DNA from: Tellurirhabdus bombi
Lineage (GTDB): Bacteria > Bacteroidota > Bacteroidia > Cytophagales > Spirosomataceae
Direction: 5' to 3'
Length of the DNA stretch: 64,000 nucleotides
NCBI RefSeq assembly: GCF_021484805.1
Contig: NZ_CP090557.1
Span: 918,501 to 982,500 of the forward strand
The translations under genes and the position numbers were made by a program. This document shows, in pieces, positions 1 through 64,000 of this stretch. A model generated the notes under the pieces. It saw only the letters and a program-made list of their open reading frames with translations, did not search any database and had not been told where the DNA came from. The first letter of the stretch is position 1. Every line of letters starts with the position of its first letter.

Positions 1-1263
1 TTTGGAAATCCGCACCCCGGCAGCCGGAACAATTTCGTAAAGCGTAACGGTTGGCCCAATGGTCGCTTTGATGTTGTCGATGGTGATGCCGTAGTTCTGG
101 AGCGTCTCCACGATCCGGTCCTTGTTGGCTTCCAGTTCTTCGTTGGTTACTTTGGTCTGCTGATTTTCGGGATAATCGGCCAGCAAGTCAACCGTTGGGA
201 AAAGGTATCTAGGCAGCTCAAGGGTCGGGTCATACAGACCGTTTGTCTTCAGGAGGTCCTCGTTAACTTCATCCGTCGGGCCAGCGTAGGCTTCGGGCAC
301 TGGAGCCGCAGGCGCAGCCTCTTCGATAGGTCTGACTGACGTATCTTCGATGGTTAGCGTGAGCTTTCCGTTCGAAGAGCCATTCAAGACCGGTGTTTTC
401 TCTACTGGTTTTGGCAACTCTTCCTCTACTACTTCCTCCGGTATGGAAGCTTCCACGGGCGGCGGCACCGGAACGGGGTTGGGCTTTACGGCTCCATTGG
501 TAGCGGGCCTCGCTTTAGGAACATCGATAAAATCCTCTAAATCATCTTCCTCATACTCTTCTTCTTCCCCAGTTGGCTCGTCGGTATGCTGTTCTTTTTC
601 GGTTGGCGTTCTGCGGGGCATGGACGGCAGCGAAGGAACTGATATTGAGGTTATTCCGTAAAAGAAGATAACAAATAAAAATAGGGCAAACAGGATAATA
701 GCAATACCGCCCCAACCAATGAGCGCGTGTAAGAGCACGTTTATTTCGTACCCAATTCCGCCGCACCAGACGCTGCCTTGTTGCACCTCGTCTTTCAAAA
801 GCACCACATAACCGGCCAGCATACTGAACCAGGCCATGTAAAACAGAATTTCCTTGGTTACGCGCCCTAACGGCACTAAGTCACGCCCGAAGATCAGACG
901 CCAGGAAGCCAGAAAGAGAATGAGCGGAATGCCTAAAGCTGCTACACCAAACCAGCGGAAAATAAATACATGCGCGATAAATACGCCCAAGATACCCAAC
1001 CAGTTTCGCGTGTCTTCTCCGGTTTCCCGCAAAGCCGTTGTAGAGGCGGCATCTAACGTACTTTGGTCTGCCGTGCCGGTTAGCAGGTAAGACCCAAAAG
1101 CAGCCAGTAAGCCCAGGGACAGCAAAAACAGGAAGCCCCCTAACGACAATTGTGCTCGCCGGTCTGTACGCCACGCTTCAAAATTCAGGGTTCGTCCGGG
1201 TGTTTCTGTGGCCTTGCCGCGTTCTTTCCGGATCGTGTTTTGTCGGGTAATGGGTTGTGCCAT
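1..1263 (-). CDS. ftsK: DNA translocase FtsK, N-terminal part (cut by window edge)
   Basis: The first 421 codons of an FtsK/SpoIIIE-type translocase, which pumps chromosome ends apart at the division septum; the motor domain lies beyond the left edge. The start is the ATG at 1263. The visible protein has about four hydrophobic segments in residues 45-230, then an acidic, Pro-rich linker, then a segment beginning around residue 375 (NEELEANKDRIVETLQNYGI) that matches the alpha domain preceding the FtsK ATPase. The membrane, linker and alpha order is what the family shows. The nearest gene upstream on the same strand is pyrD, 118 nt away. The family call rests on the order of regions and the alpha-domain motif, because the ATPase is not visible. 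Confidence 0.88.
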   Translation of the reverse strand, partial: MAQPITRQNTIRKERGKATETPGRTLNFEAWRTDRRAQLSLGGFLFLLSLGLLAAFGSYLLTGTADQSTLDAASTTALRETGEDTRNWLGILGVFIAHVFIFRWFGVAALGIPLILFLASWRLIFGRDLVPLGRVTKEILFYMAWFSMLAGYVVLLKDEVQQGSVWCGGIGYEINVLLHALIGWGGIAIILFALFLFVIFFYGITSISVPSLPSMPRRTPTEKEQHTDEPTGEEEEYEEDDLEDFIDVPKARPATNGAVKPNPVPVPPPVEASIPEEVVEEELPKPVEKTPVLNGSSNGKLTLTIEDTSVRPIEEAAPAAPVPEAYAGPTDEVNEDLLKTNGLYDPTLELPRYLFPTVDLLADYPENQQTKVTNEELEANKDRIVETLQNYGITIDNIKATIGPTVTLYEIVPAAGVRISK

Positions 1264-1381
1264 GTTTATTAATATCGAAAACAGTACGCTACGATGGCCT
1301 TAAATTGAAAATCATCACGATTCGGTTACTTAACCAATGAGAAAGTTACTAATTATTGGTTGAATAAATACGTGGCCTACC

Positions 1382-2428
1382 TTACCGTTCGATTAATCTT
1401 TTGCAAATTCGGCTTGCCAGCGCCGGTCCTTCATAAATAAATCCAGTATATAGCTGAACCAGGCTTGCCCCAGCGGCTAATTTTTCCTGCGCATCCTCCG
1501 GCGAGTTAATACCCCCAACCCCAATCACGGGAAACGCCCGCCCTGACTGCTCGCAGAGATACCGGATTACGTCCGTGGAGCGCTCCCGAACAGGTTGTCC
1601 GCTAACGCCGCCCGCACCCATTGCCTCCACGGCTTTTGCGTCCGTTTGCAAACCGTCTCTGCTAATGGTTGTGTTGGTAGCAATCACGCCTGCAATGCCC
1701 GTCACCCGAACAATATCGATGATGTCGTCGAGTTGGCTATCGGTCAAATCCGGAGCAATCTTCAGAAGAATTGGTTTAGGGATGGTCTTTTGTTTGTTGA
1801 CGCGCTCCAGCTCCTGCAACAACGCCATCAGGGGTTCTTTTTCCTGTAACGCCCGCAGTCCCGGCGTATTGGGTGAGCTGACATTGACAACAAAATAATC
1901 AACTACCTCGTATAGTTCATGAAAGCAGGCCAGGTAGTCGTCGAGGGCATTTTCGTTGGGCGTGGTTTTATTTTTACCAATATTTCCCCCAATAATAACT
2001 GATCCAGCGGTCTTTTTGGTCTGGCGTTTTTTCAGGCGCATCGCTGCCGCGCTGGCTCCCTCGTTGTTGAAGCCCATCCGGTTGATTAAACCGCGGTCGG
2101 CTTTCAGGCGAAACAGCCGGGGTTTGTCGTTGCCGTCCTGCGGGCGCGGGGTTACCGTCCCGATTTCGATAAAGCCAAAACCCAGGCAGGCCAGCTCATC
2201 CACAAAGTCGGCATTTTTGTCAAAGCCCGCCGCCAGACCCACGGGATTTTTGAACCGCAAACCAAACAGTTCCCGCTCCAAGGCCGGATGTTCGTAGGTA
2301 AATAATTGGCGGGTTAGATAAGGGATTCCGGGGATGGCTAAGGCAACTTTTAGAACAGACGTTGCAAAATGATGAATTTTCTCGGCGTCGAACCGAAAAA
2401 GGATGGGCAAGAGCACGCGCTTATACAT
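1382..2428 (-). CDS. pyrD: Dihydroorotate dehydrogenase (quinone), class 2
   Basis: Oxidises dihydroorotate to orotate in pyrimidine synthesis and passes electrons to membrane quinone. The 348-residue length fits class 2 enzymes. Visible family motifs are the N-terminal membrane-associating helices (residues 1-40), [16 protein letters not shown] for FMN binding, [12 protein letters not shown], and [16 protein letters not shown], whose Ser is the class 2 catalytic base. [11 protein letters not shown] near the C-terminus forms the FMN phosphate site. It lies downstream of cysM on the same strand, with a hairpin between them, so the two may be transcribed separately. Confidence 0.96.
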
Positions 2429-2499
2429 AGCACAAAGTACGGCACATCAGCCCTACTGCGCAAGCCATTGAACCAATTCCGTGTGCATAATTTAGCGAA

Positions 2500-2527
2500 G
2501 CTTTGTCAGCCATCGTGCTGACAAAGC
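2500..2527 (-). terminator. Hairpin downstream of cysM
   Basis: Perfect 11-bp inverted repeat (GCTTTGTCAGC, 6-nt loop, GCTGACAAAGC) just past the cysM stop codon. It has no clear U-tract on the minus strand, so it may be a weak or factor-assisted terminator, or a 3' stabilising hairpin. Confidence 0.45.
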
Positions 2528-2547
2528 AGGGCAGTCAGACAATTGTA

Positions 2548-3420
2548 TCAACCAAATAAATCCGACGACAGGTAGCGGTCGCCCCGGTCACAGATAATGC
2601 AAACCACCACGCCTTCGTCCAGACTTTCAATGAGTTTCAGGGCTGCGGCAACGGCACCGCCACTGCTCATACCGGCAAAAACGCCTTCTATTTGGGCTAG
2701 TTGGCGCGTCATTTGCGTTGCTTCCTCCTGCGACACGTCAATGATCTGATCAACGCGCTGGGGTTCAAAAATCTTGGGTAGATATTCCTGAGGCCATTTT
2801 CTGATGCCTGGAATTTGCGATCCATCGGTAGGCTGGCAGCCAATGATCTGAATGGCCTCGTTCTGTTCTTTCAGAAAGCGGGACGTGCCCATGATGGTGC
2901 CGGTTGTGCCCATGGCCGACACAAAGTGCGTTACCTGGCCATCAGTATCCCGCCAGATTTCGGGGCCGGTTGTCCGGTAGTGGGAGCGGTAATTGTCCGG
3001 GTTGGCAAACTGGTTTAGCATCAGGTAACCTCCTTCAGACACTTTGGCTTCTGCATAATCGCGGGCTCCTTCCATGGTCTCGTTGAGGATAACTTTCGCG
3101 CCGAAAGCCTCCATCGTGACAATGCGTTCCCGGGTTGAATTTTGGGGCAAGACCAGCTCAATCTCCACATCGTATAGCCGGGCAATCATGGCCAGCGCGA
3201 TGCCCGTGTTTCCGCTGGTCGCTTCGATCAGCTTCATACCGGGTTTGAGTTCGCCCCGGTCGAGCGCCCCTTTGATCATGCTAAACGCTGCCCGATCCTT
3301 GACGCTTCCGCCGGGATTTTGGCCTTCCAGCTTGGCCAGCAGTTTAACCGTTTTTTTGGTATTGATTCGATTTAATTCAACGAGCGGGGTATTTCCAACG
3401 AAGTCCAGCAGTGTACTCAT
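2548..3420 (-). CDS. cysM: Cysteine synthase B (O-acetylserine sulfhydrylase, CysM type)
   Basis: PLP enzyme that makes cysteine from O-acetylserine and sulfide or thiosulfate. GGSVKDRAA holds the PLP lysine, EATSGNTGIALA is the substrate-binding loop, and SAMGTTGTIMG is the phosphate loop. CQPTDGSQIPGIRKW and the ending GDRYLSSDLF are features I associate with CysM rather than CysK. The length of 290 residues is normal. The start at MSTLLDFVGNTPLVEL places the conserved GNTPLV at the usual position. Confidence 0.93.
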   Translation of the reverse strand: MSTLLDFVGNTPLVELNRINTKKTVKLLAKLEGQNPGGSVKDRAAFSMIKGALDRGELKPGMKLIEATSGNTGIALAMIARLYDVEIELVLPQNSTRERIVTMEAFGAKVILNETMEGARDYAEAKVSEGGYLMLNQFANPDNYRSHYRTTGPEIWRDTDGQVTHFVSAMGTTGTIMGTSRFLKEQNEAIQIIGCQPTDGSQIPGIRKWPQEYLPKIFEPQRVDQIIDVSQEEATQMTRQLAQIEGVFAGMSSGGAVAAALKLIESLDEGVVVCIICDRGDRYLSSDLFG

Positions 3421-3703
3421 GCAACACGTATTTCAGGGTGAAGACCAGTGATTCTTTGCGTAAACATACATTTAGCGAATCAAGTTGCACGATTTAAAAA
3501 GCGGGTATACTCGTTATAATGCCTCACCCAGAAATTTCACCCAATAATCAGACAAGAAATGCCTAAAACAAAGGCAATAACCTCAAAAAAAAATTACATT
3601 TTTAACTAGGATCTCTTCGCAAAGATGAATATGTTTACCCGGTAATGCGTGCTTATTCTCATTCTGAACTATTCCAGTCATCACAGATTATGAAAGTCTG
3701 CTA
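3421..3703. other. Divergent intergenic region between cysM and the LytTR gene
   Basis: AT-rich stretch that should carry the promoters of both divergent genes. I see no clear TTG/TAnnTTTG pair. The nearest match is TATGTTTA around 3630, one base off the -7 consensus. Confidence 0.4.
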
Positions 3704-4135
3704 ATGAAACCTATTATGTATTCATCATCCGGCCCTACGTATACCGAAGATCAGATACGAATACTAGATAGAGAGCTGGCATTGCCCGAGTTAACACTGC
3801 CTTTCTGGGGTGGAAGAAAGCGTGTACCGGCCCATTGCATCATCTGGCTGGAAGGAGAAGGTAATTATACCCTGCTGCATTTCAACGACGGTACGCACCT
3901 GATGATCTCGCTTACCCTAAAGAAGATGGAGACTCGCCTACCGCCAGAAATTTTTGTTAGGCCACACAAAAAAAACATTATTAACCTGCTTTATTTAAAG
4001 GAAGTTTACACGGACAAAATTGTACTGGCAAAATTGACCAACGGAACCGAGATCGAAGTATCCCGGCGGAGAGGCGCCCTTTTTCTGCAACAGGTCGAAA
4101 AGTTCAAAACCGACATGCTGGTTCTTACCCAATAA
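3704..4135 (+). CDS. Stand-alone LytTR-domain DNA-binding protein
   Basis: A 143-residue protein made almost entirely of one LytTR domain (about residues 35-138). Motifs are IIWLEGEGNYTLLHFNDG, FVRPHKKNIINLLYLKEV and a C-terminal EIEVSRRRG, which correspond to the beta-strand and loop elements that contact DNA in AgrA/LytR-type regulators. There is no receiver or membrane domain, so it cannot be a classical response regulator. Such free LytTR proteins are common in Spirosomataceae. It is a single gene, divergent from cysM and convergent with fadD. Its target genes are not evident. Confidence 0.85.
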   Translation: MKPIMYSSSGPTYTEDQIRILDRELALPELTLPFWGGRKRVPAHCIIWLEGEGNYTLLHFNDGTHLMISLTLKKMETRLPPEIFVRPHKKNIINLLYLKEVYTDKIVLAKLTNGTEIEVSRRRGALFLQQVEKFKTDMLVLTQ

Positions 4136-4153
4136 AAACGTCCTAACAGAAAG

Positions 4154-4198
4154 AAGCCTGATAAAGCCGTTTTTTATCAATGGCTATTTACCAGGCTT
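4154..4198. terminator. Shared hairpin between convergent LytTR and fadD genes
   Basis: Inverted repeat with outer arms AAGCCTGATAAA and TTTACCAGGCTT (one mismatch) and an inner GCC/GGC extension, placed exactly between two convergent genes. It probably ends transcription from both sides. Confidence 0.5.
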
Positions 4199-4211
4199 CC
4201 TGACAATTCCG

Positions 4212-5918
4212 CTATTTTGATTTGGCTAACTCTTCTTCCCGCAGGCTGCGGCGGAGGATTTTACCAACGTTCGTTTTGGGCAGTTCCGTTCTAAACTCAA
4301 TGTATCGGGGGCGTTTGTAACCCGTCAGGTTCTCGCGGCAGTACGCTTTTATCGCTTCTTCGGTCAGGCTCTCGTCTTTTTTAACAATGAATACCTTTAC
4401 CGCTTCGGTCGATTTGTTATCGGGTACGCCAATGCAGGCCACTTCCAGCACGCCCGGACAGGCAGCTACCACATCTTCGATCTCGTTTGGATAAACGTTA
4501 AAACCCGAAACGAGCACCATGTCTTTCTTACGATCCACAATCCGGAAAAAACCATCTTCGTCCATCGTACCGATATCGCCGGTTTTAAACCAGTCGCCTT
4601 CCATCACCTTGGCCGTTTCATCGGGGCGGTTGTAGTAACCAGCGAAGACCTGCGGTCCCCGCGCCCAGAGTTCACCGGGTTCGCCAATGGCGGCTTCGGT
4701 TCCATCCTCTTTCATCGGTTTCATTTCGGTGCTGGGCCAGGGCGTTCCGATTGTCCCGATGCGGGCCGTGCCATCCACCGCATTCGACGAAAGAACCGGC
4801 GAGGTTTCCGATAGGCCATAGCCTTCCGCCGGAAGGTTGCCCGTCATTTTCTGCCACCGCTCCGTCACCGACGACTGCAACGCCATCCCGCCCGCCGACG
4901 TAATGGTTAGTTCACTAAAGTCGACTTCGTTGATTCTCGGATGGTTCAGCAAGCCATTATAAAGCGTATTTAGCCCCGTAAACATCGTGATTTTGTACTT
5001 TTTCAAATCATCGATAAAGGCGTTCATGTCGCGGGGATTCGTGATCAGCAAGTTTAATGCACCAATCTTAAGCGCCGATAATGCATTGCAAGTCAACGCA
5101 TAAACGTGGTATAATGGCAAAGCAGCAACAATAATTTCCTGCTCCGACGGACCGTTTTTCTTCAGTCCGGGCTTCATCCATTCGTTCTGGCCTTCTACGT
5201 TGGCAATCATGTTCCGGTGCGTTAGCATCGCGCCTTTCGAAACGCCGGTTGTGCCACCCGTGTATTGAATAAAGGCCAGATCTTTGCTGGTCATTGTTGG
5301 ACGCTTGTACGTAGTCCGGCTGCCCCGGCTCAGCGCCTCGCTGAACGAAATCGCGCTGGGCAACTGGTAGGCCGGAACCATTTTCTTGACGTATTTCACC
5401 ACCGCATTGACAATCTGCTTTTTCGGGAAACCCAGCAAATCACCAATCTGCGTGACAATTACATGCTGGATGTCCGTTTCAGGCAGGATTTTTTCCAGAT
5501 TATTCGCAAAATTGGCCAGAATCACGATGGCTTTCGCCCCCGAGTCTTTGAACTGGTGCCGCATTTCGCGGGGCGTATAGAGCGGATTGGTATTGACAAC
5601 GATCAGACCGGCCCGCAAAGCGCCGAACATCACCACCGGGTATTGCAGCAGGTTAGGCATCTGAATAACAAGGCGATCACCCTTCTGAAGCTTTAAGTCA
5701 TTTTGCAAAAACGCCGCAAATTGACGCGAAAGCTGGTCGATTTCCCCGTAGGTTAATTTCTTACCCATACAGGCGTAGGCTGCTTTGTCGGCATAGTTGC
5801 GGAAGCCTTCTTCCATCAGCTCTACCAGCGAAGGATAAGCGTCTGGATTGATTTCGTAAGGCACTCCTTTGGGATAGTATTTCAGCCAGGGATATTTGGT
5901 TGCTGATCTAGTTTCCAT
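4212..5918 (-). CDS. fadD: Long-chain fatty acid-CoA ligase
   Basis: Adenylate-forming enzyme that activates fatty acids to acyl-CoA via acyl-AMP. The 568 residues contain the AMP-binding P-loop YTGGTTGVSKGAMLTH, the YGLSETSP motif, WFKTGDIGTMDEDGF, and the hinge/C-terminal DRKKDMVLVSGFNVYPNEIE, followed by the lysine-bearing PKTNVGKILRR. All are canonical for FadD-type ligases, and the length is typical of the bacterial enzyme. The start gives the usual WLKYYPKGVPYEI opening. It stands alone on the minus strand with a terminator on each side. Confidence 0.93.
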   Translation of the reverse strand: METRSATKYPWLKYYPKGVPYEINPDAYPSLVELMEEGFRNYADKAAYACMGKKLTYGEIDQLSRQFAAFLQNDLKLQKGDRLVIQMPNLLQYPVVMFGALRAGLIVVNTNPLYTPREMRHQFKDSGAKAIVILANFANNLEKILPETDIQHVIVTQIGDLLGFPKKQIVNAVVKYVKKMVPAYQLPSAISFSEALSRGSRTTYKRPTMTSKDLAFIQYTGGTTGVSKGAMLTHRNMIANVEGQNEWMKPGLKKNGPSEQEIIVAALPLYHVYALTCNALSALKIGALNLLITNPRDMNAFIDDLKKYKITMFTGLNTLYNGLLNHPRINEVDFSELTITSAGGMALQSSVTERWQKMTGNLPAEGYGLSETSPVLSSNAVDGTARIGTIGTPWPSTEMKPMKEDGTEAAIGEPGELWARGPQVFAGYYNRPDETAKVMEGDWFKTGDIGTMDEDGFFRIVDRKKDMVLVSGFNVYPNEIEDVVAACPGVLEVACIGVPDNKSTEAVKVFIVKKDESLTEEAIKAYCRENLTGYKRPRYIEFRTELPKTNVGKILRRSLREEELAKSK

Positions 5919-6014
5919 ACAAATTATGGCGTTTTTTTGTAAAAATAAGACAAAAAACAGAACCTCAATCTTATAAACGCTTTTCTACCCCTATTTTCTT
6001 GTGGTAGCTTCTTT

Positions 6015-6085
6015 AAAAACAAGGGGCGAGCCAGAGTAGTTTTGCCAAGCATACAAACCTGACCCCACTACGCTAACTCGCCCCT
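6015..6085 (-). terminator. Rho-independent terminator after argGC
   Basis: Arms AGGGGCGAG (6022-6030) and CTCGCCCCT (6077-6085), plus an inner GTAGT/ACTAC pairing, followed on the minus strand by TGTTTTTAAAG. It sits 17 nt past the argC stop codon. Confidence 0.7.
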
Positions 6086-6102
6086 GAATCAAAGGTATTT
6101 AT

Positions 6103-7089
6103 CTAGAACGCAACTGGCTTCAACCGCAACCCCATGTCCTCCGGCAAGCCGAAGATGAGATTCATATTTTGTACGGCCTGACCGGAAGCGCCCTTCGTCA
6201 AATTGTCGATAATGCTGGTAATCAGAAGCTGATCGCCGTGTTTTTCCAAATGGATTAATCCTTTATTGGTATTCACCACCTGTTTTACATCAATCGGCGC
6301 CTCGCTCAGGTGCGTAAACGGATGCGATGCGTAATAATCCGCATACAAAGCCTTAGCTTCCTCGCGCGAACCCTCGAACGTCGTGTAAACATTCGCCATG
6401 ATACCGCGTGTGAAGTCGCCCCGGTAAGGAACAAAATGCACTGCTTGATCGAAACCTGCCTGCAACGTGGTGATACTCTGGCGGATTTCTTTCAGGTGCT
6501 GGTGCGTGAATGCCTTGTAGATGGACATGTTGTTGTTCCGCCACGAAAAATGCGTCGTCGGACTCAATGCCTGCCCGGCTCCCGTCGAGCCCGTGACGGC
6601 GCTCACGTGAACATCCTGGTTTAGCAAACCCGCTTTCGCCAGGGGCAACAGGGCTAGTTCGATGCTAGTGGCAAAGCAACCCGGATTGGCAATTTTCGTC
6701 GCGTTCTGGATGCGCTCGCGCTGAAGTTCCGGCAACCCGTAAACAAAACCATTCGACTCGTCCCGAAAATCGGTGCTTAGGTCAATGATTTTAACGGTTT
6801 CGGGTACGTTATTTTCGGCTAAGAACTTGGCGGACTCGCCGTGGCCAGAGCACAGGAAAATTACCGACAACCCGTCACTCTTCACTAATTCAGCGGTATC
6901 TTCCCCCGAAAAAACCTGCTCGGTATCGCCCAATAAATCGGTATGGGTGCTATAAACCGGCTTTCCAGCCTGGCTTTTGCTATGCACAAAGGCTAACTCA
7001 ACGGCGGGGTGGTTGATGAGAATGCGTAGCAACTCGCCTCCCGTGTAGCCCGCGCCGCCGATGATGCCAACGTTTAGTTTCTGATTCAT
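6103..7089 (-). CDS. argC: N-acetyl (or N-succinyl)-gamma-glutamyl-phosphate reductase
   Basis: Third step of arginine synthesis: NADPH reduction of acylglutamyl phosphate to the semialdehyde. GIIGGAGYTGGELLRIL is the nucleotide-binding loop, NPGCFATSIELALLPL carries the catalytic Cys, and VSAVTGSTGAGQ is a family signature. The 328-residue length fits the short form. It overlaps argG by 4 nt (ATGA), so the two are translationally coupled. In some Bacteroidota the arginine intermediates are succinylated rather than acetylated. The sequence alone does not tell which acyl group is used here. Confidence 0.93.
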   Translation of the reverse strand: MNQKLNVGIIGGAGYTGGELLRILINHPAVELAFVHSKSQAGKPVYSTHTDLLGDTEQVFSGEDTAELVKSDGLSVIFLCSGHGESAKFLAENNVPETVKIIDLSTDFRDESNGFVYGLPELQRERIQNATKIANPGCFATSIELALLPLAKAGLLNQDVHVSAVTGSTGAGQALSPTTHFSWRNNNMSIYKAFTHQHLKEIRQSITTLQAGFDQAVHFVPYRGDFTRGIMANVYTTFEGSREEAKALYADYYASHPFTHLSEAPIDVKQVVNTNKGLIHLEKHGDQLLITSIIDNLTKGASGQAVQNMNLIFGLPEDMGLRLKPVAF

Positions 7090-8294
7090 TCGCCTTTTCC
7101 TTCCGCTGATTCTTTTACTCGCTCGTAAATCATAACCTGATTAGAGGCAACTTTCGAGAAGCCGCGCACATCGTCGCCCGTCCAGGCATTGTTCATTTCG
7201 CCGTAGCTACCAAATTTCGCCGACATCAAATCATAATCCGATTCAATACCCAACACCTGGAAGCGATACGGAGCCAGTTGCACATGCACTTTCCCGCTAA
7301 CGTGGCCCTGCGTATCGGCCAGGAACGTTTCAATATTCCGCATCACCGGATCGAGGAACTGGCCTTCGTGCAGCATGGAACCATACCAGTTGGCCAGTTG
7401 GTCTTTCCAGTATAATTGCCACTTTGTCAGCACGTGTTTTTCGAGCGTATGGTGCGCTTTCAGCAGGATCAGGGGAGCCGGGGCTTCGAAACCAACGCGG
7501 CCTTTGATGCCAATGATGGTGTCGCCTACGTGAATATCGCGGCCGATGCCGTAAGGACCCGCCAGTTCAGTCAGTTTCTGGATGGCGTTTGCCGGATTGT
7601 CAAACGACTCGCCAGCTACTTCTTTGATTTCACCGCCTTCAAACCGTAGCGTAATTTGCGTTGGTTCTGTTTTGGTTACCTGCGTTGGCCAGGCTTCTTC
7701 GGGCAGGAATCCGTGCGAAGTCAGCGTTTCGCGACCGCCCACCGACGTACCCCACAAACCTTTGTTGATGGAATAAGCCGCTTTGTGCCACTCCTGCTCC
7801 ACGCCTTTGGCTTTCAGGAAATCAATTTCCGCCTCGCGGGATAGTTTCAGATCGCGAATCGGCGTGATAATTTCGGCTTCGGGAATAATGATCCGGAACG
7901 CCATGTCAAACCGCACCTGGTCATTTCCAGCGCCCGTGCTTCCGTGCGCAATGGCGTTGGCTCCAATGCTTTTGGCGTATTCAGCCACGGCAATGGCCTG
8001 GAAAATACGCTCAGCACTGACGCAAAGCGGATATGTATTGTTTTTGAGCACGTTTCCGAAAATCAGGTATTTCAGACATTGCTCATAATAATCGTCTGTT
8101 TTCGAGACTGTTGCGTGCGACTTAACTCCCAGCGAATACGCCCTGTTTTCGATTGCTTTCAGTTCAGCATCCGAGAAACCACCGGTATCAACCAAGACCG
8201 AATGCACTTCGTATCCTTGATCTTCCGACAAATACTTCACACAAAACGAGGTATCAAGACCGCCGCTGAAAGCGAGTACTACTTTTTTAGACAT
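7086..8294 (-). CDS. argG: Argininosuccinate synthase
   Basis: Joins citrulline and aspartate with ATP to give argininosuccinate. VVLAFSGGLDTSFCVKYL is the N-type ATP pyrophosphatase loop, and HGSTGAGNDQVRF and YSINKGLWGTSVGG are standard motifs. I took the ATG at 8294 (MSKKVVLAFSGG) because it puts the P-loop at the usual N-terminal position; an upstream in-frame ATG at 8318 would add eight residues. The encoded protein is 402 residues. It is coupled to argC by a 4-nt overlap and follows the GNAT gene after a 193-nt gap that contains a terminator. Confidence 0.95.
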   Translation of the reverse strand: MSKKVVLAFSGGLDTSFCVKYLSEDQGYEVHSVLVDTGGFSDAELKAIENRAYSLGVKSHATVSKTDDYYEQCLKYLIFGNVLKNNTYPLCVSAERIFQAIAVAEYAKSIGANAIAHGSTGAGNDQVRFDMAFRIIIPEAEIITPIRDLKLSREAEIDFLKAKGVEQEWHKAAYSINKGLWGTSVGGRETLTSHGFLPEEAWPTQVTKTEPTQITLRFEGGEIKEVAGESFDNPANAIQKLTELAGPYGIGRDIHVGDTIIGIKGRVGFEAPAPLILLKAHHTLEKHVLTKWQLYWKDQLANWYGSMLHEGQFLDPVMRNIETFLADTQGHVSGKVHVQLAPYRFQVLGIESDYDLMSAKFGSYGEMNNAWTGDDVRGFSKVASNQVMIYERVKESAEGKGE

Positions 8295-8420
8295 CAGACT
8301 TAGACAATAAGCCCGCACCAGCGGGCCGGTTAGACAAAAGATTGGATTTCAAGATGGTGTATGGCAAACGCCGACTGCTCTCGCGCTGCAAAAGTACCGT
8401 TAATTCAAAGACGAAGTGAA

Positions 8421-8462
8421 CAAAAAATAAAAATCCCTCCCAGCATAAGCGCCAGAAGGGAT
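8421..8462 (-). terminator. Terminator or attenuator between GNAT gene and argG
   Basis: Minus-strand hairpin with ends ATCCCT and AGGGAT, immediately followed by TTTTATTTTTTG, a strong U-tract. It lies 26 nt past the GNAT stop and 127 nt before the argG start. It either separates the two units or attenuates read-through into argGC. Confidence 0.65.
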
Positions 8463-8487
8463 CAGGAAACTACCAAAACAAGTATTT

Positions 8488-9204
8488 TTAATGAACTGCT
8501 TCGAGCTCCCGTTCGGCTTTTTTGCTTTTCTGGCGATCCTGGAAACGCAACAGAATCCGATTCTTCAGACGCATCCAGCGCTCATAAAGCCGCGACTCTT
8601 TCAGGAAATTCCACTTTTCGGGCTTCGTTTCCTTTTGTCCTTTATGTTCTTCGGGATCAAACTGCATGCCTGTACACAAACAATGCTTGCGATTTGTCCT
8701 ATTTAAAATATCGTAATTTACGCAGCTTGAGCAGCCTTTCCAGAACGCGTCATCGCCGGGTAGTTCCGTCAACGGCACAGGAATATACCCCAGATCCGAG
8801 TTGATTTTCATCACAGCCAGACTGGTTGTCAGGCCAATGATTTTTGCATCGGGGTATTTTTTCCGGGAAAGCTTGAACGCTTCGTGCTTAATCCGGGTAG
8901 CAATGCCACTTTTGCGGTGATCCGGATGAACAATGAGTCCAGAATTAGCTACAAACTTACCGTGCTCCCACGTTTCGATGTAGCAAAAACCAACCCATTC
9001 GCCCATTTTTGTCTTAGCAATAATGGCTTTCCCTTCCAGCATTTTTTCCATCAAATAGAGCGGAGAGCGCTTAGCAATACCCGTTCCACGAGCTTTAGCG
9101 CTGTTTTCCATCTCCTTACAAATAGTGTCGGCCAGTGTTAGATGGTCTTCATTGGCAACCTGAACTATATAAATATCGTTTTTGTCTACTGAGTTCATCG
9201 TCAT
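8488..9204 (-). CDS. GNAT acyltransferase next to argGC; candidate N-acylglutamate synthase
   Basis: GNAT-fold protein (core about residues 10-150). LIVHPDHRKSGIATRIKHEAF is motif A for acyl-CoA binding, and GLTTSLAVMKINSDLGY is motif B. Unusually, a C-terminal extension holds a CxxC...CxC cluster (GCSSCVNYD, KHCLCTGMQ) and a very basic tail. No argA or argJ is visible nearby. I recall that in Bacteroides a GNAT protein at this place in the arginine cluster has been linked genetically to the first acylation of glutamate, so that role is plausible here but is inference. The start is the ATG at 9204; others at 9198 and 9249 are possible. Confidence 0.75.
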   Translation of the reverse strand: MTMNSVDKNDIYIVQVANEDHLTLADTICKEMENSAKARGTGIAKRSPLYLMEKMLEGKAIIAKTKMGEWVGFCYIETWEHGKFVANSGLIVHPDHRKSGIATRIKHEAFKLSRKKYPDAKIIGLTTSLAVMKINSDLGYIPVPLTELPGDDAFWKGCSSCVNYDILNRTNRKHCLCTGMQFDPEEHKGQKETKPEKWNFLKESRLYERWMRLKNRILLRFQDRQKSKKAERELEAVH

Positions 9205-9561
9205 TAATAAAGAACTGTCTCTTTCCGAATTGGTTTGCCAGACAGGCAAGACGAATCCGATAGAGCTGGTAATTTATGTAAACGGGATTAATGAAAAGAA
9301 ATTGCGGGAAGAAGCTCACCGCATAGGCAAGCCATTAACATCGGGACCTTTCGGCCCTGGGACAAAAAGGTGTGATGTGGTAGAAAGATAATATGTAGTT
9401 TGGCTTACCCATCTTCGTTTTAAAAAGCAGACAATGTTAGATAAATTGTCGATGTTCTGCAATGAGTATAACGGTTTTTTTTACGAATGGTTCATAGACT
9501 GGATAAAACATTTATACCTTTGCTTTAACAACTATTTACTTGTCTCAACAATCTTTGTTTT
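9205..9561. other. Divergent intergenic region between GNAT gene and aat
   Basis: About 357 nt without a convincing gene. On the minus strand it forms a long leader for the GNAT gene and includes a small hairpin with a GNRA loop (GGGCC-GAAA-GGTCC, about 9347-9360). On the plus strand it carries the aat -7 box. The short open frames here have no recognisable features. Confidence 0.4.
9515..9522 (+). promoter_or_regulatory. -7 box upstream of aat
   Basis: TACCTTTG matches the Bacteroidota sigma-factor -7 consensus TAnnTTTG and lies 39 nt before the aat ATG. No clear TTG is found at the -33 position. Confidence 0.4.
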
Positions 9562-10188
9562 ATGCAACGTCTGTCCGCCGACGATCTGATCTATGGTTAT
9601 ATCAACGGCATCTTCCCGATGGCCGATGCTGACAACTCGCTTTATTGGTATTCCCCGGAGCCCCGCGCCATCATTCCCTTAGACACGTACAAGCCCGCCA
9701 AATCGCTCCGACCCGTTCTTAACAAAAACACCTTTGAAGTCCGTATAGATACTGATTTTGAGCAGGTAATGCGCTATTGTGCCTCACCGCGTTATGACGG
9801 CGACAGCACCTGGATTTCAGATGAAATTGTGGAAGCCTACGTCGAATTACACCAGTTGGGGTTGGCTCATAGCGTAGAAGCGTATATAGATAACCGTTTA
9901 GTTGGTGGACTCTATGGCGTATCCCTTGGTGCGGCTTTTTTCGGCGAATCGATGTTCTACCACGTACCGGATGCGTCGAAGGTAGCTTTTCACTATTTAA
10001 TTCAGATACTGCGTAACCAAGGGTTCGAACTGCTTGATACGCAATTTATTAACGACAACGTTCGCCGCTTCGGAGCCGTTGAAATTCCCCGGGCGGAATA
10101 CATGAAAATGTTGAAGCAGGTTATTCAAAAAAAGGCACGCTTTAAAAACGATATTCCAACGCACCTACTTCGGAATAATCCAGCTTAA
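9562..10188 (+). CDS. aat: Leucyl/phenylalanyl-tRNA-protein transferase
   Basis: N-end-rule enzyme that adds Leu or Phe to proteins starting with Arg or Lys, marking them for ClpAP. Diagnostic stretches are IYGYINGIFPMAD near the N-terminus, WYSPEPRAIIPLD, LVGGLYGVSLGAAFFGESMFY, and LLDTQFINDNVRRFGAVEIPR. The 208-residue length is normal for the family. It is convergent with the mobA-like gene, with only 6 nt between their stops. Confidence 0.95.
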   Translation: MQRLSADDLIYGYINGIFPMADADNSLYWYSPEPRAIIPLDTYKPAKSLRPVLNKNTFEVRIDTDFEQVMRYCASPRYDGDSTWISDEIVEAYVELHQLGLAHSVEAYIDNRLVGGLYGVSLGAAFFGESMFYHVPDASKVAFHYLIQILRNQGFELLDTQFINDNVRRFGAVEIPRAEYMKMLKQVIQKKARFKNDIPTHLLRNNPA

Positions 10189-10194
10189 GCTTTT

Positions 10195-11325
10195 TCACTT
10201 TGGCTGATTTTCCAGGGCTGCTTTTGCCACCGGATCATTCACATTCATAAACTCCCGCGTATCCGGCGATTCGAGCAATTCAATTTCTGAGTTGATCAGC
10301 ACTTTTCGCGGGCAGGAATAGCCCATCGCCAAAAATTGAAGCATGGTCGGGTAAGCACGAGGCTCCCAAATACTCACCAAAGGCTCCGGAAAACGGTGGT
10401 CACCATCGTAGAAAGCCGTGGCTGTTTTGGATGGATTACGCCCTTCTACCAGCGTTTTTAGCGATTTTTCGGTCAATAGCGGCAAATCGCAGGCCACCAC
10501 CAGCCAAGCCGCATCGGGCTGCTGCCGAAACGCCGACAAAATGCCCCCCAACGGCCCCAATCCCAGAAACGAATCTTCCACAAGCTGGAACGAGCTTCCC
10601 CCCAATTCGAGCGCCTGGGCGGCATTTACCGATAAATAAATTTCTTCACAAAAAGGGGTCAACAGCTCATAAACGTGCTCCCGCTGCGGCTTGCCATGGT
10701 AGTCCAACTGGCTTTTGTCTCTGCCCATGCGGGTACTTTTACCACCGGTCAGCACGAGTCCATACAGCGGTGGAATTTGCGCCTGCCCGTATTGCCGGAC
10801 CCAGTCGATTATTTTTTCGGTGTCTTCATACTGCAATACAGGCACGCTGGCCAAGATCTGATTTTGCAGATAATCGGGTATGGCGTCCGTATCTTTCAGA
10901 ATCACCAGGCCAATGTTCGTCAGGCGATCCAGTTTTTTCTCCAGTGATTTTGCCGGATCGACAACTACAATCTGAGTTTTTGCCCCAAAATGATTGCCGT
11001 TTACTAAAATCAGGTCATAATCATTAAAAAAACGCTTTTGCTGGAAGTCATTCAGCGGCAAAACCGAATCGAAACGTTGGAACGAGATTTTGTCCGTAAA
11101 CACTAAAGTCGCTCCGGCAGCCAGCGCGGGGACGTGCTCGGGTGTTTCCTCGCCTTTGTGGTCGGCATCGACGTACGCAATTCGGTAGCTGTCGTGCAGG
11201 GCAGCCGTCAGCGAATAAGCCAGCTTTTTGATGTTTCCGCAGGGAGTTCCCAGAATAGCCAGCTCCGTGCGCCCAAAGGTTCCGAGCTGGGGACGGGTCA
11301 TTTTTGCGTGTTTTTCGTGTTTCAT
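10195..11325 (-). CDS. mobA: Molybdenum cofactor guanylyltransferase (MobA) with an N-terminal MobB-like domain
   Basis: Of 376 residues, the C-terminal half is a MobA nucleotidyltransferase: LVLTGGKSTRMGRDKSQLDYHG binds GTP, and GLGPLGGILSAF and VVACDLPLLTEK are family motifs. MobA attaches GMP to molybdopterin. The N-terminal half resembles a MobB/P-loop adaptor in layout, but the Walker A region reads LGTPCGNIKKLAYSL and lacks the GKS/GKT signature. I chose the ATG at 11325 because it overlaps the moaC stop as ATGA; upstream codons would extend it into moaC. Confidence 0.85.
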   Translation of the reverse strand: MKHEKHAKMTRPQLGTFGRTELAILGTPCGNIKKLAYSLTAALHDSYRIAYVDADHKGEETPEHVPALAAGATLVFTDKISFQRFDSVLPLNDFQQKRFFNDYDLILVNGNHFGAKTQIVVVDPAKSLEKKLDRLTNIGLVILKDTDAIPDYLQNQILASVPVLQYEDTEKIIDWVRQYGQAQIPPLYGLVLTGGKSTRMGRDKSQLDYHGKPQREHVYELLTPFCEEIYLSVNAAQALELGGSSFQLVEDSFLGLGPLGGILSAFRQQPDAAWLVVACDLPLLTEKSLKTLVEGRNPSKTATAFYDGDHRFPEPLVSIWEPRAYPTMLQFLAMGYSCPRKVLINSEIELLESPDTREFMNVNDPVAKAALENQPK

Positions 11326-11792
11326 CGCTGAAAATCCTGTTTTCCGCCTGTTTTTTCCAACAACCGTGTTTCCTTGATAATCAGATCGTGCGAAAAGGCT
11401 TTGCACATGTCGTAAACCGTCAGGGCAGCTACCGAAGCGCCAACCAGCGCTTCCATTTCGACGCCCGTTTTAGCTTCCAGACTAGTCGTGCATTCGATAA
11501 TCACCTCATTTCCTTCCGTTTTAACCGAAAACTTGCAGCTGTCCAAACCCAACGGGTGACAAAGCGGAATTAAGTCAGACGTGCGCTTGGCCGCCATAGT
11601 CCCGGCAATGATGGCTGTTTGGAAAACCGGGCCTTTCTTGGTCTGGATGTCGCCGCCGGTAAGCTGCTGCATGATTTCGTCAGTCAAAACAACAATACTT
11701 TGGGCGCGGGCGGTCCGGCGCGTAATGGCTTTTTTGCCGACATCCACCATCGCGGGATTTCCCTGGGCGTCGAGGTGCGAAAAATCACTCAT
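11322..11792 (-). CDS. moaC: Cyclic pyranopterin monophosphate synthase
   Basis: Second step of molybdenum cofactor synthesis, acting with MoaA to form cyclic pyranopterin monophosphate. The signature MVDVGKKAITRRTARA, the active-site LIPLCHPLGLDSCKF and the TGVEMEALVGASVAALTVYDMCKA segment are clear. The length of 156 residues is typical. It overlaps the mobA-like gene by 4 nt, which ties the two functions into one transcript. No moaA, moaE or moeA is seen in the window. Confidence 0.96.
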   Translation of the reverse strand: MSDFSHLDAQGNPAMVDVGKKAITRRTARAQSIVVLTDEIMQQLTGGDIQTKKGPVFQTAIIAGTMAAKRTSDLIPLCHPLGLDSCKFSVKTEGNEVIIECTTSLEAKTGVEMEALVGASVAALTVYDMCKAFSHDLIIKETRLLEKTGGKQDFQR

Positions 11793-11807
11793 AAGTTTTA
11801 AAGAGCG

Positions 11808-11937
11808 AAAGATGTAAAGAGTGAAAGAGCGAAGTAATAAAGAGCGAAAGAATGAATGAGTGAAAGAGTGATCCGAAGCAGCACCGCTCTTTCGACCTCT
11901 ATCTCTTTCACTCTTTGAAACATTTCACTCTTTATTT
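11808..11937. repeat. GARYGAAA-type purine/pyrimidine repeat
   Basis: The moaC-SDR intergenic region consists of many near-copies of GAGCGAAA and GAGTGAAA (for example AAAGAGTGAAAGAGCGAA), then a pyrimidine arm with CTCTTTCACTCTTT. The two arms form a long imperfect inverted repeat. Related stretches occur at 17740-17850 and 45620-45655. Confidence 0.6.
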
Positions 11938-12738
11938 CAGTCCGTAATGGTTGGCTAGTATTTTCTCGTACGAGCGGTCGGGCATCAATCGCTTGAGCCA
12001 GATGGACAAACGCTGTAGAGGCTCGGCCACCACGTAATGCATTTTAGGCGAATCGCTGGCCATGATCTGCTCGATTTTCCGGGAAATTTCCAGCGGATCC
12101 AGCGATTTGCCTACGTCTTCGTTCACCTTTTGATTCATTTCACTAATAATGGCGTGATAAGGCGAGGTATCTGAGCTCAGGTTCGTTAACCGGTTCTGGC
12201 TGATGTTCGTTCGGACGTCTCCGGGCAGCAAACTACAAACCTTCACGCCAAATGGACGCATTTCCAGGCTCAAGGCCTCAGTCATCATTTCCACGGCTGC
12301 CTTGCTCGCGCTGTACATCCCCCGAAACGGTAAACCCATTGTTCCGGCAATGGAACTGATGTTGATAATATGTCCGCTTTTCTGCACCCGCATGGTAGGT
12401 AGCACCGCCTGCGTCACCTGCAAGACGCCGTACACGTTGGTCGAAAAAAGCTGTTGTACCATTTCCAGCGATACTTCTTCCAGCGCCGCCATGATGCCCA
12501 GACCCGCGTTGTTGATCAGGACATCGATGCGGTTGCCTTCTTTTTGCAACACCTCATCAACCGCCCGCCGGATAGAAACGGGATCGGTAACGTCCATTTG
12601 CAGGGCCGAAAACGAAATCGCTTCAGTCGGCAACTTCCGGAATGTGCCGTAAACCCGGTGACCCCGGCTGGCCAGATACTCCGCCGTTGAGCGGCCAATG
12701 CCGGAAGAAGCACCCGTAATTAGTATAACTTTTGACAT
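11932..12738 (-). CDS. Short-chain dehydrogenase/reductase (SDR)
   Basis: Classical SDR of 268 residues: TGASSGIGRSTAEYL is the NAD(P)-binding turn, INNAG the structural motif, and NISSIAGTMG plus YSASKAAVEM carry the catalytic Ser, Tyr and Lys. An Arg-rich patch after strand 2 (RKLPTEA) suggests NADPH preference, which is weak evidence. The substrate cannot be read from the sequence. It stands apart from moaC behind the repeat region. Confidence 0.88.
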   Translation of the reverse strand: MSKVILITGASSGIGRSTAEYLASRGHRVYGTFRKLPTEAISFSALQMDVTDPVSIRRAVDEVLQKEGNRIDVLINNAGLGIMAALEEVSLEMVQQLFSTNVYGVLQVTQAVLPTMRVQKSGHIINISSIAGTMGLPFRGMYSASKAAVEMMTEALSLEMRPFGVKVCSLLPGDVRTNISQNRLTNLSSDTSPYHAIISEMNQKVNEDVGKSLDPLEISRKIEQIMASDSPKMHYVVAEPLQRLSIWLKRLMPDRSYEKILANHYGLK

Positions 12739-12794
12739 GCGTTCGCGAATAGAATAACGAAGATAAGCAACTCTGTCAGCAATAGATACCTTAA

Positions 12795-13367
12795 TTACGC
12801 TCTGTATTTTTTCAGTAACTCATAAACCCGGTGCACGGGCAATCCCATGATGGTGTAAAACGAGCCTTCGATCCGCTCGATGCCCGTCATGCCAATCCAC
12901 TCCTGGGTTCCATAGGCACCTGCTTTGTCGAGAGGTTGGTATTTCTGTACGTAAAACTGGATTTCCTCGTCTTCCAACGGTCTGAAAAATACGGTAGCAA
13001 TGTCCGTCAGCGCCACGGTTTCTTCCTGCGACAAGAGGCAAATACCGGTCATAACCTGGTGCGTTCGGCCCGATAAACGCTTGAGCATCAGCGCTGCCTC
13101 GGCGGCATCTTTCGGCTTATTCAATACATCGTTATCGACCACCACAATGGTATCGGCGCACAAAACCAGTTGATTACCAAGATCGGCCCGAAACTGTTCG
13201 GCTTTCTGCGTGGCCAAATAAGCGGGTATTTCGGTGACGGGCATATCGGCGGGAAAAGTCTCATCGGTTGGACGGACTTCAACCCGGAAATCAAAATCAG
13301 CATCGCGCAACAGTTGCTGACGCCGCGGCGAACCGGATGCCAGTACGAAAGGACGGGATAATTGCAT
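12795..13367 (-). CDS. maf: Maf family nucleotide pyrophosphatase
   Basis: Septum-inhibitor-like Maf protein, which hydrolyses non-canonical or dTTP/UTP-type nucleotides to monophosphates. FVLASGSPRRQQLLRDA is the nucleotide-binding N-terminus, VLCADTIVVVDN holds the catalytic Asp, and GKAGAYGTQE-like residues (DKAGAYGTQEWIG) and FYTIMGLPVHRVYELL complete the family pattern. The length of 190 residues is normal. The gene is divergent from the GNAT gene at 13447. Confidence 0.93.
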   Translation of the reverse strand: MQLSRPFVLASGSPRRQQLLRDADFDFRVEVRPTDETFPADMPVTEIPAYLATQKAEQFRADLGNQLVLCADTIVVVDNDVLNKPKDAAEAALMLKRLSGRTHQVMTGICLLSQEETVALTDIATVFFRPLEDEEIQFYVQKYQPLDKAGAYGTQEWIGMTGIERIEGSFYTIMGLPVHRVYELLKKYRA

Positions 13368-13446
13368 AGTTATTTGGCCAGATTTTTTGTATACTTATGG
13401 TTACCAAGAAGCAAAAATTTAACAAAACTACGACAAAGCAGCCTTT

Positions 13447-13992
13447 ATGACCACTTTTGCGCCGATCATCCGCCGGGCCACCCCTGACGACGCTTCCAGC
13501 ATCTGCGCGCTTGCTATCCAGACCATGTGGGAAGCCTTTGGTCCACCTCACAACCGGGCCGAAGACGTAGAGGCTTACGTGCAGGAAACGTTTACGGTAG
13601 ATAAAACCCGCGAAGAACTCACGGACCCGAAAGCAACCTTTCTGCTGGTGCCAGGGTCGGATGGAAAGGCAATTGGTTACGCAAAAATACGCCGCCAGCG
13701 ACCTCCTCGCCAGTTACGCGGACAACATGCTATTGAAATTCAGCGTTTATATGTAGCAAACGACCAGATCGGCTCGGGACTGGGCCGAAAACTGCTGGAA
13801 GCGTGTCAGGATATTGCGCAAGAAGAAGGCTATACCGCGGTCTGGCTGGGCGTCTGGGAGCACAATCAGCGTGCGATCCGGTTTTATGAGCGAATGGGTT
13901 TTCAATGTATCGGGTGGCATTATTTTCAATTTGGACAAGATCGTCAGCGGGATTATTGGATGAGCAAAACTTTACGGCAGCAGGGTGAGTAA
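13447..13992 (+). CDS. GNAT family N-acetyltransferase
   Basis: A 181-residue single-domain acetyltransferase. IEIQRLYVANDQIGSGLGRKLLE is motif A with the acyl-CoA loop (Q-x-x-G-x-G), and GVWEHNQRAIRFYERMGF is motif B. The spacing resembles PaiA/spermidine-type acetyltransferases, but the substrate is not determinable. Its stop overlaps the next gene by 8 nt, so translation may be coupled to the outer-membrane protein. Confidence 0.87.
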   Translation: MTTFAPIIRRATPDDASSICALAIQTMWEAFGPPHNRAEDVEAYVQETFTVDKTREELTDPKATFLLVPGSDGKAIGYAKIRRQRPPRQLRGQHAIEIQRLYVANDQIGSGLGRKLLEACQDIAQEEGYTAVWLGVWEHNQRAIRFYERMGFQCIGWHYFQFGQDRQRDYWMSKTLRQQGE

Positions 13993-15940
13993 ATTGCGAA
14001 TAGGCGTGGCAGTTATTTTTCAGAACCGGTTGGTCTTGCCGGTGATCGGAATAATGCTGCTATATACCCTGCTGGCGACCTCTGTTTTAGCTCAAAATAA
14101 ACCTCAACCTAAGCCTAAACCAAAACCCGTTCGCGCCGACTCCACCTCCGACGCCATTGCCGACAGCATTCTGATTGATCGCGACAGCGTTTTTTATTCC
14201 CAGCTTAAGACCCGGATGCACAAGCGTCGGCTTACCAAGCAATTGTACCGCTTGCTGTTCCGTGATGTGTATAACAGCCGCGTCCAAAGTGGCGAGGTGA
14301 GCGAACTGGAATCCAATCCTTTTCAGAAATACGAAGGCAAAGTCATTGGCGATATTTACATCCGGCGACTCGAAGTATTTGGGCAGTCGGTTTATGATAC
14401 GACCCGGAAAGCAGCCAACTGGGTAGCCAAAACCGGTAACCGCCTGCACCGTGACACCCGCGAAGGGACCATTCGCCGGTCGTTTTTATTGTTCGAGAAA
14501 GGCCAGCGCGTGGATGCCAACCAATTGCGCGACAACGAACGTCTATTACGGAATACCAACATTTTCCACGATGCCCGTATCATTGTTGTGCCCCGCAAGG
14601 AAAGCGACGAATTCGTTGATATATACGTTATTACGCAGGATGTCTGGTCGCTGGAGCCTGCTGGTAGTTTTGGCGGTTTCAACCGATTTGCCCTCGGCAT
14701 GAATCAGCGGAATTTCCGGGGATTTGGCCATACGCTCTTTAACTATGTTTCCTACCGCCGGAACGATACCATCCAGAAAGCCGCTTACCGGGGCCGGTAT
14801 CTCATCCCGTATATCGGCAAAACCTTTTTAACCGGACAGGCTGACGTGATTTATGAGCGGGATTTGCGGCAATTCGGCGCTCGAATCTTCCGGCCATTTC
14901 TTACCCCCGATACGCGCGTGGCGGGTTCCCTCGAAATCAGCCATACCCAGCTACCCCGAAACCGCATTTACCTGCCTAACGACAGCATCCAGCTTTTTCC
15001 GCTGGCCTATAATTTCAGTGATATGTGGATTGGGTATGCCTTCCGGCCTATCCTGGGCTTTATGGACCCCGAAGACCGTACACGCGTCATTGTCGCTGGC
15101 CGAATCACGAATTACGATTTCGTTCGCCGTCCCGAAGTCATTAATCCCGACACCAACCAGCTTTACCAGAATACCCGGACGTTTTTGCTGAGCATCGGCT
15201 TATCCAAGCGGCGCTACACGCGTGACGTACTGATCTATGGCTTCGGACGCACGGAAGACGTGCCTTACGGGAGTCAATCGTCCATTGTCACGGGTATCGA
15301 TTACGCCGAATTAGGACCCAGGATGTATTTGGGTATTAAATATTCGAAGGCGCAATACATTCGTAAGGTGGGCTACATTTATGGCTTGTTCAACCTGGGT
15401 GGGTATGTCAAAACGGGCCGGGGAATCGAACAGGGGGTCTTGACTTCGGAAGTCAACTATTTCAGTCCGCTCCGGACGGGCACCTGGGGGAACTGGCGGC
15501 ATTTTATTAACCTGCAATACGCCACGGGCTACAATCGCTTCAACAACGAGTTTATTAGCATCAGTGGCCGCGAGCGCTTCGGGCCTAATAACGACGCCTT
15601 GCGGGGTACTCGCTTCTTACTGGGCAATGTCGAAACAATTTTGTTTTCCAAGCTCGATATATTGGGCTTCCGGGTGGCGGTCATTCCGTCGGTCAATTTG
15701 GGCTTGATTAGCTACACGGACCGACAGTCGTTGTGGAAAGGGCCGCTGTATCAAAGCTACGGCATCGGTTTTCGGTTTCGGAACGAAAACCTGACCTTCA
15801 ACAGCTTCCAGATACGACTGGCCTGGTATCCGAATTTGCCCAACAATCCACAAGCGCTCCGCTTTGCCTTCAACGGCATCCCGGCCCTTCGCTTCCGGGA
15901 CTTCGATGTGGCAGCTCCCGAAATAATTCCATATCGCTAA
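13985..15940 (+). CDS. Outer-membrane protein with POTRA-like region and barrel (BamA/TamA-like)
   Basis: A 651-residue exported protein. The start is a GTG that overlaps the GNAT stop; an ATG at 14054 would still keep the hydrophobic signal LLYTLLATSVLA. A Pro/Lys linker (QPKPKPKPVRAD) follows. Residues 110-235 resemble a POTRA segment (IGDIYIRRLEVFG, DNERLLRNTNIFHDARIIV), and the rest is rich in alternating aromatic strands typical of a beta barrel, for example NLTFNSFQIRLAWYP. It probably sits in the outer membrane. It is shorter in periplasmic domains than BamA and is probably a lineage-specific relative. No partner gene points to its cargo. Confidence 0.7.
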   Translation: MSKLRIGVAVIFQNRLVLPVIGIMLLYTLLATSVLAQNKPQPKPKPKPVRADSTSDAIADSILIDRDSVFYSQLKTRMHKRRLTKQLYRLLFRDVYNSRVQSGEVSELESNPFQKYEGKVIGDIYIRRLEVFGQSVYDTTRKAANWVAKTGNRLHRDTREGTIRRSFLLFEKGQRVDANQLRDNERLLRNTNIFHDARIIVVPRKESDEFVDIYVITQDVWSLEPAGSFGGFNRFALGMNQRNFRGFGHTLFNYVSYRRNDTIQKAAYRGRYLIPYIGKTFLTGQADVIYERDLRQFGARIFRPFLTPDTRVAGSLEISHTQLPRNRIYLPNDSIQLFPLAYNFSDMWIGYAFRPILGFMDPEDRTRVIVAGRITNYDFVRRPEVINPDTNQLYQNTRTFLLSIGLSKRRYTRDVLIYGFGRTEDVPYGSQSSIVTGIDYAELGPRMYLGIKYSKAQYIRKVGYIYGLFNLGGYVKTGRGIEQGVLTSEVNYFSPLRTGTWGNWRHFINLQYATGYNRFNNEFISISGRERFGPNNDALRGTRFLLGNVETILFSKLDILGFRVAVIPSVNLGLISYTDRQSLWKGPLYQSYGIGFRFRNENLTFNSFQIRLAWYPNLPNNPQALRFAFNGIPALRFRDFDVAAPEIIPYR

Positions 15941-15957
15941 GAACTTTTTTTGATTAA

Positions 15958-15986
15958 AGTGTTGTTACATTTAATGTAATGACACT
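15958..15986. promoter_or_regulatory. Palindromic operator in the marR promoter
   Basis: Core TTACATT-T-AATGTAA (15965-15979) extended outward by AGTGT and ACACT arms with only two mismatched pairs: 12 of 14 pairs match around a central T. Its position between the -33 and -7 boxes suits steric repression, probably by the MarR protein itself. Confidence 0.6.
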
Positions 15987-15993
15987 ATATTTG
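15962..15993 (+). promoter_or_regulatory. Promoter of the marR gene
   Basis: TTG at 15962-15964, a 21-nt spacer, and TATATTTG at 15986-15993 give a full Bacteroidota-type promoter. A palindrome fills the spacer. Confidence 0.7.
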
Positions 15994-16009
15994 TATCGTT
16001 GAAAAATTA

Positions 16010-16528
16010 ATGGCTAAATTCGTCGAAATACACACAGAAAACCAGGATGCCATTCAAGCCTCAACAGCGATGTCAATAGAAACCGATATTAAGCAAAAAT
16101 CAGTATTCAAGAGCCCATACGAGCGTCTTGCTGTCAATCTGATGTTTACCAACAATTGGCTGTGCGACCAGCAAATGCAGGCGCTCAAACCATTTGGCAT
16201 AACGCTCCAACAGTATAATGTGCTGCGGATTTTACGGGGGCAACATCCTAATCCGGTGAAAGTGGCAGACATTACGGAACGCATGCTCGACAAAATGTCG
16301 AATGCCTCCCGCTTGGTAGACAAGCTGTTAGCCAAAGAGTTTGTCCAGCGCACCGAATGCCCGAATGATCGCCGGGCGGTCGATGTCGTGATTACGGAAA
16401 AAGGACTTGACCTTTTGAAGAAGCTGGAAAAAGTACAAGGTGACTGGCAAAAGAGCCTGCATACTTTAACCGTTGAGGAAGTCAATCTGGTTAGCCAGCT
16501 ACTCGATAAGCTCCGTAGCTCCGAATAG
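16010..16528 (+). CDS. MarR family transcriptional regulator
   Basis: Winged-helix dimeric regulator, DNA-binding core about residues 60-150. LQQYNVLRILRGQHPNPVKVADITERM is the HTH, and LLAKEFVQRTECPNDRRAVDVVITEKG is the wing, with the conserved D-R-R in the beta hairpin. The first ATG gives 172 residues; an ATG at 16070 (MSIETDIKQKSVFK) gives a more typical N-terminus and may be the true start. The yceI-like gene follows 66 nt later, an arrangement I know from other Bacteroidota. The promoter palindrome suggests autoregulation. Confidence 0.9.
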   Translation: MAKFVEIHTENQDAIQASTAMSIETDIKQKSVFKSPYERLAVNLMFTNNWLCDQQMQALKPFGITLQQYNVLRILRGQHPNPVKVADITERMLDKMSNASRLVDKLLAKEFVQRTECPNDRRAVDVVITEKGLDLLKKLEKVQGDWQKSLHTLTVEEVNLVSQLLDKLRSSE

Positions 16529-16594
16529 GTAAAGACTCCGTTTATATTAAGAAATTTCCAAAATAATCTGATTAATTAACTGTACAACCAAGTA

Positions 16595-17230
16595 ATGAAA
16601 GCAACTCAATTATTCGCTGGCCTACTGGCCGTAACTCTGCTGGCTTCAACACCTGTTCTGGCCGCTAATTCTGATAAAAATCCTAAAAAAGCAGTTGCGA
16701 AAGCAAGCACCTACACCATCGATGCCAATGAGAGCACGGTGAACTGGAATGGTAAAAAAGTAACGGGTGAGCACTTTGGCACGATCAAAATCAGCAAAGG
16801 CTCTCTTTTAGTGGATGGCTCTAAACTGACTGGCGGCACGGTTGACATTGACCTGCGCACCATGACCAGCACCGACCTGAAAGACAACAAAGAATACCAC
16901 GACAAACTGATCAATCACCTGAAGTCAGACGATTTCTTCGGCGTGGACAAATACCCAACGGCGACTTTCAAAATCACGAAAGTAACGCCAAAATCAGGAA
17001 ACCAATACGACGTTACGGGTGACTTAAGCATCAAAGGAAAAACCAATCCGGTTACATTCCCGGTTACAGTAAACGTGAAAGGCAACACGCTGGAAGCTGC
17101 TGGAAAAGCAACGGTTGACCGGTCAAAATACGACATCCGTTACGGTTCTAAATCTTTCTTCGACAACCTGGGCGACAAAGCCATCAACGACGAATTTACG
17201 TTGGATCTGAAAGTTGTTGCTAAAAAATAA
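16595..17230 (+). CDS. YceI family periplasmic protein
   Basis: A 211-residue exported protein with signal peptide MKATQLFAGLLAVTLLASTPVLA. The YceI lipocalin-like domain is evident from YTIDANESTVNWNGKKV, HFGTIKISKGSLLVDG, DIDLRTMTSTDLKDN, LKSDDFFGVDKYPTATFKITK and a C-terminal DEFTLDLKVVAK. Members bind isoprenoid-type lipids in an internal cavity; the ligand here is unknown. It probably belongs to the MarR regulon and ends at a strong terminator. Confidence 0.93.
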   Translation: MKATQLFAGLLAVTLLASTPVLAANSDKNPKKAVAKASTYTIDANESTVNWNGKKVTGEHFGTIKISKGSLLVDGSKLTGGTVDIDLRTMTSTDLKDNKEYHDKLINHLKSDDFFGVDKYPTATFKITKVTPKSGNQYDVTGDLSIKGKTNPVTFPVTVNVKGNTLEAAGKATVDRSKYDIRYGSKSFFDNLGDKAINDEFTLDLKVVAKK

Positions 17231-17256
17231 ATAATTGCCACTTCAATCAACGACTG

Positions 17257-17286
17257 CCCCGGCCAATTGGTCGGGGTATTTTTTTA
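17257..17286 (+). terminator. Terminator after the yceI-like gene
   Basis: CCCCGGCCAATTGGTCGGGG folds into a stem and is followed by TATTTTTTTA. The T-tract touches the stop codon of the convergent minus-strand gene. Confidence 0.8.
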
Positions 17287-17727
17287 GGGGTAGGCGGGCA
17301 AATCAGCCATAAAGGTAAATTGGGCAGACTGGGCATCAATGCAGCAGCAGAAATGAGTTAACCCGTTTGTCACGACCAGGTAAGGAGCTTTATGAACCTG
17401 GTTGTACCGCGAAATCTGGTCAAATACCTGCTGCTTGAGCGGAATGTGCGGTGCCTTGCATTCGACCAGCAAAAACGGCTCGCCCGAGCGATTGTACACC
17501 AAAAGATCGGTTCGTTTTTGCATCTGATTCAGCACTAGCCCGCCTTCGGTTCGAATCAACGCTTTGGGATAACGGTACTGGTTAATCAGCAGATGAATCA
17601 CGTGCTGCCGCACCCATTCTTCGGGCGTGATTCGCACGTACTTCTTCCGCAGCACATCGAAGATATAGGCTTTCCCCTCAATCTGCTTAATTTTGTGATC
17701 AAATTCTGGCAGGTTCAACGTCTCCAT
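17284..17727 (-). CDS. Stand-alone HsdR N-terminal-type (PD-(D/E)xK) protein
   Basis: A 147-residue protein matching the type I restriction enzyme R-subunit N-terminal domain (HSDR_N_2) without helicase or partner subunits. The nuclease-fold residues are visible: Asp74 in KRTDLLVY and Glu89-x-Lys91 in FLLVECKAP, plus a Gln-rich helix (LKQQVFDQISRYNQV). No hsdM, hsdS or methylase is near, so this is not a restriction locus. Such single-domain proteins are widespread in Bacteroidota. Its role may be DNA repair or DNA end processing, which is inference. Confidence 0.8.
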   Translation of the reverse strand: METLNLPEFDHKIKQIEGKAYIFDVLRKKYVRITPEEWVRQHVIHLLINQYRYPKALIRTEGGLVLNQMQKRTDLLVYNRSGEPFLLVECKAPHIPLKQQVFDQISRYNQVHKAPYLVVTNGLTHFCCCIDAQSAQFTFMADLPAYP

Positions 17728-17739
17728 CTGTCAAAAATA

Positions 17740-17850
17740 AAGCGCGAAAGTCATAAAGAGCGAAAGAGCAAGGGAATAATTTAGCAAATCGAACCAGTTG
17801 GCAAGCAATCTGTTTCGTTCTTTAGCGCTTTCATTCTTTCACTAAAAACC
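17740..17850. repeat. GARYGAAA-type inverted repeat
   Basis: A purine arm (AAAGCGCGAAAG, AAAGAGCGAAAGAGC) and a pyrimidine arm (TCTTTAGCGCTTTCATTC, TTTCACT) between divergent genes. It is the same sequence family as at 11808-11937. Confidence 0.5.
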
Positions 17851-17855
17851 AGACC

Positions 17856-18626
17856 ATGAAAACCAAAGAAGATATTGTACAAAACTGGCTTCCCCGCTAC
17901 ACGGGAACCCCTATCGAGCAATTCGGAGAATATATTTTGCTGACGAATTTTGTCAACTACGTTGAGATGTTCGCGCAGAAATTTAACGTTGAAATGCACG
18001 GCTTAGGCCGGGCCATGCAAACGGCAACTTCCGGCAATATTACCATCATCAATTTTGGCATGGGTAGCCCGATGGCCGCTACGATCATGGATCTGCTGAC
18101 TGCCATTCAGCCTAAAGCAGTTCTTTTTTTGGGGAAATGCGGTGGCCTGAAGAAGACCCAACTGGGGGATCTGGTGCTGCCAATTGCGGCCATTCGGGGA
18201 GATGGGACAAGCGATGATTACATGCGCCCCGAAATTCCGGCTCTTCCGTCGTTCCGGCTGCAACGCGCCGTTTCGTCCATGATCAAAAAACACGAACTGG
18301 ATTACTGGACCGGCACCGTTTACACCACCAACCGCCGCCTGTGGGAACACGACGAAAAATTTAAGGATTATCTGCGCGAAATTCGGGCTTTAGCCATCGA
18401 TATGGAAACAGCGACCATTTTCATCGTTGGTTTTGCCAATTCGATTCCTCACGGAGCGTTGCTGCTGGTTTCGGATAATCCGCTGGTACCGGAAGGCGTA
18501 AAAACGGAAGAAAGCGACAAACGGGTTACCTCTCAATTCGTGGAGCGGCACCTGCAAATCGGCATCGACTCCCTGCTGGAGCTGGCCACATCCGGCGAAT
18601 CGGTGAAGCACTTGCGGTTTGAGTAA
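17856..18626 (+). CDS. amn: AMP nucleosidase
   Basis: Hydrolyses AMP to adenine and ribose 5-phosphate. The 256-residue length matches the short Bacteroidota form built only of the nucleoside-phosphorylase fold. Motifs: INFGMGSPMAATIMDLL, VLFLGKCGGLKKTQLGDLVLP, and the active-site ALAIDMETATIFIVGF, where Met-Glu contacts the ribose. It is a single gene, convergent with the TPR gene, with a hairpin in between. Confidence 0.9.
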   Translation: MKTKEDIVQNWLPRYTGTPIEQFGEYILLTNFVNYVEMFAQKFNVEMHGLGRAMQTATSGNITIINFGMGSPMAATIMDLLTAIQPKAVLFLGKCGGLKKTQLGDLVLPIAAIRGDGTSDDYMRPEIPALPSFRLQRAVSSMIKKHELDYWTGTVYTTNRRLWEHDEKFKDYLREIRALAIDMETATIFIVGFANSIPHGALLLVSDNPLVPEGVKTEESDKRVTSQFVERHLQIGIDSLLELATSGESVKHLRFE

Positions 18627-18637
18627 GGCTAGCGGTT

Positions 18638-18681
18638 CAAAGTGGAGTAGCAACAAACTAGCCGTTGCCAACACCACTTTG
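18638..18681. terminator. Hairpin between convergent amn and TPR genes
   Basis: CAAAGTGG/CCACTTTG outer pairing with an inner GCAAC/GTTGC stem. The T-tract is weak on both sides, so terminator function is uncertain. Confidence 0.35.
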
Positions 18682-18694
18682 ACACTTGTTTCGC

Positions 18695-20032
18695 CTAGTT
18701 GCAATAATCGCTAATGACCTTGTAGGCAGGCGTATAACCTAGCTCGCCTGCTTTGCTAAGGTCAAGGCAACCGTTGTTTTCTTCGCCAAGGCTGTGGTGA
18801 ATGATTCCCCGCACGTAGTAGGCTTCGGCGTAACGCGGATTTAGCTGAATGGCGCTGTTGAAATCCAGAACGGCATTTTTCTGGTCGCCCTGCTGCGAGC
18901 GAATCAAACCACGGGTAAAATAAGCCTCTGAATACGTTGGGTTTAGCTCAATCGATTTGTTCAGGTCAGCCAAGGCCGCTTTAACATCGCCGGACTTGCT
19001 ACGGCTCACCGCCCGGCTGAAATACGCTTCCGAGCGATCCGTTGACAAGGAAATTATTTTATTTTTTTCCTGTACCACATCTCTCAGTTGGTCCAGCACC
19101 TGCCGGTTGATGCGCCCTGAGTAAACGATCTTGGTTTCTACATTGGCGTTATTCGTTTCAATGGCCTGGCTCAAATCCAGAATCGATCCTTTTTGGTCGC
19201 CGAGTTTGCTTTTGCAGAAGCCCCGCCCGTAATAAGCGCGGTAGTTGCTGGCGTCCAGAGCGATAGCGCGGTCATAATCAGGCAAGGCTGCTTTATAATC
19301 TTCCAGTTTACTTTTGGAAAAACCGCGATTATAGAACGATTCGCCGTCTTCGGCATTCAATTCAATGGCTTTTGTCAGATCAACGATGGCGTTTTTATAA
19401 TCGGCCAACTGCACTAGCGACGCCCCCCGGCCCGCAAAGGCCTGCGCCCGCTTGGGACTCAAATCGACTACTTTACCAAAATCAGCCAAACTTCCGGCAT
19501 AATCACTCAGCTTCTGCTTCGTAACCCCACGCGCATACAAAGCGGCTACGTTGTTGGCATCCAACTCAATGGTTTTGTTGAAGTCCTGCAAAGCGCCCCG
19601 ATGCTGATCCAGACGGCTTCGGCTCACCCCCCGGTGGTAATAGCCTTGGGCATCTTCGGGAGCCAGTTCAATAGCCCGCCCAAAATCAAGCAAAGCCGCC
19701 CGATGATCATCCTGCTTGCTTTTGCTCACACCCCGGCTGAGGTAAGCAAACGCATCTTTTGGATTCAGCTCAACCGCCCGGTCGTAGTCGAGAATGGCGC
19801 CACGATGGTCTTTCAGGTTTGCTTTCGCTAGTCCCCGGTTGTAATAGCTTACGGCATTTTCTGGATTTAACGTGATTGCCATGCTAAAAGCCTGAAGTGC
19901 ACCCGGAAAATCACCGGTTTTGCTTTTGCTGATGCCCGACTCAAAAAAATCGGCGGCAGTTTGTTGCGCCAGCACACACGGGCCAGCCAGAAGAGCAGAG
20001 AGAAGAGAAACAGTAGTAAAATATTTCCTCAT
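18695..20032 (-). CDS. Exported TPR-repeat protein (11 repeats)
   Basis: A 445-residue secreted protein: signal peptide MRKYFTTVSLLSALLAGPCVLA, then eleven 34-residue tetratricopeptide repeats with the pattern A-x-x-Y-Y-x-R-G-x-x-K. Repeats 8 and 9 are separated by a non-TPR insert of about 36 residues (VETKIVYSGRINRQVLD and on). I chose the ATG at 20032, since the longer frame begins with TTG at 20056 and would spoil the signal peptide. TPR arrays are protein-binding scaffolds, but no partner is evident from the neighbours. It is probably periplasmic. Confidence 0.85.
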   Translation of the reverse strand: MRKYFTTVSLLSALLAGPCVLAQQTAADFFESGISKSKTGDFPGALQAFSMAITLNPENAVSYYNRGLAKANLKDHRGAILDYDRAVELNPKDAFAYLSRGVSKSKQDDHRAALLDFGRAIELAPEDAQGYYHRGVSRSRLDQHRGALQDFNKTIELDANNVAALYARGVTKQKLSDYAGSLADFGKVVDLSPKRAQAFAGRGASLVQLADYKNAIVDLTKAIELNAEDGESFYNRGFSKSKLEDYKAALPDYDRAIALDASNYRAYYGRGFCKSKLGDQKGSILDLSQAIETNNANVETKIVYSGRINRQVLDQLRDVVQEKNKIISLSTDRSEAYFSRAVSRSKSGDVKAALADLNKSIELNPTYSEAYFTRGLIRSQQGDQKNAVLDFNSAIQLNPRYAEAYYVRGIIHHSLGEENNGCLDLSKAGELGYTPAYKVISDYCN

Positions 20033-20069
20033 AAAAGATAACGGTAGGATTTTCAATCATTTAGGCAGC

Positions 20070-20101
20070 CAAAATTAGCCCATTCAATAAGATTCTTCCA
20101 A
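20070..20101 (-). promoter_or_regulatory. Promoter of the TPR gene
   Basis: On the minus strand: TTG (20101-20099), 21-nt spacer, TAATTTTG (20077-20070). This fits the Bacteroidota promoter pattern and places the start of transcription about 30 nt before the ATG. Confidence 0.5.
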
Positions 20102-20251
20102 CAAATAGAGTATTAATTTTTCTCATATGATTTTTTATTAATCTCATAAGTGGCTCATTTTCTGGCTTTAACATAATATGACCGAAATACCATGTCAGTG
20201 TATTTAAATGATCACAGAAAGCTTGATAAGTAACTACTTAAGAGATAAAAT

Positions 20252-20340
20252 TTGTCTGCTAACTTTTTTATCACAAATGTAAATAAGACATATTGTCATA
20301 TACATTTTGCCAAAAAAGACCAAAACAAGACATTTTGTCT
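20252..20340. promoter_or_regulatory. Three evenly spaced TTGTC sites upstream of hsp20
   Basis: TTGTC occurs at 20252, 20293 and 20335, i.e. 41 and 42 nt apart, about four helical turns. The last two are centres of short palindromes, AGACATATTGTC and AGACATTTTGTCT. They lie 75-165 nt before the hsp20 ATG in an AT-rich region. Confidence 0.4.
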
Positions 20341-20417
20341 GCAAAAATAAATTGGTACATAAGTTGAATATAGGACTAGCGTAAGTAATTGATTCTAACA
20401 TTCAACCGATAAAAACC

Positions 20418-20834
20418 ATGACAACTGTAGTAAGATATCCGTCTTTATTTAATCGTCAATTCAATCCTTTCTTTGGTGTTTCTGATGTAGCGCCACGGGT
20501 TACAACAGCGCAACCAGCCGTTAATGTGAAAGAAGACGAAACCGCCTTCCACATTGAAGTGGCGGTTCCAGGATTTAAGAAGGAAGATTTTGCCATTAAC
20601 CTGCTCAACAATCGTCTGACGATTTCTGCCAAACAGGAACAGAAAGACGAAGAAAAAACCGAGAAATTTACGCGCCGGGAATTTGGATATACTGCTTTTG
20701 AAAGAAGCTTCCAACTACCGAAGAACGTAGATGTTGAGCAAATTCAGGCCGCTTATACAGACGGTATTTTGAAACTCGACTTACCAAAAGTTGAAGTAAA
20801 ACAACCTGAGCCAAAGCAAATTGCGATTGCTTAA
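20418..20834 (+). CDS. Small heat-shock protein, Hsp20/alpha-crystallin family
   Basis: ATP-independent holdase of 138 residues. The alpha-crystallin domain spans about residues 35-128: AVNVKEDETAFHIEVAVPGFKKEDFAINLLNNRLTI split over strands 2-5, the YTAFERSFQLPKNVD segment, and the signature AYTDGILKLDLPK. A C-terminal PEPKQIAIA stretch provides an I-x-I-like oligomer motif. The N-terminal arm (LFNRQFNPFFG) is typical. It is a single-gene unit with a strong terminator and a distinctive upstream region with three spaced TTGTC sites. Confidence 0.95.
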   Translation: MTTVVRYPSLFNRQFNPFFGVSDVAPRVTTAQPAVNVKEDETAFHIEVAVPGFKKEDFAINLLNNRLTISAKQEQKDEEKTEKFTRREFGYTAFERSFQLPKNVDVEQIQAAYTDGILKLDLPKVEVKQPEPKQIAIA

Positions 20835-20854
20835 TTATAAATAGTGTTAGCGTA

Positions 20855-20893
20855 AAGAAGCCCAACCTTTCTGAAAGGTTGGGCTTCTTTTTT
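20855..20893 (+). terminator. Terminator after hsp20
   Basis: Perfect stem AAGAAGCCCAACCTT / AAGGTTGGGCTTCTT with loop TCTGA, followed by a T-tract. Confidence 0.9.
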
Positions 20894-21031
20894 GACTCTA
20901 ATCTAGCAGCCAGTAGGATAATTTCAGGAAAACGCCAGCTTGAATGGAGATTTTCTGAGAAAATGGCCGGGTATTGAACTCATTTATAAAACATAGCCGT
21001 TACGATATTGTCTGATTTGCTGTTTTTTAGA

Positions 21032-22279
21032 ATGGTTACTGCTCCTACTGATTCCTACGCTGCCTTACGCTACCCTGAATTTCGCTTTTTTGTTGCCAAT
21101 AGTTTTCTGATGACCGCCACTTTGCTGATTCAGGAGGTTATTCTAGGCTACGAACTTTACAAGATGACTCACGACCCGCTGGCTCTGGGGCTGGTTGGAC
21201 TGGCGGAAGCAATTCCGTTCATTAGTATTTCCCTATTTGGTGGCCACCTGGCCGACCGGCGTGAGAAACGCGCGATTCTTCAACGCAGCCTGCTGGTTAT
21301 TCTGCTGGGCTCCGTAATTTTATATCTTATTTTCCAGCCTGCGTTTGCCAGCTTCTTGACCCAAACAGCGCGCTTATCGGTCATTTACAGCGTTCTGGCC
21401 TTGATTGGTGCAGCCAAAGGATTCTACTCACCAGCCAGTTCATCCTTGAAACCTTTCCTGGTTCCGCGTGAGCTTTATCTGAATTCATCTACCTGGAGCA
21501 GTTCATTCTGGCAGGCAGGGGCCATTTTAGGTCCGGGTATTGCCGGATTTCTGTATTACTGGCTTGGTTTTGACAGCACGTTGCTGGTGATTATTGGCTT
21601 ATTCAGTATTTGTCTTCTGCTGCTGTCATTCATCAAGCGCCATCCAATTCCGGTTACTGCCGATCCGCAGGACAGTCTTTTAAGAAGTCTGAAAGAAGGC
21701 ATTCGGTTTGTTTTTAAGACCAAAATTATCCTCTATTCCATCTCCCTTGACCTTTTTTCGGTCCTGTTTGGCGGCGTTGTGGCGATATTGCCCGTGTTTG
21801 CGGCGGACATTCTGCACGTTGGCGAACGGGGGCTGGGCCTGTTGCGGGCAGCTCCTTCGGCGGGGGCGCTCATCACGATGTTTGCGCTCACGCGTTTTCC
21901 ACCCACGCACAATGCCTGGCGCAACATGCTCATTGCCGCGCTTGGTTTTGGGGTGTTTACTATTGTGTTTGCGCTTTCGACCAATTTTCTCCTGTCGATT
22001 TTTGCTTTATTCATGACGGGAGCTTTCGACAGCATCAGCGTGATAATTCGCCAGACGATCCTGCAAATCTTCCCGCCGGACCACATGCGAGGGCGGGTTG
22101 CCTCGGTAAACGGAATTTTTGTCAGTTCGTCCAATGAGCTTGGCGCCTTTGAGTCAGGGGTATTGGCCCGTCTGGTCGGGACGGCCCCCTCGGTCATGTT
22201 AGGAGGCATTGTCACGCTGGTTGTTGTGGCGTACGTATATGTAAAATCGAAAGAATTGTTTGCGGTTAAGCTGAGCTAG
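21032..22279 (+). CDS. MFS transporter (EntS-like, MFS_3)
   Basis: A 415-residue protein with about 12 hydrophobic segments. DRREKRAILQRSLLVILLG in the first cytoplasmic loop is the major-facilitator motif A, here as GGHLADRREKR. SSLKPFLVPRELYLNSSTWSS and FPPDHMRGRVASVNGIF match the enterobactin-exporter/MFS_3 branch, which suggests export of a small molecule such as a siderophore or drug. The substrate is unknown. I used the ATG at 21032, as the longer frame starts at TTG. Confidence 0.85.
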   Translation: MVTAPTDSYAALRYPEFRFFVANSFLMTATLLIQEVILGYELYKMTHDPLALGLVGLAEAIPFISISLFGGHLADRREKRAILQRSLLVILLGSVILYLIFQPAFASFLTQTARLSVIYSVLALIGAAKGFYSPASSSLKPFLVPRELYLNSSTWSSSFWQAGAILGPGIAGFLYYWLGFDSTLLVIIGLFSICLLLLSFIKRHPIPVTADPQDSLLRSLKEGIRFVFKTKIILYSISLDLFSVLFGGVVAILPVFAADILHVGERGLGLLRAAPSAGALITMFALTRFPPTHNAWRNMLIAALGFGVFTIVFALSTNFLLSIFALFMTGAFDSISVIIRQTILQIFPPDHMRGRVASVNGIFVSSSNELGAFESGVLARLVGTAPSVMLGGIVTLVVVAYVYVKSKELFAVKLS

Positions 22280-22366
22280 CTGCTCAAAATAAGAACCGGC
22301 CTGTAAGTTTGCTCTGTACGCGTTATTGGGCTTTCTTTGGCTTGTATTTAATTCTTTCGTCTTATT

Positions 22367-23218
22367 ATGAGTCGTTTATTACTTCCGCTTATTTGCTTGA
22401 CGCTGGCCCTGCTGGGCTTTGATGCTCCCAAAAAAGAGAAAAAATTGGTAAAAGTCTGGGAAACCGACACCACCCTGCGCGTTCCAGAATCCGTTTTGTA
22501 TAACCCTAAAGACGGATTTATCTATGTGTCGAATATTGACGGCAAACCCGATGGCCTGGATGGAAATGGATTTATTTCGCGTCTAACCATCGACGGAAAA
22601 ATCGAGAAGCTAAAATGGGTTGTTGGCCTAAACGCTCCCAAGGGTATGGGCATTTACAACAATAGACTTTATGTTACTGACTTACATCGGTTGGTAGCCA
22701 TCAACTTAACCAACGGACAGGCAGAAAATACGTGGGATGCCACAGACGAAAAACCCTTCCTGAACGATGTTAGCATCGCTAAAGACGGAACGGTTTACGT
22801 TTCCGATAACCGCAACAACAAGATTTACCGCCTAAAAGACAAGCAGTGGGGCGTGTGGATGGAAGGCGGCCAGCTCGACAATCCGAATGGCCTGTTGGTT
22901 GTGGGTAAAAAACTGATGGTTGGTAGCACAAAAATTGGTGCACTCCAGGCGTTGGACATTGAGACCAAGACCATCATGAAAATTGCAGATGGCATGGGTA
23001 ATACCGACGGCATCGTTACGGATGGCAAGAAAAATTACTTTGTTTCGGATTGGAACGGCCAGCTTTTCTACATCACGGCGGAGGGCCAGAAGCAGCAAAT
23101 GCTCGATTCGCGGGAGCAGAAAACAAATACCGCCGATATTGATTATATAGCCAATCGCAAACTGCTGATCGTCCCTACTTTCTTTAAAAATCAGGTAGTT
23201 GCCTACCGGGTTGAGTAA
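22367..23218 (+). CDS. SMP-30/gluconolactonase-like beta-propeller protein, exported
   Basis: A 283-residue protein with an N-terminal hydrophobic signal (LLLPLICLTLALLGFDA) and six blade-like repeats, for example PESVLYNPKDGFIYVSNIDG, FLNDVSIAKDGTVYVSDNRN and NPNGLLVV. SMP-30-type lactonases bind a metal through Glu, Asn and Asp residues: Glu in VPESVLY, Asn in DNPNGL, and Asp in NTDGIVTD are candidates. The enzymatic role is unproven, and similar exported propellers may act only as binding proteins. It ends at a perfect bidirectional terminator. Confidence 0.75.
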   Translation: MSRLLLPLICLTLALLGFDAPKKEKKLVKVWETDTTLRVPESVLYNPKDGFIYVSNIDGKPDGLDGNGFISRLTIDGKIEKLKWVVGLNAPKGMGIYNNRLYVTDLHRLVAINLTNGQAENTWDATDEKPFLNDVSIAKDGTVYVSDNRNNKIYRLKDKQWGVWMEGGQLDNPNGLLVVGKKLMVGSTKIGALQALDIETKTIMKIADGMGNTDGIVTDGKKNYFVSDWNGQLFYITAEGQKQQMLDSREQKTNTADIDYIANRKLLIVPTFFKNQVVAYRVE

Positions 23219-23219
23219 C

Positions 23220-23260
23220 TTTTTATAGCCGGGAAACACTTTGTTTCCCGGCTATAAAAA
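23220..23260. terminator. Bidirectional terminator
   Basis: Perfect 18-bp stem (arms TTTTTATAGCCGGGAAAC and GTTTCCCGGCTATAAAAA) with 5-nt loop between convergent genes. T-rich ends face both ways. Confidence 0.9.
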
Positions 23261-23270
23261 TGAAAAAGCC

Positions 23271-24446
23271 TTATAAGCCTACGGTAGTAACTACCACCTG
23301 CGAATTGGTGTCATCGTGTTGCTCATAAGCTACTACAAGCCCTTGATTAGTTGTCAGAATGGCAGGCAAAGTAGCCGTTTTGCCATTTGGCGTTAAGTAA
23401 CTTGTTTTAGCGTTCCCGCTCCCATCATAAACCCGAAGTCCAATCTTTTGGTACGCTTCCGGCCCTTCCCCTACAAACTCATCCCAAATCAACGCCAATT
23501 TGTTGTTAGGTAGAACGCTCAGCTGCGGGTGCTTCATGGCTGCTACGGACAGGTTTTCGATCAGCTTGTTCTCCGTAAGATTCATCAGGCGAATCCCGGC
23601 TTTTTTGTCAACGCCGCTGTACCAGGTGGCCAGTAGCGCCTTTTTTGACGGCACCAACTGAATACCGCTGTGCGGACAGGCATTGATCTTCCAGTTATCC
23701 CGCAAAATCGTCCTGGGTGCGGTGAACGATTTTCCCCCATCCGCCGAAACGGCATAGCTCATATCCCGCGCACCGTCTGCCAGCAAATCCCGCCAGGCAA
23801 GGTGAATTCGGCCTTCCTGATCGGCCGTTATGCTGGTGCGGCAGCATTGGCAGGCATTAGAATCCACGACCATTTCCGGGCTGAAACCACCGCCGGGCAG
23901 CGTTTGGACAAATTTTACCGGACGCCCGTCGAAAGAAGCGAGTTTGTCATCCAGCCAGATAATTCCGATCTCGCCGTTGGGCAGCTGCGCTATATCCGCA
24001 AATGAGTGCCCTTTTCCGGGACTGGCGTCACGGTGAACGGGCTTGGTGGCCGACCAGGTTTTTCCGTTATCGCTCGATGTGGTGAACAGAACGTCACCGG
24101 CACGGGGCGCATCTTCGGTAGGTCGGCGCACCTCAATCAAGGCGAACACGGTCCCATCGGCTTTAAAAGCTATTTTCGGCATTCCTTCGGCGTGAGTCGC
24201 CGTATTTGCCGGAACCAGCACCCGATTCTTTTGCCCGAACGTCTTCCCGGCATCGGTTGAAACGCTGTAGTAGAGCGCAATCTCGTCGCCTTTTTTCTCT
24301 ACCCAGCTTAATACTGGATTGCCTTTATGATCCGTAGTAAAACGGGGCAACGACGAATTGGCTCCTATTTTAACCGGTTGACCATCGGCGGCAATGGCTT
24401 GGTAAGTGCCTAAAAGCACGATTAGCAGATTTAGCAGTGTTTTCAT
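23271..24446 (-). CDS. Exported Asp-box (BNR) repeat protein with Cys-rich motifs
   Basis: A 391-residue protein with signal peptide MKTLLNLLIVLLGTYQAIAA and a sialidase-like beta-propeller: Asp boxes STDAGKTFG, SSDNGKTWS and SADGGKSFT. It lacks obvious sialidase Arg-triad context. Its own hallmarks are NACQCCRTS (Cys199, Cys201, Cys202) and NACPHSG (Cys257, His259), which together could form a metal site. It is the last gene of an apparent operon, 37 nt after the TonB receptor. I infer a metal-binding or processing role in uptake rather than sugar hydrolysis. The start at 24446 is chosen for the signal peptide. Confidence 0.72.
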   Translation of the reverse strand: MKTLLNLLIVLLGTYQAIAADGQPVKIGANSSLPRFTTDHKGNPVLSWVEKKGDEIALYYSVSTDAGKTFGQKNRVLVPANTATHAEGMPKIAFKADGTVFALIEVRRPTEDAPRAGDVLFTTSSDNGKTWSATKPVHRDASPGKGHSFADIAQLPNGEIGIIWLDDKLASFDGRPVKFVQTLPGGGFSPEMVVDSNACQCCRTSITADQEGRIHLAWRDLLADGARDMSYAVSADGGKSFTAPRTILRDNWKINACPHSGIQLVPSKKALLATWYSGVDKKAGIRLMNLTENKLIENLSVAAMKHPQLSVLPNNKLALIWDEFVGEGPEAYQKIGLRVYDGSGNAKTSYLTPNGKTATLPAILTTNQGLVVAYEQHDDTNSQVVVTTVGL

Positions 24447-24483
24447 ACGGTTAAGAAAATAGTTCATTTAAACGGATATAGAA

Positions 24484-26856
24484 TTATTTTTTGCTCCATT
24501 CATACTGTAAGCCCACGGTAAACGTGCGCGGAGCCGCCGGGGTGAACGTTGTTCGGTCGGTGGCGTTATTGCCACGCGTTGCTCCATTTGCATACAGTTC
24601 ATTACTCAGATTCAGGATGTTGGTAAATAGCTCGAAGCCTTTCCATTCGTAACCGGCTCTAAAATTGAGAACGCTAACCCCACGCGCTCCGAACGCACCC
24701 CGGTCGGCGTAGCGCACGGTATTGATCTGATCTTGAAACCAGGGACTAATCCGTTGCCATTCGATGGAGGTCCGCAAGCCTTTGGCCCAGCGTGGTTTAT
24801 AGGTCACTTCTGTATTGGCAATCCAGCGGGGCGCCTGCGGCATGTCATAGCCGTTCACGTTACGAAGTACATCGTTCTGGCGGTTGCTGAGGGCGAAATC
24901 AACGAATTGATGCGTCGCGTTGGTGCCCCCAAACCGAAAAAACCAGGCCGCCGTTGGCTTGTAGGTCAGGCTATATTCCACGCCCCGGTGCCGCGTCTGG
25001 CCAACGCTTTGGTAATCCGTCGAATTATCGGGCTGCCGAATACTGAGCAGTTCGTTGCGGCCATCCATCTGGTAAACCGCCCAATCCACGTATATTTTGC
25101 GCGATAAAAATGACGCCCATCCTCCCACTTCATAGTTGTTAAACTGCGCGGGCTGAAGGTTGTAGTAGAACGCATCGCCATTTGGAAGCGCAACGGGCCG
25201 CTTCCGGAAAATCGCCGTCAAACCCGGCGGCGAAAAACCCCGGCTGACGTTCGCGTATAGCCCCCGGCTATGGCCCAGATCGTAGGTTAAGCCGAGTTTA
25301 GGAGTTAGCTGCCCGTAGGACTTAGTACCGTTCGACTCATCCAGATAATTCTCATAATCAAAAGCCATCCGGTCATACCGCGCCCCTAGTGACACCCGCA
25401 AACGGGCCACTGGCTCCGCATCAAATTGGGCATACACGGCCGAATTGTGAATATTCGCCTGATAACGGCTCAGGAACTGATTTGGAAGCTCCTCCAGGAG
25501 GGTATACTTTTCAACCGATTTTTTATCGGGTCGCAAAAGGGCCTGTAAGCGGGTTTGGTAGGCATAATAATCCGTCGGCGAATAATCAAACATACCGCCT
25601 ACCAGCAGTCGGCTATTCAGAAAGCTAAAACGCTGGCTGTGCTGGGCAATCAGTCCGTAGCTCCGAAACGCATTATCGTTGATTTCGCCGGTAGCAGTCG
25701 TCGCGCCTGATTGCCAGCGGATGCTGTAATTGGGGTTTTGTTTGATGCTGTTATCCCGGTAAAAGGCCGTAATAAAACTCTCCGATTTGCCTGACCACGT
25801 GTGTTCCAGGGTAAGGCGGGAGCGCAGCGCGTAGACTTTCCGGTACGTAAAATCGGTAGTACTGGTATACTGGCGCTTGTAAAACGCAATGCTATCGACG
25901 CTGCCGCCCGTCTGCGAATCATAATTGTTGTACGCAAACGTGCCAATCAAACGGGTTTTGTCGCTGAATTTGTAGTCAGCGCGGCCATTAAACGAAATTT
26001 TATCAAAATCGCTTCTCGTTTGCCAACCGTCTCGCTGCCGCGCCACGAAGCCACCCACATAAACCCCAAGCCGTTTGTTGAGCATACCGCCTAAGCCATA
26101 CTGAACGCGCTGGTAGCCCCATTGATCGCCCAAAATACCGACCCGCACGACGGGAACAACAGTTGGTTTGTGCGTAATAAAATTGATCGCGCCTCCTACC
26201 GCTTCCGGGCCGTATAGGGAAGAGGCGGGCCCTTTCACCACCTCGACCGAACTCACGGCCAGTACGTTCATCTCGATCAGCGCATTGTGATTGAAAACCC
26301 CCATCGGTCTTACCGGAACTCCGTCTTCCAGGTACAGAAAGTAGGCGTTTGTATTAAAAGGCTGCCGAATGCCCATTGTATGTTGCTCGTTGTTGAGGTT
26401 TGCCATGACCACGCCCGGCGTTTTGTTAATCAGCTCATACAAGTTCGTGGGTTTGGTCTCCTGAATCAGAACCGGGGAAAGTCTGGAAATGGCCACGGGC
26501 GCTTCCGTACGTGCCTGCGCCTCCCGACTGGCCGTAACGACCACCGTTTGCAGGTCTTCTACTTTGGGTTGCAGGGCAACAAGCACGGGCTTCGCCTCCG
26601 CCCTCAAAACTTGCTCTTTGTAGCCAATGTGGCTTATTTTCAAGGATTCACAAGGCTGTGGGCAGTTCAGGCGGAATGCCCCCTGCTCGTCGGTCATCGT
26701 TGCCGCTGTTGTTCCTACGGCCAGGACAGTAACTCCCGGTATGGGTTCTTTCGTTAAAGCGTCAAATAATTTCCCCTGATAAACAATATGTTGCGCCCGG
26801 AGCGACGGCGTTGAACCTACCACCAGGATAAGTACTAAAAATAAAATGCGTTGCAT
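24484..26856 (-). CDS. TonB-dependent receptor with carboxypeptidase-regulatory-like N-terminus
   Basis: A 790-residue outer-membrane receptor. Signal peptide MQRILFLVLILVVGSTPSLRA; carbohydrate-binding-like CarboxypepD_reg domain (YQGKLFDALTKEPIPGVTV through SHIGYKEQ); plug (LQTVVVTASREAQ, DGVPVRPMG, VEVVKGPASSLYGPEAVGGAINF); then the 22-strand barrel, ending in TFTVGLQYEWSKK. It is not a SusC: no SusD partner follows. The neighbours, a small Cys protein before and a Cys-motif propeller after, suggest a metal complex as substrate, which is inference. The start at 26856 avoids a spurious N-terminal extension. Confidence 0.92.
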   Translation of the reverse strand: MQRILFLVLILVVGSTPSLRAQHIVYQGKLFDALTKEPIPGVTVLAVGTTAATMTDEQGAFRLNCPQPCESLKISHIGYKEQVLRAEAKPVLVALQPKVEDLQTVVVTASREAQARTEAPVAISRLSPVLIQETKPTNLYELINKTPGVVMANLNNEQHTMGIRQPFNTNAYFLYLEDGVPVRPMGVFNHNALIEMNVLAVSSVEVVKGPASSLYGPEAVGGAINFITHKPTVVPVVRVGILGDQWGYQRVQYGLGGMLNKRLGVYVGGFVARQRDGWQTRSDFDKISFNGRADYKFSDKTRLIGTFAYNNYDSQTGGSVDSIAFYKRQYTSTTDFTYRKVYALRSRLTLEHTWSGKSESFITAFYRDNSIKQNPNYSIRWQSGATTATGEINDNAFRSYGLIAQHSQRFSFLNSRLLVGGMFDYSPTDYYAYQTRLQALLRPDKKSVEKYTLLEELPNQFLSRYQANIHNSAVYAQFDAEPVARLRVSLGARYDRMAFDYENYLDESNGTKSYGQLTPKLGLTYDLGHSRGLYANVSRGFSPPGLTAIFRKRPVALPNGDAFYYNLQPAQFNNYEVGGWASFLSRKIYVDWAVYQMDGRNELLSIRQPDNSTDYQSVGQTRHRGVEYSLTYKPTAAWFFRFGGTNATHQFVDFALSNRQNDVLRNVNGYDMPQAPRWIANTEVTYKPRWAKGLRTSIEWQRISPWFQDQINTVRYADRGAFGARGVSVLNFRAGYEWKGFELFTNILNLSNELYANGATRGNNATDRTTFTPAAPRTFTVGLQYEWSKK

Positions 26857-26991
26857 AACACTTTGAAAGTGAGTTTTCGGAAAGGAAAAGCTGCGCAACA
26901 GCAAGGAGCCTCTTTGACGCATAGTCATAGAGCGACAACCTTAGCTCGTTGCTAAGCAGCAGAAAAGAAGAAAGAGAAACTCAGGAAGTGC

Positions 26992-27363
26992 TTAAACGCG
27001 TGGGGGGCGGAAAAAGTCAATGGAGGGTGAAATGTAGGGCCGTTGCTGGTAAGCAAAGCGGACTGGCTCAACCCGAATCTCAACCGGAAGTGGAAAGGAA
27101 ACCCGAAAAACGGTGGGGGCAGTGAAAACAGCTATTTCCACCAATCGTTCCCAGCCAGCCGTTTCCTGCTGCTTCTCGGCGGCAGCCATTTTCTTGGCTA
27201 ACACGCATTTCCCGTCGCAGTGCAATTGGGGACGACTGCGGTTAACGCAGAGCGTGCGGGCAATTTCCGGTTGGTAAAGCTTGAACCAGGCCAGTACTAC
27301 CAGTCGCCCGCTGTTCTGAAACAGCAGCAAGGCGAGCAGAAAGTAAACCATGACCTTTTTCAT
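26992..27363 (-). CDS. Small membrane/exported protein with Cys-Cys-x3-Cys motif, upstream of TonB receptor
   Basis: A 123-residue protein with one N-terminal hydrophobic segment (VMVYFLLALLLFQNSG) and, soon after, Cys39, His48, Cys49 and Cys53 (TLCVNRSRPQLHCDGKC). This kind of small protein, with a C-x(9)-C-x-G-K-C layout, is one I recall next to TonB receptors in Bacteroidota; its function is not established. Cysteines plus histidine suggest metal or haem handling at the cell envelope. First gene of the operon with the receptor and the Asp-box protein. Confidence 0.65.
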   Translation of the reverse strand: MKKVMVYFLLALLLFQNSGRLVVLAWFKLYQPEIARTLCVNRSRPQLHCDGKCVLAKKMAAAEKQQETAGWERLVEIAVFTAPTVFRVSFPLPVEIRVEPVRFAYQQRPYISPSIDFFRPPRV

Positions 27364-27384
27364 GCGCGATTGATTATATCAGCG

Positions 27385-27392
27385 CAAAAGTA
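27385..27392 (-). promoter_or_regulatory. -7 box for the small-Cys-protein/TonB operon
   Basis: TACTTTTG on the minus strand (27392-27385) matches TAnnTTTG, 21 nt before the ATG. No -33 TTG at the right distance. Confidence 0.4.
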
Positions 27393-27468
27393 GACCAGCA
27401 ATTTTAGAGAAGCTACTATTTGGGTATTTATCTGCGGGCATTTTTGTTAACAATACGGCTATTTTCTG

Positions 27469-28356
27469 TTACTGTACGGGCAACAAAACCTTCAATTTTC
27501 CGGGCAAAATGACCGCTTCCACTTCCTTGATACGGCCCCGGTATTCGCCATCGATCTGAAAATAAGCCTTTTTCTTGGTTTCGATGTGGATGGATGTAGC
27601 GGGAATGATTTCAATCTTTTTATTATCGAAAGGCCGGAATCGCCAGAACATCTTCAGGAACTCCCAGAACGCAATCTGCCGCATGACGACTACTTCAAAC
27701 AAGCCATCCTGCGGATTTCCGTCGGGGTTGATAATGGCACCTGTTCCGTACATCCGGGCGTTAGCCAGCACAATCATAAAGGCAGCCCGGTTAATGACTT
27801 TATTTTCGGTTTTAATGCGTACGTGCAACAGGCGTCTCCGCAGCAGAACCCGCAAAACGCCGCGCGCGTAGCCTAATTTACCCCGCCATTTATTGACCTG
27901 ATAATATTTAACCAATTGGGCATTCAGCCCGATATCGCTCAGGTGCAGGCAAATATCCTTGCCGTTGATTTGAATCACGTCAATGGGTTGAGGCATCCCG
28001 TGCAACAGCACATCCAGGGCGGCTTCCGGCTCTTCCGACAAACCAAGTTCGCGAGCCATGCCGTTGGCCGAGCCCGCTGGCAAGATTCCCAGCGGAATTT
28101 CTTTTTCCAGAATCTGCTCAGCAACCAGTTTAATGGTTCCGTCTCCGCCCACGGCAACAATGCGGTCTGGCTGATTCTTACGAATGCATTCCTGAATTTT
28201 CTCTTCGTCATTCTCACCGTTCAGAGTTAGAAAATCAATCTGATGCGGCGTCTCCTGAAAATAAGCTTGAATATTGTTGTTCCAATCATCTTTTGTTTTG
28301 CCACCTGATACGGGATTGATGACAAACAAAAAGTTTAACTTATTCTCAGATTGCAT
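27469..28356 (-). CDS. Diacylglycerol kinase-family lipid kinase (YegS/DagK type)
   Basis: A 295-residue soluble lipid kinase. FVINPVSGGKTKDDW starts the catalytic domain, IVAVGGDGTIKLVAEQIL is the conserved GGDGT nucleotide loop, and GILPAGSANGMAREL continues the active site. The C-terminal domain has a beta-rich fold with DGLFEVVV. The likely reaction is ATP-dependent phosphorylation of diacylglycerol or a similar lipid. The start at 28356 is the ATG nearest the domain. The divergent neighbour is a phosphatidate phosphatase-like protein. Confidence 0.87.
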   Translation of the reverse strand: MQSENKLNFLFVINPVSGGKTKDDWNNNIQAYFQETPHQIDFLTLNGENDEEKIQECIRKNQPDRIVAVGGDGTIKLVAEQILEKEIPLGILPAGSANGMARELGLSEEPEAALDVLLHGMPQPIDVIQINGKDICLHLSDIGLNAQLVKYYQVNKWRGKLGYARGVLRVLLRRRLLHVRIKTENKVINRAAFMIVLANARMYGTGAIINPDGNPQDGLFEVVVMRQIAFWEFLKMFWRFRPFDNKKIEIIPATSIHIETKKKAYFQIDGEYRGRIKEVEAVILPGKLKVLLPVQ

Positions 28357-28432
28357 AGTTAATGAACATATAGAGAGGAGTACACTTACCAAACCAAGTC
28401 CTCCTGTGTTTGTTCCAGGAAATCAGCAAAGA

Positions 28433-29479
28433 ATGAGTAACAATACATCTTTGGGGCAGAAGTTTCTGACATGGCTGCGGGTAACCAATCAACCCGTTGT
28501 GAAAGTCTACCGGGGTTACGGCCACGCTAATCAGGCGATCATTTATGGCCACGTGTTGCATCATAGCCCGTTACCACGCCAAAAGTACCGCGATTCAGTG
28601 GCGGCCAATACGCTTGGCCTGCTGCGCATGTTTTTTGTCCGTCCTTATGTGGGCGCTAAAGTTCGCCTGGCCAATAATCCGGCGGTTCACACGACCACAG
28701 AAACGGATGGTTTTTTTAAGTTGGAATGGACCCCTGAACAACCTTTAGCACCGGGTTGGCATCCCATCCGCGTAGAATTGAGCATGGACAATGAACCTCC
28801 CGTTTGGGGTGAAGGCCAGTTGTTTGTGCCGCACCCAACGCAATATGGCTGCATTTCCGACATCGACGATACTTTTTTGATTTCTCATTCTTCAAATTTG
28901 CGGAAGCGGTTGCGCCTCTTACTAACCGAAAACGCCCGCACCCGTGACGCCTTTGCCGATGTAGTCGACCATTACCGGCTGCTTACGCACGCCGGAACCA
29001 TTCCGCACGCACCCAATCCGTTCTTTTACGTATCCAGCAGCGAATGGAATTTGTATGATTACCTGATTGAATTTTCGAATACCAATGGCTTGCCGATGGG
29101 GGTTTATTTACTGAGCCAAATCAAGCGGCTACCGGAAGTTTTTAAGACCGGACAGGGCAAACACATGACAAAATTCATGCGAATCGTTCGTGTTCTGGAT
29201 GCTTATCCAAAGCTTCGTTTTATTCTTTTAGGTGATGATACACAGGAAGATCCAGATATTTACGCTTCGGTTGTATCGCATTTTCCGCAGCAGATTGTCT
29301 GTGTTTATCTCCGGCAGGTAGAACCTAGAAAACAGGAAAAAACAAGATTCACTGTCCAGAAAATCCAGGATGCGGGCGTTCCATGCTGCTATTTCCGGGA
29401 CAGCGCCGAGGCGATCCGGCATACCAAAGAAATTGGCTTGTTACCGACTGAGGATGCGAATAATCAGTTTGGCAGCTGA
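28433..29479 (+). CDS. App1-type phosphatidate phosphatase domain protein
   Basis: A 348-residue protein with the App1 catalytic domain in its second half: GCISDIDDTFLIS carries the DxDxT haloacid-dehalogenase motif, and FILLGDDTQEDPDIYASV the later acidic motif. The N-terminal half has a beta-rich region (VYRGYGHANQAIIYGHVL, TTETDGFFKLEW). Yeast App1 turns phosphatidate into diacylglycerol. I infer the same chemistry here. Longer in-frame extensions from 28274 run into the divergent kinase gene, so the ATG at 28433 is preferred. Confidence 0.83.
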   Translation: MSNNTSLGQKFLTWLRVTNQPVVKVYRGYGHANQAIIYGHVLHHSPLPRQKYRDSVAANTLGLLRMFFVRPYVGAKVRLANNPAVHTTTETDGFFKLEWTPEQPLAPGWHPIRVELSMDNEPPVWGEGQLFVPHPTQYGCISDIDDTFLISHSSNLRKRLRLLLTENARTRDAFADVVDHYRLLTHAGTIPHAPNPFFYVSSSEWNLYDYLIEFSNTNGLPMGVYLLSQIKRLPEVFKTGQGKHMTKFMRIVRVLDAYPKLRFILLGDDTQEDPDIYASVVSHFPQQIVCVYLRQVEPRKQEKTRFTVQKIQDAGVPCCYFRDSAEAIRHTKEIGLLPTEDANNQFGS

Positions 29480-29511
29480 CGGCCATCATGAGCACAGCCA
29501 AGTAGGGAAGC

Positions 29512-29519
29512 TACCTTTG
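29512..29519 (+). promoter_or_regulatory. -7 box upstream of the small membrane protein
   Basis: TACCTTTG matches TAnnTTTG, 30 nt before the ATG at 29549. No matching -33 element. Confidence 0.4.
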
Positions 29520-29548
29520 TATCAGATAAGACAAACAATTGATACACA

Positions 29549-29878
29549 ATGGCAACCCTTTCGCATTCAACGACTTTATACAGTGAGCCTACCAACTGGC
29601 TCGCCCGATATAACCAATTTGTAGAAGATGCTGAATTTAACCGCGTAGGTTGGTCAGTGTCGGCGCTCATGATGCAAGGCTGTATTCTATCACCCATACT
29701 TCTGCTCACTATGGCTTACATGGGTGGTGGCGACTGGCAATTCCTAGCTTCCATGTTCTGCTTTTTGTTGGTGCTTATTCCGATTCTGTCAGCGCAAAAA
29801 GTAAAGTATATTTTCGGTGGCTTTTACATCAGCTTCCTTGTTCACCTGTTAGTCATTGCCGGTAACGTATTTTTATAA
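29549..29878 (+). CDS. Small membrane protein of unknown function
   Basis: 109 residues with three predicted membrane segments (SVSALMMQGCILSPILLLTMAYM, WQFLASMFCFLLVLIPIL, FGGFYISFLVHLLVIAGNVF) and a soluble N-terminus of about 35 residues. No family is recognised. The gene has its own -7 box and a perfect terminator after the stop, so it is a single-gene unit. Confidence 0.65.
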   Translation: MATLSHSTTLYSEPTNWLARYNQFVEDAEFNRVGWSVSALMMQGCILSPILLLTMAYMGGGDWQFLASMFCFLLVLIPILSAQKVKYIFGGFYISFLVHLLVIAGNVFL

Positions 29879-29890
29879 ATCCTTACTTTC

Positions 29891-29919
29891 AGCCTGGTTG
29901 ACGCGCAACCAGGCTTTTT
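29891..29919 (+). terminator. Terminator after the small membrane protein
   Basis: AGCCTGGTTG-ACGCG-CAACCAGGCT followed by TTTT. The next gene on the minus strand ends 8 nt later. Confidence 0.85.
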
Positions 29920-29927
29920 GGCGTTTT

Positions 29928-30761
29928 TCAGCGCGCGAATTTCAGTATTTTTCCTTTCTCTTTTTTACTCCCCGCTTCGGTCGCAATGTACAAATCGCCT
30001 TCGGGCGAAAAACAGATTCCTTCCGGCTGGGGCAGCAATTTCTCGTCCAGTGGCGCAGAAGCTTTGATGCGGCCTTTCCGATCCGTAATCAGCACGCGTT
30101 TTCCCGTTGAGGTTAGCCAGTAAACATCCCCTGATTGCGGGTGCACCGCAATTCCCGACGGTTTGAATGATTTTGGTGTAATGCCCGCTTCTTCCAATTG
30201 CTCATTTTTCAGCACTATTTCCTTTAGCATGTATTGGTCTTTGATGTGAAACGAGTAAACAACCTTCTCGTTTTTGCGCTCACTCTCCTTCACGGCCAGC
30301 AACAAACGGCCAGACTTAGGCTCATAGCCCAAGCCCTCAAATTCTATTTTTCCGGGCAAATCAGTGGGTGTACGTCCAATTTCTTTACTGCCAGGCTTGA
30401 AGCGAAATAAGTCGCCATTGCTTTTCAAGGCATAGATTTGGCCATCAACGTACTCAATTCCCTCGTAGTCGCCGTACCCACCAAAACCATACGACTCTGT
30501 CACTTTCTTTTTGGCCAAATCGAACACAAACGCTTCGGCCTCTTCATCCTGAATACAAAGCAGCTTATTTTTTTTGTACCAGGATAAGCCCGAGATCTCG
30601 GCCAGTTCTTTGGGTAGCGTATAGGTTTCTGTAGGCGCGTCTAGTGAATAGGGCACTTTTTCTAGCACGACAGGTGGGTTATTCTCAGCGACCTGATCCG
30701 CTTTTTTCGTATTGCAGCTCGTTAACCAAAGACAGGCTAAGGCAAAAATCCATTTATTCAT
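29928..30761 (-). CDS. SdiA-regulated-type beta-propeller lipoprotein
   Basis: 277 residues. The signal ends in a lipobox (LWLTSC, Cys16), so it is probably lipid-anchored. The remainder matches the SdiA-regulated family: LPKELAEISGLSWYKKNKLLCI, YGDYEGIEYVDGQIYALKS, KIEFEGLGYEPKSGRLLLAVK, and KPSGIAVHPQSGDVYWL, i.e. repeated propeller blades. The function of the family is not settled, and no enzyme residues stand out. It lies convergent to the small membrane protein gene. Confidence 0.82.
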   Translation of the reverse strand: MNKWIFALACLWLTSCNTKKADQVAENNPPVVLEKVPYSLDAPTETYTLPKELAEISGLSWYKKNKLLCIQDEEAEAFVFDLAKKKVTESYGFGGYGDYEGIEYVDGQIYALKSNGDLFRFKPGSKEIGRTPTDLPGKIEFEGLGYEPKSGRLLLAVKESERKNEKVVYSFHIKDQYMLKEIVLKNEQLEEAGITPKSFKPSGIAVHPQSGDVYWLTSTGKRVLITDRKGRIKASAPLDEKLLPQPEGICFSPEGDLYIATEAGSKKEKGKILKFAR

Positions 30762-30934
30762 ATAATTTATTTAGTGCCGTAAAATAGATAGAATATTTTG
30801 CAAGAATCATGCTCAGCAACGTATATACGTCAAAATGGGCCACTTTTGCTCTATTCAGACAAAACATTAGTCCGAAAGTTATTCACTTTCAAAAGGTTGA
30901 CAACCTATAAATGACAGCCATTTAGCGGCAAGTA

Positions 30935-30966
30935 TTGTGAAGGAAAAGTTATTTCATTTATTTTTG
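30935..30966 (+). promoter_or_regulatory. Promoter of a short intergenic transcript
   Basis: TTG at 30935-30937, 21-nt spacer, TATTTTTG at 30959-30966. No long coding frame follows, but an intrinsic terminator does, at 31003-31031. Confidence 0.5.
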
Positions 30967-30972
30967 TGTTAA

Positions 30973-31031
30973 GTTTTTCATAACGTTGAGTAAATATGAC
31001 AGCCCTAGCCTCTGGTTAGGGTTTTGTTTTT
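30973..31031 (+). ncRNA. Candidate small RNA between SdiA-type and aldehyde dehydrogenase genes
   Basis: A predicted promoter and a terminator bracket about 60 nt. The only frame inside is ATG...TAG for seven residues (MTALASG). It may be an orphan small RNA or a leader peptide-like transcript. It lies in the 351-nt gap between minus-strand genes and is read from the plus strand. Confidence 0.3.
31003..31031 (+). terminator. Intrinsic terminator of the short transcript
   Basis: CCCTAGCC-TCT-GGTTAGGG stem (one G-U pair) followed by TTTTGTTTTT. Confidence 0.7.
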
Positions 31032-31063
31032 CAGCTCGTTATCAGCTTCGATTTTCCGTTTAT

Positions 31064-31120
31064 CGCAATAAAATCAAAAGGGCCATCACTACTCGTGATG
31101 GCCCTTTTGATTTTATTGCG
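31064..31120 (-). terminator. Long perfect inverted repeat at the 3' end of the aldehyde dehydrogenase gene
   Basis: 26-nt arms separated by 5 nt. The right arm includes the stop codon and last codons of the aldehyde dehydrogenase gene. AAAAGGGCCATCAC / GTGATGGCCCTTTT forms the core, giving A/T-rich flanks in both directions, so termination is likely on the minus strand and possible on the plus. Confidence 0.75.
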
Positions 31121-32645
31121 CCATTTTGCCATCCCATAGACGCCAGATTCCCAGCGGATTACCCGCCTTGAGTTCATCGGGCAGAAGCGCTTCTGGAAAG
31201 TTCTGGTAACACACGGGCCGGGCAAACCGCCGGATCGCGTTGGTTCCTACCGACGTGCTTCGCGAATCGGTCGTGGCCGGGAAAGGCCCCCCGTGGGTCA
31301 TGGCATGGCTCACTTCCACGCCCGTTGGGAAACCATTGATAATCAACCGCCCTACTTTCTGCTCCAGAATTTCCAGCAAATCGGCGTATTCTTCCAGTTC
31401 TTCCGGCGTTCCGTAAACCGTAGCGGTCAGGTGACCTTCCAGATTCGTAGCTACTTTAAGCATTTCGTCCCGCGTATCGGCAACGACCATCAGGCTACTC
31501 GGCCCGAACACTTCATCCTCCAGATCCGGGCTTTCGATGAAGACATCAGCCGTAGTGGATAAAAGCGTAGGCGTTCCGTGCGAAAAGCCATCAACCAACG
31601 TCTCTGAAGTTCCTGCGACAATCACTCGCGAAACGCCGTTCAATTTCTCAACACCGCTGCTGTACGCCTGGAAAATGCCCTGCGTCAGCATCGGAACCGG
31701 TTTCGTGTTTTTTATGGCCAGACGCGCCTGGCTGATAAACGCATCGCCACCGTCGGATTGCTTAATTACGGCAATACCGGGGTTGGTGCAGAATTGACCG
31801 GCTCCCAGCGTCACTGAATCCACGTACGACTGCGCCAGACTCAGCCCTTTTTCTTTCAGTATTTGCGGCAAAAAGAAAACCGGGTTCGTGCTGCCCATTT
31901 CTGCATAAACAGGAATAGGCTCAATTCGCCGAACAGCCGCGTCATAGATGGCTTTCCCGCCCCGGAAAGAGCCGGTAAAACCAATGGCTTTGATGGCTGG
32001 ATGCTGCACAATGGCCATGCCTACGTCGATGCCACGACCACCTACCAATTGAAAAACGCCTTCGGGCAAACCGCTGGCTTCGACCGCTTTGCGAATCGCT
32101 TTCCCGACCAAATCAGACGTGCCTGGGTGAGCAGGGTGTGCCTTGACAACCACCGTACAGCCCGAGGCCAAGGCCGACGCCGTATCTCCACCAGCAACCG
32201 AAAACGCCAACGGAAAATTACTCGCTCCGAATATACCCACGGGTCCCAATGGAATCAGCATCTGACGCAGATCCACCCGAGGCAGCGGCTGGCGTTCGGG
32301 AAGAGCCGGATCAATGCGGGCATCTACCCACGATCCTTCACGGACATACTCCGCAAAAAGCCGCAATTGCCCAACGGTCCGGCCCCGCTCACCCGTCAGG
32401 CGCGGCAAAGGCAGGCCCGTTTCGAGGTGTGCACGCTCCAAAAGTTCGTCGCCCAAGGCTACAATTTCGTCGGCAATGCGTTCCAGAAAGGCCGCTTTGT
32501 CGGCACCCGATAGTTTGCGATAGGTCTTGAAGGCTTTAGCCGCCTGGACACAGGCCTGATTAACTTCTTCTGTACTAGACTCGTAGAAATCCCCGACTAA
32601 CGTTTCGCCGGTGGCGGGATTAATTGCTTGGAAGGTATTTTGCAT
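31113..32645 (-). CDS. Aldehyde dehydrogenase, alpha-ketoglutaric semialdehyde dehydrogenase type
   Basis: 510 residues. GIFGASNFPLAFSVAGGDTASAL and KAHPAHPGTS form the substrate and cofactor area; catalytic Glu is in YAEMGSTNPVFFLP and catalytic Cys in GAGQFCTNPG. FGPSSLMVVAD is a later motif. The closest match by eye is the NADP-dependent dioxovalerate/KGSA branch that oxidises the semialdehyde to 2-oxoglutarate. The FAH-family gene upstream could make that semialdehyde. The start at 32645 (MQNTFQAINPATG) suits the family. Confidence 0.85.
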   Translation of the reverse strand: MQNTFQAINPATGETLVGDFYESSTEEVNQACVQAAKAFKTYRKLSGADKAAFLERIADEIVALGDELLERAHLETGLPLPRLTGERGRTVGQLRLFAEYVREGSWVDARIDPALPERQPLPRVDLRQMLIPLGPVGIFGASNFPLAFSVAGGDTASALASGCTVVVKAHPAHPGTSDLVGKAIRKAVEASGLPEGVFQLVGGRGIDVGMAIVQHPAIKAIGFTGSFRGGKAIYDAAVRRIEPIPVYAEMGSTNPVFFLPQILKEKGLSLAQSYVDSVTLGAGQFCTNPGIAVIKQSDGGDAFISQARLAIKNTKPVPMLTQGIFQAYSSGVEKLNGVSRVIVAGTSETLVDGFSHGTPTLLSTTADVFIESPDLEDEVFGPSSLMVVADTRDEMLKVATNLEGHLTATVYGTPEELEEYADLLEILEQKVGRLIINGFPTGVEVSHAMTHGGPFPATTDSRSTSVGTNAIRRFARPVCYQNFPEALLPDELKAGNPLGIWRLWDGKMAQ

Positions 32646-32721
32646 AATGTTCACAGACAACGACACAAGCGAAGTGCCAGGGGCAAGCCCGTTTGAGGTG
32701 CCCTACTTATGTCTTTTATTT

Positions 32722-33582
32722 TTAACGTTCAACTCGATTAATCAACGTTCCGATTCCCTCAATAGTTATCGAAACTTCGTCGCCCACGGCTAACGTAAAG
32801 TCATCCGGCGGCACAATTCCGGTTCCGGTCATCAGGTAACAACCGTACGGAAAGGTGCACTCACGGTACAGAAAAGAAGCTAATTCATCGTGCTTCCGCT
32901 TCATGCGGTTGATGGCTATCTCATCACCAAAAACCTGTTTTTCAACCCGTTGAATCTCGATCCGAATCTTAGTTTCCGGCGACAGCGGCTTCTCTGGTAC
33001 ATAAAGGCAAGGCCCAATGGCAGCACTTCCGTCGTAGGTTTTTGCCTGGGGTAAGTACAACGGATTTTCGCCTTCAATATCCCGAGAACTCATGTCATTC
33101 CCAACCGTATACCCAACAATTTTGCCGCTTGAGGTAATAAAAAGCGTCAATTCAGGCTCAGGTACGTTCCATTGTGAATCTTTGCGAATCCGAACGGCAC
33201 CACCCGACCCAACGGCCCGGGCGGCAGTCGATTTAAAAAAAAGCTCCGGTCGATCCGCATCATACACCCTGGCGTAAAAGTCGCCTCCCCCCGCATCCTT
33301 GGACTCCTCAATTCGGGCTTCCCGGCTGCGCAGGTAGGTTACACCCGACGCCCAGATTTCCTGTTGACCAATCGGAGCCAGCAAATCGGTCTGAATCCAC
33401 TCGGCATATTCGTCAGCCGCCCGCGTCGACAGCACTTCGCGTTGCAGAAATTCGTACAACCCATCCTGGTTGACCAAATAATCCCAATCGTCGCTGGGAG
33501 CTCGGTAATAGCGCTCCGATCCGGAATTTTGTCCGGGATCGTGCTCAACAATAATGCCTTTTCGGGTTCGGTAGAGTTTCAT
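32722..33582 (-). CDS. Fumarylacetoacetate hydrolase-family protein, possibly 2-keto-3-deoxy-pentonate dehydratase
   Basis: 286 residues with the FAH C-terminal domain. [25 protein letters not shown] holds the metal-binding Glu pair, and [30 protein letters not shown] follows the fold. FAH-family enzymes include the dehydratase that turns 2-keto-3-deoxy-arabinonate into alpha-ketoglutaric semialdehyde. Adjacent to the KGSADH-type gene (76 nt apart, same strand), that reaction is the best guess. Other FAH reactions, such as fumarylacetoacetate cleavage, cannot be excluded. Confidence 0.8.
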
Positions 33583-33611
33583 GAACTAGAGGTGGAAAGG
33601 TTCAATTTGGC

Positions 33612-33660
33612 AGCAAAGTAACAAAATGATTATTTCTATTGCGCACTTTGTTACTTTGCT
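33612..33660. repeat. 14-bp inverted repeat between divergent FAH and recO genes
   Basis: Arms AGCAAAGTAACAAA (33612-33625) and TTTGTTACTTTGCT (33647-33660), 21 nt apart, midway between the two start codons. The TTACTTTG parts resemble -7 boxes in both directions. Confidence 0.55.
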
Positions 33661-33686
33661 ATCTGACTGCTTTGCTTCTTACTAAA

Positions 33687-34379
33687 ATGCTGCATAAAAC
33701 CCGAGGTATTGTTTTGAGCTATATCCGTTACCGCGAAACGTCCATCATTGTCCGCGTGTATACTGAAGAATTTGGCTTACAAAGTTATCTGGTCAATAGT
33801 GTCCGGTCGTCGAAGAGTAAATCGAACCGGATTGCCCTGTTTCAGCCCCTGACGCTGCTAGATATGGTGGTTTACTACAAACCAGATCGCGATTTGCATC
33901 GGCTCTCGGAAGTGAAGACCAACTATCCATTCCAGCACATTCCGTTTGAGGTAGCAAAATCCAGCATGGCGCTCTTTGTCAGCGAGATGCTAACCAAGAC
34001 ATTAAAAGAAGAAGCCAGCAATCCGGCCTTGTTCCACTTTCTGGAAACAACCATTCTTTTCCTAGAACAGGCCCAGACGGATTATGAGAATTTCCATATT
34101 GTTTTTCTGCTCAAACTGGCCGCTTACCTCGGCTTTGTTCCGTCGAATGCCAAAGAGTTTGAAGACCAATTACGAGAAAACAACTATCCTTTTCTGCCCG
34201 ATCAGGATACCGAAACGGCTTTGAACGCCTTTCTGCGGCAGCCCATTGGGAGTCCGGTTAAAATTACCCGGGCGATTCGGAATGAATTACTGGATGCTAT
34301 AGTGGCTTTTTACGGCATCCATATTGATGGGATCGGCGAAATTAAATCGCTTTCGGTGCTGCGGGAGGTTTTGGGGTAA
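33687..34379 (+). CDS. recO: DNA repair protein RecO
   Basis: 230 residues. N-terminal OB fold (LHKTRGIVLSYIRYRETSIIVRVYTEEFG) and helical C-terminal part. RecO anneals single strands and helps RecR load RecA. The Bacteroidota form often lacks the C-terminal zinc finger, and no Cys cluster is seen here. The start at 33687 is the ATG that opens the OB fold; the longer frame begins at a non-ATG codon. Confidence 0.92.
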   Translation: MLHKTRGIVLSYIRYRETSIIVRVYTEEFGLQSYLVNSVRSSKSKSNRIALFQPLTLLDMVVYYKPDRDLHRLSEVKTNYPFQHIPFEVAKSSMALFVSEMLTKTLKEEASNPALFHFLETTILFLEQAQTDYENFHIVFLLKLAAYLGFVPSNAKEFEDQLRENNYPFLPDQDTETALNAFLRQPIGSPVKITRAIRNELLDAIVAFYGIHIDGIGEIKSLSVLREVLG

Positions 34380-34390
34380 TGGGGACAAAC

Positions 34391-34753
34391 CTAGCTATCG
34401 CGGTGTACGGTTCCCGGCGAAAAAGCGGGCAGGCAAATGGCCATGTATTCGGCACCGCCTGCTTCAGGGCTACTGTAGCGCACCCATTCGCCAGGATGAG
34501 TTACAACGGCCTGTCCAGCACGCACGTCCATTATTCCTCCTTCGTATTCCACCCGCACCAGCCCTTTTAGCACAACGGTTATTTCTTCAAACTCCGGACG
34601 CTGGCCGGGTTCCTCCCACCCTTCCGGCGACACCATGCGGGCCACGCTAACCGCTGAATGCTGGCTATTTACGCGACCTGCGTATTCTTCAATGCGTTTA
34701 GGCTTATTGCCCGCCGCTTCAATAACAGATGGTTGCTCAATTAAGGTAGGCAT
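34391..34753 (-). CDS. Small cupin-domain protein
   Basis: 120 residues with one cupin fold: PGQRPEFEEITVVLKGLVRVEYEGG and AGQAVVTHPGEWVRYSSPE. The usual first cupin motif G(x)5HxH is changed (GQRPEFEE), with one His left in THPGEWVRY, so metal binding is uncertain. The substrate is unknown. It is convergent with recO (11 nt apart) and same-strand with lptB (34 nt). Confidence 0.75.
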   Translation of the reverse strand: MPTLIEQPSVIEAAGNKPKRIEEYAGRVNSQHSAVSVARMVSPEGWEEPGQRPEFEEITVVLKGLVRVEYEGGIMDVRAGQAVVTHPGEWVRYSSPEAGGAEYMAICLPAFSPGTVHRDS

Positions 34754-34787
34754 ATCGATATAAATAACCCCGCGGGAGACGAGACTT

Positions 34788-35519
34788 TCAGATTTTACGC
34801 TTCAGTTCAAAATTCTGACCGAGGTAAACCCGCCGAACCTGTTCGTCATTGGCCAGATCTTCGGCAGAGCCTTGCTTTAGAATTTTACCTTCAAACAACA
34901 GGTACGCCCGGTCAGTGATGGAAAGCGTTTCGTTTACGTTGTGGTCGGTAATCAAGATTCCGATATTTTTATGCTTCAGCTTCGCCACAATGCTTTGGAT
35001 ATCTTCCACCGCAATGGGATCTACCCCGGCAAAAGGCTCATCAAGCAGAATAAATTTTGGATCAACGGCCAACGCCCGGGCAATTTCCGTCCGTCGCCGC
35101 TCCCCCCCAGACAAAACCTTGCCCAAGTTCTTCCGAACGTGAGTCAGGCTAAATTCTTCGAGGAGTTCTTCCATTTTTTCTTTCCGATGCTGCCGCGACA
35201 AATCGGTCATTTCCAGCACGGCAAGTACGTTCTCCTCTACCGACAAATCCCGAAAAACCGACGCCTCCTGCGCCAGATAACCCACACCAAGGCGCGCACG
35301 CTTGTACATGGGCAGATCGGTTACGTCCGTCGTGTCGATGTAAACCTTGCCGCTGTTCGGCTTTATCAGCCCTACCGCCATGTAAAACGATGTGGTTTTA
35401 CCAGCTCCGTTCGGACCTAGCAAACCTACAATTTCCCCCTGTTCAACCTGATACGACACGTTGTCATTTACCAGCCGGGAGCCATATTTTTTGATTAAAT
35501 TTTCAGTTCGTAGTATCAT
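34788..35519 (-). CDS. lptB: LPS export ABC transporter ATP-binding protein LptB
   Basis: 243 residues: [20 protein letters not shown] (Walker A), [18 protein letters not shown] (Q-loop region), [16 protein letters not shown] (signature), [20 protein letters not shown] (Walker B), [14 protein letters not shown] (H-loop). The DHNV and FAGVDP motifs are LptB-specific. It drives lipopolysaccharide transport via LptFG. It starts 11 nt after recJ. The long frame at 35534 starts at TTG and would overlap recJ; the ATG at 35519 is preferred. Confidence 0.94.
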
Positions 35520-35530
35520 AAGAAGCGGTA

Positions 35531-37306
35531 TCAATGAACAGGAAGGCCAGCCTTTTGCTGGTAGTCAGCTACTGGCTTCGGGTCACTAATCGCTGTTTTA
35601 AGATCTTTCAGGTACAGTTGTAACGATGTCTGTCCGTTGTAATTGTTTAGCTCAATCTGGTAACAAATTGAAAACGGCTGATCCCGATTAAGGAACAACG
35701 CGTGATGGGCCATATTAAATCCAATAGCCGTAAAAGTCTGGGACGAAGAATGGTGGCGCACATTCAGTTTCAGGTGTTTCTCCTTCATAATGTACGGACT
35801 ACCGACCAGATAAACCTCATCCGTTGAGAATACCGGCGTTAGATTGTTTGGCCCGAAAGGAGCCATCTGCTTCAGGATTTTGTAGAATTTCAGGTCGATC
35901 GCGCTGAAATCCAGCGGCAAGTCAATTTCGACCATTGGAATCAGTTGCTCTTCCCGAATGCGTCGGCTCACAACTTCTTCAAATCGCTGTTGAAACAAAG
36001 GCACGTTTTCAATCTTCAGCGTTAGGCCCGCCGCAAACGTATGGCCCCCAAATTGTTCCAGCAGATCAGCGCACTCTTCAATGGCTTCGTAAACATCGAA
36101 ACCAGGCACCGACCGCGCCGAACCGGAAGCCTTGTTGTGTGACTCCGTCAAGATGATGGTGGGCCGGTGAAAGCGCTCAATGCAACGCGAAGCCACAATG
36201 CCAATGACCCCTTTGTGCCAGGTCTTATTGAATAATACCGTGCTCTTTGCATTCGCCAGCAGCTCATTAGCCTGGATCATCGCCAGTGCTTCTTCCGTGA
36301 TGTTGGAATCGTACTGACGGCGGCTATTGTTGTGCTCGTTTATTTCAAAAGCAAAATCGGTGGCCTGTTCGTCTGTTTCGGCTAGCAGCAACTGGACAGC
36401 GGCTTTTGCGTGCTTGATGCGTCCGGCAGCGTTGATGCGCGGACCAATTCCAAACACGACATTCATAATTTCCAGTTCGTCTTTAATACCCGCGATCTGA
36501 ACCAAAGCCCGCAGACCAGCGCAAGGCGATGCGTTAAGCCGCTTCAGGCCGTAATAAGCCAGCACGCGGTTTTCGCCGGTTATTGGCACAATATCGGATG
36601 CAATGCTAACCACTACTAAATCCAGATACGCAAAAAGCCGCTCCAGCGGAATACTTTTGAACAGGCAATAGGCTTGCAGGAGCTTAAAGCCAACGCCGCA
36701 ACCCGTTAACTCTTTGTAAGGGTATTGGCAATCTTCCCGTTTAGGATCCAGAACAGCGCAGGCTTTGGGCAGTTCTGCACCGGGGCGGTGGTGATCGCAA
36801 ATAATGAAATCAATTCCTTTGGCCCACGCTTCGTCTACCTTGTCTACTGATTTAATCCCACAGTCAAGGCTGACAATCAGCGAGAAACCATTTTCAGCGG
36901 CCCATTCAATTCCTTGAGAGGAAATGCCATAGCCTTCTTTATAACGATCGGGAATGTAATAATCCAGATTCTTGTAGATCGTTTTCAGGAAGCCGTAAAA
37001 CAGGGTAACCGATGTGGTTCCGTCTACATCATAGTCGCCGTAAACCAGAATTTTTTCGTTCCGGACAATGGCCATTTGCAAGCGTTCAACGGCTTTTTCC
37101 ATATCCTGCATCAGGAATGGATCGTGCAGATGGGCCAGTTCGGGCCGAAAAAAAGTCTTTGCTTCGTCGAAATTATAAACGCCCCGCTGGACCAGTAAGG
37201 TGGCCAGAAAAGGGTTAATATTTAGCTGACGCGTCAGGTCTTCAACAGCCCCTAGCTCCTCAATCGTCGTCGGTAATGGTCGGTGAATCCAGCGCTTCTC
37301 AGTCAT
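35531..37306 (-). CDS. recJ: Single-stranded-DNA-specific exonuclease RecJ
   Basis: 5'-3' exonuclease for RecFOR repair and mismatch repair. 591 residues with the DHH phosphoesterase motifs: [19 protein letters not shown] (I), [12 protein letters not shown] (II), ICDHHRPG (III), [13 protein letters not shown] and the DHHA1 region with [13 protein letters not shown] and GGHTFAAGL, plus a C-terminal OB fold. Length fits RecJ. The start at 37306 gives a normal N-terminus. It lies 53 nt after the T9SS-type gene and precedes lptB. Confidence 0.94.
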
Positions 37307-37359
37307 ACTGCAAAATAAACGAAAAACTGAAAAATGACAGAAAGGGAGCGCAATAAAAC

Positions 37360-38475
37360 TCACCTTACCATCACTTTACGGCCAAGTTGCATAAGTCCTT
37401 TTTTGGCCTGTAACACATACAAGCCCGCACGGAGCGGTTGCTTTACGGTCAGCCTGACAACATCATTTGCCTCCGAGTAAGTTTCAATACTAACCGGCAA
37501 TCCGGTCATGGTCGTTAGCGTTAGCGATTCCGCCGGTAAATTTCTTAACCGTAACCGAATTATTGGCCCTTCAACCGGATTTTGCATTATTTCCAGAGAC
37601 GGCACGTCGTTCGCAATCTGCGCTGCTACCATCTTTGACAACTCCGTACGACCGTCTTTGTCCACCTGCTGAAGTCGGTAATAATTAATGCTTAAAGCAG
37701 GTGCCGAGTCGCGGAACGAGTAGGTTTGACGCTGGTCGGTGGTGCCAGCCGCTGCAACCGTACCGATTTTATGGAATACCTCTCCATCCATACTCCGTTC
37801 TACCGCGAAGTAATCAGTGTTTTGTTCCCAGGCCGTTTCCCAATTTAGATCAATCGCATTATCTGTACTTTTAGCACGAATGTAGGTCAGTCGAACCGGC
37901 AAAACCGCCGCGACAACGCCTGTAAAAGCGACTTCGTCCAGGCGCAATACACCGCCGGTAGAAGCGGGTAAACAAGCCGAAATCCGAAACGTAATGGGTC
38001 CCGTCACCTCCGTGTAGCTTGCGCCACTCAGGGGAATAACGGCCTGTTGGTAGCCATCAGTAACCGCCTGCTGGAAAACCACCGCGTTAAAGCCATCCAC
38101 GCTCGAGCGAACGCTGAGCTGCGTGGGGCCACTTGACGACTTGGAAAAGAAAAAGGAGAATTGCTGAAGCGTTACTTTATCACTGGCGTTAATCGTAAAT
38201 TCAGCAAACTCATTGGTATTGTTGCAGGTTGGCGATGTCGACCAATGCTGCAAGTTAATTCCCAATCCGCTTGGGCCGGCGGGTGGTGGAATAGCCAGCG
38301 GAGATGGAACATTTACGCCCACGAAACTCGGATTACCGGGCGTTACCTCTGGTACGGAAGAAGCGCCGGATAGGCTTCCTTCGAAAGACCAACGCACCGA
38401 AAAAGGCGTTTGAGCAACCAGCCGTTGCGTAACGGCCAATATCAGAAACAGAAGACTAGATAGAAGAAATCGCAT
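37360..38475 (-). CDS. Secreted protein with type IX secretion C-terminal domain
   Basis: 371 residues. Signal peptide MRFLLSSLLFLILAVTQRLVA; a beta-sandwich-like N-terminal part; a fibronectin-type module with the common Bacteroidota junction LPVRLTYIRAKSTDNAIDLNWETA and FAVERSMDGEVF; and a C-terminal sorting domain (EIMQNPVEGPIIRLRL, GLYVLQAKKGLMQLGRKVMV). The ending predicts export through the type IX system. No catalytic motif is seen, so it may be an adhesin or surface-structure component. Confidence 0.82.
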   Translation of the reverse strand: MRFLLSSLLFLILAVTQRLVAQTPFSVRWSFEGSLSGASSVPEVTPGNPSFVGVNVPSPLAIPPPAGPSGLGINLQHWSTSPTCNNTNEFAEFTINASDKVTLQQFSFFFSKSSSGPTQLSVRSSVDGFNAVVFQQAVTDGYQQAVIPLSGASYTEVTGPITFRISACLPASTGGVLRLDEVAFTGVVAAVLPVRLTYIRAKSTDNAIDLNWETAWEQNTDYFAVERSMDGEVFHKIGTVAAAGTTDQRQTYSFRDSAPALSINYYRLQQVDKDGRTELSKMVAAQIANDVPSLEIMQNPVEGPIIRLRLRNLPAESLTLTTMTGLPVSIETYSEANDVVRLTVKQPLRAGLYVLQAKKGLMQLGRKVMVR

Positions 38476-38586
38476 AAGCCGTTAATTATGAGAATATTTA
38501 ACAGCTATGACGTTTACGCTTTCTGAAAGTCAACAGTACCGCTTATCTTTTTTTCATAGGTTACTAGCCTCCCAAAATTTAGTCGT

Positions 38587-39429
38587 TTAAGTAAACTGCT
38601 TCGCTTCCTGCCAATACACCTCCATCTCTTCCAGCGTCATGTCTTTCAATTGCTTACCGGCCTGCCGCGCCTGCTCTTCCAGGTACTGAAAACGCTTGAT
38701 GAATTTTTTATTGGTGCGCTCCAAAGCGGTTTCTGGGTTGATATCAATAAATCGGGCGTAGTTAACCAGTGAAAACAGCACATCGCCAAATTCTTTTTCC
38801 GCCCGGTTCTGGTCGATTGCCTCGCCCGTATCGACGTTGAATTCCTGCTTAAATTCCTGCATCTCCTCCTCAACCTTTTCCCATACCTGTTCCTTCTCCT
38901 CCCAGTCGAAACCGGCTCCACGCGCCTTCTCCTGAATGCGCATCGCTTTCACCAGAGCGGGCAGCGAACCCGGCACCCCACCTAAAACCGACTTGTTGCC
39001 TTCTTTTAGTTTGAGCTGCTCCCAGTTTTGTTTCACCTGTTCTTCCGTCTCTGCCTTGGTATCGGCGTAGATATGCGGGTGTCGGCGAATCAGCTTCTCA
39101 CAAATGCCGTTCAGAACGTCGGCAATATCAAACCGCACCGCTGGATCAGTAGCAGGCTCGGAGCCGATCCGGGCGTAGAAAACCAGATGGAGCAAAATAT
39201 CACCCAGTTCTTTCCGAACTTCGGTCAGGTTGCCTTCCAGAATGGCGTCCGAAAGCTCGTAGGTTTCTTCAATGGTTAAATGGCGCAGACTATCCATCGT
39301 CTGTTTCCGATCCCAGGGGCATTGCTCACGCAATTCATCCATAATGGTCAGCAGGCGATCAAAAGCCAGCAGTTGTTCCTGCCGCCGCGCGGGCATCTGC
39401 TCTATCTGTTGTTTCAGGGTCGTATCCAT
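38587..39429 (-). CDS. mazG: Nucleoside triphosphate pyrophosphohydrolase MazG
   Basis: 280 residues with two MazG modules: CPWDRKQTMDSLRHLTIEETYELSDAI (E-x-x-E/D metal sites) and EKEFGDVLFSLVNYARF. It hydrolyses NTPs to NMPs plus pyrophosphate, including abnormal nucleotides. The start at 39429 gives MDTTLKQQIEQMPARRQEQ, a usual opening. The gene is divergent from the XrtN locus. Confidence 0.95.
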   Translation of the reverse strand: MDTTLKQQIEQMPARRQEQLLAFDRLLTIMDELREQCPWDRKQTMDSLRHLTIEETYELSDAILEGNLTEVRKELGDILLHLVFYARIGSEPATDPAVRFDIADVLNGICEKLIRRHPHIYADTKAETEEQVKQNWEQLKLKEGNKSVLGGVPGSLPALVKAMRIQEKARGAGFDWEEKEQVWEKVEEEMQEFKQEFNVDTGEAIDQNRAEKEFGDVLFSLVNYARFIDINPETALERTNKKFIKRFQYLEEQARQAGKQLKDMTLEEMEVYWQEAKQFT

Positions 39430-39445
39430 CCAAAGTGATTTTCTA

Positions 39446-39453
39446 CAAAGTTA
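39446..39453 (-). promoter_or_regulatory. -7 box of mazG
   Basis: TAACTTTG on the minus strand (39453-39446), 16 nt before the mazG ATG. No -33 TTG was found. Confidence 0.35.
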
Positions 39454-39568
39454 CGAAGAGGCAGGAAGCCTTTGCTTCTTCGGAGACCAGAAGTTGTGAT
39501 TATGTTAGTTACCTAAATTTTTTGACTAAAATTTAACGATCGCTTGACAAGGCCATTTATTTTCTGTT

Positions 39569-39587
39569 TACTTTGCAATACAAAGTA
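39569..39587. promoter_or_regulatory. Palindromic site upstream of the DUF1361 gene
   Basis: TACTTTG-CAATA-CAAAGTA, perfect 7-bp arms with a 5-nt spacer, then CTTT. Located 7 nt before the ATG at 39595. A near-identical site occurs at 41787-41805, which suggests a shared regulator. Confidence 0.55.
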
Positions 39588-39594
39588 CTTTATC

Positions 39595-40266
39595 ATGAAT
39601 ACACTTGTAGCTTCCAAACGCTCCGGCGAAGGCTTGCGGTTCCTCCTGCTGCTTTCGGGCATGAGTATGACGATGTTAGTCGCCCGCTGCTTGCTCACCC
39701 AGGATTTCTATTTTAAATTACTAAGCTGGAATCTGTTCCTAGCCTGGATTCCTCTTATGTTAGTTTTGGCCATGCGGCAGGCATCCGAGCGAGGCTGGCT
39801 CCCGGCGGGCGCACTTTGGGCGGGGCTTGCGGGTTGGCTGCTGTTTTTGCCCAACGCGCCGTACATCATCACGGATCTTTTTCACGTCCGGTCTGTGAGC
39901 GAGCAAACGCTGTGGTTTGACACCATGATGATTTTTCTTTTCGCGCTGACAGGCTTGCTGGCTGGTTTATACTCCCAATTACTCGTCCATCGCTTGCTGA
40001 ACGAACGCTTCGGACGCCGCCTGACCTGGCTGGCCATGCTGGCTTGTCTGGTGCTGACAAGTTTCGGGATTTATCTAGGGCGTTATGGCCGGTGGAACAG
40101 CTGGGATTTAGTGACTGATCCGCTCGCGCTAACGACGGCCATTATAACTAGTTTTCGAGATCCTGTTGCCCTGAAGTTGACCCTTTCGTATACCTTTGCG
40201 TTGGTGGTACTTTATGTTGGTTTCGTAGAGTATGTTCAACGCCATACGCATGAATCCCTGGATTGA
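39595..40266 (+). CDS. DUF1361 membrane protein, first gene of the XrtN locus
   Basis: 223 residues with about six membrane segments, e.g. GLRFLLLLSGMSMTMLVARCLL, LFLAWIPLMLVLAMR and WLAMLACLVLTSFGIYLG. Family features are WNLFLAWIP, LPNAPYIITDLFH and GIYLGRYGRWNSWDL, matching DUF1361. Its function is unknown. The ATG at 39595 is used; the longer frame begins with TTG at 39544. A palindrome overlaps its promoter region. The kinase gene begins 17 nt inside its 3' end, so the two are likely coupled. Confidence 0.8.
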   Translation: MNTLVASKRSGEGLRFLLLLSGMSMTMLVARCLLTQDFYFKLLSWNLFLAWIPLMLVLAMRQASERGWLPAGALWAGLAGWLLFLPNAPYIITDLFHVRSVSEQTLWFDTMMIFLFALTGLLAGLYSQLLVHRLLNERFGRRLTWLAMLACLVLTSFGIYLGRYGRWNSWDLVTDPLALTTAIITSFRDPVALKLTLSYTFALVVLYVGFVEYVQRHTHESLD

Positions 40267-40642
40267 TATTCGAAAAAATCTGCGCAGTTTTCGGTTCGCC
40301 TTTGCGGGTATACACGCGCTCTTTCGCTACGAAAACAACGCTAAAATTCATTTATTGGCGGCTTTTGCCGTGGTGTTTATCAGCTTTTGGCTGGATTTAA
40401 CCCGGGCAGAATGGGCAATTATTCTCACCCAGATCGGGTTGGTCTGGATGGCAGAAGCGTTCAATACGGCGGTGGAAAAGCTGGCCGATGTGGCATCGCC
40501 GGACTACCACCCGCAGATTAAAGCAGTAAAAGATATTTCGGCGGGGGCCGTGCTGCTCGTCGTTCTGGTTGCGGTTGTGGTCGGCCTCCTGATTCTGGGA
40601 GAAAAACTTTGGTTCTTAATCACTCATTTGCTTATTCATTAA
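40250..40642 (+). CDS. Small integral-membrane lipid kinase (DgkA/undecaprenol kinase type)
   Basis: 130 residues, three membrane helices. Signature residues: FRFAFAGIHALFRYENNAKIH, WMAEAFNTAVEKLADV (the E-x-x-N-T-x-x-E catalytic stretch) and KDISAGAVLLVV. Members phosphorylate diacylglycerol or undecaprenol. It lies within the XrtN locus and overlaps the DUF1361 gene, so co-expression is likely. Which lipid it uses here is not known. Confidence 0.85.
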   Translation: MNPWIDIRKNLRSFRFAFAGIHALFRYENNAKIHLLAAFAVVFISFWLDLTRAEWAIILTQIGLVWMAEAFNTAVEKLADVASPDYHPQIKAVKDISAGAVLLVVLVAVVVGLLILGEKLWFLITHLLIH

Positions 40643-40655
40643 TTTACGCTTGTTC

Positions 40656-41327
40656 ATGTCGCGCGAACATTTAGAGACGTTAACCGAAATTCGGAGCCTG
40701 ATGGAACGCTCCTCGAAATTTTTTTCGTTGAGTGGTTTATCGGGCGTTTCGGCAGGGATTATTGCGCTAATTGGGGCGGGGGCCGCTTACGTTCGCTTTC
40801 AAAAAGATGATTTGCTAGCGGCTTATAATCAGCCCTCTGTTCTGAGCAGCGATGACCTCTACCAGCATGTAGGCACCATGACCGGTGCAGAACGGTACGA
40901 AGCCGTACAGTTTGTTGTCCTGGATGGTGTGCTGGTGTTAATAGCGGCTTTAGCAGCGGGTATTTTTTTCACGGTCCGAAAGGCCCGGCGGCAAGGCATG
41001 AGCGTCTGGAATCCAACGTCACGGCGGTTGCTCTGGGCAATGGCAGTGCCGCTGGTGGCGGGCGGCATTCTCTGCTTATCGCTGATTCACTACAACCTGA
41101 TTTGGCTGGTCTTTCCGTCAACCCTGATTTTCTACGGGCTGGCCCTGTTCAATGGCAGCAAATACACGGTTCGTGACGTAGAATACCTGGGCTTATCCGA
41201 AATTGCGCTGGGCCTGCTGGCTTTATTTCTGTCTGGGTATACGCTCCTGACGTGGGCAATTGGCTTTGGCCTTTTGCACATCGTTTACGGAACAGTCATG
41301 TATTACAAATACGATAAATCGCTCTAA
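40656..41327 (+). CDS. Five-helix membrane protein upstream of the HTH_34 regulator
   Basis: 223 residues, no family recognised with certainty. Hydrophobic segments at about 25-50, 80-105, 125-145, 150-170 and 185-215 (e.g. SAGIIALIGAGAAYV, LLWAMAVPLVAGGILCLSLI). The conserved SREHLETLTEIRSLMERSSKF opening is soluble. Proteins like this commonly sit beside HTH_34 regulators in Bacteroidota, so it could be a sensor or a target. The ATG at 40656 lies 13 nt after the kinase stop. Confidence 0.65.
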   Translation: MSREHLETLTEIRSLMERSSKFFSLSGLSGVSAGIIALIGAGAAYVRFQKDDLLAAYNQPSVLSSDDLYQHVGTMTGAERYEAVQFVVLDGVLVLIAALAAGIFFTVRKARRQGMSVWNPTSRRLLWAMAVPLVAGGILCLSLIHYNLIWLVFPSTLIFYGLALFNGSKYTVRDVEYLGLSEIALGLLALFLSGYTLLTWAIGFGLLHIVYGTVMYYKYDKSL

Positions 41328-41399
41328 ATCACGGCGCATTTGCGGCACACACCGCAGCAAGTAGCTGCTGGTAAGTCAGTTGCGCGTGAGCAATGATCT

Positions 41400-41699
41400 A
41401 TGCGGGAGTTTTTGATAGGATTTAATAAGGCTTTTGAAAGCAAGGCTCGGCTAGGTATTATGTCGGTGCTGATGGTAAACGATTCCCTGAGTTTTAATAC
41501 GCTCAAAGAATTACTTACCCTCACTGATGGCAACCTGGCTACGCACCTACGCGCGCTGGAAGAGCAAAAATACCTTAATGTTCAGAAGCAATTTGTTGGC
41601 CGTAAGCCGAATACTACATACTCGGCTACGGACGAAGGAAAAAAAGCATTCACCGACCACCTGAATGCACTGGAGGATTTTCTGAAAGGGTCGATCTAG
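41400..41699 (+). CDS. HTH_34 winged-helix transcriptional regulator
   Basis: 99 residues, one winged-helix domain: SKARLGIMSVLMVNDSLSFNTLKELLTLTDGN is helix 1 to the HTH, NLATHLRALEEQKYLNVQKQFVGRKPNTTYSATDEGKKAF the recognition helix and wing. Such proteins act as dimeric DNA-binding repressors. It lies between the two promoters that carry the TACTTTG palindrome and is a good candidate to bind them. The binding link is inference. Confidence 0.82.
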   Translation: MREFLIGFNKAFESKARLGIMSVLMVNDSLSFNTLKELLTLTDGNLATHLRALEEQKYLNVQKQFVGRKPNTTYSATDEGKKAFTDHLNALEDFLKGSI

Positions 41700-41786
41700 T
41701 TAACTGATTTGTTTATGGCTATGCCTACCGGCCTTTACCGGTGCTCTTTGCCCAGAACTATACCTGTCTGTTTTATTTTGCTTATT

Positions 41787-41805
41787 TACTTTGAAAAACA
41801 AAGTA
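41787..41805. promoter_or_regulatory. Palindromic site upstream of the VIT gene
   Basis: TACTTTG-AAAAA-CAAAGTA, perfect 7-bp arms with a 5-nt spacer and a following CTTT, 8 nt before the ATG at 41814. It shares arms, spacer length and flanks with the site at 39569-39587. Confidence 0.55.
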
Positions 41806-41813
41806 CTTTCAAT

Positions 41814-44471
41814 ATGGATAATTTTCTAACTAACCTTACATCCAGTTCGGCATCTACCAGCCCTAAGGGCTCTGTTCCGCCCGCAGCAGGCTTGTTTCAG
41901 TTAACCGACCAGACACCGAGCTGGCTGCGGCCTTTTAAAGAGCCCCTGTTTCGCACTGGTTTTTTCCTGGTCGTAATCATGGCCCTTATCCATGGCGCCT
42001 ATACGTATTACGCCCTCCAAACGGCGTCCTCTTTACACATGGAGATCTTTTTTCTTCACTATGCGGCCGCTGCTTTCTATGGCTTGTCACTGTTGTCCAA
42101 AGGGTATCTGGTTGGTAAACGCAGGCAGGAAGGCCGCCCCCTGCGCCTGTTGTTATGGGTGCTTTTTCTAATGAGCTGCTTTGCTCTGAATCGGGAGATG
42201 CACATTTTTCAGGAGGCGGTTACCTGGTTTTCTATAGCGTTGGTTCTCGCTTCAGCCCTTTTTATTGCTTCCACCTGGATCGATTATTTCTCGGTCCGGG
42301 GTCAGCAAGTGGTTCTCTTTGGCCTTGCCGCCGCCTGGTGGCTTTTTGCTTACCAAGCCATTTATTTGACCACAACTTATATGGTGGGTATTCTGGGTTC
42401 GCTGCTCCTGGGCGTTTCAATTCATGCCTACATTCCGCTTTTCATTACGATCGATCTTTTTTCCTTCTTGCGCAAGGGCTGGCGGGAGAACGAGCACTAC
42501 CGCCCCGCCCTCCTGCTGGGTTCTTTGTTACCGCTGCTTCTAACAGGTTATTTTCTCGTGCGCTGGCATCAGGTCAATACAAAAATCAAGTTTACGCTCA
42601 ATGAGATACAGGCCCGCCGCGATGATGAATTGCCCGCCTGGGCCTTACTGGGTCAGCAACTTCAGCCCGATTGGGTGACCGAACGCCTGCTTAAAACGGG
42701 CAGTTTCTACGATCAGGCAAATCCACGCCTGAGCTGGGACGTATTCAGTAGAGGTCTTGAGGTAAAGCAGCACGATCCATTTGTTATTATCGCTTCCCGC
42801 TTTATTCCGCCCACCACCTTATCAGGTACGGAAACCACTAAGCTGCTTAATATTCTCTACGATGCCCGCCACCAACTGGAAGAGCGGCTGTGGTCGGGGC
42901 AAACCCTGCAAACCAGCAATGTCCTGTCTCAGGTGCGAATTTACCCGGAATACCGACTGGCTTATACCGAAAAAACCATCCAAATCCAGAATAATGAACA
43001 GTCCCAGTGGCGCTCCCCGCAGGAGGCGATCTATACGTTTTATTTGCCCGCCGGATCGGTTGTAACGTCTTTATCCCTGTGGGTAAATGGCCGGGAAGAA
43101 AGGGGCGCGCTGACTACGCAGGCCAAAGCCGACACGGCATATCACACGATTGTTGGCGTAGAGTCAAGACAGGTAGTCCGCGACCCATCGCTGGTGCGCT
43201 GGCAGGAAGGCAACCGCATTACCGTGCGCGTGTTCCCTTGCCCGCCGCGTGGAATGCGCCAGTTTAAGATTGGCATTACCAGTCCGCTGACGTACCAGAG
43301 TGATCGGCTTATCTACGAAAACCCCTTGTTTGATGGGCCAAACGGAACCGATGCTACTGAAACCGTGCGCCTCGATTTTACGCAGCAACCTACTGATTTA
43401 CTACTTCCTAAGTTTCTTCAACCAAGCCTATTTGACGATCAGCCTCGTACTAATCAGTATACCAAACACACGGATTACCAGCCGTACTGGGAAATCAGCA
43501 TGGCGGCCCCTCCGCTTAAGACGGCTGGTTTTACGTTTGCCAACAGCACCTACCAGATTGAGCCAATTCAGTACCAAAACGAAGCTTTTGATCCCAAAGC
43601 GCTCTACCTGGACATAAACGAATCGTGGACGGCTGACGAAATCAAAAAAGTTCTCCAAGGTGCGAACAACCGACCCGTTTGGGTATATGACGAAGGTTTG
43701 CGACTTCTGACCGCTGAGAACCAGGAGGCGCTTATTGAGCAATTGCGTAAACAACGGTTCAGTTTATTTCCTGTCTACCAGATACCGGCTCCCGAAGAAA
43801 GCGTGCTCCTCACGAAAGCCAGTCAGCCAGGACCTCAGTTAGACGATTTAGCCACCAGTTCATTTGCCGATCAGTTGGGTAAATCCGCCGCTGACCGCGC
43901 CCCGCTCCGTACCTTTTGCCTGTCGGCAGAGCCATCTGCACTGGTCAAAACCTTAAGCGAATTGCACGTATTGCGAACCGAATACGGCTCCGTCAATCAG
44001 TTGGTTGACCAATTGAAAATTAAGCGTTTCAGCCCGAACAGAAATACGGATAACACAATCTATCTGGAAAAATCAGGCGTTTTGATTCGCCGAAAAACTG
44101 CTTCTGCTGCATCTTCCCAACAGGCTTCCGTTGCCCCCGATCATTTGCTTCGGCTGTTTGCCTACAATCATCTTTTGCACCAGATTGGTCGCCAGTACTT
44201 TAACCGCTCTTTTCTCACGCCTCCCCTGATTGCAGAAGCGCAGCAAGCCAACGTAGTCTCGCCGCTGTCCAGTTTAGTGGTGTTGGAAACCCAGAAAGAC
44301 TACGACCGCTTTGGCATCAAACGCCAGCCGGACGGGCTGGGCAACGCAACCCTGAAAAACGAAGGTGCCGTGCCCGAACCGCACGAATGGGCCCTGCTGG
44401 TGGTGGCCGCACTTTGGGTTCTTTACACCATCCGACAAAAAGCCGCCCGCCGCACCCATGCCAGCAACTGA
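41814..44471 (+). CDS. XrtN system VIT-domain protein with VPEP sorting signal
   Basis: 885 residues. The N-terminal third holds multiple membrane segments (e.g. FFLVVIMALIHGAYTYYAL, VVLFGLAAAWWLFAYQAIYL); a VIT domain lies at about residues 370-490 (VRIYPEYRLAYTEKTIQIQ, YTFYLPAGSVVTSLSLWVNG, VRVFPCPPRGMRQFKIGI). The tail is VPEP (Pro-Glu-Pro at 854-856) followed by a hydrophobic stretch and RQKAARR, the layout of an exosortase-sorted protein. I recall this family as the dedicated substrate of exosortase N. The start at 41814 lies just after the palindrome. Confidence 0.88.
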   Translation: MDNFLTNLTSSSASTSPKGSVPPAAGLFQLTDQTPSWLRPFKEPLFRTGFFLVVIMALIHGAYTYYALQTASSLHMEIFFLHYAAAAFYGLSLLSKGYLVGKRRQEGRPLRLLLWVLFLMSCFALNREMHIFQEAVTWFSIALVLASALFIASTWIDYFSVRGQQVVLFGLAAAWWLFAYQAIYLTTTYMVGILGSLLLGVSIHAYIPLFITIDLFSFLRKGWRENEHYRPALLLGSLLPLLLTGYFLVRWHQVNTKIKFTLNEIQARRDDELPAWALLGQQLQPDWVTERLLKTGSFYDQANPRLSWDVFSRGLEVKQHDPFVIIASRFIPPTTLSGTETTKLLNILYDARHQLEERLWSGQTLQTSNVLSQVRIYPEYRLAYTEKTIQIQNNEQSQWRSPQEAIYTFYLPAGSVVTSLSLWVNGREERGALTTQAKADTAYHTIVGVESRQVVRDPSLVRWQEGNRITVRVFPCPPRGMRQFKIGITSPLTYQSDRLIYENPLFDGPNGTDATETVRLDFTQQPTDLLLPKFLQPSLFDDQPRTNQYTKHTDYQPYWEISMAAPPLKTAGFTFANSTYQIEPIQYQNEAFDPKALYLDINESWTADEIKKVLQGANNRPVWVYDEGLRLLTAENQEALIEQLRKQRFSLFPVYQIPAPEESVLLTKASQPGPQLDDLATSSFADQLGKSAADRAPLRTFCLSAEPSALVKTLSELHVLRTEYGSVNQLVDQLKIKRFSPNRNTDNTIYLEKSGVLIRRKTASAASSQQASVAPDHLLRLFAYNHLLHQIGRQYFNRSFLTPPLIAEAQQANVVSPLSSLVVLETQKDYDRFGIKRQPDGLGNATLKNEGAVPEPHEWALLVVAALWVLYTIRQKAARRTHASN

Positions 44472-45540
44472 TCTAACCTTCTGGCTGGGTTTGGCCCTGG
44501 CCGCTTACGTCCTGCTTACACCGGCCCGGCAGCGCTGGGTCGGGATGCTGGCTGCCCTGGTGGTCACTTCGCCAATGCTACGCTGGGCGGCAGCCCTGTT
44601 TAGCTTTCCCATTCGGCTGGAACTGAGTCGGTGGGCTGGCCATATTCTGTGCCTGGGCGGAGCCAACGCCCAGGTTTACGGAAATATCATTCGGTTTAAC
44701 GGGACCGATTTTTCCGTAGATCCGGCCTGCATGGGCGTGCAGATGACCGGCTTGTCTTTACTGGCTGGCCTGTTTCTGATTATTCATACCGAAAATCAGA
44801 CAAAACGCCGCCTGACAGCGCCGGGCTTGCTGCTGGCTTTTCTGGGTTTGGTTACGTTTACCATCGCTGCTAACCTCGTCCGGATTTTAGCCTTGGTGCT
44901 GTTTCACGTCTTGCCTGATAATCCACTGCACGATGTAGTTGGATTGAGCTGCTGGCTCCTTTACGTGGCTTTGCCGCTGAATTGGAGTATTGCGGTGCTG
45001 TATCGGTGCTTTTCCCGACCTATTGCCGAGCGGCCTGCCACAAAAAAATGGCTCATGGCTCCGATTGCGTTATGTGGTTTATGTCTGGCCGGATTTGCAC
45101 TAAGCCCCAAGAAAGAAGCTATGGAAGCAGGGCTTTTGCCATCCATGCGGGGCTATACCCAGAAATACCTTCAAAATGGTTTTGTCCAATACAGCAAACC
45201 CGGTGTGCTCGTTTACGCCAAGCCTATCGCTACCCCGTGGACCCTTGAACACAGCCCGTACAATTGCTGGCGGGGCAGTGGGTATGAATTTGCTTTTGTT
45301 CAGGAACGACAGCTGGCCAGTCATTCGATTTACGCCGGAACCCTGCGGCACGGAAAAAATCGAATGCATACAGCCTGGTGGTTTACCGATGGATTGACAC
45401 TAACAACCAGCCAGTTAGAAACCCGCTGGCAAATGATCCGCGATAATCGACCTTCCGTTTTGATTAACGTAACCGTCGAAAATCCGTCGGTTATGCCGGA
45501 AGTCCTCGACGAGTGGCGCACGTTCAGGCCACAGCCTTAG
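44458..45540 (+). CDS. xrtN: Exosortase N (XrtN) with EpsI-like C-terminal domain
   Basis: 360 residues, overlapping the VIT gene by 14 nt. The exosortase catalytic triad is visible: Cys91 in VDPACMGVQMTG, Arg142 in NLVRILALVLF and His158 in NPLHDVVG, set between membrane helices. The C-terminal third (about residues 215-360) is outside the membrane and has EHSPYNCWRGSGYEF and MHTAWWFTDG, resembling the EpsI/DUF3485 domain found with other exosortases. It should cut and process the VIT protein tail; the product is then attached to an unknown surface polymer. Confidence 0.88.
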   Translation: MPATDLTFWLGLALAAYVLLTPARQRWVGMLAALVVTSPMLRWAAALFSFPIRLELSRWAGHILCLGGANAQVYGNIIRFNGTDFSVDPACMGVQMTGLSLLAGLFLIIHTENQTKRRLTAPGLLLAFLGLVTFTIAANLVRILALVLFHVLPDNPLHDVVGLSCWLLYVALPLNWSIAVLYRCFSRPIAERPATKKWLMAPIALCGLCLAGFALSPKKEAMEAGLLPSMRGYTQKYLQNGFVQYSKPGVLVYAKPIATPWTLEHSPYNCWRGSGYEFAFVQERQLASHSIYAGTLRHGKNRMHTAWWFTDGLTLTTSQLETRWQMIRDNRPSVLINVTVENPSVMPEVLDEWRTFRPQP

Positions 45541-45619
45541 CTCACAAATCTAAGTAGTTGCGAAAAATTAAATTAAACTATCCGTAGGCTCAATATGCTG
45601 AGAACTGACTAGTTATTCG

Positions 45620-45655
45620 CTCATTCACTCAATCTCTCATTCACACATTCACTAA
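45620..45655. repeat. TCATTCAC-type repeat (GARYGAAA family)
   Basis: CTCATTCACTCAATCTCTC and CATTCACACATTCAC before the first Crp/Fnr gene. Read on the minus strand this is GAGTGAATGAGCGAA-like, similar to the elements near 11.8 and 17.8 kb. Confidence 0.45.
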
Positions 45656-45659
45656 CATT

Positions 45660-46253
45660 ATGAAAACATTACACACAGAAAAAGAAGCACTAAAAAAAGC
45701 CATATTTGGCTGGCAACTTCTATCGGAAGAGGTCTGGAATGATTTTTTTACCTGCTGGCAACCCGTGACCTACAAACGAAAAGCCATTCTGACAGAAGCC
45801 GGTGAAACGGAGCGATACCTGTATTTTGTGCTTGATGGCGTGCAGCGTGCCTATTCGCTCAACGAGGGCCAGCGCGAAACGACGCTCCTTTTTACGTCTG
45901 AGGGTTCTTTTTCGGGTATTGCCGATTCGTTTCAGTTGCAACAACCTTCCCGCTATTACCTTGAAACCGTAACGCCCAGCCGTCTGCTTCGCCTGGCTTA
46001 CTCCGACTTTGCCCGTCTGAGTGCCCTGCACCCGTCGCTCGAACGTTGGGGGCGCATTGCCACCGCCCGAACGCTTTCCGGACTCATGGAATGGCATATG
46101 GAACTGATGACGCGCAGTGCCGAGGACAAATTTCGGGTGCTGCTCACGCGCAATCCGCACGTGTTGCATCAGGTCCCGCACAAGTATTTAGCGTCGTATA
46201 TTGGCCTTTATCCCACAACTTTTAGTAAGCTATTAGCCACGGTTCGGGTCTAG
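45660..46253 (+). CDS. Crp/Fnr-type regulator, paralog 1
   Basis: 197 residues. N-terminal cyclic-nucleotide-binding fold (KRKAILTEAGETERYLYFVLDGVQRAY, FSGIADSF) and a short C-terminal HTH (PHKYLASYIGLYPTTFSKLLATV). It belongs to the Bacteroidota-type Crp family. The cNMP phosphate-binding loop Arg-x-x-Ser of CRP is not preserved, so the ligand may differ or be absent. It is followed 57 nt later by a paralog that is about 70% identical by my hand count. Confidence 0.87.
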   Translation: MKTLHTEKEALKKAIFGWQLLSEEVWNDFFTCWQPVTYKRKAILTEAGETERYLYFVLDGVQRAYSLNEGQRETTLLFTSEGSFSGIADSFQLQQPSRYYLETVTPSRLLRLAYSDFARLSALHPSLERWGRIATARTLSGLMEWHMELMTRSAEDKFRVLLTRNPHVLHQVPHKYLASYIGLYPTTFSKLLATVRV

Positions 46254-46310
46254 TCAGTAAATTTGACAGAATGTCGCTCTCGTTTCATTTTCACCCGCGC
46301 ACTTTCTGTT

Positions 46311-46904
46311 ATGAACTCGCTTCTGGCCGATAAAGAAAAGCTCCGACAAGTCATTTTCAACTGGCAGCCACTCCCGGAGCAGGCGTGGAATGATTTTTCG
46401 GAGTGCTGGCAGCCCGTTGCTTACAAACGGAAAGAAATTCTGACGGCAGCGGGTGAGGTAGAGCGGTATGTTTATTTTGTGCTTGATGGGGTACAACGCG
46501 CCTATGCTTTGCATCAAGGCCAGCGGGAGGCTACCTTGATTTTTTCGTATGCGGGCTCTTTTTCGGGTATTGCCGATTCGTTTCAGTTACAGCGCCCTTC
46601 GCGGTATTACCTCGAAACCCTGACCGCCAGCCGGTTGCTTCGACTGTCCTATACCGATTTTTCGCGTTTGACCGCCCAATATCCTGATCTGGAACGCTGG
46701 GGACGCATTGCCACTGCTTATGGTCTTTCGGGCCTCATGGAACGGTACATTGAACTGCTGACCTACAGCGCCGAAGAAAAATTTCGGGTGTTGCTCAACC
46801 GGAGTCCGCACGTTTTGCAATTAATTCCGCATAAATACCTTGCTTCATACTTAGGTCTAGACCCCACGACGTTTAGTAAACTTCTGTCTTCCGTGAAGTT
46901 ATAG
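46311..46904 (+). CDS. Crp/Fnr-type regulator, paralog 2
   Basis: 197 residues, same length and order as the previous gene: KRKEILTAAGEVERYVYFVLDGVQRAY, FSGIADSF, and HKYLASYLGLDPTTFSKLL. The ATG at 46311 aligns with the start of paralog 1, so the longer frame from 46263 is not used. Tandem duplication with divergence mainly at the N-terminus and around residues 130-155 suggests different partners or DNA sites. Confidence 0.86.
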   Translation: MNSLLADKEKLRQVIFNWQPLPEQAWNDFSECWQPVAYKRKEILTAAGEVERYVYFVLDGVQRAYALHQGQREATLIFSYAGSFSGIADSFQLQRPSRYYLETLTASRLLRLSYTDFSRLTAQYPDLERWGRIATAYGLSGLMERYIELLTYSAEEKFRVLLNRSPHVLQLIPHKYLASYLGLDPTTFSKLLSSVKL

Positions 46905-46930
46905 ACTGAAAATGTTGGTGTAGACCAAGA

Positions 46931-46958
46931 TTGTTGCGGAGGTGCCGTTGTAGGTTTG
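46931..46958 (+). promoter_or_regulatory. Promoter of the DinB-type gene
   Basis: TTG at 46931-46933, 17-nt spacer, TAGGTTTG at 46951-46958. Fits the Bacteroidota pattern with a short spacer; the ATG is 22 nt downstream. Confidence 0.4.
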
Positions 46959-46979
46959 TAGAAACGAAAGAAAATACCC

Positions 46980-47564
46980 ATGCCACACATGAATAGCCTT
47001 ATCCTGCTTCATCAACTAGCCGATGAAACCCGTACCATTATCCAGGCGGTAGAACAAGAATTTTTTCACCTTAGTGAAGCTCAGTTGGTGCAGTCGAACG
47101 CCCCCGGCCAATGGAGCGTGGTGGAGTGTCTGGAGCATTTGAATACTTACGGTCGCTATTACCTGCCTTTGTTCGAACAACACATCGAGCGGGCCGAAAA
47201 GCAATCCCTGGCCCCAACGCCTGTTTTCCGAAGCGGCTGGCTGGGAAACTACTTTGTCAACATGATGCGCCCGAAGTCCGACGGCTCTATCGGAAATAAA
47301 GCCAAGGCCGCTAAAATCCACATTCCTTCGCCCAACTTATCCGCCAAGCGGGTGCTAACCGAATTTCTAGCGCAGCAACGCCAACTGCTGAGCCTATTGC
47401 GCCGGGCCGAACACGTCAGCCTAAGTCAGCCCAAAATACCTATTTCGATTGCGCGCTTTATTACGATCAAATTGGGAGATGCCCTGCGTTTTCTGGTCGC
47501 CCACGAACAGCGGCACCTCTTACAAGCACAAAAAGCGGTTGGCCAAACCCTAGTCAAGGCATAA
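46980..47564 (+). CDS. DinB superfamily protein
   Basis: 194 residues, four-helix DinB fold. Metal-ligand histidines are expected at HLNTY (GQWSVVECLEHLNTYGRYYL) and at HEQRHLLQAQK near the end. DinB-like proteins are often metal-dependent thiol transferases or related enzymes; the substrate is unknown. Alternative start at 46989 (MNSLILLHQL). It lies downstream of the Crp/Fnr pair, which may regulate it. Confidence 0.78.
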   Translation: MPHMNSLILLHQLADETRTIIQAVEQEFFHLSEAQLVQSNAPGQWSVVECLEHLNTYGRYYLPLFEQHIERAEKQSLAPTPVFRSGWLGNYFVNMMRPKSDGSIGNKAKAAKIHIPSPNLSAKRVLTEFLAQQRQLLSLLRRAEHVSLSQPKIPISIARFITIKLGDALRFLVAHEQRHLLQAQKAVGQTLVKA

Positions 47565-47595
47565 CCAACCGCTTCTTTATTCATCAGGAATTTTC

Positions 47596-48921
47596 TTACC
47601 GCTCGTTGCGTCCCTCGCGCGAACTCGCTACCGATGGACGGCGGCGGTTGTTCGCGTTAGCGCCACCGCCACCCTGCCGCCGGTCTTTGGGGGGTCCACC
47701 CGCCGCGTTTCTCGGCTGACGACCCTCTTGCCGCTGGCCTTGCTGGCGACGGTCCCGACGTGGTTCTGGCGGTGTTCCAGCTCCAATTAATGGATAAGGA
47801 TGATCCGTTACCACCGGAATTGCCTTCGCGATGAGTTTGTTAATATCCCGCAAAAATTCTTTTTCTTCCGCATCGCAGAACGACAGCGCAATGCCACTCG
47901 CCCCGGCCCGACCCGTCCGACCAATGCGGTGCACGTACGTTTCGGGAATGTTGGGAAGTTCGTAGTTGATTACGTGCGTTAGTTCTTCGACATCGATTCC
48001 ACGCGCCGCAATGTCAGTCGCAACGAGTACACGTGTCTGGCGAGTTTTAAAGTTCGTCAACGCGCGTTGCCGTGCATTTTGCGACTTATTCCCGTGAATG
48101 GCTTCGGCTTTAACGTTTGCTTTGGTCAAAATCTTAACCACGTTATCGGCACCGTGCTTGGTTCGGGTGAAAACCAGCGCTGATTCGATACTTTCATCTT
48201 TCAGAATGTGAATCAGCAAATTTTTCTTGTCGGGACGATCCACGTAGTAAACGCCCTGCTGCACCGTCTGGGCAGTCGATGAAACCGGGGTTACTTCCAC
48301 TTTCGCCGGATTCCGCAGAATGGTATCGGCCAGTTTGGCGACTTCTGCGGGCATGGTTGCCGAGAAAAACAGCGTCTGGCGTTTAGGCGGCAACACGGCA
48401 ATAACTTTCCGCACGTCGTTGATAAAGCCCATGTCAAGCATCCGGTCGGCTTCATCAAGAACAAACATCGTCAACTGACGAAGGTCCACGTAGCGCTGGT
48501 TCATTAAGTCCAGCAACCGGCCCGGCGTAGCAATCAGAATATCAACGCCACTTTTCAGAGCAGCGACCTGGCTGTGTTGCGATACCCCACCAAAAATAAC
48601 GGCGTGCCGAAGGGTTGTATTACGCCCGTACGCCGCGAAGCTTTCGCCAATCTGAATGGCTAATTCACGCGTTGGCGTCAGAATCAAGCACTTGACATGC
48701 CGAAACGCTTTCGGGTTCCGGTTTTCGTCGTGCAAAAGTTGGATAATGGGGATGGCAAAGGCGGCGGTTTTACCGGTACCCGTCTGGGCGCATCCTAATA
48801 AGTCTTTACGATCTAAAACAAGGGGAATGGACTTTTCCTGAATGGGGGTAGGCTTCGTGTATCCTTCTGTTTCCAGAGCCTTTAAGATCGGCTCAATAAG
48901 ATTCAAATCTTCAAATAACAT
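47596..48921 (-). CDS. DEAD-box RNA helicase (RhlE type)
   Basis: 441 residues. Motifs Q ([11 protein letters not shown]), I ([11 protein letters not shown]), Ia (PTREL), II (VLDEADRML), III (FSATMP), V ([10 protein letters not shown]) and VI ([10 protein letters not shown]) are all present. The C-terminal tail is rich in Arg, Gly, Gln and Pro, which binds RNA nonspecifically. It may act in ribosome assembly or cold adaptation. The long leader has a hairpin 6 nt before the ATG and an upstream terminator-like stem, so expression may be leader-controlled. Confidence 0.93.
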
Positions 48922-48927
48922 TCAATT

Positions 48928-48944
48928 GGCGTTTCAGAAACGCC
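48928..48944 (-). promoter_or_regulatory. Hairpin just before the helicase start codon
   Basis: GGCGTTT/AAACGCC stem with a 3-nt loop, ending 6 nt before the ATG. Its place would cover the ribosome entry site, so translational control is possible. Confidence 0.35.
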
Positions 48945-48974
48945 TGAGCTTTGGTTTAGTCAGTCGTTTCGTAG

Positions 48975-49000
48975 TAAAAAAGCCCGCTGTGTATGGGCTT
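48975..49000 (-). terminator. Terminator or attenuator upstream of the helicase
   Basis: Minus-strand hairpin AAGCCC / GGGCTT followed by TTTTAC. It lies 127 nt past the monooxygenase stop and 54 nt before the helicase ATG, so it may end the upstream gene or attenuate the helicase leader. Confidence 0.6.
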
Positions 49001-49127
49001 GCTGGGGGTAGAACACCTTTCTGTTCAGACTCGTTCACTTTTTGCTCTTTGTCCGCCCCCAGACAATTCATTCTCTGTAAAAACCAATTTCAACTAATTA
49101 TAATGCACTTAAAATCAAAACGAACGC

Positions 49128-49433
49128 TCAATTTTCGATAATGACCTCTTCCAATTTTTCCACCGAAAAGGCCGTTGCCCGCGCCGAAAACAGCTTTTTT
49201 GTGGCCGCCCACGTTGTTCTAAACAAGTCGGATTGCCGGTAAGCGTCCAGCGCCTCGGGCGTTTCCCAATGGCTATAGGTTACAAAACAATGGGGCTGGT
49301 CAAGATCGCGGAGAAGCTCCAGGTGACGACAGCCGGGAAAGGAACGAATCTTAGGTTTGGATGCGTTAAAAATAGCCAGGAAAGCCGTTATCTGGTCTTC
49401 CTGAAAACTCATTCGGACAATTCGAACCAACAT
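49128..49433 (-). CDS. Antibiotic biosynthesis monooxygenase (ABM) family protein
   Basis: 101 residues of a dimeric alpha/beta ABM fold. VRIVRMSFQEDQITAFLAIF and PGCRHLELLRDLDQPHCFVTYSHWETPEALDAYRQSD are typical. Members include small quinone or haem monooxygenases, and the reaction here is unknown. It stands alone, divergent from the SnoaL-like gene, and a terminator-like stem lies downstream. Confidence 0.83.
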   Translation of the reverse strand: MLVRIVRMSFQEDQITAFLAIFNASKPKIRSFPGCRHLELLRDLDQPHCFVTYSHWETPEALDAYRQSDLFRTTWAATKKLFSARATAFSVEKLEEVIIEN

Positions 49434-49517
49434 AATTTTCTGGAGTTAGAGGCTAAGGGGCAAAGCAGGAACGCGTTCTGTCTTACTTTTACCACAAATT
49501 GATAATCCTTTTTACAA

Positions 49518-49919
49518 ATGACGGCATTAGAAACGGTACAGCAGTATTACAACTATTTTAATCAAAAAGATTGGAACGGCATGTTATCGCTGTTGCATCC
49601 TGACGTACGCCACGAAGCGAACCAGGGCGACGTACGCATCGGCATCGAAAAGTTTACCGAATTTTTGCAGCACATGGACGAATCGTACGAAGAAACGCTG
49701 ACGGACATGGTGTTGCTTAGCGAGCCAACGGATACGCGAATTGCCGCCGAATTTGTGGTGAACGGCATTTACAAAAAAGCCGAAGAAGGTCTACCGCCCG
49801 CCCACAACCAAACCTACGTGCTGCCGGCAGCCGCTCTTCTGGAAGTAAAAGAAGGAAAAATCAGCCGGGTAACTACTTATTACAACCTGCCGCTCTGGAT
49901 TAAACTCGTTTCGGAATAA
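49518..49919 (+). CDS. SnoaL/NTF2-like (ketosteroid isomerase-related) protein
   Basis: 133 residues with the cone-shaped NTF2 fold: LETVQQYYNYFNQKDWNGMLSLLHPDVRHEANQGDVRIG and AAEFVVNGIYKKAEEGLPPAHNQTYVLPAAALLEVKEGKISRVTTYY. Start is the ATG at 49518. First gene of a tight four-gene unit (spacing 7, 12 and 18 nt). Such proteins may isomerise or bind small molecules, so function is not assigned. Confidence 0.82.
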   Translation: MTALETVQQYYNYFNQKDWNGMLSLLHPDVRHEANQGDVRIGIEKFTEFLQHMDESYEETLTDMVLLSEPTDTRIAAEFVVNGIYKKAEEGLPPAHNQTYVLPAAALLEVKEGKISRVTTYYNLPLWIKLVSE

Positions 49920-49926
49920 GCACTTC

Positions 49927-50526
49927 ATGGCTTCAGAACAACTTTCTTTTGTAACCAGGCGCGGCCCGGAAATTGAAACGGTTTTCGACGAGCTGGCGGC
50001 GTTGCGCATGGCGGTCTTTCGCGATTATCCCTACCTCTACGAAGGAAGTCTGGACTACGAAAAAGACTACCTGAAAACGTACACCGCCGCCGATCGTTCT
50101 TTTTTATTTGCTGTTTACGCAGGTGAAAAGATGGTTGGTGCAACGACCTGCATTCCGCTCAGCGACGAAACAGCCGAGGTACGTCAGCCGTTTGTGGAGG
50201 CCGATTTTGATCTGGATACCATTTTCTATTTTGGCGAAAGTATTTTATTGCCGCCTTTTCGGGGTCTGGGTCTGGGACATCGCTTTTTCGACGAACGGGA
50301 AGCCCACGCACGCAGCTTTCAGACCTACCAAAAGGCTTGTTTTTGCTCTGTAGACCGACCTGAAAATCATCTGGCCAAGCCAGCAGACTACCGGCCAAAC
50401 GACGTTTTCTGGACGAAGCGAGGTTATCAGAAACAGCCTTCGCTGACGAGTTCAATGCACTGGCCGGATCTTGGCGAGGCGGTTTCTACGCCAAAGACCA
50501 TGATTTACTGGATGCGGAATTTATAA
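49927..50526 (+). CDS. GNAT acetyltransferase, partner of the nitrilase
   Basis: 199 residues: GPEIETVFDELAALRMAVFRDYPYLY, then ATTCIPLSDETAEVRQPFVEADFDLDTIFYFGESILL, and acyl-CoA site LLPPFRGLGLGHRFFDEREAHA. It ends in WFMRNL-like residues (YWMRNL). In other bacteria I know this enzyme as part of a single polypeptide with a nitrilase domain. Here it is separate, 12 nt before the nitrilase gene. The substrate is unknown. Confidence 0.85.
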   Translation: MASEQLSFVTRRGPEIETVFDELAALRMAVFRDYPYLYEGSLDYEKDYLKTYTAADRSFLFAVYAGEKMVGATTCIPLSDETAEVRQPFVEADFDLDTIFYFGESILLPPFRGLGLGHRFFDEREAHARSFQTYQKACFCSVDRPENHLAKPADYRPNDVFWTKRGYQKQPSLTSSMHWPDLGEAVSTPKTMIYWMRNL

Positions 50527-50538
50527 ATAGTTGATTTC

Positions 50539-51438
50539 ATGAATGTAACGATAGCCGCCGCCCAATACCCCATTACGGAGCACAGCAGCTTCGATTCCTG
50601 GCGCCGTCATACGGAACGGTGGGTAGCCGAAGCAGCCCAGCAAAACGCCCAGCTTTTGCTTTTCCCGGAATACGGAGCGATGGAGCTGGTTAGTATTTTT
50701 CCGAAGGAAATCAGGGAGAATATTCGCCAACAGGTCATTGAGCTGGAAAACGTGCGGGCCGATTTTTGCACTGTTTTTTCTGACCTTGCCCAACAGCATC
50801 AGGTGGTGATTGTAGCGCCTAGCCTGCCCGTTGTCGAAAAAGGGCAGGTTCATAACCGCGCTTACGTTTTTTCGCCCAAAGGCCTGGTCGGCTACCAGGA
50901 TAAATTCTTCATGACGCGCTTTGAGGACGAAGAGTGGGGCATCCACAGCGCGCCCAAAAAACTGAGCCTTTTTGAGGCTTCGTGGGGCGCTTTTGGCATC
51001 CAGATCTGTTACGATGTGGAATTTGGTCTGGGTTCGCAGTTGCTGAGTGCGGCGGGGGCTTCGCTCATTCTGGCGCCAAGCTGCACGGAAACCATTCGGG
51101 GTGCCACGCGTGTTCACGTCGGCGCTCGGGCCCGGGCGCTGGAAAATCAGGCTTTTTCGGTTGTTTCTCAAACGGTTGGGAACGCTCTCTGGTCGCCAGC
51201 GGTTGATGTTAACTACGGATTTGCGGCTTTTTACAGCACACCGGATAAAGGACTACCAGAAGAAGGAATTCTTAAAACCATGCATCCGCAGCAGCCCGGG
51301 TGGCTCTTCGAAAGCCTTGATTTTGCACTGATTGAGGCCGTTCGGGCCGATGGCCAGGTGTTTAATTTCAAGGATCATCAGCGGTTGCAGACGGCTTTTT
51401 TGACCGATCAGGTTGATATAACGAAAATAACTCTTTAA
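50539..51438 (+). CDS. Carbon-nitrogen hydrolase (nitrilase superfamily)
   Basis: 299 residues. The catalytic triad is Glu44 (LFPEYGAMEL), Lys122 (GYQDKFFMTRFE) and Cys157 (GIQICYDVEFG). It hydrolyses amides or nitriles of an unknown substrate. The gene is coupled to the GNAT gene upstream and followed by an aldo/keto reductase, so the unit may process one small N-containing molecule. Confidence 0.9.
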   Translation: MNVTIAAAQYPITEHSSFDSWRRHTERWVAEAAQQNAQLLLFPEYGAMELVSIFPKEIRENIRQQVIELENVRADFCTVFSDLAQQHQVVIVAPSLPVVEKGQVHNRAYVFSPKGLVGYQDKFFMTRFEDEEWGIHSAPKKLSLFEASWGAFGIQICYDVEFGLGSQLLSAAGASLILAPSCTETIRGATRVHVGARARALENQAFSVVSQTVGNALWSPAVDVNYGFAAFYSTPDKGLPEEGILKTMHPQQPGWLFESLDFALIEAVRADGQVFNFKDHQRLQTAFLTDQVDITKITL

Positions 51439-51456
51439 CAATACCCTTAACTAATT

Positions 51457-52428
51457 ATGCAATACCGCACCTTTGGCCGCACAGGCTGGCAAGTAAGTGA
51501 AATTGGCTACGGCATGTGGGGCCTGGCTGGCTGGACCGGTTCTGAACGGCAGGAAGTTGATCAGGCCCTCGACCGCTCGGTCGAACTGGGTTGTAATTTC
51601 TACGATACGGCCTGGGCCTATGCCGAAGGCCTCAGCGAACAAATTCTGGCTGGTTTGCTGAAACGCTACAGCGACAAGCGCCTGTACGTAGCTACCAAAA
51701 TTCCACCTAAAAACCGGAAGTGGCCTTCCAAGCCCGACTATGCGCTTAAAGACGTTTTCCCGGCTGACTACATCGTGGAATACACCGAAAAGAGCCTGAA
51801 AAACCTGGGTACTGAAACCATCGATTTGCAGCAGTTTCACGTTTGGGAAGATAGCTGGTCGGAGCAGGATGAGTGGAAAGAAGCCATTCAGAAGCTCACC
51901 AAGGAAGGCAAAGTGCAGGCGTGGGGAATCAGCATTAACCGCTGGGAGCCCAATAATGCGCTGCAAACGCTGCGTACGGGCCTGATTGATGCGGTGCAAG
52001 TTATTTACAACATTTTCGATCAAGCGCCGGAAGACAACCTGTTTCCGCTTTGCCGCGAACTGAATCTAGGCGTCATTGCCCGCGTTCCTTTTGACGAAGG
52101 CACCCTGACCGGTACGCTCACGAAAGAAACCACCTTCCCGGCTGATGACTGGCGCTCGACGTATTTTGTTCCGCAAAATCTAAATGCCAGCGTTGACCGT
52201 GCCGATGCCCTGAAGCCGCTTGTCCCCGAAGGAATGACTTTGCCCGAAATGGCCCTGCGTTTTATTCTACAAAATGACGATGTTTCGACGACGATTCCGG
52301 GGATGCGTAAGCTTCGGAACGTGGAAGCCAACATGGCCAGCAGCGACGGAAAGAACCTTCCGGCAGAATTACTTGCCGAGTTGAAAGGCCACCGCTGGGA
52401 CCGCACGCCCACCGAATGGAGCCAATAG
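51457..52428 (+). CDS. Aldo/keto reductase
   Basis: 323 residues, NADPH-dependent TIM barrel. FYDTAWAYAEGLSEQ holds Asp and Tyr of the tetrad, YVATKIPPK the Lys, and LQQFHVWED the His. VIARVPFDEGTLTGTL and TTIPGMRKLRNVEANM are the cofactor end. Last gene of the SnoaL-GNAT-nitrilase-reductase unit, ending at a perfect terminator. The specific substrate is unknown. Confidence 0.9.
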   Translation: MQYRTFGRTGWQVSEIGYGMWGLAGWTGSERQEVDQALDRSVELGCNFYDTAWAYAEGLSEQILAGLLKRYSDKRLYVATKIPPKNRKWPSKPDYALKDVFPADYIVEYTEKSLKNLGTETIDLQQFHVWEDSWSEQDEWKEAIQKLTKEGKVQAWGISINRWEPNNALQTLRTGLIDAVQVIYNIFDQAPEDNLFPLCRELNLGVIARVPFDEGTLTGTLTKETTFPADDWRSTYFVPQNLNASVDRADALKPLVPEGMTLPEMALRFILQNDDVSTTIPGMRKLRNVEANMASSDGKNLPAELLAELKGHRWDRTPTEWSQ

Positions 52429-52445
52429 ATATTTCTGATACGAAA

Positions 52446-52477
52446 CGAAAAAGGCAGTCGATCGACTGCCTTTTTTT
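52446..52477 (+). terminator. Terminator of the aldo/keto reductase operon
   Basis: GGCAGTC-GATC-GACTGCC preceded by A's and followed by seven T's. Confidence 0.88.
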
Positions 52478-52502
52478 ATGGCTTTTAACGAAAAACGCAG
52501 AA

Positions 52503-53177
52503 TTAAGCCGCGCGGCTGGCCTGCGGACGACGCGTTGATCGGATTGTGCCGTTGCGCGCGCTTTCGAGCACCTCGTCGCTGATCACGCCTAGCTGGTGGG
52601 CGCGTTTCAGAACGAACTCAAACGGTAAATTGAAGTAATTGGAAACATCCATACGGAAACTATCCGGAAAGCGCGACAAGCGCACCCCAAAGAAGCTCCG
52701 AATTTCGGCCTCAGGCATGAGGGAAGCCAGCGCTACGCGCTCCGCTTCGGCCAGAAGTTCATCCCGATTAGGGTACAGCTTTTCCAGCCCAATGGCCGCC
52801 GTCAGAATGTGTAAAAAGACTTGCTTGTAAGAGCCCGCCAATTCGTAGGGAAGAATAATCCAGCCTTGCTCCCGGAAGCGAGCCGTGAAGCCCGTCAGGC
52901 CCGGAATACCGCGTAGTTCGCCCGCAACTATTTCGGTTGGAAACTGCAAACGACTGTCTCCTTTAGCTAGCCGATAAACAACAGCCTCTACCGGGCTTTT
53001 CTGAAACAATAAATCAGAAGGCATCTGGCGGCTATTGTCCCAATGATCGGTCAATTTAACAAATACGGCTTCGTTAACCGGCAGGTTTTGGGCCGTACCT
53101 AAACTAACGAGGAGCTGGCGATAAGACGCCAAAAAATCAATTTGCAGTTGATTCGCGTTGAATTTAGCTCGTTTCAT
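52503..53177 (-). CDS. ImmA/IrrE-like protein with lost metal site
   Basis: 224 residues. The C-terminal half follows the ImmA/IrrE peptidase layout: GWIILPYELAGSYKQVFLHI, then EAERVALASLMPEAEIRSFFG, then NYFNLPFEFVLKRAHQLGVI. The HExxH motif is replaced: the position of H-E-L-G-H reads H123-I124-L125-T126-A127, so Glu and the second His are missing. It is therefore probably not an active peptidase and may act as a sensor or binding protein. The start at 53177 (MKRAKFNANQLQIDF) looks natural. No phage repressor lies beside it. Confidence 0.68.
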   Translation of the reverse strand: MKRAKFNANQLQIDFLASYRQLLVSLGTAQNLPVNEAVFVKLTDHWDNSRQMPSDLLFQKSPVEAVVYRLAKGDSRLQFPTEIVAGELRGIPGLTGFTARFREQGWIILPYELAGSYKQVFLHILTAAIGLEKLYPNRDELLAEAERVALASLMPEAEIRSFFGVRLSRFPDSFRMDVSNYFNLPFEFVLKRAHQLGVISDEVLESARNGTIRSTRRPQASRAA

Positions 53178-53336
53178 ATTGTATTAGTTTCCACGCCTGA
53201 ACGGGTCAGCGAAGTGGTTTTTAGTCTTGTTGTTACTTTACGTAAAATGGAAATAAAGATACAACTTTTTTATCACTAATTCAACTGATAATCAAACTAC
53301 TTAAAGGCTAAAAAAGGGGTTTCATTTTAGCTCTTT

Positions 53337-53930
53337 TTACTTCTTCCAGCGCAGGGTATTCAACAGGTGCATGACGTCTTTTCGAATGTATTCGATAACG
53401 GGTGCGAGCGAATCGTTTTCGGTAGCCGTGTTGAAATACAACGCACCACGCAGAAAATGATTGGTCGTATCGGTGGTGTAGAATTGCAGCTGACTCGGCA
53501 CCTCGCCACTGATCGTAATTAGATTGGCCCCCTGCCCCGAAGGTAATCTTAGCGTTTGCTCTTTAAAGGCGTAGGCTTTTTCGTTGTGCTTGGCTGCTAA
53601 TTTATAGGCGTCCTCAACCATCTTGGCTACCCGTTCGGGCTTACCCATAACGGGATGGTATGTAAGCTGGACGTTTGCCTTAAATTCGGGATAATAAATA
53701 AACAGCCAGTGCGGCTGAGCCCCCCGAAACGTGTCCGGCAAAATGCGGGCGTGCTTGGAATACTCGAAGCGGAAAGGATGAGTTTCGGCCAAGGGCTGGT
53801 ACGCATGGGCGGGCATGTCTAGCCGGTTGTATCCTTTTGGTTTTGGGATATAATTATCGGCCCCTGAGCCACCGCAGGCCGCCAAAACCAACACAATCAG
53901 AACCGGCATCACATAGTGAACTAATTTCAT
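53337..53930 (-). CDS. gldD: Gliding motility lipoprotein GldD
   Basis: 197 residues. Signal with lipobox VLVLAACGGSG, then YIPKPKGYNRLDMPAHAYQPLAETHPFRFEYSKHA, the GldD signature. It is needed for gliding and type IX secretion in Flavobacterium; its precise role is unknown. The start at 53930 puts the lipobox at the right distance; the longer frame has an artificial basic N-terminus. A 13-bp hairpin lies in the leader. Confidence 0.92.
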   Translation of the reverse strand: MKLVHYVMPVLIVLVLAACGGSGADNYIPKPKGYNRLDMPAHAYQPLAETHPFRFEYSKHARILPDTFRGAQPHWLFIYYPEFKANVQLTYHPVMGKPERVAKMVEDAYKLAAKHNEKAYAFKEQTLRLPSGQGANLITISGEVPSQLQFYTTDTTNHFLRGALYFNTATENDSLAPVIEYIRKDVMHLLNTLRWKK

Positions 53931-53941
53931 ATTGCCATAAC

Positions 53942-53976
53942 GCGCAAAGCCCGGTTTTTGGTGCCGGGCTTTGCGC
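53942..53976 (-). repeat. 13-bp hairpin upstream of gldD
   Basis: Arms GCGCAAAGCCCGG and CCGGGCTTTGCGC, loop 9 nt. Lies 11 nt upstream of the gldD ATG and 36 nt after the previous stop. It could end the upstream unit or affect gldD translation; the minus-strand flank lacks a U-tract. Confidence 0.5.
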
Positions 53977-54012
53977 TTCTTTCTCAATGACTTTTATACG
54001 CAAAAATAGAGC

Positions 54013-54303
54013 TTACGAGTTAGCTAATTCCAGTTCTTCCTCCCGAACCGGCTCGCCCAGTAGCGTCCGAAAACGGTTGATATTGAACGTGGGCTCGACC
54101 CAGACTTCACCCAGCACAGGATGCTTAACCGGCACATCCGGGTTTTGAATTTCGCCTAATAACAAGCCTGTTTCGCCAGTGGTGTGGCGTTTGGCCTGCC
54201 GAACGGTATACATTTTATCTTTCGAGGGCGTTTTGATGCCAAATTCCGCGTAGAATGCCAGCACCTGGGGTAAAAATAGGTCGTTGATGCAGATAACTTC
54301 CAT
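54013..54303 (-). CDS. Conserved-looking small soluble protein, function unknown
   Basis: 96 residues starting at MEVICINDLF. I recognise no family. It is hydrophilic, with a central VRQAKRHTTGETGLLLGEIQNP and ending PVREEELELANS. The position upstream of gldD on the same strand may mean co-transcription, but the hairpin lies between. An in-frame ATG at 54315 gives 4 more residues. Confidence 0.55.
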   Translation of the reverse strand: MEVICINDLFLPQVLAFYAEFGIKTPSKDKMYTVRQAKRHTTGETGLLLGEIQNPDVPVKHPVLGEVWVEPTFNINRFRTLLGEPVREEELELANS

Positions 54304-54362
54304 GATTTGATCCAAATTGTAACCCGTTTATAACGATGAGTTACCGCTTTTTAGTTCACGAC

Positions 54363-55142
54363 TTAATCCTCAAACAAATTACCTAGCCCACCCAGCACCG
54401 AGCCACCTTCCTTTTTGGACTGTGAGCCACCAGCAGCCAGACGATCAACGAGTTTGGAGATCGGCATTGACTGAATCCAGACTTTACCCGTTCCTCGCAA
54501 TGTGGCCAGGAAAAGGCCTTCACCCCCAAAAATCATCGACTTCAATCCACCCGAGCGCTGAATATCAAAGCTAATCGACGGCTCAAAACCAACAACGCAG
54601 CCCGTATCAACGCGCAGGGTTTCGTTATTTAACTGGCGTTCGATCACAACGCCACCCGCGTGAATAAACGCCATGCCATCGCCCTGAACCCGTTGCAGAA
54701 TGAATCCTTCGCCTCCAAAAAGACCCGCGCCGATGCGTTGGTTGAAATGAATGGCCAGCGATGTTCCCAGGGCAGCGCACAGGAAGGAATCTTTCTGCAC
54801 AATAAGCTGGTTTCCGTAAATGCTGGACAGATTGATTGGCATAACCGTTCCTGGATAAGGAGCCGCAAAAGCTACTTTCCGCTTGCCGTACCCGCGATTG
54901 GTAAAGTGAGTCATAAAGAGCGATTCGCCCGTTAAAAGGCGCGAACCGGCCTGAAAAACTTTACCCATGAACCCACCCGACGGCGACGAGCCATCGCCCA
55001 TTTTGGTCTCAAACTGAATGCCGTCTTCCATATACAGCATGGCGCCGGCTTCAGCAATGACCGTTTCGTTCGGATCTAATTCGATTTCAACAATTTGGAT
55101 GTCTTCACCAATGATTTTGTAATCAATCTCGTGGGAGCGCAT
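54363..55142 (-). CDS. AIM24 family protein (TIGR00266)
   Basis: 259 residues of the AIM24/TIGR00266 beta-rich family. [36 protein letters not shown] and [42 protein letters not shown] are the recurring motifs. Function is unknown in bacteria; the yeast relative is mitochondrial. It follows a small acidic/basic protein gene 20 nt upstream. Confidence 0.88.
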
Positions 55143-55162
55143 ACGTGTTTAGTAATTACGGT

Positions 55163-55390
55163 TTATTCTTCTTCTTCGCCCCCCTCCTCATTCTTATTTT
55201 TGAGGTCTTTGCGGTGGCGTAACTTTTTGTCATCAACCGTTTTGTTCAGGAACGCATTGATGCGGTCAATGTCATAACTATTTGTGATTTCACCAAAGGT
55301 ATTGATTTTAATATCAAACCCTTCTAACTCTTTGTGTACTCGGGGCTTATCCTCTGATGAATCGTCTGATTTATTGGTTTTCTTTGCCAT
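55163..55390 (-). CDS. Small charged protein of unknown function
   Basis: 75 residues: MAKKTNKSDDSSEDKPRV basic-acidic start, a central DIKINTFGEITNSYDIDRINAFLNKT, and an acidic end EEGGEEEE. The central segment looks ordered, the ends disordered. No family is recognised. It is coupled with the AIM24 gene. Confidence 0.6.
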   Translation of the reverse strand: MAKKTNKSDDSSEDKPRVHKELEGFDIKINTFGEITNSYDIDRINAFLNKTVDDKKLRHRKDLKNKNEEGGEEEE

Positions 55391-55414
55391 AACAAGAAAG
55401 AGTGTGGAATGAAA

Positions 55415-55475
55415 AGTTAAGAAGTATGGGTGAAGAATCCAATTGCTTGTAACCTTTTACCCGTACTTCTTAACT
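55415..55475. repeat. 17-nt inverted repeat between gltX and the small charged protein gene
   Basis: Arms at 55415-55431 and 55459-55475 (AGTTAAGAAGTATGGGT and ACCCGTACTTCTTAACT) pair with a single G-U. Loop of 27 nt. The minus-strand flank has only a short T run. Confidence 0.5.
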
Positions 55476-55506
55476 CTTAATAAAGCAAAACGTCCTGATC
55501 GAAGAA

Positions 55507-57054
55507 CTAATTACCGGTCGCCAGTTCGCGTAAGGCCTTTTCCAGCCGCTGGATGGCATCTTCCTTCCCGATAATTTCGAGCGTGATCATTAAATCAGGA
55601 CCAGCGCCAACGCCCGTCAATGCCAGTCGCAACGCCTGCATTACTTTCCCTTGCTTGATCCCGGCTGCTGTCAACGTTTCAGCAATAACCGTTTTAGCAC
55701 TTTCGGCCGTAAAGGCTTCGTTTCCTGCCTGAAAGGCGTCCTTGATGGCCGTCACCGCCCGAATGGCGTCTTCGTTCCACTTGGCCGTCACCACGGCAGC
55801 GTCATAGCTGGCCGGTGCCTGAAAGAATACGTCCGATTGCTGGTAAATTTCGTGGGCAAACGAAACGCGCTCTTTCAACAAACTAACAATTTTTTCCGCT
55901 TTTTCTACGGAGCAGTTAATGCCATCCTGCGCCGCTTGCTCCACCAGCGTACCCGCCAGTTCTGCATTGGGTGTATTGCGCAGGTATTCGTGATTGAACC
56001 ACTTGGCCTTCTGAATATCGAACCGCGCGCCCGCTTTGTGAATATTTTCCAGACTAAACGCCTGAATCAGTTCATCCAGCGTAAATAACTCTTGCTCAGT
56101 GCCCGGATTCCAGCCGAGAAACGCCAGAAAGTTGACCAGCGCCTCCGACAAGTAGCCATCTTCCCGGAAACCCCGCGCCACCTGCCCACTGGCTGGATCG
56201 GTCCACTGAAGCGGGAAAATCGGGAAGCCACCCAGATCGGCGTCGCGCTTGCTGAGTTTACCGTTTCCGTCAGGTTTTAGCAGCAACGGCAAGTGCGCAA
56301 ACTGCGGCATGGTTGATTCCCAACCCAAATAGCGGTACAGCAACACGTGCAAAGGCGCAGAGGGCAGCCACTCTTCCCCCCGAATGACGTGCGTAATGCC
56401 CATCAAATGGTCGTCAACAATATTGGCCAGGTGGTAGGTCGGCATCCCGTCCGACTTCATGAGAACCTTGTCGTCAATCTGCGACGAATGCACCACGACC
56501 CAACCCCGAATCAGGTCATTGAGGCGAATGTCTTCTTTGCGGGGCACTTTCAGACGGATTACATATGGATCGCCCGACTCCAGCCGCGTTTTTACCTCAT
56601 CGGCAGAGAGCGTCAGCGAGTTCTTCATTTGCAGCCGCGTGATGGAATTGTACTGCGCTGCCGGGGCGTTGGCTTCTTCCATCCGTTTCCGCATGGCTTC
56701 CAGTTCGTCGGCGGTATCGAACGCGTAGTACGCTTTTCCTTCTTTTACGAGGCGCTCGGCGTGTTCGTGGTAAATTTCTTTCCGCTCAGACTGGCGATAG
56801 GGGGCTTGCGGGCCGCCTTTGCCGTGCCCTTCGTCAATTTCAATGCCAACCCATTTCAGCGATTCCAGAATGTACTCTTCGGCGCCGGGCACTAAGCGAT
56901 TCTGGTCGGTATCTTCAATGCGGAGCAGCATTTTGCCGCCGTTTTTACGAGCGAACAGGTAATTGTATAAGGCCGTCCGAACCCCGCCAATGTGCAGCGG
57001 TCCCGTTGGACTCGGTGCAAACCGGACCCGGACTTCTTTTGAATTTGTGGTCAT
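55507..57054 (-). CDS. gltX: Glutamate-tRNA ligase
   Basis: 515 residues. HIGH motif in PSPTGPLHIGGVRTALYNYLFAR, KMSKS-like in GKLSKRDADLGGFPIF; the rest is the class I GluRS fold with the anticodon-binding helical domain. The start at 57054 (MTTNSKEVRVRFAPSPTG) is canonical. The downstream region has a 17-nt inverted repeat. No tRNA gene lies nearby. Confidence 0.96.
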   Translation of the reverse strand: MTTNSKEVRVRFAPSPTGPLHIGGVRTALYNYLFARKNGGKMLLRIEDTDQNRLVPGAEEYILESLKWVGIEIDEGHGKGGPQAPYRQSERKEIYHEHAERLVKEGKAYYAFDTADELEAMRKRMEEANAPAAQYNSITRLQMKNSLTLSADEVKTRLESGDPYVIRLKVPRKEDIRLNDLIRGWVVVHSSQIDDKVLMKSDGMPTYHLANIVDDHLMGITHVIRGEEWLPSAPLHVLLYRYLGWESTMPQFAHLPLLLKPDGNGKLSKRDADLGGFPIFPLQWTDPASGQVARGFREDGYLSEALVNFLAFLGWNPGTEQELFTLDELIQAFSLENIHKAGARFDIQKAKWFNHEYLRNTPNAELAGTLVEQAAQDGINCSVEKAEKIVSLLKERVSFAHEIYQQSDVFFQAPASYDAAVVTAKWNEDAIRAVTAIKDAFQAGNEAFTAESAKTVIAETLTAAGIKQGKVMQALRLALTGVGAGPDLMITLEIIGKEDAIQRLEKALRELATGN

Positions 57055-57130
57055 AATTAAGAGCGAAATACGGCTAGACGAACAGAATAAACATGACTCT
57101 GAACGCTAGCCGCCTGGCTATTTTCTAAAG

Positions 57131-57499
57131 TTACTGAACAGCAATAACCGAGATCTCAACATTTACATCTTTGGGCAAACGGGCCACCTCAACGGTTTCA
57201 CGAGCGGGTGGATTGTCGCTAAAGAAGCTGCCGTACACTTCGTTGATGGCCACAAAGTTGTTCAGGTCTTTCACGAAAATGCTGCTTTTAACAATGTTTT
57301 CGTAAGACAGTCCAGCCGCTTGCAGGATGGCTCCGATATTTTCCATGACCTTTTGGGTTTCTGCTTTGATATCGCCCGATTGAGAAACCTCAAACGCGAT
57401 CTGACCAGAAACATAGAGTGTATTATTTACCAGAATAGCTTGGCTATAAGGACCGATTGGAGCGGGTGCGTCGGCCGAGTAGATTACTTTTTTATCCAT
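57131..57499 (-). CDS. RidA family reactive-intermediate deaminase
   Basis: 122 residues: APAPIGPYSQAILVNNTLYVSGQIAF, NIGAILQAAGLSYENIVKSSIFVKDL and PPARETVEVARLPKDVNVEISVIA. The trimer hydrolyses reactive enamines and imines to release ammonia. Arg in PPARETVEV is the conserved substrate contact. The gene stands upstream of gltX on the same strand with an 76-nt gap. Confidence 0.94.
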   Translation of the reverse strand: MDKKVIYSADAPAPIGPYSQAILVNNTLYVSGQIAFEVSQSGDIKAETQKVMENIGAILQAAGLSYENIVKSSIFVKDLNNFVAINEVYGSFFSDNPPARETVEVARLPKDVNVEISVIAVQ

Positions 57500-57595
57500 G
57501 ATGTAAACGTAGCTAACTTCTTGATTCGGTTAGACTGCAAAAGTCGGAAGGTTTCCGGCAGACACCAAATCGGCAGCCGCTTTTCTGTAGCAGAT

Positions 57596-57633
57596 AAAAA
57601 AATCCGGCTCGATTTGGGGAGTCGAGCCGGATT
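57596..57633 (-). terminator. Terminator after the outer-membrane-like gene
   Basis: Arms AATCCGGCTCGA and TCGAGCCGGATT with a T-tract on the minus strand. Confidence 0.82.
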
Positions 57634-57655
57634 AATTCATGAGGCAGATAATCAC

Positions 57656-58714
57656 TTATAAACCGACGCTGAGCCGCAAACCGGGATAAACACTTTTGAA
57701 AGCTCCTTTGACGTACAGTTCGGGATGTACTTTGAACAGGCCTTTGTGATACACTGTACCGCTCAGGCGAAAGGTAGATGGCCCTCCAAAGCGCTGGCTC
57801 GAATAAACGGAAGCGCCCAGGTAAATGCCCGCCAGCACCCGGTTGTAGGAATTAATTTGTTTATTGCTTTGAGGCTCGTAGAACGTTAAACCAACATTGA
57901 CAAAATCCATTCGGCCTGCTCCATTGAACGCAAAATTGGACAGATACCCCACCGAATAGCCGATCCGGCGGTACTGATTTGGCACAAAGGCAAAATCAAT
58001 GGCCAGCGAAGGCGTCCACTGCGTTTTAATCAAACCAACCCCAATATTGGGCGAAATGACCAGCACAGGCCGTTTCGCCAGACCAGGATTGATCACCTCA
58101 GGCTCTTTTCCCTCGCGTTGAATAAGGTCAAAGGCTATGCCAGGCCTGGTCAGCGAATACGTCTGTTTATTATAGCTTTCTGCCGCCTGTATTGCTTTTT
58201 GCACCCTGGCATTTACCCCACCTTGCTGTACGATACGATTCAAATCAGCCAAGTTATTTACCAGAAAATACGCCTGAAACGAATCAGCTTCGCGCCAGGA
58301 AATATGCAGGGTATCCTGTTTGGTCTTTAACTGAATGGGCTCCTCACTTTCCTTGAACAGGAACGAAGCGGTGCGCTGCGGATACGTTCGCAAATCCAGG
58401 GCACGGTCCGTTTCTCCAATGCGAAAATGCGCATGAACCGCCTCGGTAAGCTCCCGCGTGGTGTCGGCCACTTTTTGGTAGTCGGTCAGGAAGAGGCGCA
58501 ATGCCGAATCCAGATTTTGATGGGCTCGAACGTGGGCAAAATTGTCAAAACCCAGCAGAAGCGTGTTGCGCTGACCCAGATCGATTTCGATGTGGCTTTG
58601 CCCCTGAAAGGCTTCCCGATTTTCTTTTTTGCTCAGAATTGACCCTGAATTTTGAGCATACGTCGCCCCAACCAGGCCTATTAGAAGCCAGGGAATTAAA
58701 CCAATACCTTTCAT
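57656..58714 (-). CDS. Exported protein with beta-barrel-like C-terminus, last gene of sigma/anti-sigma unit
   Basis: 352 residues. Signal MKGIGLIPWLLIGLVGATYA. N-terminal part has alternate alpha/beta composition (SHIEIDLGQRNTLLLGFDNF). From residue 210 the chain alternates aromatic strands (KTQWTPSLAIDFAFVPNQYRRIGYSVGYLS) and ends in SVYPGLRLSVGL, suggesting a barrel in the outer membrane. No family recognised. It starts 3 nt after the anti-sigma-like gene, so it may be the signal sensor or a target of the system. Confidence 0.65.
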   Translation of the reverse strand: MKGIGLIPWLLIGLVGATYAQNSGSILSKKENREAFQGQSHIEIDLGQRNTLLLGFDNFAHVRAHQNLDSALRLFLTDYQKVADTTRELTEAVHAHFRIGETDRALDLRTYPQRTASFLFKESEEPIQLKTKQDTLHISWREADSFQAYFLVNNLADLNRIVQQGGVNARVQKAIQAAESYNKQTYSLTRPGIAFDLIQREGKEPEVINPGLAKRPVLVISPNIGVGLIKTQWTPSLAIDFAFVPNQYRRIGYSVGYLSNFAFNGAGRMDFVNVGLTFYEPQSNKQINSYNRVLAGIYLGASVYSSQRFGGPSTFRLSGTVYHKGLFKVHPELYVKGAFKSVYPGLRLSVGL

Positions 58715-58717
58715 GGA

Positions 58718-59428
58718 CTAATTTGATTTTGTGTGTTTAAAAAGAATGAGGGGCGGCGCTAGGTTCTTAGTCGCGTTGCCGGATTCTGCCGGGTCGTTGA
58801 TGGTTCCAAGACGTACCAGACCCTGCGTGCGGTATAACTTAGGCTTTGTTTCTTCTTCTACCTGCCATTCATTGACGTGCATCACCCGAAAACGCTTTCG
58901 GGCCGCCGATTTCCGTGGAGATGCCACGGCAGCGATGGCTTCCTGCGCTGGTTGCTCGGTGCTCAAGGTTTCCGGTACCGCCATTTCGGCGGCTGAAGCG
59001 ATGGGCTGATAAGCGGGGGCAACAACAACTTCTGCGTTTCTGGCTGGTATTTTTTCGCTAGAATTAGTAGCTAGCGCATTAGGACTTTGTTTCGTTCTGA
59101 CAGCAATCGGCTCCCTAACGGCTATTGACTCCTGTTTTGGCACCACTTGTTTACTGCGCACGGCTTGGAGGCGCGATGGCTGAGTGATGGCTGCGGTTGG
59201 TTTTTCGCGCTCAGGCTGCATTAACCAAAAAAAAGTAAGGGCTCCTATTACGCAGGCTGCCACGGCCCATCGCCCCCACGCCAGCCGCTGCTTCTCTGGT
59301 TGCTTCAATTCCTGACTAAGGTTGCCCCAGACCCGCGCTGCATCAAAGGAAGGCACGGGGGCATCGGCCCCTTTCTCCAGGGCCTGCCGAACGAGTCGAT
59401 CAATGGGTTCGTCGGATGTTGGTTTCAT
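58718..59428 (-). CDS. Putative anti-sigma factor
   Basis: 236 residues with one membrane helix (about 54-70, WAVAACVIGALTFFWLM), an N-terminal cytoplasmic part (RLVRQALEKGADAPVPSF) and a Pro/Ala-rich outside part. There is no strong family motif; the role is inferred from the overlap of 29 nt with the sigma gene and the following envelope gene. No zinc anti-sigma motif (HxxxCxxC) was seen. Confidence 0.6.
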   Translation of the reverse strand: MKPTSDEPIDRLVRQALEKGADAPVPSFDAARVWGNLSQELKQPEKQRLAWGRWAVAACVIGALTFFWLMQPEREKPTAAITQPSRLQAVRSKQVVPKQESIAVREPIAVRTKQSPNALATNSSEKIPARNAEVVVAPAYQPIASAAEMAVPETLSTEQPAQEAIAAVASPRKSAARKRFRVMHVNEWQVEEETKPKLYRTQGLVRLGTINDPAESGNATKNLAPPLILFKHTKSN

Positions 59429-59957
59429 AGCCCTGTTTGATTAAAAGTTCCTGCAACATGGTCCGCGCTTTGCTCAACTGAGACTTCGAGGTATTTTCGC
59501 TAATCTGTAACTGCTCGCCAATTTCCCGATGGCTGTATCCTTCCACGACATACAGGTTGAAAACGGTTCGGTAGCCGGTGGGCAGTCGGGCAATCAAGGC
59601 CGTGATCAGGTCGGCATCTAAACCGCTGTCGGGCAGTGGCTTCGGGTCAGGTTGCAAGCTCATCGCCTCATCGGTATAAAGCGTCGGCAAACTGCGCATC
59701 GCCCGCAAATGCTGCAACGCTTCGTTCACCATAATTCGCCGAAGCCAGGCTTCAAAACTGTTTTCGTGACGATCCTGAAAACTACTGAGTGACCGAAATA
59801 CTTTCAGAAATCCAGTCATCAACACCTCTTCGGCTTCCTGCTCGTTGCGCACGTAGCGCAAGCACACGCGGTACATCCGATTGGCATACCGTTCGAACAA
59901 TCGTTTCTGGGCGAATGCATTACCTCGTTGACATTGTTCGATGAGCGGTTGATCCAT
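59400..59957 (-). CDS. ECF-type RNA polymerase sigma factor
   Basis: 185 residues. Region 2: FERYANRMYRVCLRYVRNEQEAEEVLMTGFLKVFRSL. Region 4: LPTGYRTVFNLYVVEGYSHREIGEQLQISENTSKSQLSKARTML. No N-terminal or extra domain. Likely active on envelope-stress genes, with the overlapping anti-sigma and the outer-membrane gene on one transcript. Confidence 0.92.
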   Translation of the reverse strand: MDQPLIEQCQRGNAFAQKRLFERYANRMYRVCLRYVRNEQEAEEVLMTGFLKVFRSLSSFQDRHENSFEAWLRRIMVNEALQHLRAMRSLPTLYTDEAMSLQPDPKPLPDSGLDADLITALIARLPTGYRTVFNLYVVEGYSHREIGEQLQISENTSKSQLSKARTMLQELLIKQGYETNIRRTH

Positions 59958-60061
59958 ACTGTGCGTTTCTATTGACAGAAATGCGGATTAGTTTGCTGGG
60001 GTTGCCTGAGCCGTTAAGTTTTTTGTCTTTTTATTTGGTATGGCTCATTTTAAATCAGGTA

Positions 60062-60102
60062 GCAAAAAAAGACCTGCCAGTTTCGACAACTAACAGGTCT
60101 TT
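60062..60102 (-). terminator. Terminator after glmS
   Basis: AAAGACCTG / CAGGTCTTT arms with a T-tract on the minus strand, 21 nt past the glmS stop. Confidence 0.75.
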
Positions 60103-60122
60103 AAATTCTACTTATTCAGCGC

Positions 60123-61961
60123 TTATTCAACAGTTACTGATTTCGCCAAATTCCGGGGCTGGTCTACGTTACGACCGCGCATGACAGCCACATAGTACGA
60201 AAGCAATTGCAGCGGAATAACGGAAATCAACGGCATGAGCATTTCGTGCACTTTGGGAATTTCAATCACAAAATCCACCATGCCCGGCAGCAGCGTATCG
60301 CCTTCCGTAGCGATGGCAATCACGCGGCCTTTGCGCGCTTTCACCTCCTGAATATTGGATACCACTTTTTCGTACGAACTGTCTTTAGCGGCAATAAACA
60401 CCACCGGCATATCTTCGTCGATCAGGGCAATAGGGCCGTGCTTCATCTCGGCGGCGGGGTAGCCCTCGGCGTGGATGTACGAAATTTCTTTCAGCTTTAA
60501 CGCCCCTTCCAGCGCAACCGGGAAGTTTAATCCGCGACCCAGATAGATAAAATTACGGGCGTAGGTGAAAATGTATGCAATCTCTTTGACCTTCTCGGCG
60601 TTCTGAAGCAGCTTCTCCACCTTGGCCGGAATTGCCTCCATCTCAGCCAGAAGCTGCCGGAATAGGCTATCCGAAATGGTGCCTTTGCGCTTGGCGGCGG
60701 AAAGGGCCATCAGCGTCAGAACGGTAACCTGCGCCGTAAACGCTTTGGTCGACGCCACCCCGATTTCGGGACCCGCGTGCGTATAAGCCCCGGCATGTGA
60801 GGTGCGCGGAATGGACGAACCCACTGCGTTACAAACCCCAAAAATCGTCGCTCCTTTTGACTTGGCTAGTTCGATAGCCGCCAAGGTATCCGCCGTCTCC
60901 CCCGATTGGGAAATGGCAATCACAATATCGCCTTCGGCAATGATTGGGTTCCGGTAGCGGAATTCTGAGGCGTATTCAACCTCAACCGGAATCCGGGCCA
61001 GTTCTTCAAAAATATATTCGGCCACCAGACCGGCGTGCCACGAGGTTCCGCAACCAACAATAATGATTCGCTTCGAAGCGGCCAGCTTGTCCAGGTAATC
61101 GCGCAAACCACCGAGTTGTAGATGCCCTTCGTCGGCCTTAACCCGACCGCGCATGCTATCGGCAATGGATCGAGGCTGTTCAAAAATTTCTTTCAGCATG
61201 AAGTGGTCAAAGCCGCCTTTTTCGATGGCTTCCAGCTCCAGCTCTACTTTCTGAATGTAAGGCGTCGTTTTGGTATTATCGAGGTTAACAATTTTTAGCT
61301 CCCCGTCCCGCACCGTTGCGATTTCGTAATCGTTCAGGTAAACAACATCTTTGGTATATTCGATGATTGGCGTGGCATCCGAAGCAAAGAAAAACTCGTT
61401 CTCACCCACTCCAATCACCAGTGGGCTTCCTTTGCGCGCGGCAATCAGCTGAGTAGGTTCATCTTCGGCAATTACCACGATGGCATACGCGCCAACCACT
61501 TCCAGCAACGCCTGCCGGACCGCTTCTTCTAGCGAACAACCCGTTTCTTTTTTAATGTCCTCGATGAACTGCATCAGCACCTCCGAATCCGTATCCGACC
61601 GAAATTCGTGGCCTTTCCGAATCAGGTTTTGCTTGATCGATGCGTAGTTTTCAATGATTCCATTATGAATCAGGGCCAGTTTTTTGTCGTGCGAGTAGTG
61701 AGGGTGCGCATTGACGTCGTTAGGCTCTCCGTGCGTCGCCCAGCGCGTGTGGCCGATGCCAATCCGGGCGTGCAGTTCTTTCGTAGCCAGCTCGGCTTCC
61801 AGATCGGAAACTTTCCCTTTTTTCTTGTATACTTTCAGGCCATCTCCGTTCAGCAGAGCAAGTCCTGAGCTATCATATCCCCGGTATTCCAGGCGCTTTA
61901 AACCTTTCAGGATCAGCGGACACGCCTCACGGTGTCCCACATAAGCTACAATTCCACACAT
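60123..61961 (-). CDS. glmS: Glutamine-fructose-6-phosphate aminotransferase
   Basis: 612 residues. The start MCGIVAYVGHREA frees the N-terminal Cys that attacks glutamine; the two SIS domains (VGCGTSWHAGLVAEYIFEELARI, ISQSGETADTLAAIEL, STKAFTAQV) and the end LAKSVTVE are typical. It makes glucosamine 6-phosphate for peptidoglycan and LPS. No glmS ribozyme is seen upstream. Confidence 0.97.
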   Translation of the reverse strand: MCGIVAYVGHREACPLILKGLKRLEYRGYDSSGLALLNGDGLKVYKKKGKVSDLEAELATKELHARIGIGHTRWATHGEPNDVNAHPHYSHDKKLALIHNGIIENYASIKQNLIRKGHEFRSDTDSEVLMQFIEDIKKETGCSLEEAVRQALLEVVGAYAIVVIAEDEPTQLIAARKGSPLVIGVGENEFFFASDATPIIEYTKDVVYLNDYEIATVRDGELKIVNLDNTKTTPYIQKVELELEAIEKGGFDHFMLKEIFEQPRSIADSMRGRVKADEGHLQLGGLRDYLDKLAASKRIIIVGCGTSWHAGLVAEYIFEELARIPVEVEYASEFRYRNPIIAEGDIVIAISQSGETADTLAAIELAKSKGATIFGVCNAVGSSIPRTSHAGAYTHAGPEIGVASTKAFTAQVTVLTLMALSAAKRKGTISDSLFRQLLAEMEAIPAKVEKLLQNAEKVKEIAYIFTYARNFIYLGRGLNFPVALEGALKLKEISYIHAEGYPAAEMKHGPIALIDEDMPVVFIAAKDSSYEKVVSNIQEVKARKGRVIAIATEGDTLLPGMVDFVIEIPKVHEMLMPLISVIPLQLLSYYVAVMRGRNVDQPRNLAKSVTVE

Positions 61962-62011
61962 ATTGGCGAGATTAGTTAGCAGCTAAATAAAGGTATTATT
62001 GGTATAAACGC

Positions 62012-62039
62012 AAAAACCAGTCATTTACGACTGGTTTTT
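62012..62039. terminator. Bidirectional terminator between the DUF4270 gene and glmS
   Basis: AAAAACCAGTC-ATTTAC-GACTGGTTTTT, A/T-rich ends in both directions. It ends the minus-strand DUF4270 transcript. Confidence 0.85.
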
Positions 62040-62062
62040 ACCTAATTAAGTGAACTTTCCGG

Positions 62063-63496
62063 TTACTCGGCCAGTGTATAGAAAACAACCAGTTTAACGC
62101 TTTCCGGTGCATCCAGGACGGCAGCCGTCAACTGGGTGTTCAAATAAGTTTCTACCTGATAGGAAGTACCCAATTGTGTAGTAGGTATCAGTGTGCTAGC
62201 ATTACCGGCTGTCGGCACCAGCACCAAACCCGTATTCGGCCTAAAATTGGTCAACAGCGCCTGAAAATAGCCCGTCACGTCGTACGAATAAGCGTTGCGC
62301 GTACGAGCGCCGTAAGTTGCTACCTCTGGATAGAACCACTGGCTAATCTGCTGAAAAGTACCCGTGTTGGTTTGCAACAGGTGCAGCACACGCGTGTTAT
62401 TCCGATCGGTATAAGAAATCCTATTATTCGCGCTTGTCTCGGCCAAAGCCATGTAAAACGGCAAAAATGTTCCCGAAGCGCTTGATTTTGGCGTAATGGT
62501 CAATTCGGCGCGATTGATGGCAATGCGTCCCTGTTTTTTCAGGTTCTCAAACGTCGGAAAGGCAAGTTTGGTGGTCACACCCGTTCCGTTCTGGACGAAT
62601 AGCTGGCCCCCCGTTGCGGAAGCAGGCAACGGATTGGTCGTTGTCAAACCCGCTAACTTTGTTCCGGCCCGGTTCGCTGTAACCTGCGTAAAGGCCGCCG
62701 CTCTGTAAATGCTGGGGTCAATGGAAAAACCAAGGCTGGAAGCGGTTGTCTCATTCGCTTTGTGGTAGTAAATAGCCACATAATTGATACTGAATCCAGT
62801 TGGCAACGATACAACCGATTTATTTCCGCTTCCGGGTACAAAAGCAAAGCCTTTGAACGCCTTCCGAAAATCCAGTCGTGTAACCGTTTTCCCTTTGAAA
62901 ATATTAAGTATTTCTTGCCCAAACGCATCCGGCAATTTCGTCACAACGAGACTCGTATAGCTGTTGGGTCCAGACGTAAGACTAATTTTAGTCAAAGGCG
63001 TTGGGTCATAAGCCGCTGTGTTGTTGATCGTATACCGCTTTGTTGTATCAAGGTCTTCCGTTAGTCGGTGGAGGAAAATTTCCTGCGTTCCAGTCGTGTC
63101 ACCATATGCATTTACGTAGCCACTAACGTACCTAATGGAGTCGTATATCGCCGTGTTATCTACGGTTACGGAGTTGATGATGGTTGTGTTGTTATACCCA
63201 AAATCAAACTGAGCAAATGCCTTTGCTGTAACCTTACCAAAGGTAGGATCGCTGTAATTCCCGATGAGCAGACGGTTATTTCGGCCCGTTTGCACTGAAT
63301 CCAGCAGGATGGTTGACCTGGTAACGGTTAGCGTATCCGTATAAAGAACCCCGACGGGGGTAGTCGGGGTTAAACCGATTTCTTTGGGTTCTTCGCAGGC
63401 CGTCAACAGAGCTACTACACCAATCAGGAGACTTAATCCTTTACTAAAATTAGCCAACCAGCCCTGTGTAGAGGGTATAATAGCGTTCCGCGACAT
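62063..63496 (-). CDS. DUF4270 family lipoprotein
   Basis: 477 residues. Signal and lipobox LLIGVVALLTACEEP. Repeats of VLYTDTLTVTRSTILLDS, AFAQFDFGYNNTTIINSVT, and YLNTQLTAAVLDAPESVKLVVFYT fit DUF4270, a Bacteroidota family with surface exposure. The start at 63496 overlaps the synthase gene by 47 nt, which is long but gives the only sensible signal. I recall that DUF4270 genes often sit between glycogen synthase and glmS. Confidence 0.82.
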   Translation of the reverse strand: MSRNAIIPSTQGWLANFSKGLSLLIGVVALLTACEEPKEIGLTPTTPVGVLYTDTLTVTRSTILLDSVQTGRNNRLLIGNYSDPTFGKVTAKAFAQFDFGYNNTTIINSVTVDNTAIYDSIRYVSGYVNAYGDTTGTQEIFLHRLTEDLDTTKRYTINNTAAYDPTPLTKISLTSGPNSYTSLVVTKLPDAFGQEILNIFKGKTVTRLDFRKAFKGFAFVPGSGNKSVVSLPTGFSINYVAIYYHKANETTASSLGFSIDPSIYRAAAFTQVTANRAGTKLAGLTTTNPLPASATGGQLFVQNGTGVTTKLAFPTFENLKKQGRIAINRAELTITPKSSASGTFLPFYMALAETSANNRISYTDRNNTRVLHLLQTNTGTFQQISQWFYPEVATYGARTRNAYSYDVTGYFQALLTNFRPNTGLVLVPTAGNASTLIPTTQLGTSYQVETYLNTQLTAAVLDAPESVKLVVFYTLAE

Positions 63497-64000
63497 TCTC
63501 GTCTTCTTCTGTAAGTTCAATTTTCTTTTCAGACAAATCATTCAAAATACCAGTTAAGCTCTCGCTGAAGTCTTCATCAGCTTTCACAACAACGTCGGCG
63601 TAGGCACAACCCATACGGATAAAACCTTCAAAATCGCCGGAACGCAGGTGCGATAGCATTGCTTCGTCCACGTCCATCGCTTTGGCTTTTTCAACCAAAT
63701 CTTCTGGAAAACGATAAGAGAATGAATTATTATACACCGAAAAGACTGATTTAGAGTCTTTGAACATCGGGTCGTTTTTATAAGTCGTTTTCAGGTACAG
63801 CGGAATCAGTGCTGTCATCCAGTCATTACAGTGAACGATGTCCGGTGACCAGCCTAATTTTTTCACGGTTTCCAGTACTCCTTTGCAAAAGAAAATGGCG
63901 CGTTCGTCGTTGTCCTCATAAAAGCGATTCTCTTTGTCAAAGAAAACGTGTTTCCGCTGGAAATAGTCTTCATTGTCGATAAAATACACCTGAAGTTTGG
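63450..64000 (-). CDS. Glycogen/starch synthase, C-terminal part (cut by window edge)
   Basis: The last 183 codons: KLQVYFIDNEDYFQRKHVFF, PDIVHCNDWMTALIPLYLKTTY, SVFSVYNNSFSYRFPEDLV. These are the GT5-type N-terminal synthase segments, without the later GT-B half: the protein ends soon after with an acidic tail and EDENVAERYYTLYTGLVG. So this is likely the shorter Bacteroidota form, and the start lies beyond 64000. It would add glucose from ADP- or UDP-glucose to glycogen. Confidence 0.75.
   Translation of the reverse strand, partial: KLQVYFIDNEDYFQRKHVFFDKENRFYEDNDERAIFFCKGVLETVKKLGWSPDIVHCNDWMTALIPLYLKTTYKNDPMFKDSKSVFSVYNNSFSYRFPEDLVEKAKAMDVDEAMLSHLRSGDFEGFIRMGCAYADVVVKADEDFSESLTGILNDLSEKKIELTEEDENVAERYYTLYTGLVG

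Follow-up and report, generated by a model that had tools for sequence, protein, structure and literature searches.

A shared inverted-repeat operator suggests one regulon for an exosortase N-VIT pair and an HTH_34 membrane-protein cluster in Tellurirhabdus bombi

Here, we propose from sequence analysis that the exosortase N (XrtN)-VIT pair of Tellurirhabdus bombi and a neighbouring four-gene cluster form one regulon, because the same unusual operator fronts both operons and the genome holds no further copy, even with one mismatch allowed. Such exclusive sharing of a control site suggests that a single regulator turns the six genes on or off in concert, and we consider it probable that in T. 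bombi they make up the entire regulon of a small membrane-protein switch, the winged-helix protein HTH_34 with the membrane protein MP3 as its possible sensor. The locus occupies 39595-45540 of the window, the whole 64,000-nt stretch analysed (GCF_021484805.1, NZ_CP090557.1, positions 918,501-982,500). An earlier note on this DNA had placed six genes here in the order given below, and all six open reading frames are confirmed on the + strand:

39570..39591, + strand: operator 1, ACTTTGCAATACAAAGTACTTT, 3 nt short of the DUF1361 start; its left half coincides in part with a Bacteroidota-like -7 element
39595..40266, + strand: DUF1361 membrane protein (PF07099, 154.4 bits)
40250..40642, alternative start 40232, + strand: prokaryotic diacylglycerol/undecaprenol kinase (PF01219 DAGK_prokar, 119 bits)
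40656..41327, + strand: MP3, a helical membrane protein of no named family; HTH_34 is next downstream in the loci examined
41400..41699, + strand: winged-helix regulator HTH_34, the proposed operator-binding protein (PF13601, 100.7 bits against a threshold of 27)
41788..41809, + strand: operator 2, ACTTTGAAAAACAAAGTACTTT, 4 nt short of the VIT start
41814..44471, + strand: XrtN-system VIT protein, 885 aa (TIGR04477, 875 bits against a curated cut-off of 250)
44364..44468, + strand: sorting tail GAVPEPHEWALLVVAALWVLYTIRQKAARRTHASN of the VIT protein; the genome search found no other tail of this kind
44458..45540, + strand: exosortase N, with Cys91/Arg142/His158 and a possibly EpsI-like C-terminal part (TIGR04476, 239 bits; 239.2 against a curated cut-off of 200)

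The kinase had been called undecaprenol-type; its family stands, while the match fits undecaprenol or diacylglycerol alike. For MP3, neither Pfam nor NCBIfam gave a match at E up to 0.01. Scans of 39400-46000 for sigma-70-type promoters (6 promoter-like sites against 6.0 in shuffles) and for terminators (16 sites against 8.8 in shuffles, those on the + strand lying inside genes) were set aside.

The operator is a common 22-bp site, ACTTTG-N5-CAAAGTACTTT, which forms an inverted repeat (ACTTTG-N5-CAAAGT) and stands immediately upstream of both DUF1361 and VIT. With up to one mismatch allowed, the whole 4.94-Mb genome holds exactly two matches, one per operon, and the reversed pattern has none in the host genome. 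Neither operator appears in the feature list of the earlier note. Could the common site be a strong promoter or an alternative-sigma element in place of an HTH_34 operator? The Bacteroidota -7 promoter element is TAnnTTTG, which the left half resembles in 103 of 147 sites (reading TTACTTTG or TAACTTTG), and in many sites a TTG lies upstream at a distance of 24-26 bases. If the site were a general promoter, it should be common, yet the genome has only two; moreover it forms an inverted repeat and its occurrence tracks that of MP3, and we judge the promoter explanation very unlikely.

The link of the site to MP3 is visible across 390 genomes of the host's order, where the exact site occurs in 215 of the 269 MP3-positive genomes against 2 of the 121 MP3-negative ones, and VIT in 33 MP3-positive genomes against a single MP3-negative one (G078, with no site at VIT). 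The Fisher values, 2e-54 and 5e-5, are overstated, since the genomes are related species and not independent; the genome lists for this order-wide test were entered by hand, and the counts of 269, 173 and 34 agree with the tallies. The exact site is absent from 54 of the 269 MP3-positive genomes, which counts against the regulon model; two of these, G199 and G323, carry one-mismatch variants. Among the 390 genomes, one (G354) showed the reversed pattern; at one mismatch, this pattern also turned up in G199 and G031 among 50 hand-picked genomes.

At VIT, a site was counted when it lay, with up to one mismatch, between 300 bp before and 60 bp after the estimated start. It is present there in 26 of the 34 VIT-positive order genomes and in 54 of the 80 named VIT loci, these being the best 80 of 342; the two sets overlap, 12 of the 80 duplicating order loci. 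All 21 MP3-linked loci (19 distinct) without a site directly at VIT have one immediately after HTH_34 and before a leader gene, at up to two mismatches. Neither VIT nor the leader gene has a site with up to one mismatch in 2 of the 34 order genomes and in 8 of the best 80 loci, which counts against the model; two of those eight loci have a two-mismatch site. In one further VIT locus of each set, the sequence ends at VIT. The exact 10-mer was not found before the inner genes (kinase 0/43, HTH_34 0/82, XrtN 0/111, repeat loci being counted twice). The same operator variant stands at both operons in G199, L143 and L145, and not in L044 and L142; a claim of operator covariation was dropped.

One system or two units? 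The earlier note had treated the six-gene block as one system and had proposed, as a check, whether the other four genes occur with XrtN elsewhere. The outcome, scored by HMM matches to stop-to-stop frames over stretches of up to ~20 kb (some ended by contig ends), is mixed. XrtN is present in 79 of the best 80 of 342 VIT loci, in line with the pairing that the note had described, and MP3-HTH_34 lies inside the locus in 41 of the 80. All six genes stand together in host-like order in 8 of these 80 loci and in the order MP3-HTH_34-VIT-XrtN-kinase-DUF1361 in 5 (L140, L155, L164, L169 and L171, mostly Niastella), with the kinase frame beginning 57, 16 and 26 nt past the XrtN frame in L140, L164 and L171, respectively; L145 also has all six genes, DUF1361 preceding the kinase. 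Their joint occurrence in two gene orders would suit one obligate six-gene machine, in which kinase and DUF1361 provide a lipid acceptor that XrtN joins to VIT, as would the kinase being the host genome's sole PF01219 match and, by analogy, the archaeosortases, which join their substrates to lipid. Against such a machine, which we consider improbable, DUF1361 is missing from the stretch in 65 of the best 80 loci, 14 of 17 VIT-negative genomes inspected (mostly close relatives, picked from MP3 matches) carry DUF1361, kinase, MP3 and HTH_34 together without VIT-XrtN, and in Niastella relatives 11 of 20 loci combine MP3-HTH_34 with kinase and DUF1361 and have no VIT in the stretch. Because the four genes cluster without XrtN in these genomes and loci, the six do not appear to be one obligate machine; what holds of the earlier claim is one regulon, as indicated by the common operator.

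The XrtN-VIT pair is accessory and often occupies the slot after HTH_34. The pair might be a passenger beside a conserved cluster that merely captured the operator of this slot, which elsewhere holds CreD, DUF4153 or small membrane proteins; VIT is also patchy (34 of 390 genomes), and two copies, L051 and L065, look damaged. However, a site is found at 71 of 102 distinct VIT upstream regions, and 36 of the 71 have kept it without MP3 in the same stretch (up to ~20 kb), our definition of an unlinked VIT. MP3 lies ~0.7 Mb from VIT in Larkinella humicola, apparently on the same contig, and on a different contig in Dyadobacter luticola. We therefore think a passenger unlikely and favour membership of the pair in the regulon. 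A search of 19 MP3 loci without VIT, at E up to 0.01, gave no VIT or XrtN remnants. L179, an MP3 locus without VIT, retains the operator with no 60-aa ORF behind it.

The catalytic residues that had been proposed for XrtN, Cys91/Arg142/His158 when numbered from the ATG at 44458 (C92/R143/H159 from base 44455), are invariant in all 31 aligned XrtN sequences, and the 14-nt overlap with VIT is borne out by the VIT stop at 44469-44471. EpsI/DUF3485 (PF11984) is weakly matched by 7 of the 31 at E up to 1 (best 0.0039, host XrtN 0.27). The earlier account also needs correcting in that a second exosortase, XrtY-like, is encoded elsewhere in the host genome. The VIT protein, large at 885 residues and not "giant" as had been written, has N-terminal membrane helices, an ectodomain with the VIT domain (PF08487, 39.1 against a cut-off of 26.5) and a possibly VWA-like part, and the C-terminal VPEP tail, whose PEP comprises residues 854-856, as expected from the Pro854 given before. 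All 30 aligned VIT proteins carry the tail motif G-[AS]-[VIA]-PEP-[HE]-EW with a hydrophobic stretch behind it, and hydrophobic and basic parts are also visible in the VIT protein tails inspected. A search of the whole host genome with the XrtN tail profile, at E up to 10, returned the VIT protein alone, in agreement with the single substrate claimed earlier; the many tailed substrates that mark PEP-CTERM mass sorting were not found by this profile.

The C-terminus of inter-alpha-inhibitor heavy chains is cut and coupled. The predicted structure of the VIT protein (pLDDT 83.5) appears to match heavy chain 1 (6fpy, 6fpz) over the VIT domain and the following alpha/beta part, residues 362-830, with Z 15.1 over 397 residues and an rmsd of 7.7, although the heavy chain is an animal protein with 12% identity and the MIDAS serines lack conservation among the bacterial proteins. 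None of 30 VIT family members matched Pfam VWA at E up to 1, and no DxSxS metal site was found in the alignment, which has D600-x-N602 and a variable position 604; in our reading, D600-x-N602 may be the MIDAS position.

How might the regulon work? An HTH_34 dimer would bind ACTTTG-N5-CAAAGT, overlapping the likely -7 promoter element of its own operon (DUF1361-kinase-MP3-HTH_34) and of VIT-XrtN, and would most likely repress both. MP3, as the constant membrane partner, may relay the condition of the inner membrane and free the repressor, upon which the cell would make the VIT-XrtN pair along with lipid kinase, DUF1361 and additional MP3 and HTH_34. With its VIT-VWA-like ectodomain presumably held in the membrane by the N-terminal helices, the VIT protein would be cut at the VPEP tail by XrtN acting at the outer side of the inner membrane, and its new C-terminus probably transferred to some acceptor. 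The sensor role of MP3 is a guess, because its fold search gave no match at E up to 0.001 (best 0.19), and the site could belong to some other DNA-binding protein.

The host pair resembles the NCBIfam exosortase N and XrtN-system VIT families (TIGR04476, TIGR04477) in passing the cut-offs, in its adjacent overlapping genes and in the one tailed partner found; those family names cover the pair alone, whereas in the present genome the pair and a separate HTH_34 cluster have an operator in common. Around the VIT region there are weak matches to the MSEP-CTERM protein (TIGR04286, 46 bits), which we take to be the exosortase K partner, and to the TIGR02921 PEP protein (25 bits), far under the cut-offs of 150 and 200 and belonging with another exosortase. 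XrtF of Flavobacterium johnsoniae is likewise a Bacteroidota exosortase with an associated neighbour gene, and its mutants lose surface colonisation (PMC10936215); it is of another exosortase family, and the passages cited here mention neither a VIT substrate nor an HTH_34 operator for it (PMC10936215).

The open-access literature that we searched yielded no description of an HTH_34/MP3 operator regulon and no paper on an exosortase with a VIT domain or on PEP-CTERM with inter-alpha-trypsin. For exosortase N, the partner is known, and its signal, regulator and context were not found in that literature. DUF1361 appears there in Staphylococcus work, with nothing on the regulon. The conserved operator and its candidate regulator indicate when to look for XrtN action on VIT, namely when the regulon is induced, and the common site makes the mostly unnamed MP3-HTH_34 pair, with MP3 in 269 of 390 order genomes, experimentally accessible. 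The operator also names other targets, so that function may be approached through CreD-like envelope proteins. More tentatively, and at slightly under an even chance, MP3 and HTH_34 might be an undescribed membrane-coupled one-component switch, common across Bacteroidota, that guards the inner membrane via a palindromic operator with variable outputs (CreD, DUF4153, small membrane proteins, VIT-XrtN); exosortase N would then provide inducible envelope-stress sorting and not constitutive surface export. In a survey of 225 site contexts, which are not independent genomes and include 40 loci chosen for holding a site, the genes downstream mostly encode membrane proteins, CreD and DUF4153 among them, and the few non-membrane targets count against the model. 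In gammaproteobacterial CreBC-CreD, CreD is likewise a regulated inner-membrane protein and is described, in the passages cited, as under two-component control (PMC4689548), whereas the CreD of other genomes here follows the operator described above. In 6 site contexts the operator is followed by a CreD-type cluster, of which one member was scanned.

The six open reading frames on the forward strand of window 39595-45540 bear out the gene order proposed in the earlier note, including the overlap of 14 nt (44458-44471) between the genes for the VIT protein and exosortase N (XrtN). The pairing of these two is already known from NCBIfam names. For the 22-bp inverted repeat found here, which we call the operator, or for an exosortase N within an HTH_34 regulon, we found no description in the mostly open-access literature that was searched.

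Features of the window locus, all genes on the forward strand
39570-39591: operator 1, 22-mer, three bases before the DUF1361 ATG
Gene 1: DUF1361 (PF07099)
Gene 2: DAGK_prokar kinase (PF01219)
Gene 3, 40656-41327: MP3, unnamed membrane protein
Gene 4, 41400-41699: HTH_34 winged-helix regulator (PF13601)
41788-41809: operator 2, 22-mer, four bases before the VIT ATG
Gene 5, 41814-44471: XrtN-system VIT protein (TIGR04477, 875 bits against a cut-off of 250)
Gene 6, 44458-45540: exosortase N (TIGR04476, 239 bits against a cut-off of 200)

Apart from this kinase, PF01219 has no match in the Tellurirhabdus bombi genome. Directly 3' of XrtN lie tandem, apparently duplicated regulators with cyclic-nucleotide-binding domains (45660-46253 and 46308-46904).

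Do the six genes form one system, as had been suggested? They do occur together elsewhere, in two orders, but four of them also occur without VIT-XrtN. The VIT protein scored over the TIGR04477 cut-off in 34 of 390 sampled genomes of the order, and single-protein searches found all six genes close together in 11 of them (the window and loci L044, L050-L055, L058, L060 and L062). Among the best 80 of 342 VIT loci from bacterial genomes (the named loci), scanned with HMMs built from the order's loci, XrtN is matched in 79, MP3 and HTH_34 in 41, never one without the other, DUF1361 in 15 and the kinase in 14. The window's pattern recurs in eight of these best 80 (Spirosoma, Fibrella, Fibrivirga, Emticicia and a Cytophagales MAG), and L140, L155, L164, L169 and L171 have the order MP3-HTH_34-VIT-XrtN-kinase-DUF1361, so that the six genes assemble in two different ways. 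L145 has DUF1361 before the kinase; L142 has DUF1361 after XrtN, in a stretch without the kinase. L140, from a metagenome bin labelled Williamsia (an actinobacterium), holds a Bacteroidota locus, and the label is probably wrong. The XrtN-less exception among the 80 is L151 (11382-15069), despite 3.7 kb behind VIT.

MP3 is present in 269 of the 390 order genomes, against 34 for VIT. DUF1361, kinase, MP3 and HTH_34 are matched in that order in 14 of 17 fetched VIT-negative genomes, the other three being one without a DUF1361 match and two Pontibacter-type genomes with MP3-HTH_34 alone; in two Dyadobacter-type genomes the four-gene cluster is intact and VIT-XrtN lies on a separate contig. Among relatives of Niastella, where 20 of 25 MP3 places were fetched (the remaining five come from three genomes already in the named set), 11 of the 20 have MP3-HTH_34 with kinase and DUF1361 in a stretch without VIT, two have the kinase alone beside MP3-HTH_34 and five have neither; L325 has VIT-XrtN, and L324 the kinase and a weak VIT match. 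The four-gene cluster is thus independent of VIT-XrtN, and VIT-XrtN is an accessory pair, often occupying the slot after HTH_34. This pair travels with the MP3-HTH_34 switch: MP3 is present in 33/34 VIT-positive versus 236/356 VIT-negative order genomes. HTH_34 comes next after MP3 in every locus examined (20/20, 41/41, 20/20 and 20/20). Most MP3 frames are about 220 aa long; those of Dyadobacter-type L193 (5238-6386) and L194 (5399-6511) reach about 370-380 aa, which suggests an added part.

The similarity of stop-to-stop translations before VIT, DUF1361 and a CreD-type gene revealed AAAGTACTTT, and from there the operator pattern, ACTTTG-N5-CAAAGTACTTT. When up to one mismatch is allowed, this pattern matches the whole T. 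bombi genome twice, both times in the window, with three more matches at two mismatches, while the reversed pattern has none; simple arithmetic gives about 0.0006 chance occurrences for the 17 fixed bases. The window and the VIT loci together (4.30 Mb, both strands) contain 177 sites, versus 0 for the reversed pattern. Tandem operators precede one gene in L160 (7300 and 7358), L270 (3980 and 4058) and L256 (704 and 732).

Counting repeated loci twice, the exact 10-mer lies upstream of 29/43 DUF1361, 35/82 MP3 and 61/118 VIT matches, and of 0/43 kinase, 0/82 HTH_34 and 0/111 XrtN matches; among these genes it is confined to operon heads. With at most one mismatch, the 22-mer stands at VIT in 26/34 order genomes and in 54 of the best 80 named loci. 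When distinct VIT upstream regions are each counted once, 71 of 102 have the site, 35 with MP3 in the fetched stretch (up to about 20 kb; linked) and 36 without (unlinked); the 31 site-less regions comprise 19 linked and 12 unlinked. In every linked locus lacking a site at VIT (5 + 16 rows), a site with at most two mismatches lies just behind HTH_34, and the gene that follows this site may head the operon, although in L041, L042 and L104 a distance of 5 kb to VIT makes a single operon less sure. Unlinked VIT genes bear the operator in Larkinella humicola (MP3 about 0.7 Mb away, apparently on the same contig) and Dyadobacter luticola (MP3 on another contig).

The 225 distinct site contexts divide into 78 before VIT, 44 before MP3, 32 before DUF1361 and 63 before other genes; eight have no ORF of 60 aa. 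The 63 other genes encode at least two hydrophobic stretches in 51 cases, one in seven and none in five, and this preponderance of membrane proteins suggests that the operator's targets centre on the inner membrane. One representative per larger cluster was scanned against Pfam; those of the families of about 414, 111, 96 and 162 residues had no Pfam match.

Other operator targets
CreD: cluster of 6 contexts (PF06123, 486 bits)
DUF4153: 6 contexts, two of which share a single gene (PF13687)
Unnamed membrane family, about 414 residues: 11 contexts (L242, L232, L240, L243-L245, L247, L248, L251, L252 and L135)
Single cases: DUF2809; MpaB-like oxygenase; ABC ATPase (by eye)

On the reverse strand of L179, from a VIT-negative genome, an exact operator at 9000 follows HTH_34 but precedes no ORF of 60 aa, and no VIT remnant was found there.

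What binds the operator? Exact sites occur in 215/269 MP3-positive versus 2/121 MP3-negative order genomes, the two being G130 (72% complete) and G172 (86% complete). A hand-chosen test set of 50 genomes comprised 20 picked as MP3-negative, none with an exact site and four with a single one-mismatch site, and 30 others, each with sites of at most one mismatch, exact in 27. Among these 30, G078 is MP3-negative, with neither an exact site nor a site at VIT. The obvious DNA-binding candidate is HTH_34, whose own operon bears the site. In 72/147 sites the left half overlaps TTACTTTG and in 31/147 TAACTTTG, both similar to the Bacteroidota -7 promoter element; many sites have TTG 24-26 bases upstream. 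Binding should then block the promoter, which makes repression the likelier sense.

We propose that the HTH_34 protein would repress two operons, that MP3 may convey the state of the membrane, that release of the repressor would let the lipid kinase, DUF1361 and the VIT-XrtN pair be made, and that XrtN would trim VIT at its PEP motif. Indirect evidence for the regulatory step is good; the putative MP3 sensing, VIT cleavage and acceptor are drawn from protein families. F. johnsoniae mutants in xrtF show that surface colonisation can be affected by an exosortase in Bacteroidota (PMC10936215).

The PEP tail noted for VIT is kept in 30/30 aligned proteins (four of 33 fetched loci, with VIT broken or cut off, were excluded), and the claim of a single substrate holds for XrtN-type tails, as a tail profile run over the T. 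bombi genome at E up to 10 returned only the VIT protein. In the AlphaFold model of VIT (mean pLDDT 83.5), N-terminal helices lie between residues 44 and 267, followed by a beta-rich VIT region and then by an alpha/beta region; the C-terminal helix spans 856-884. Foldseek ranks inter-alpha-inhibitor heavy chain 1 first (E 3.1e-16), and VIA-align fits residues 362-830 to it with Z 15.1 over 397 residues, against Z of about 10 for runner-up proteins; the large rmsd (7.7) suggests that the domains align individually. The alpha/beta region would be VWA-like in this model; Pfam VWA matched none of 30 members, and the aligned proteins do not conserve the MIDAS serines, having D600-x-N602 and a variable position 604 at the presumed metal site. 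Inter-alpha-inhibitor heavy chains are cleaved near the C-terminus and coupled to a glycan, a possible parallel to the proposed C-terminal cut of VIT.

The catalytic Cys/Arg/His of XrtN proved invariant in 31/31 aligned proteins. Its C-terminal part, where the same alignment shows further invariant residues (His, Cys and Trp), is weakly like EpsI/DUF3485 (7/31 members match, best E 0.0039). A second exosortase-like protein is encoded elsewhere in the genome:

C1:3579569-3579826 (L272:1444-2025), reverse strand: exosortase-like protein, 193 aa, closest family XrtY (130 bits, under the cut-off of 160)

In L051 (8282-10939) and L065 (7804-10364) the VIT genes are apparently damaged, one by an in-frame TAG and one split over two frames; the reading frame of the adjoining XrtN is open in both.
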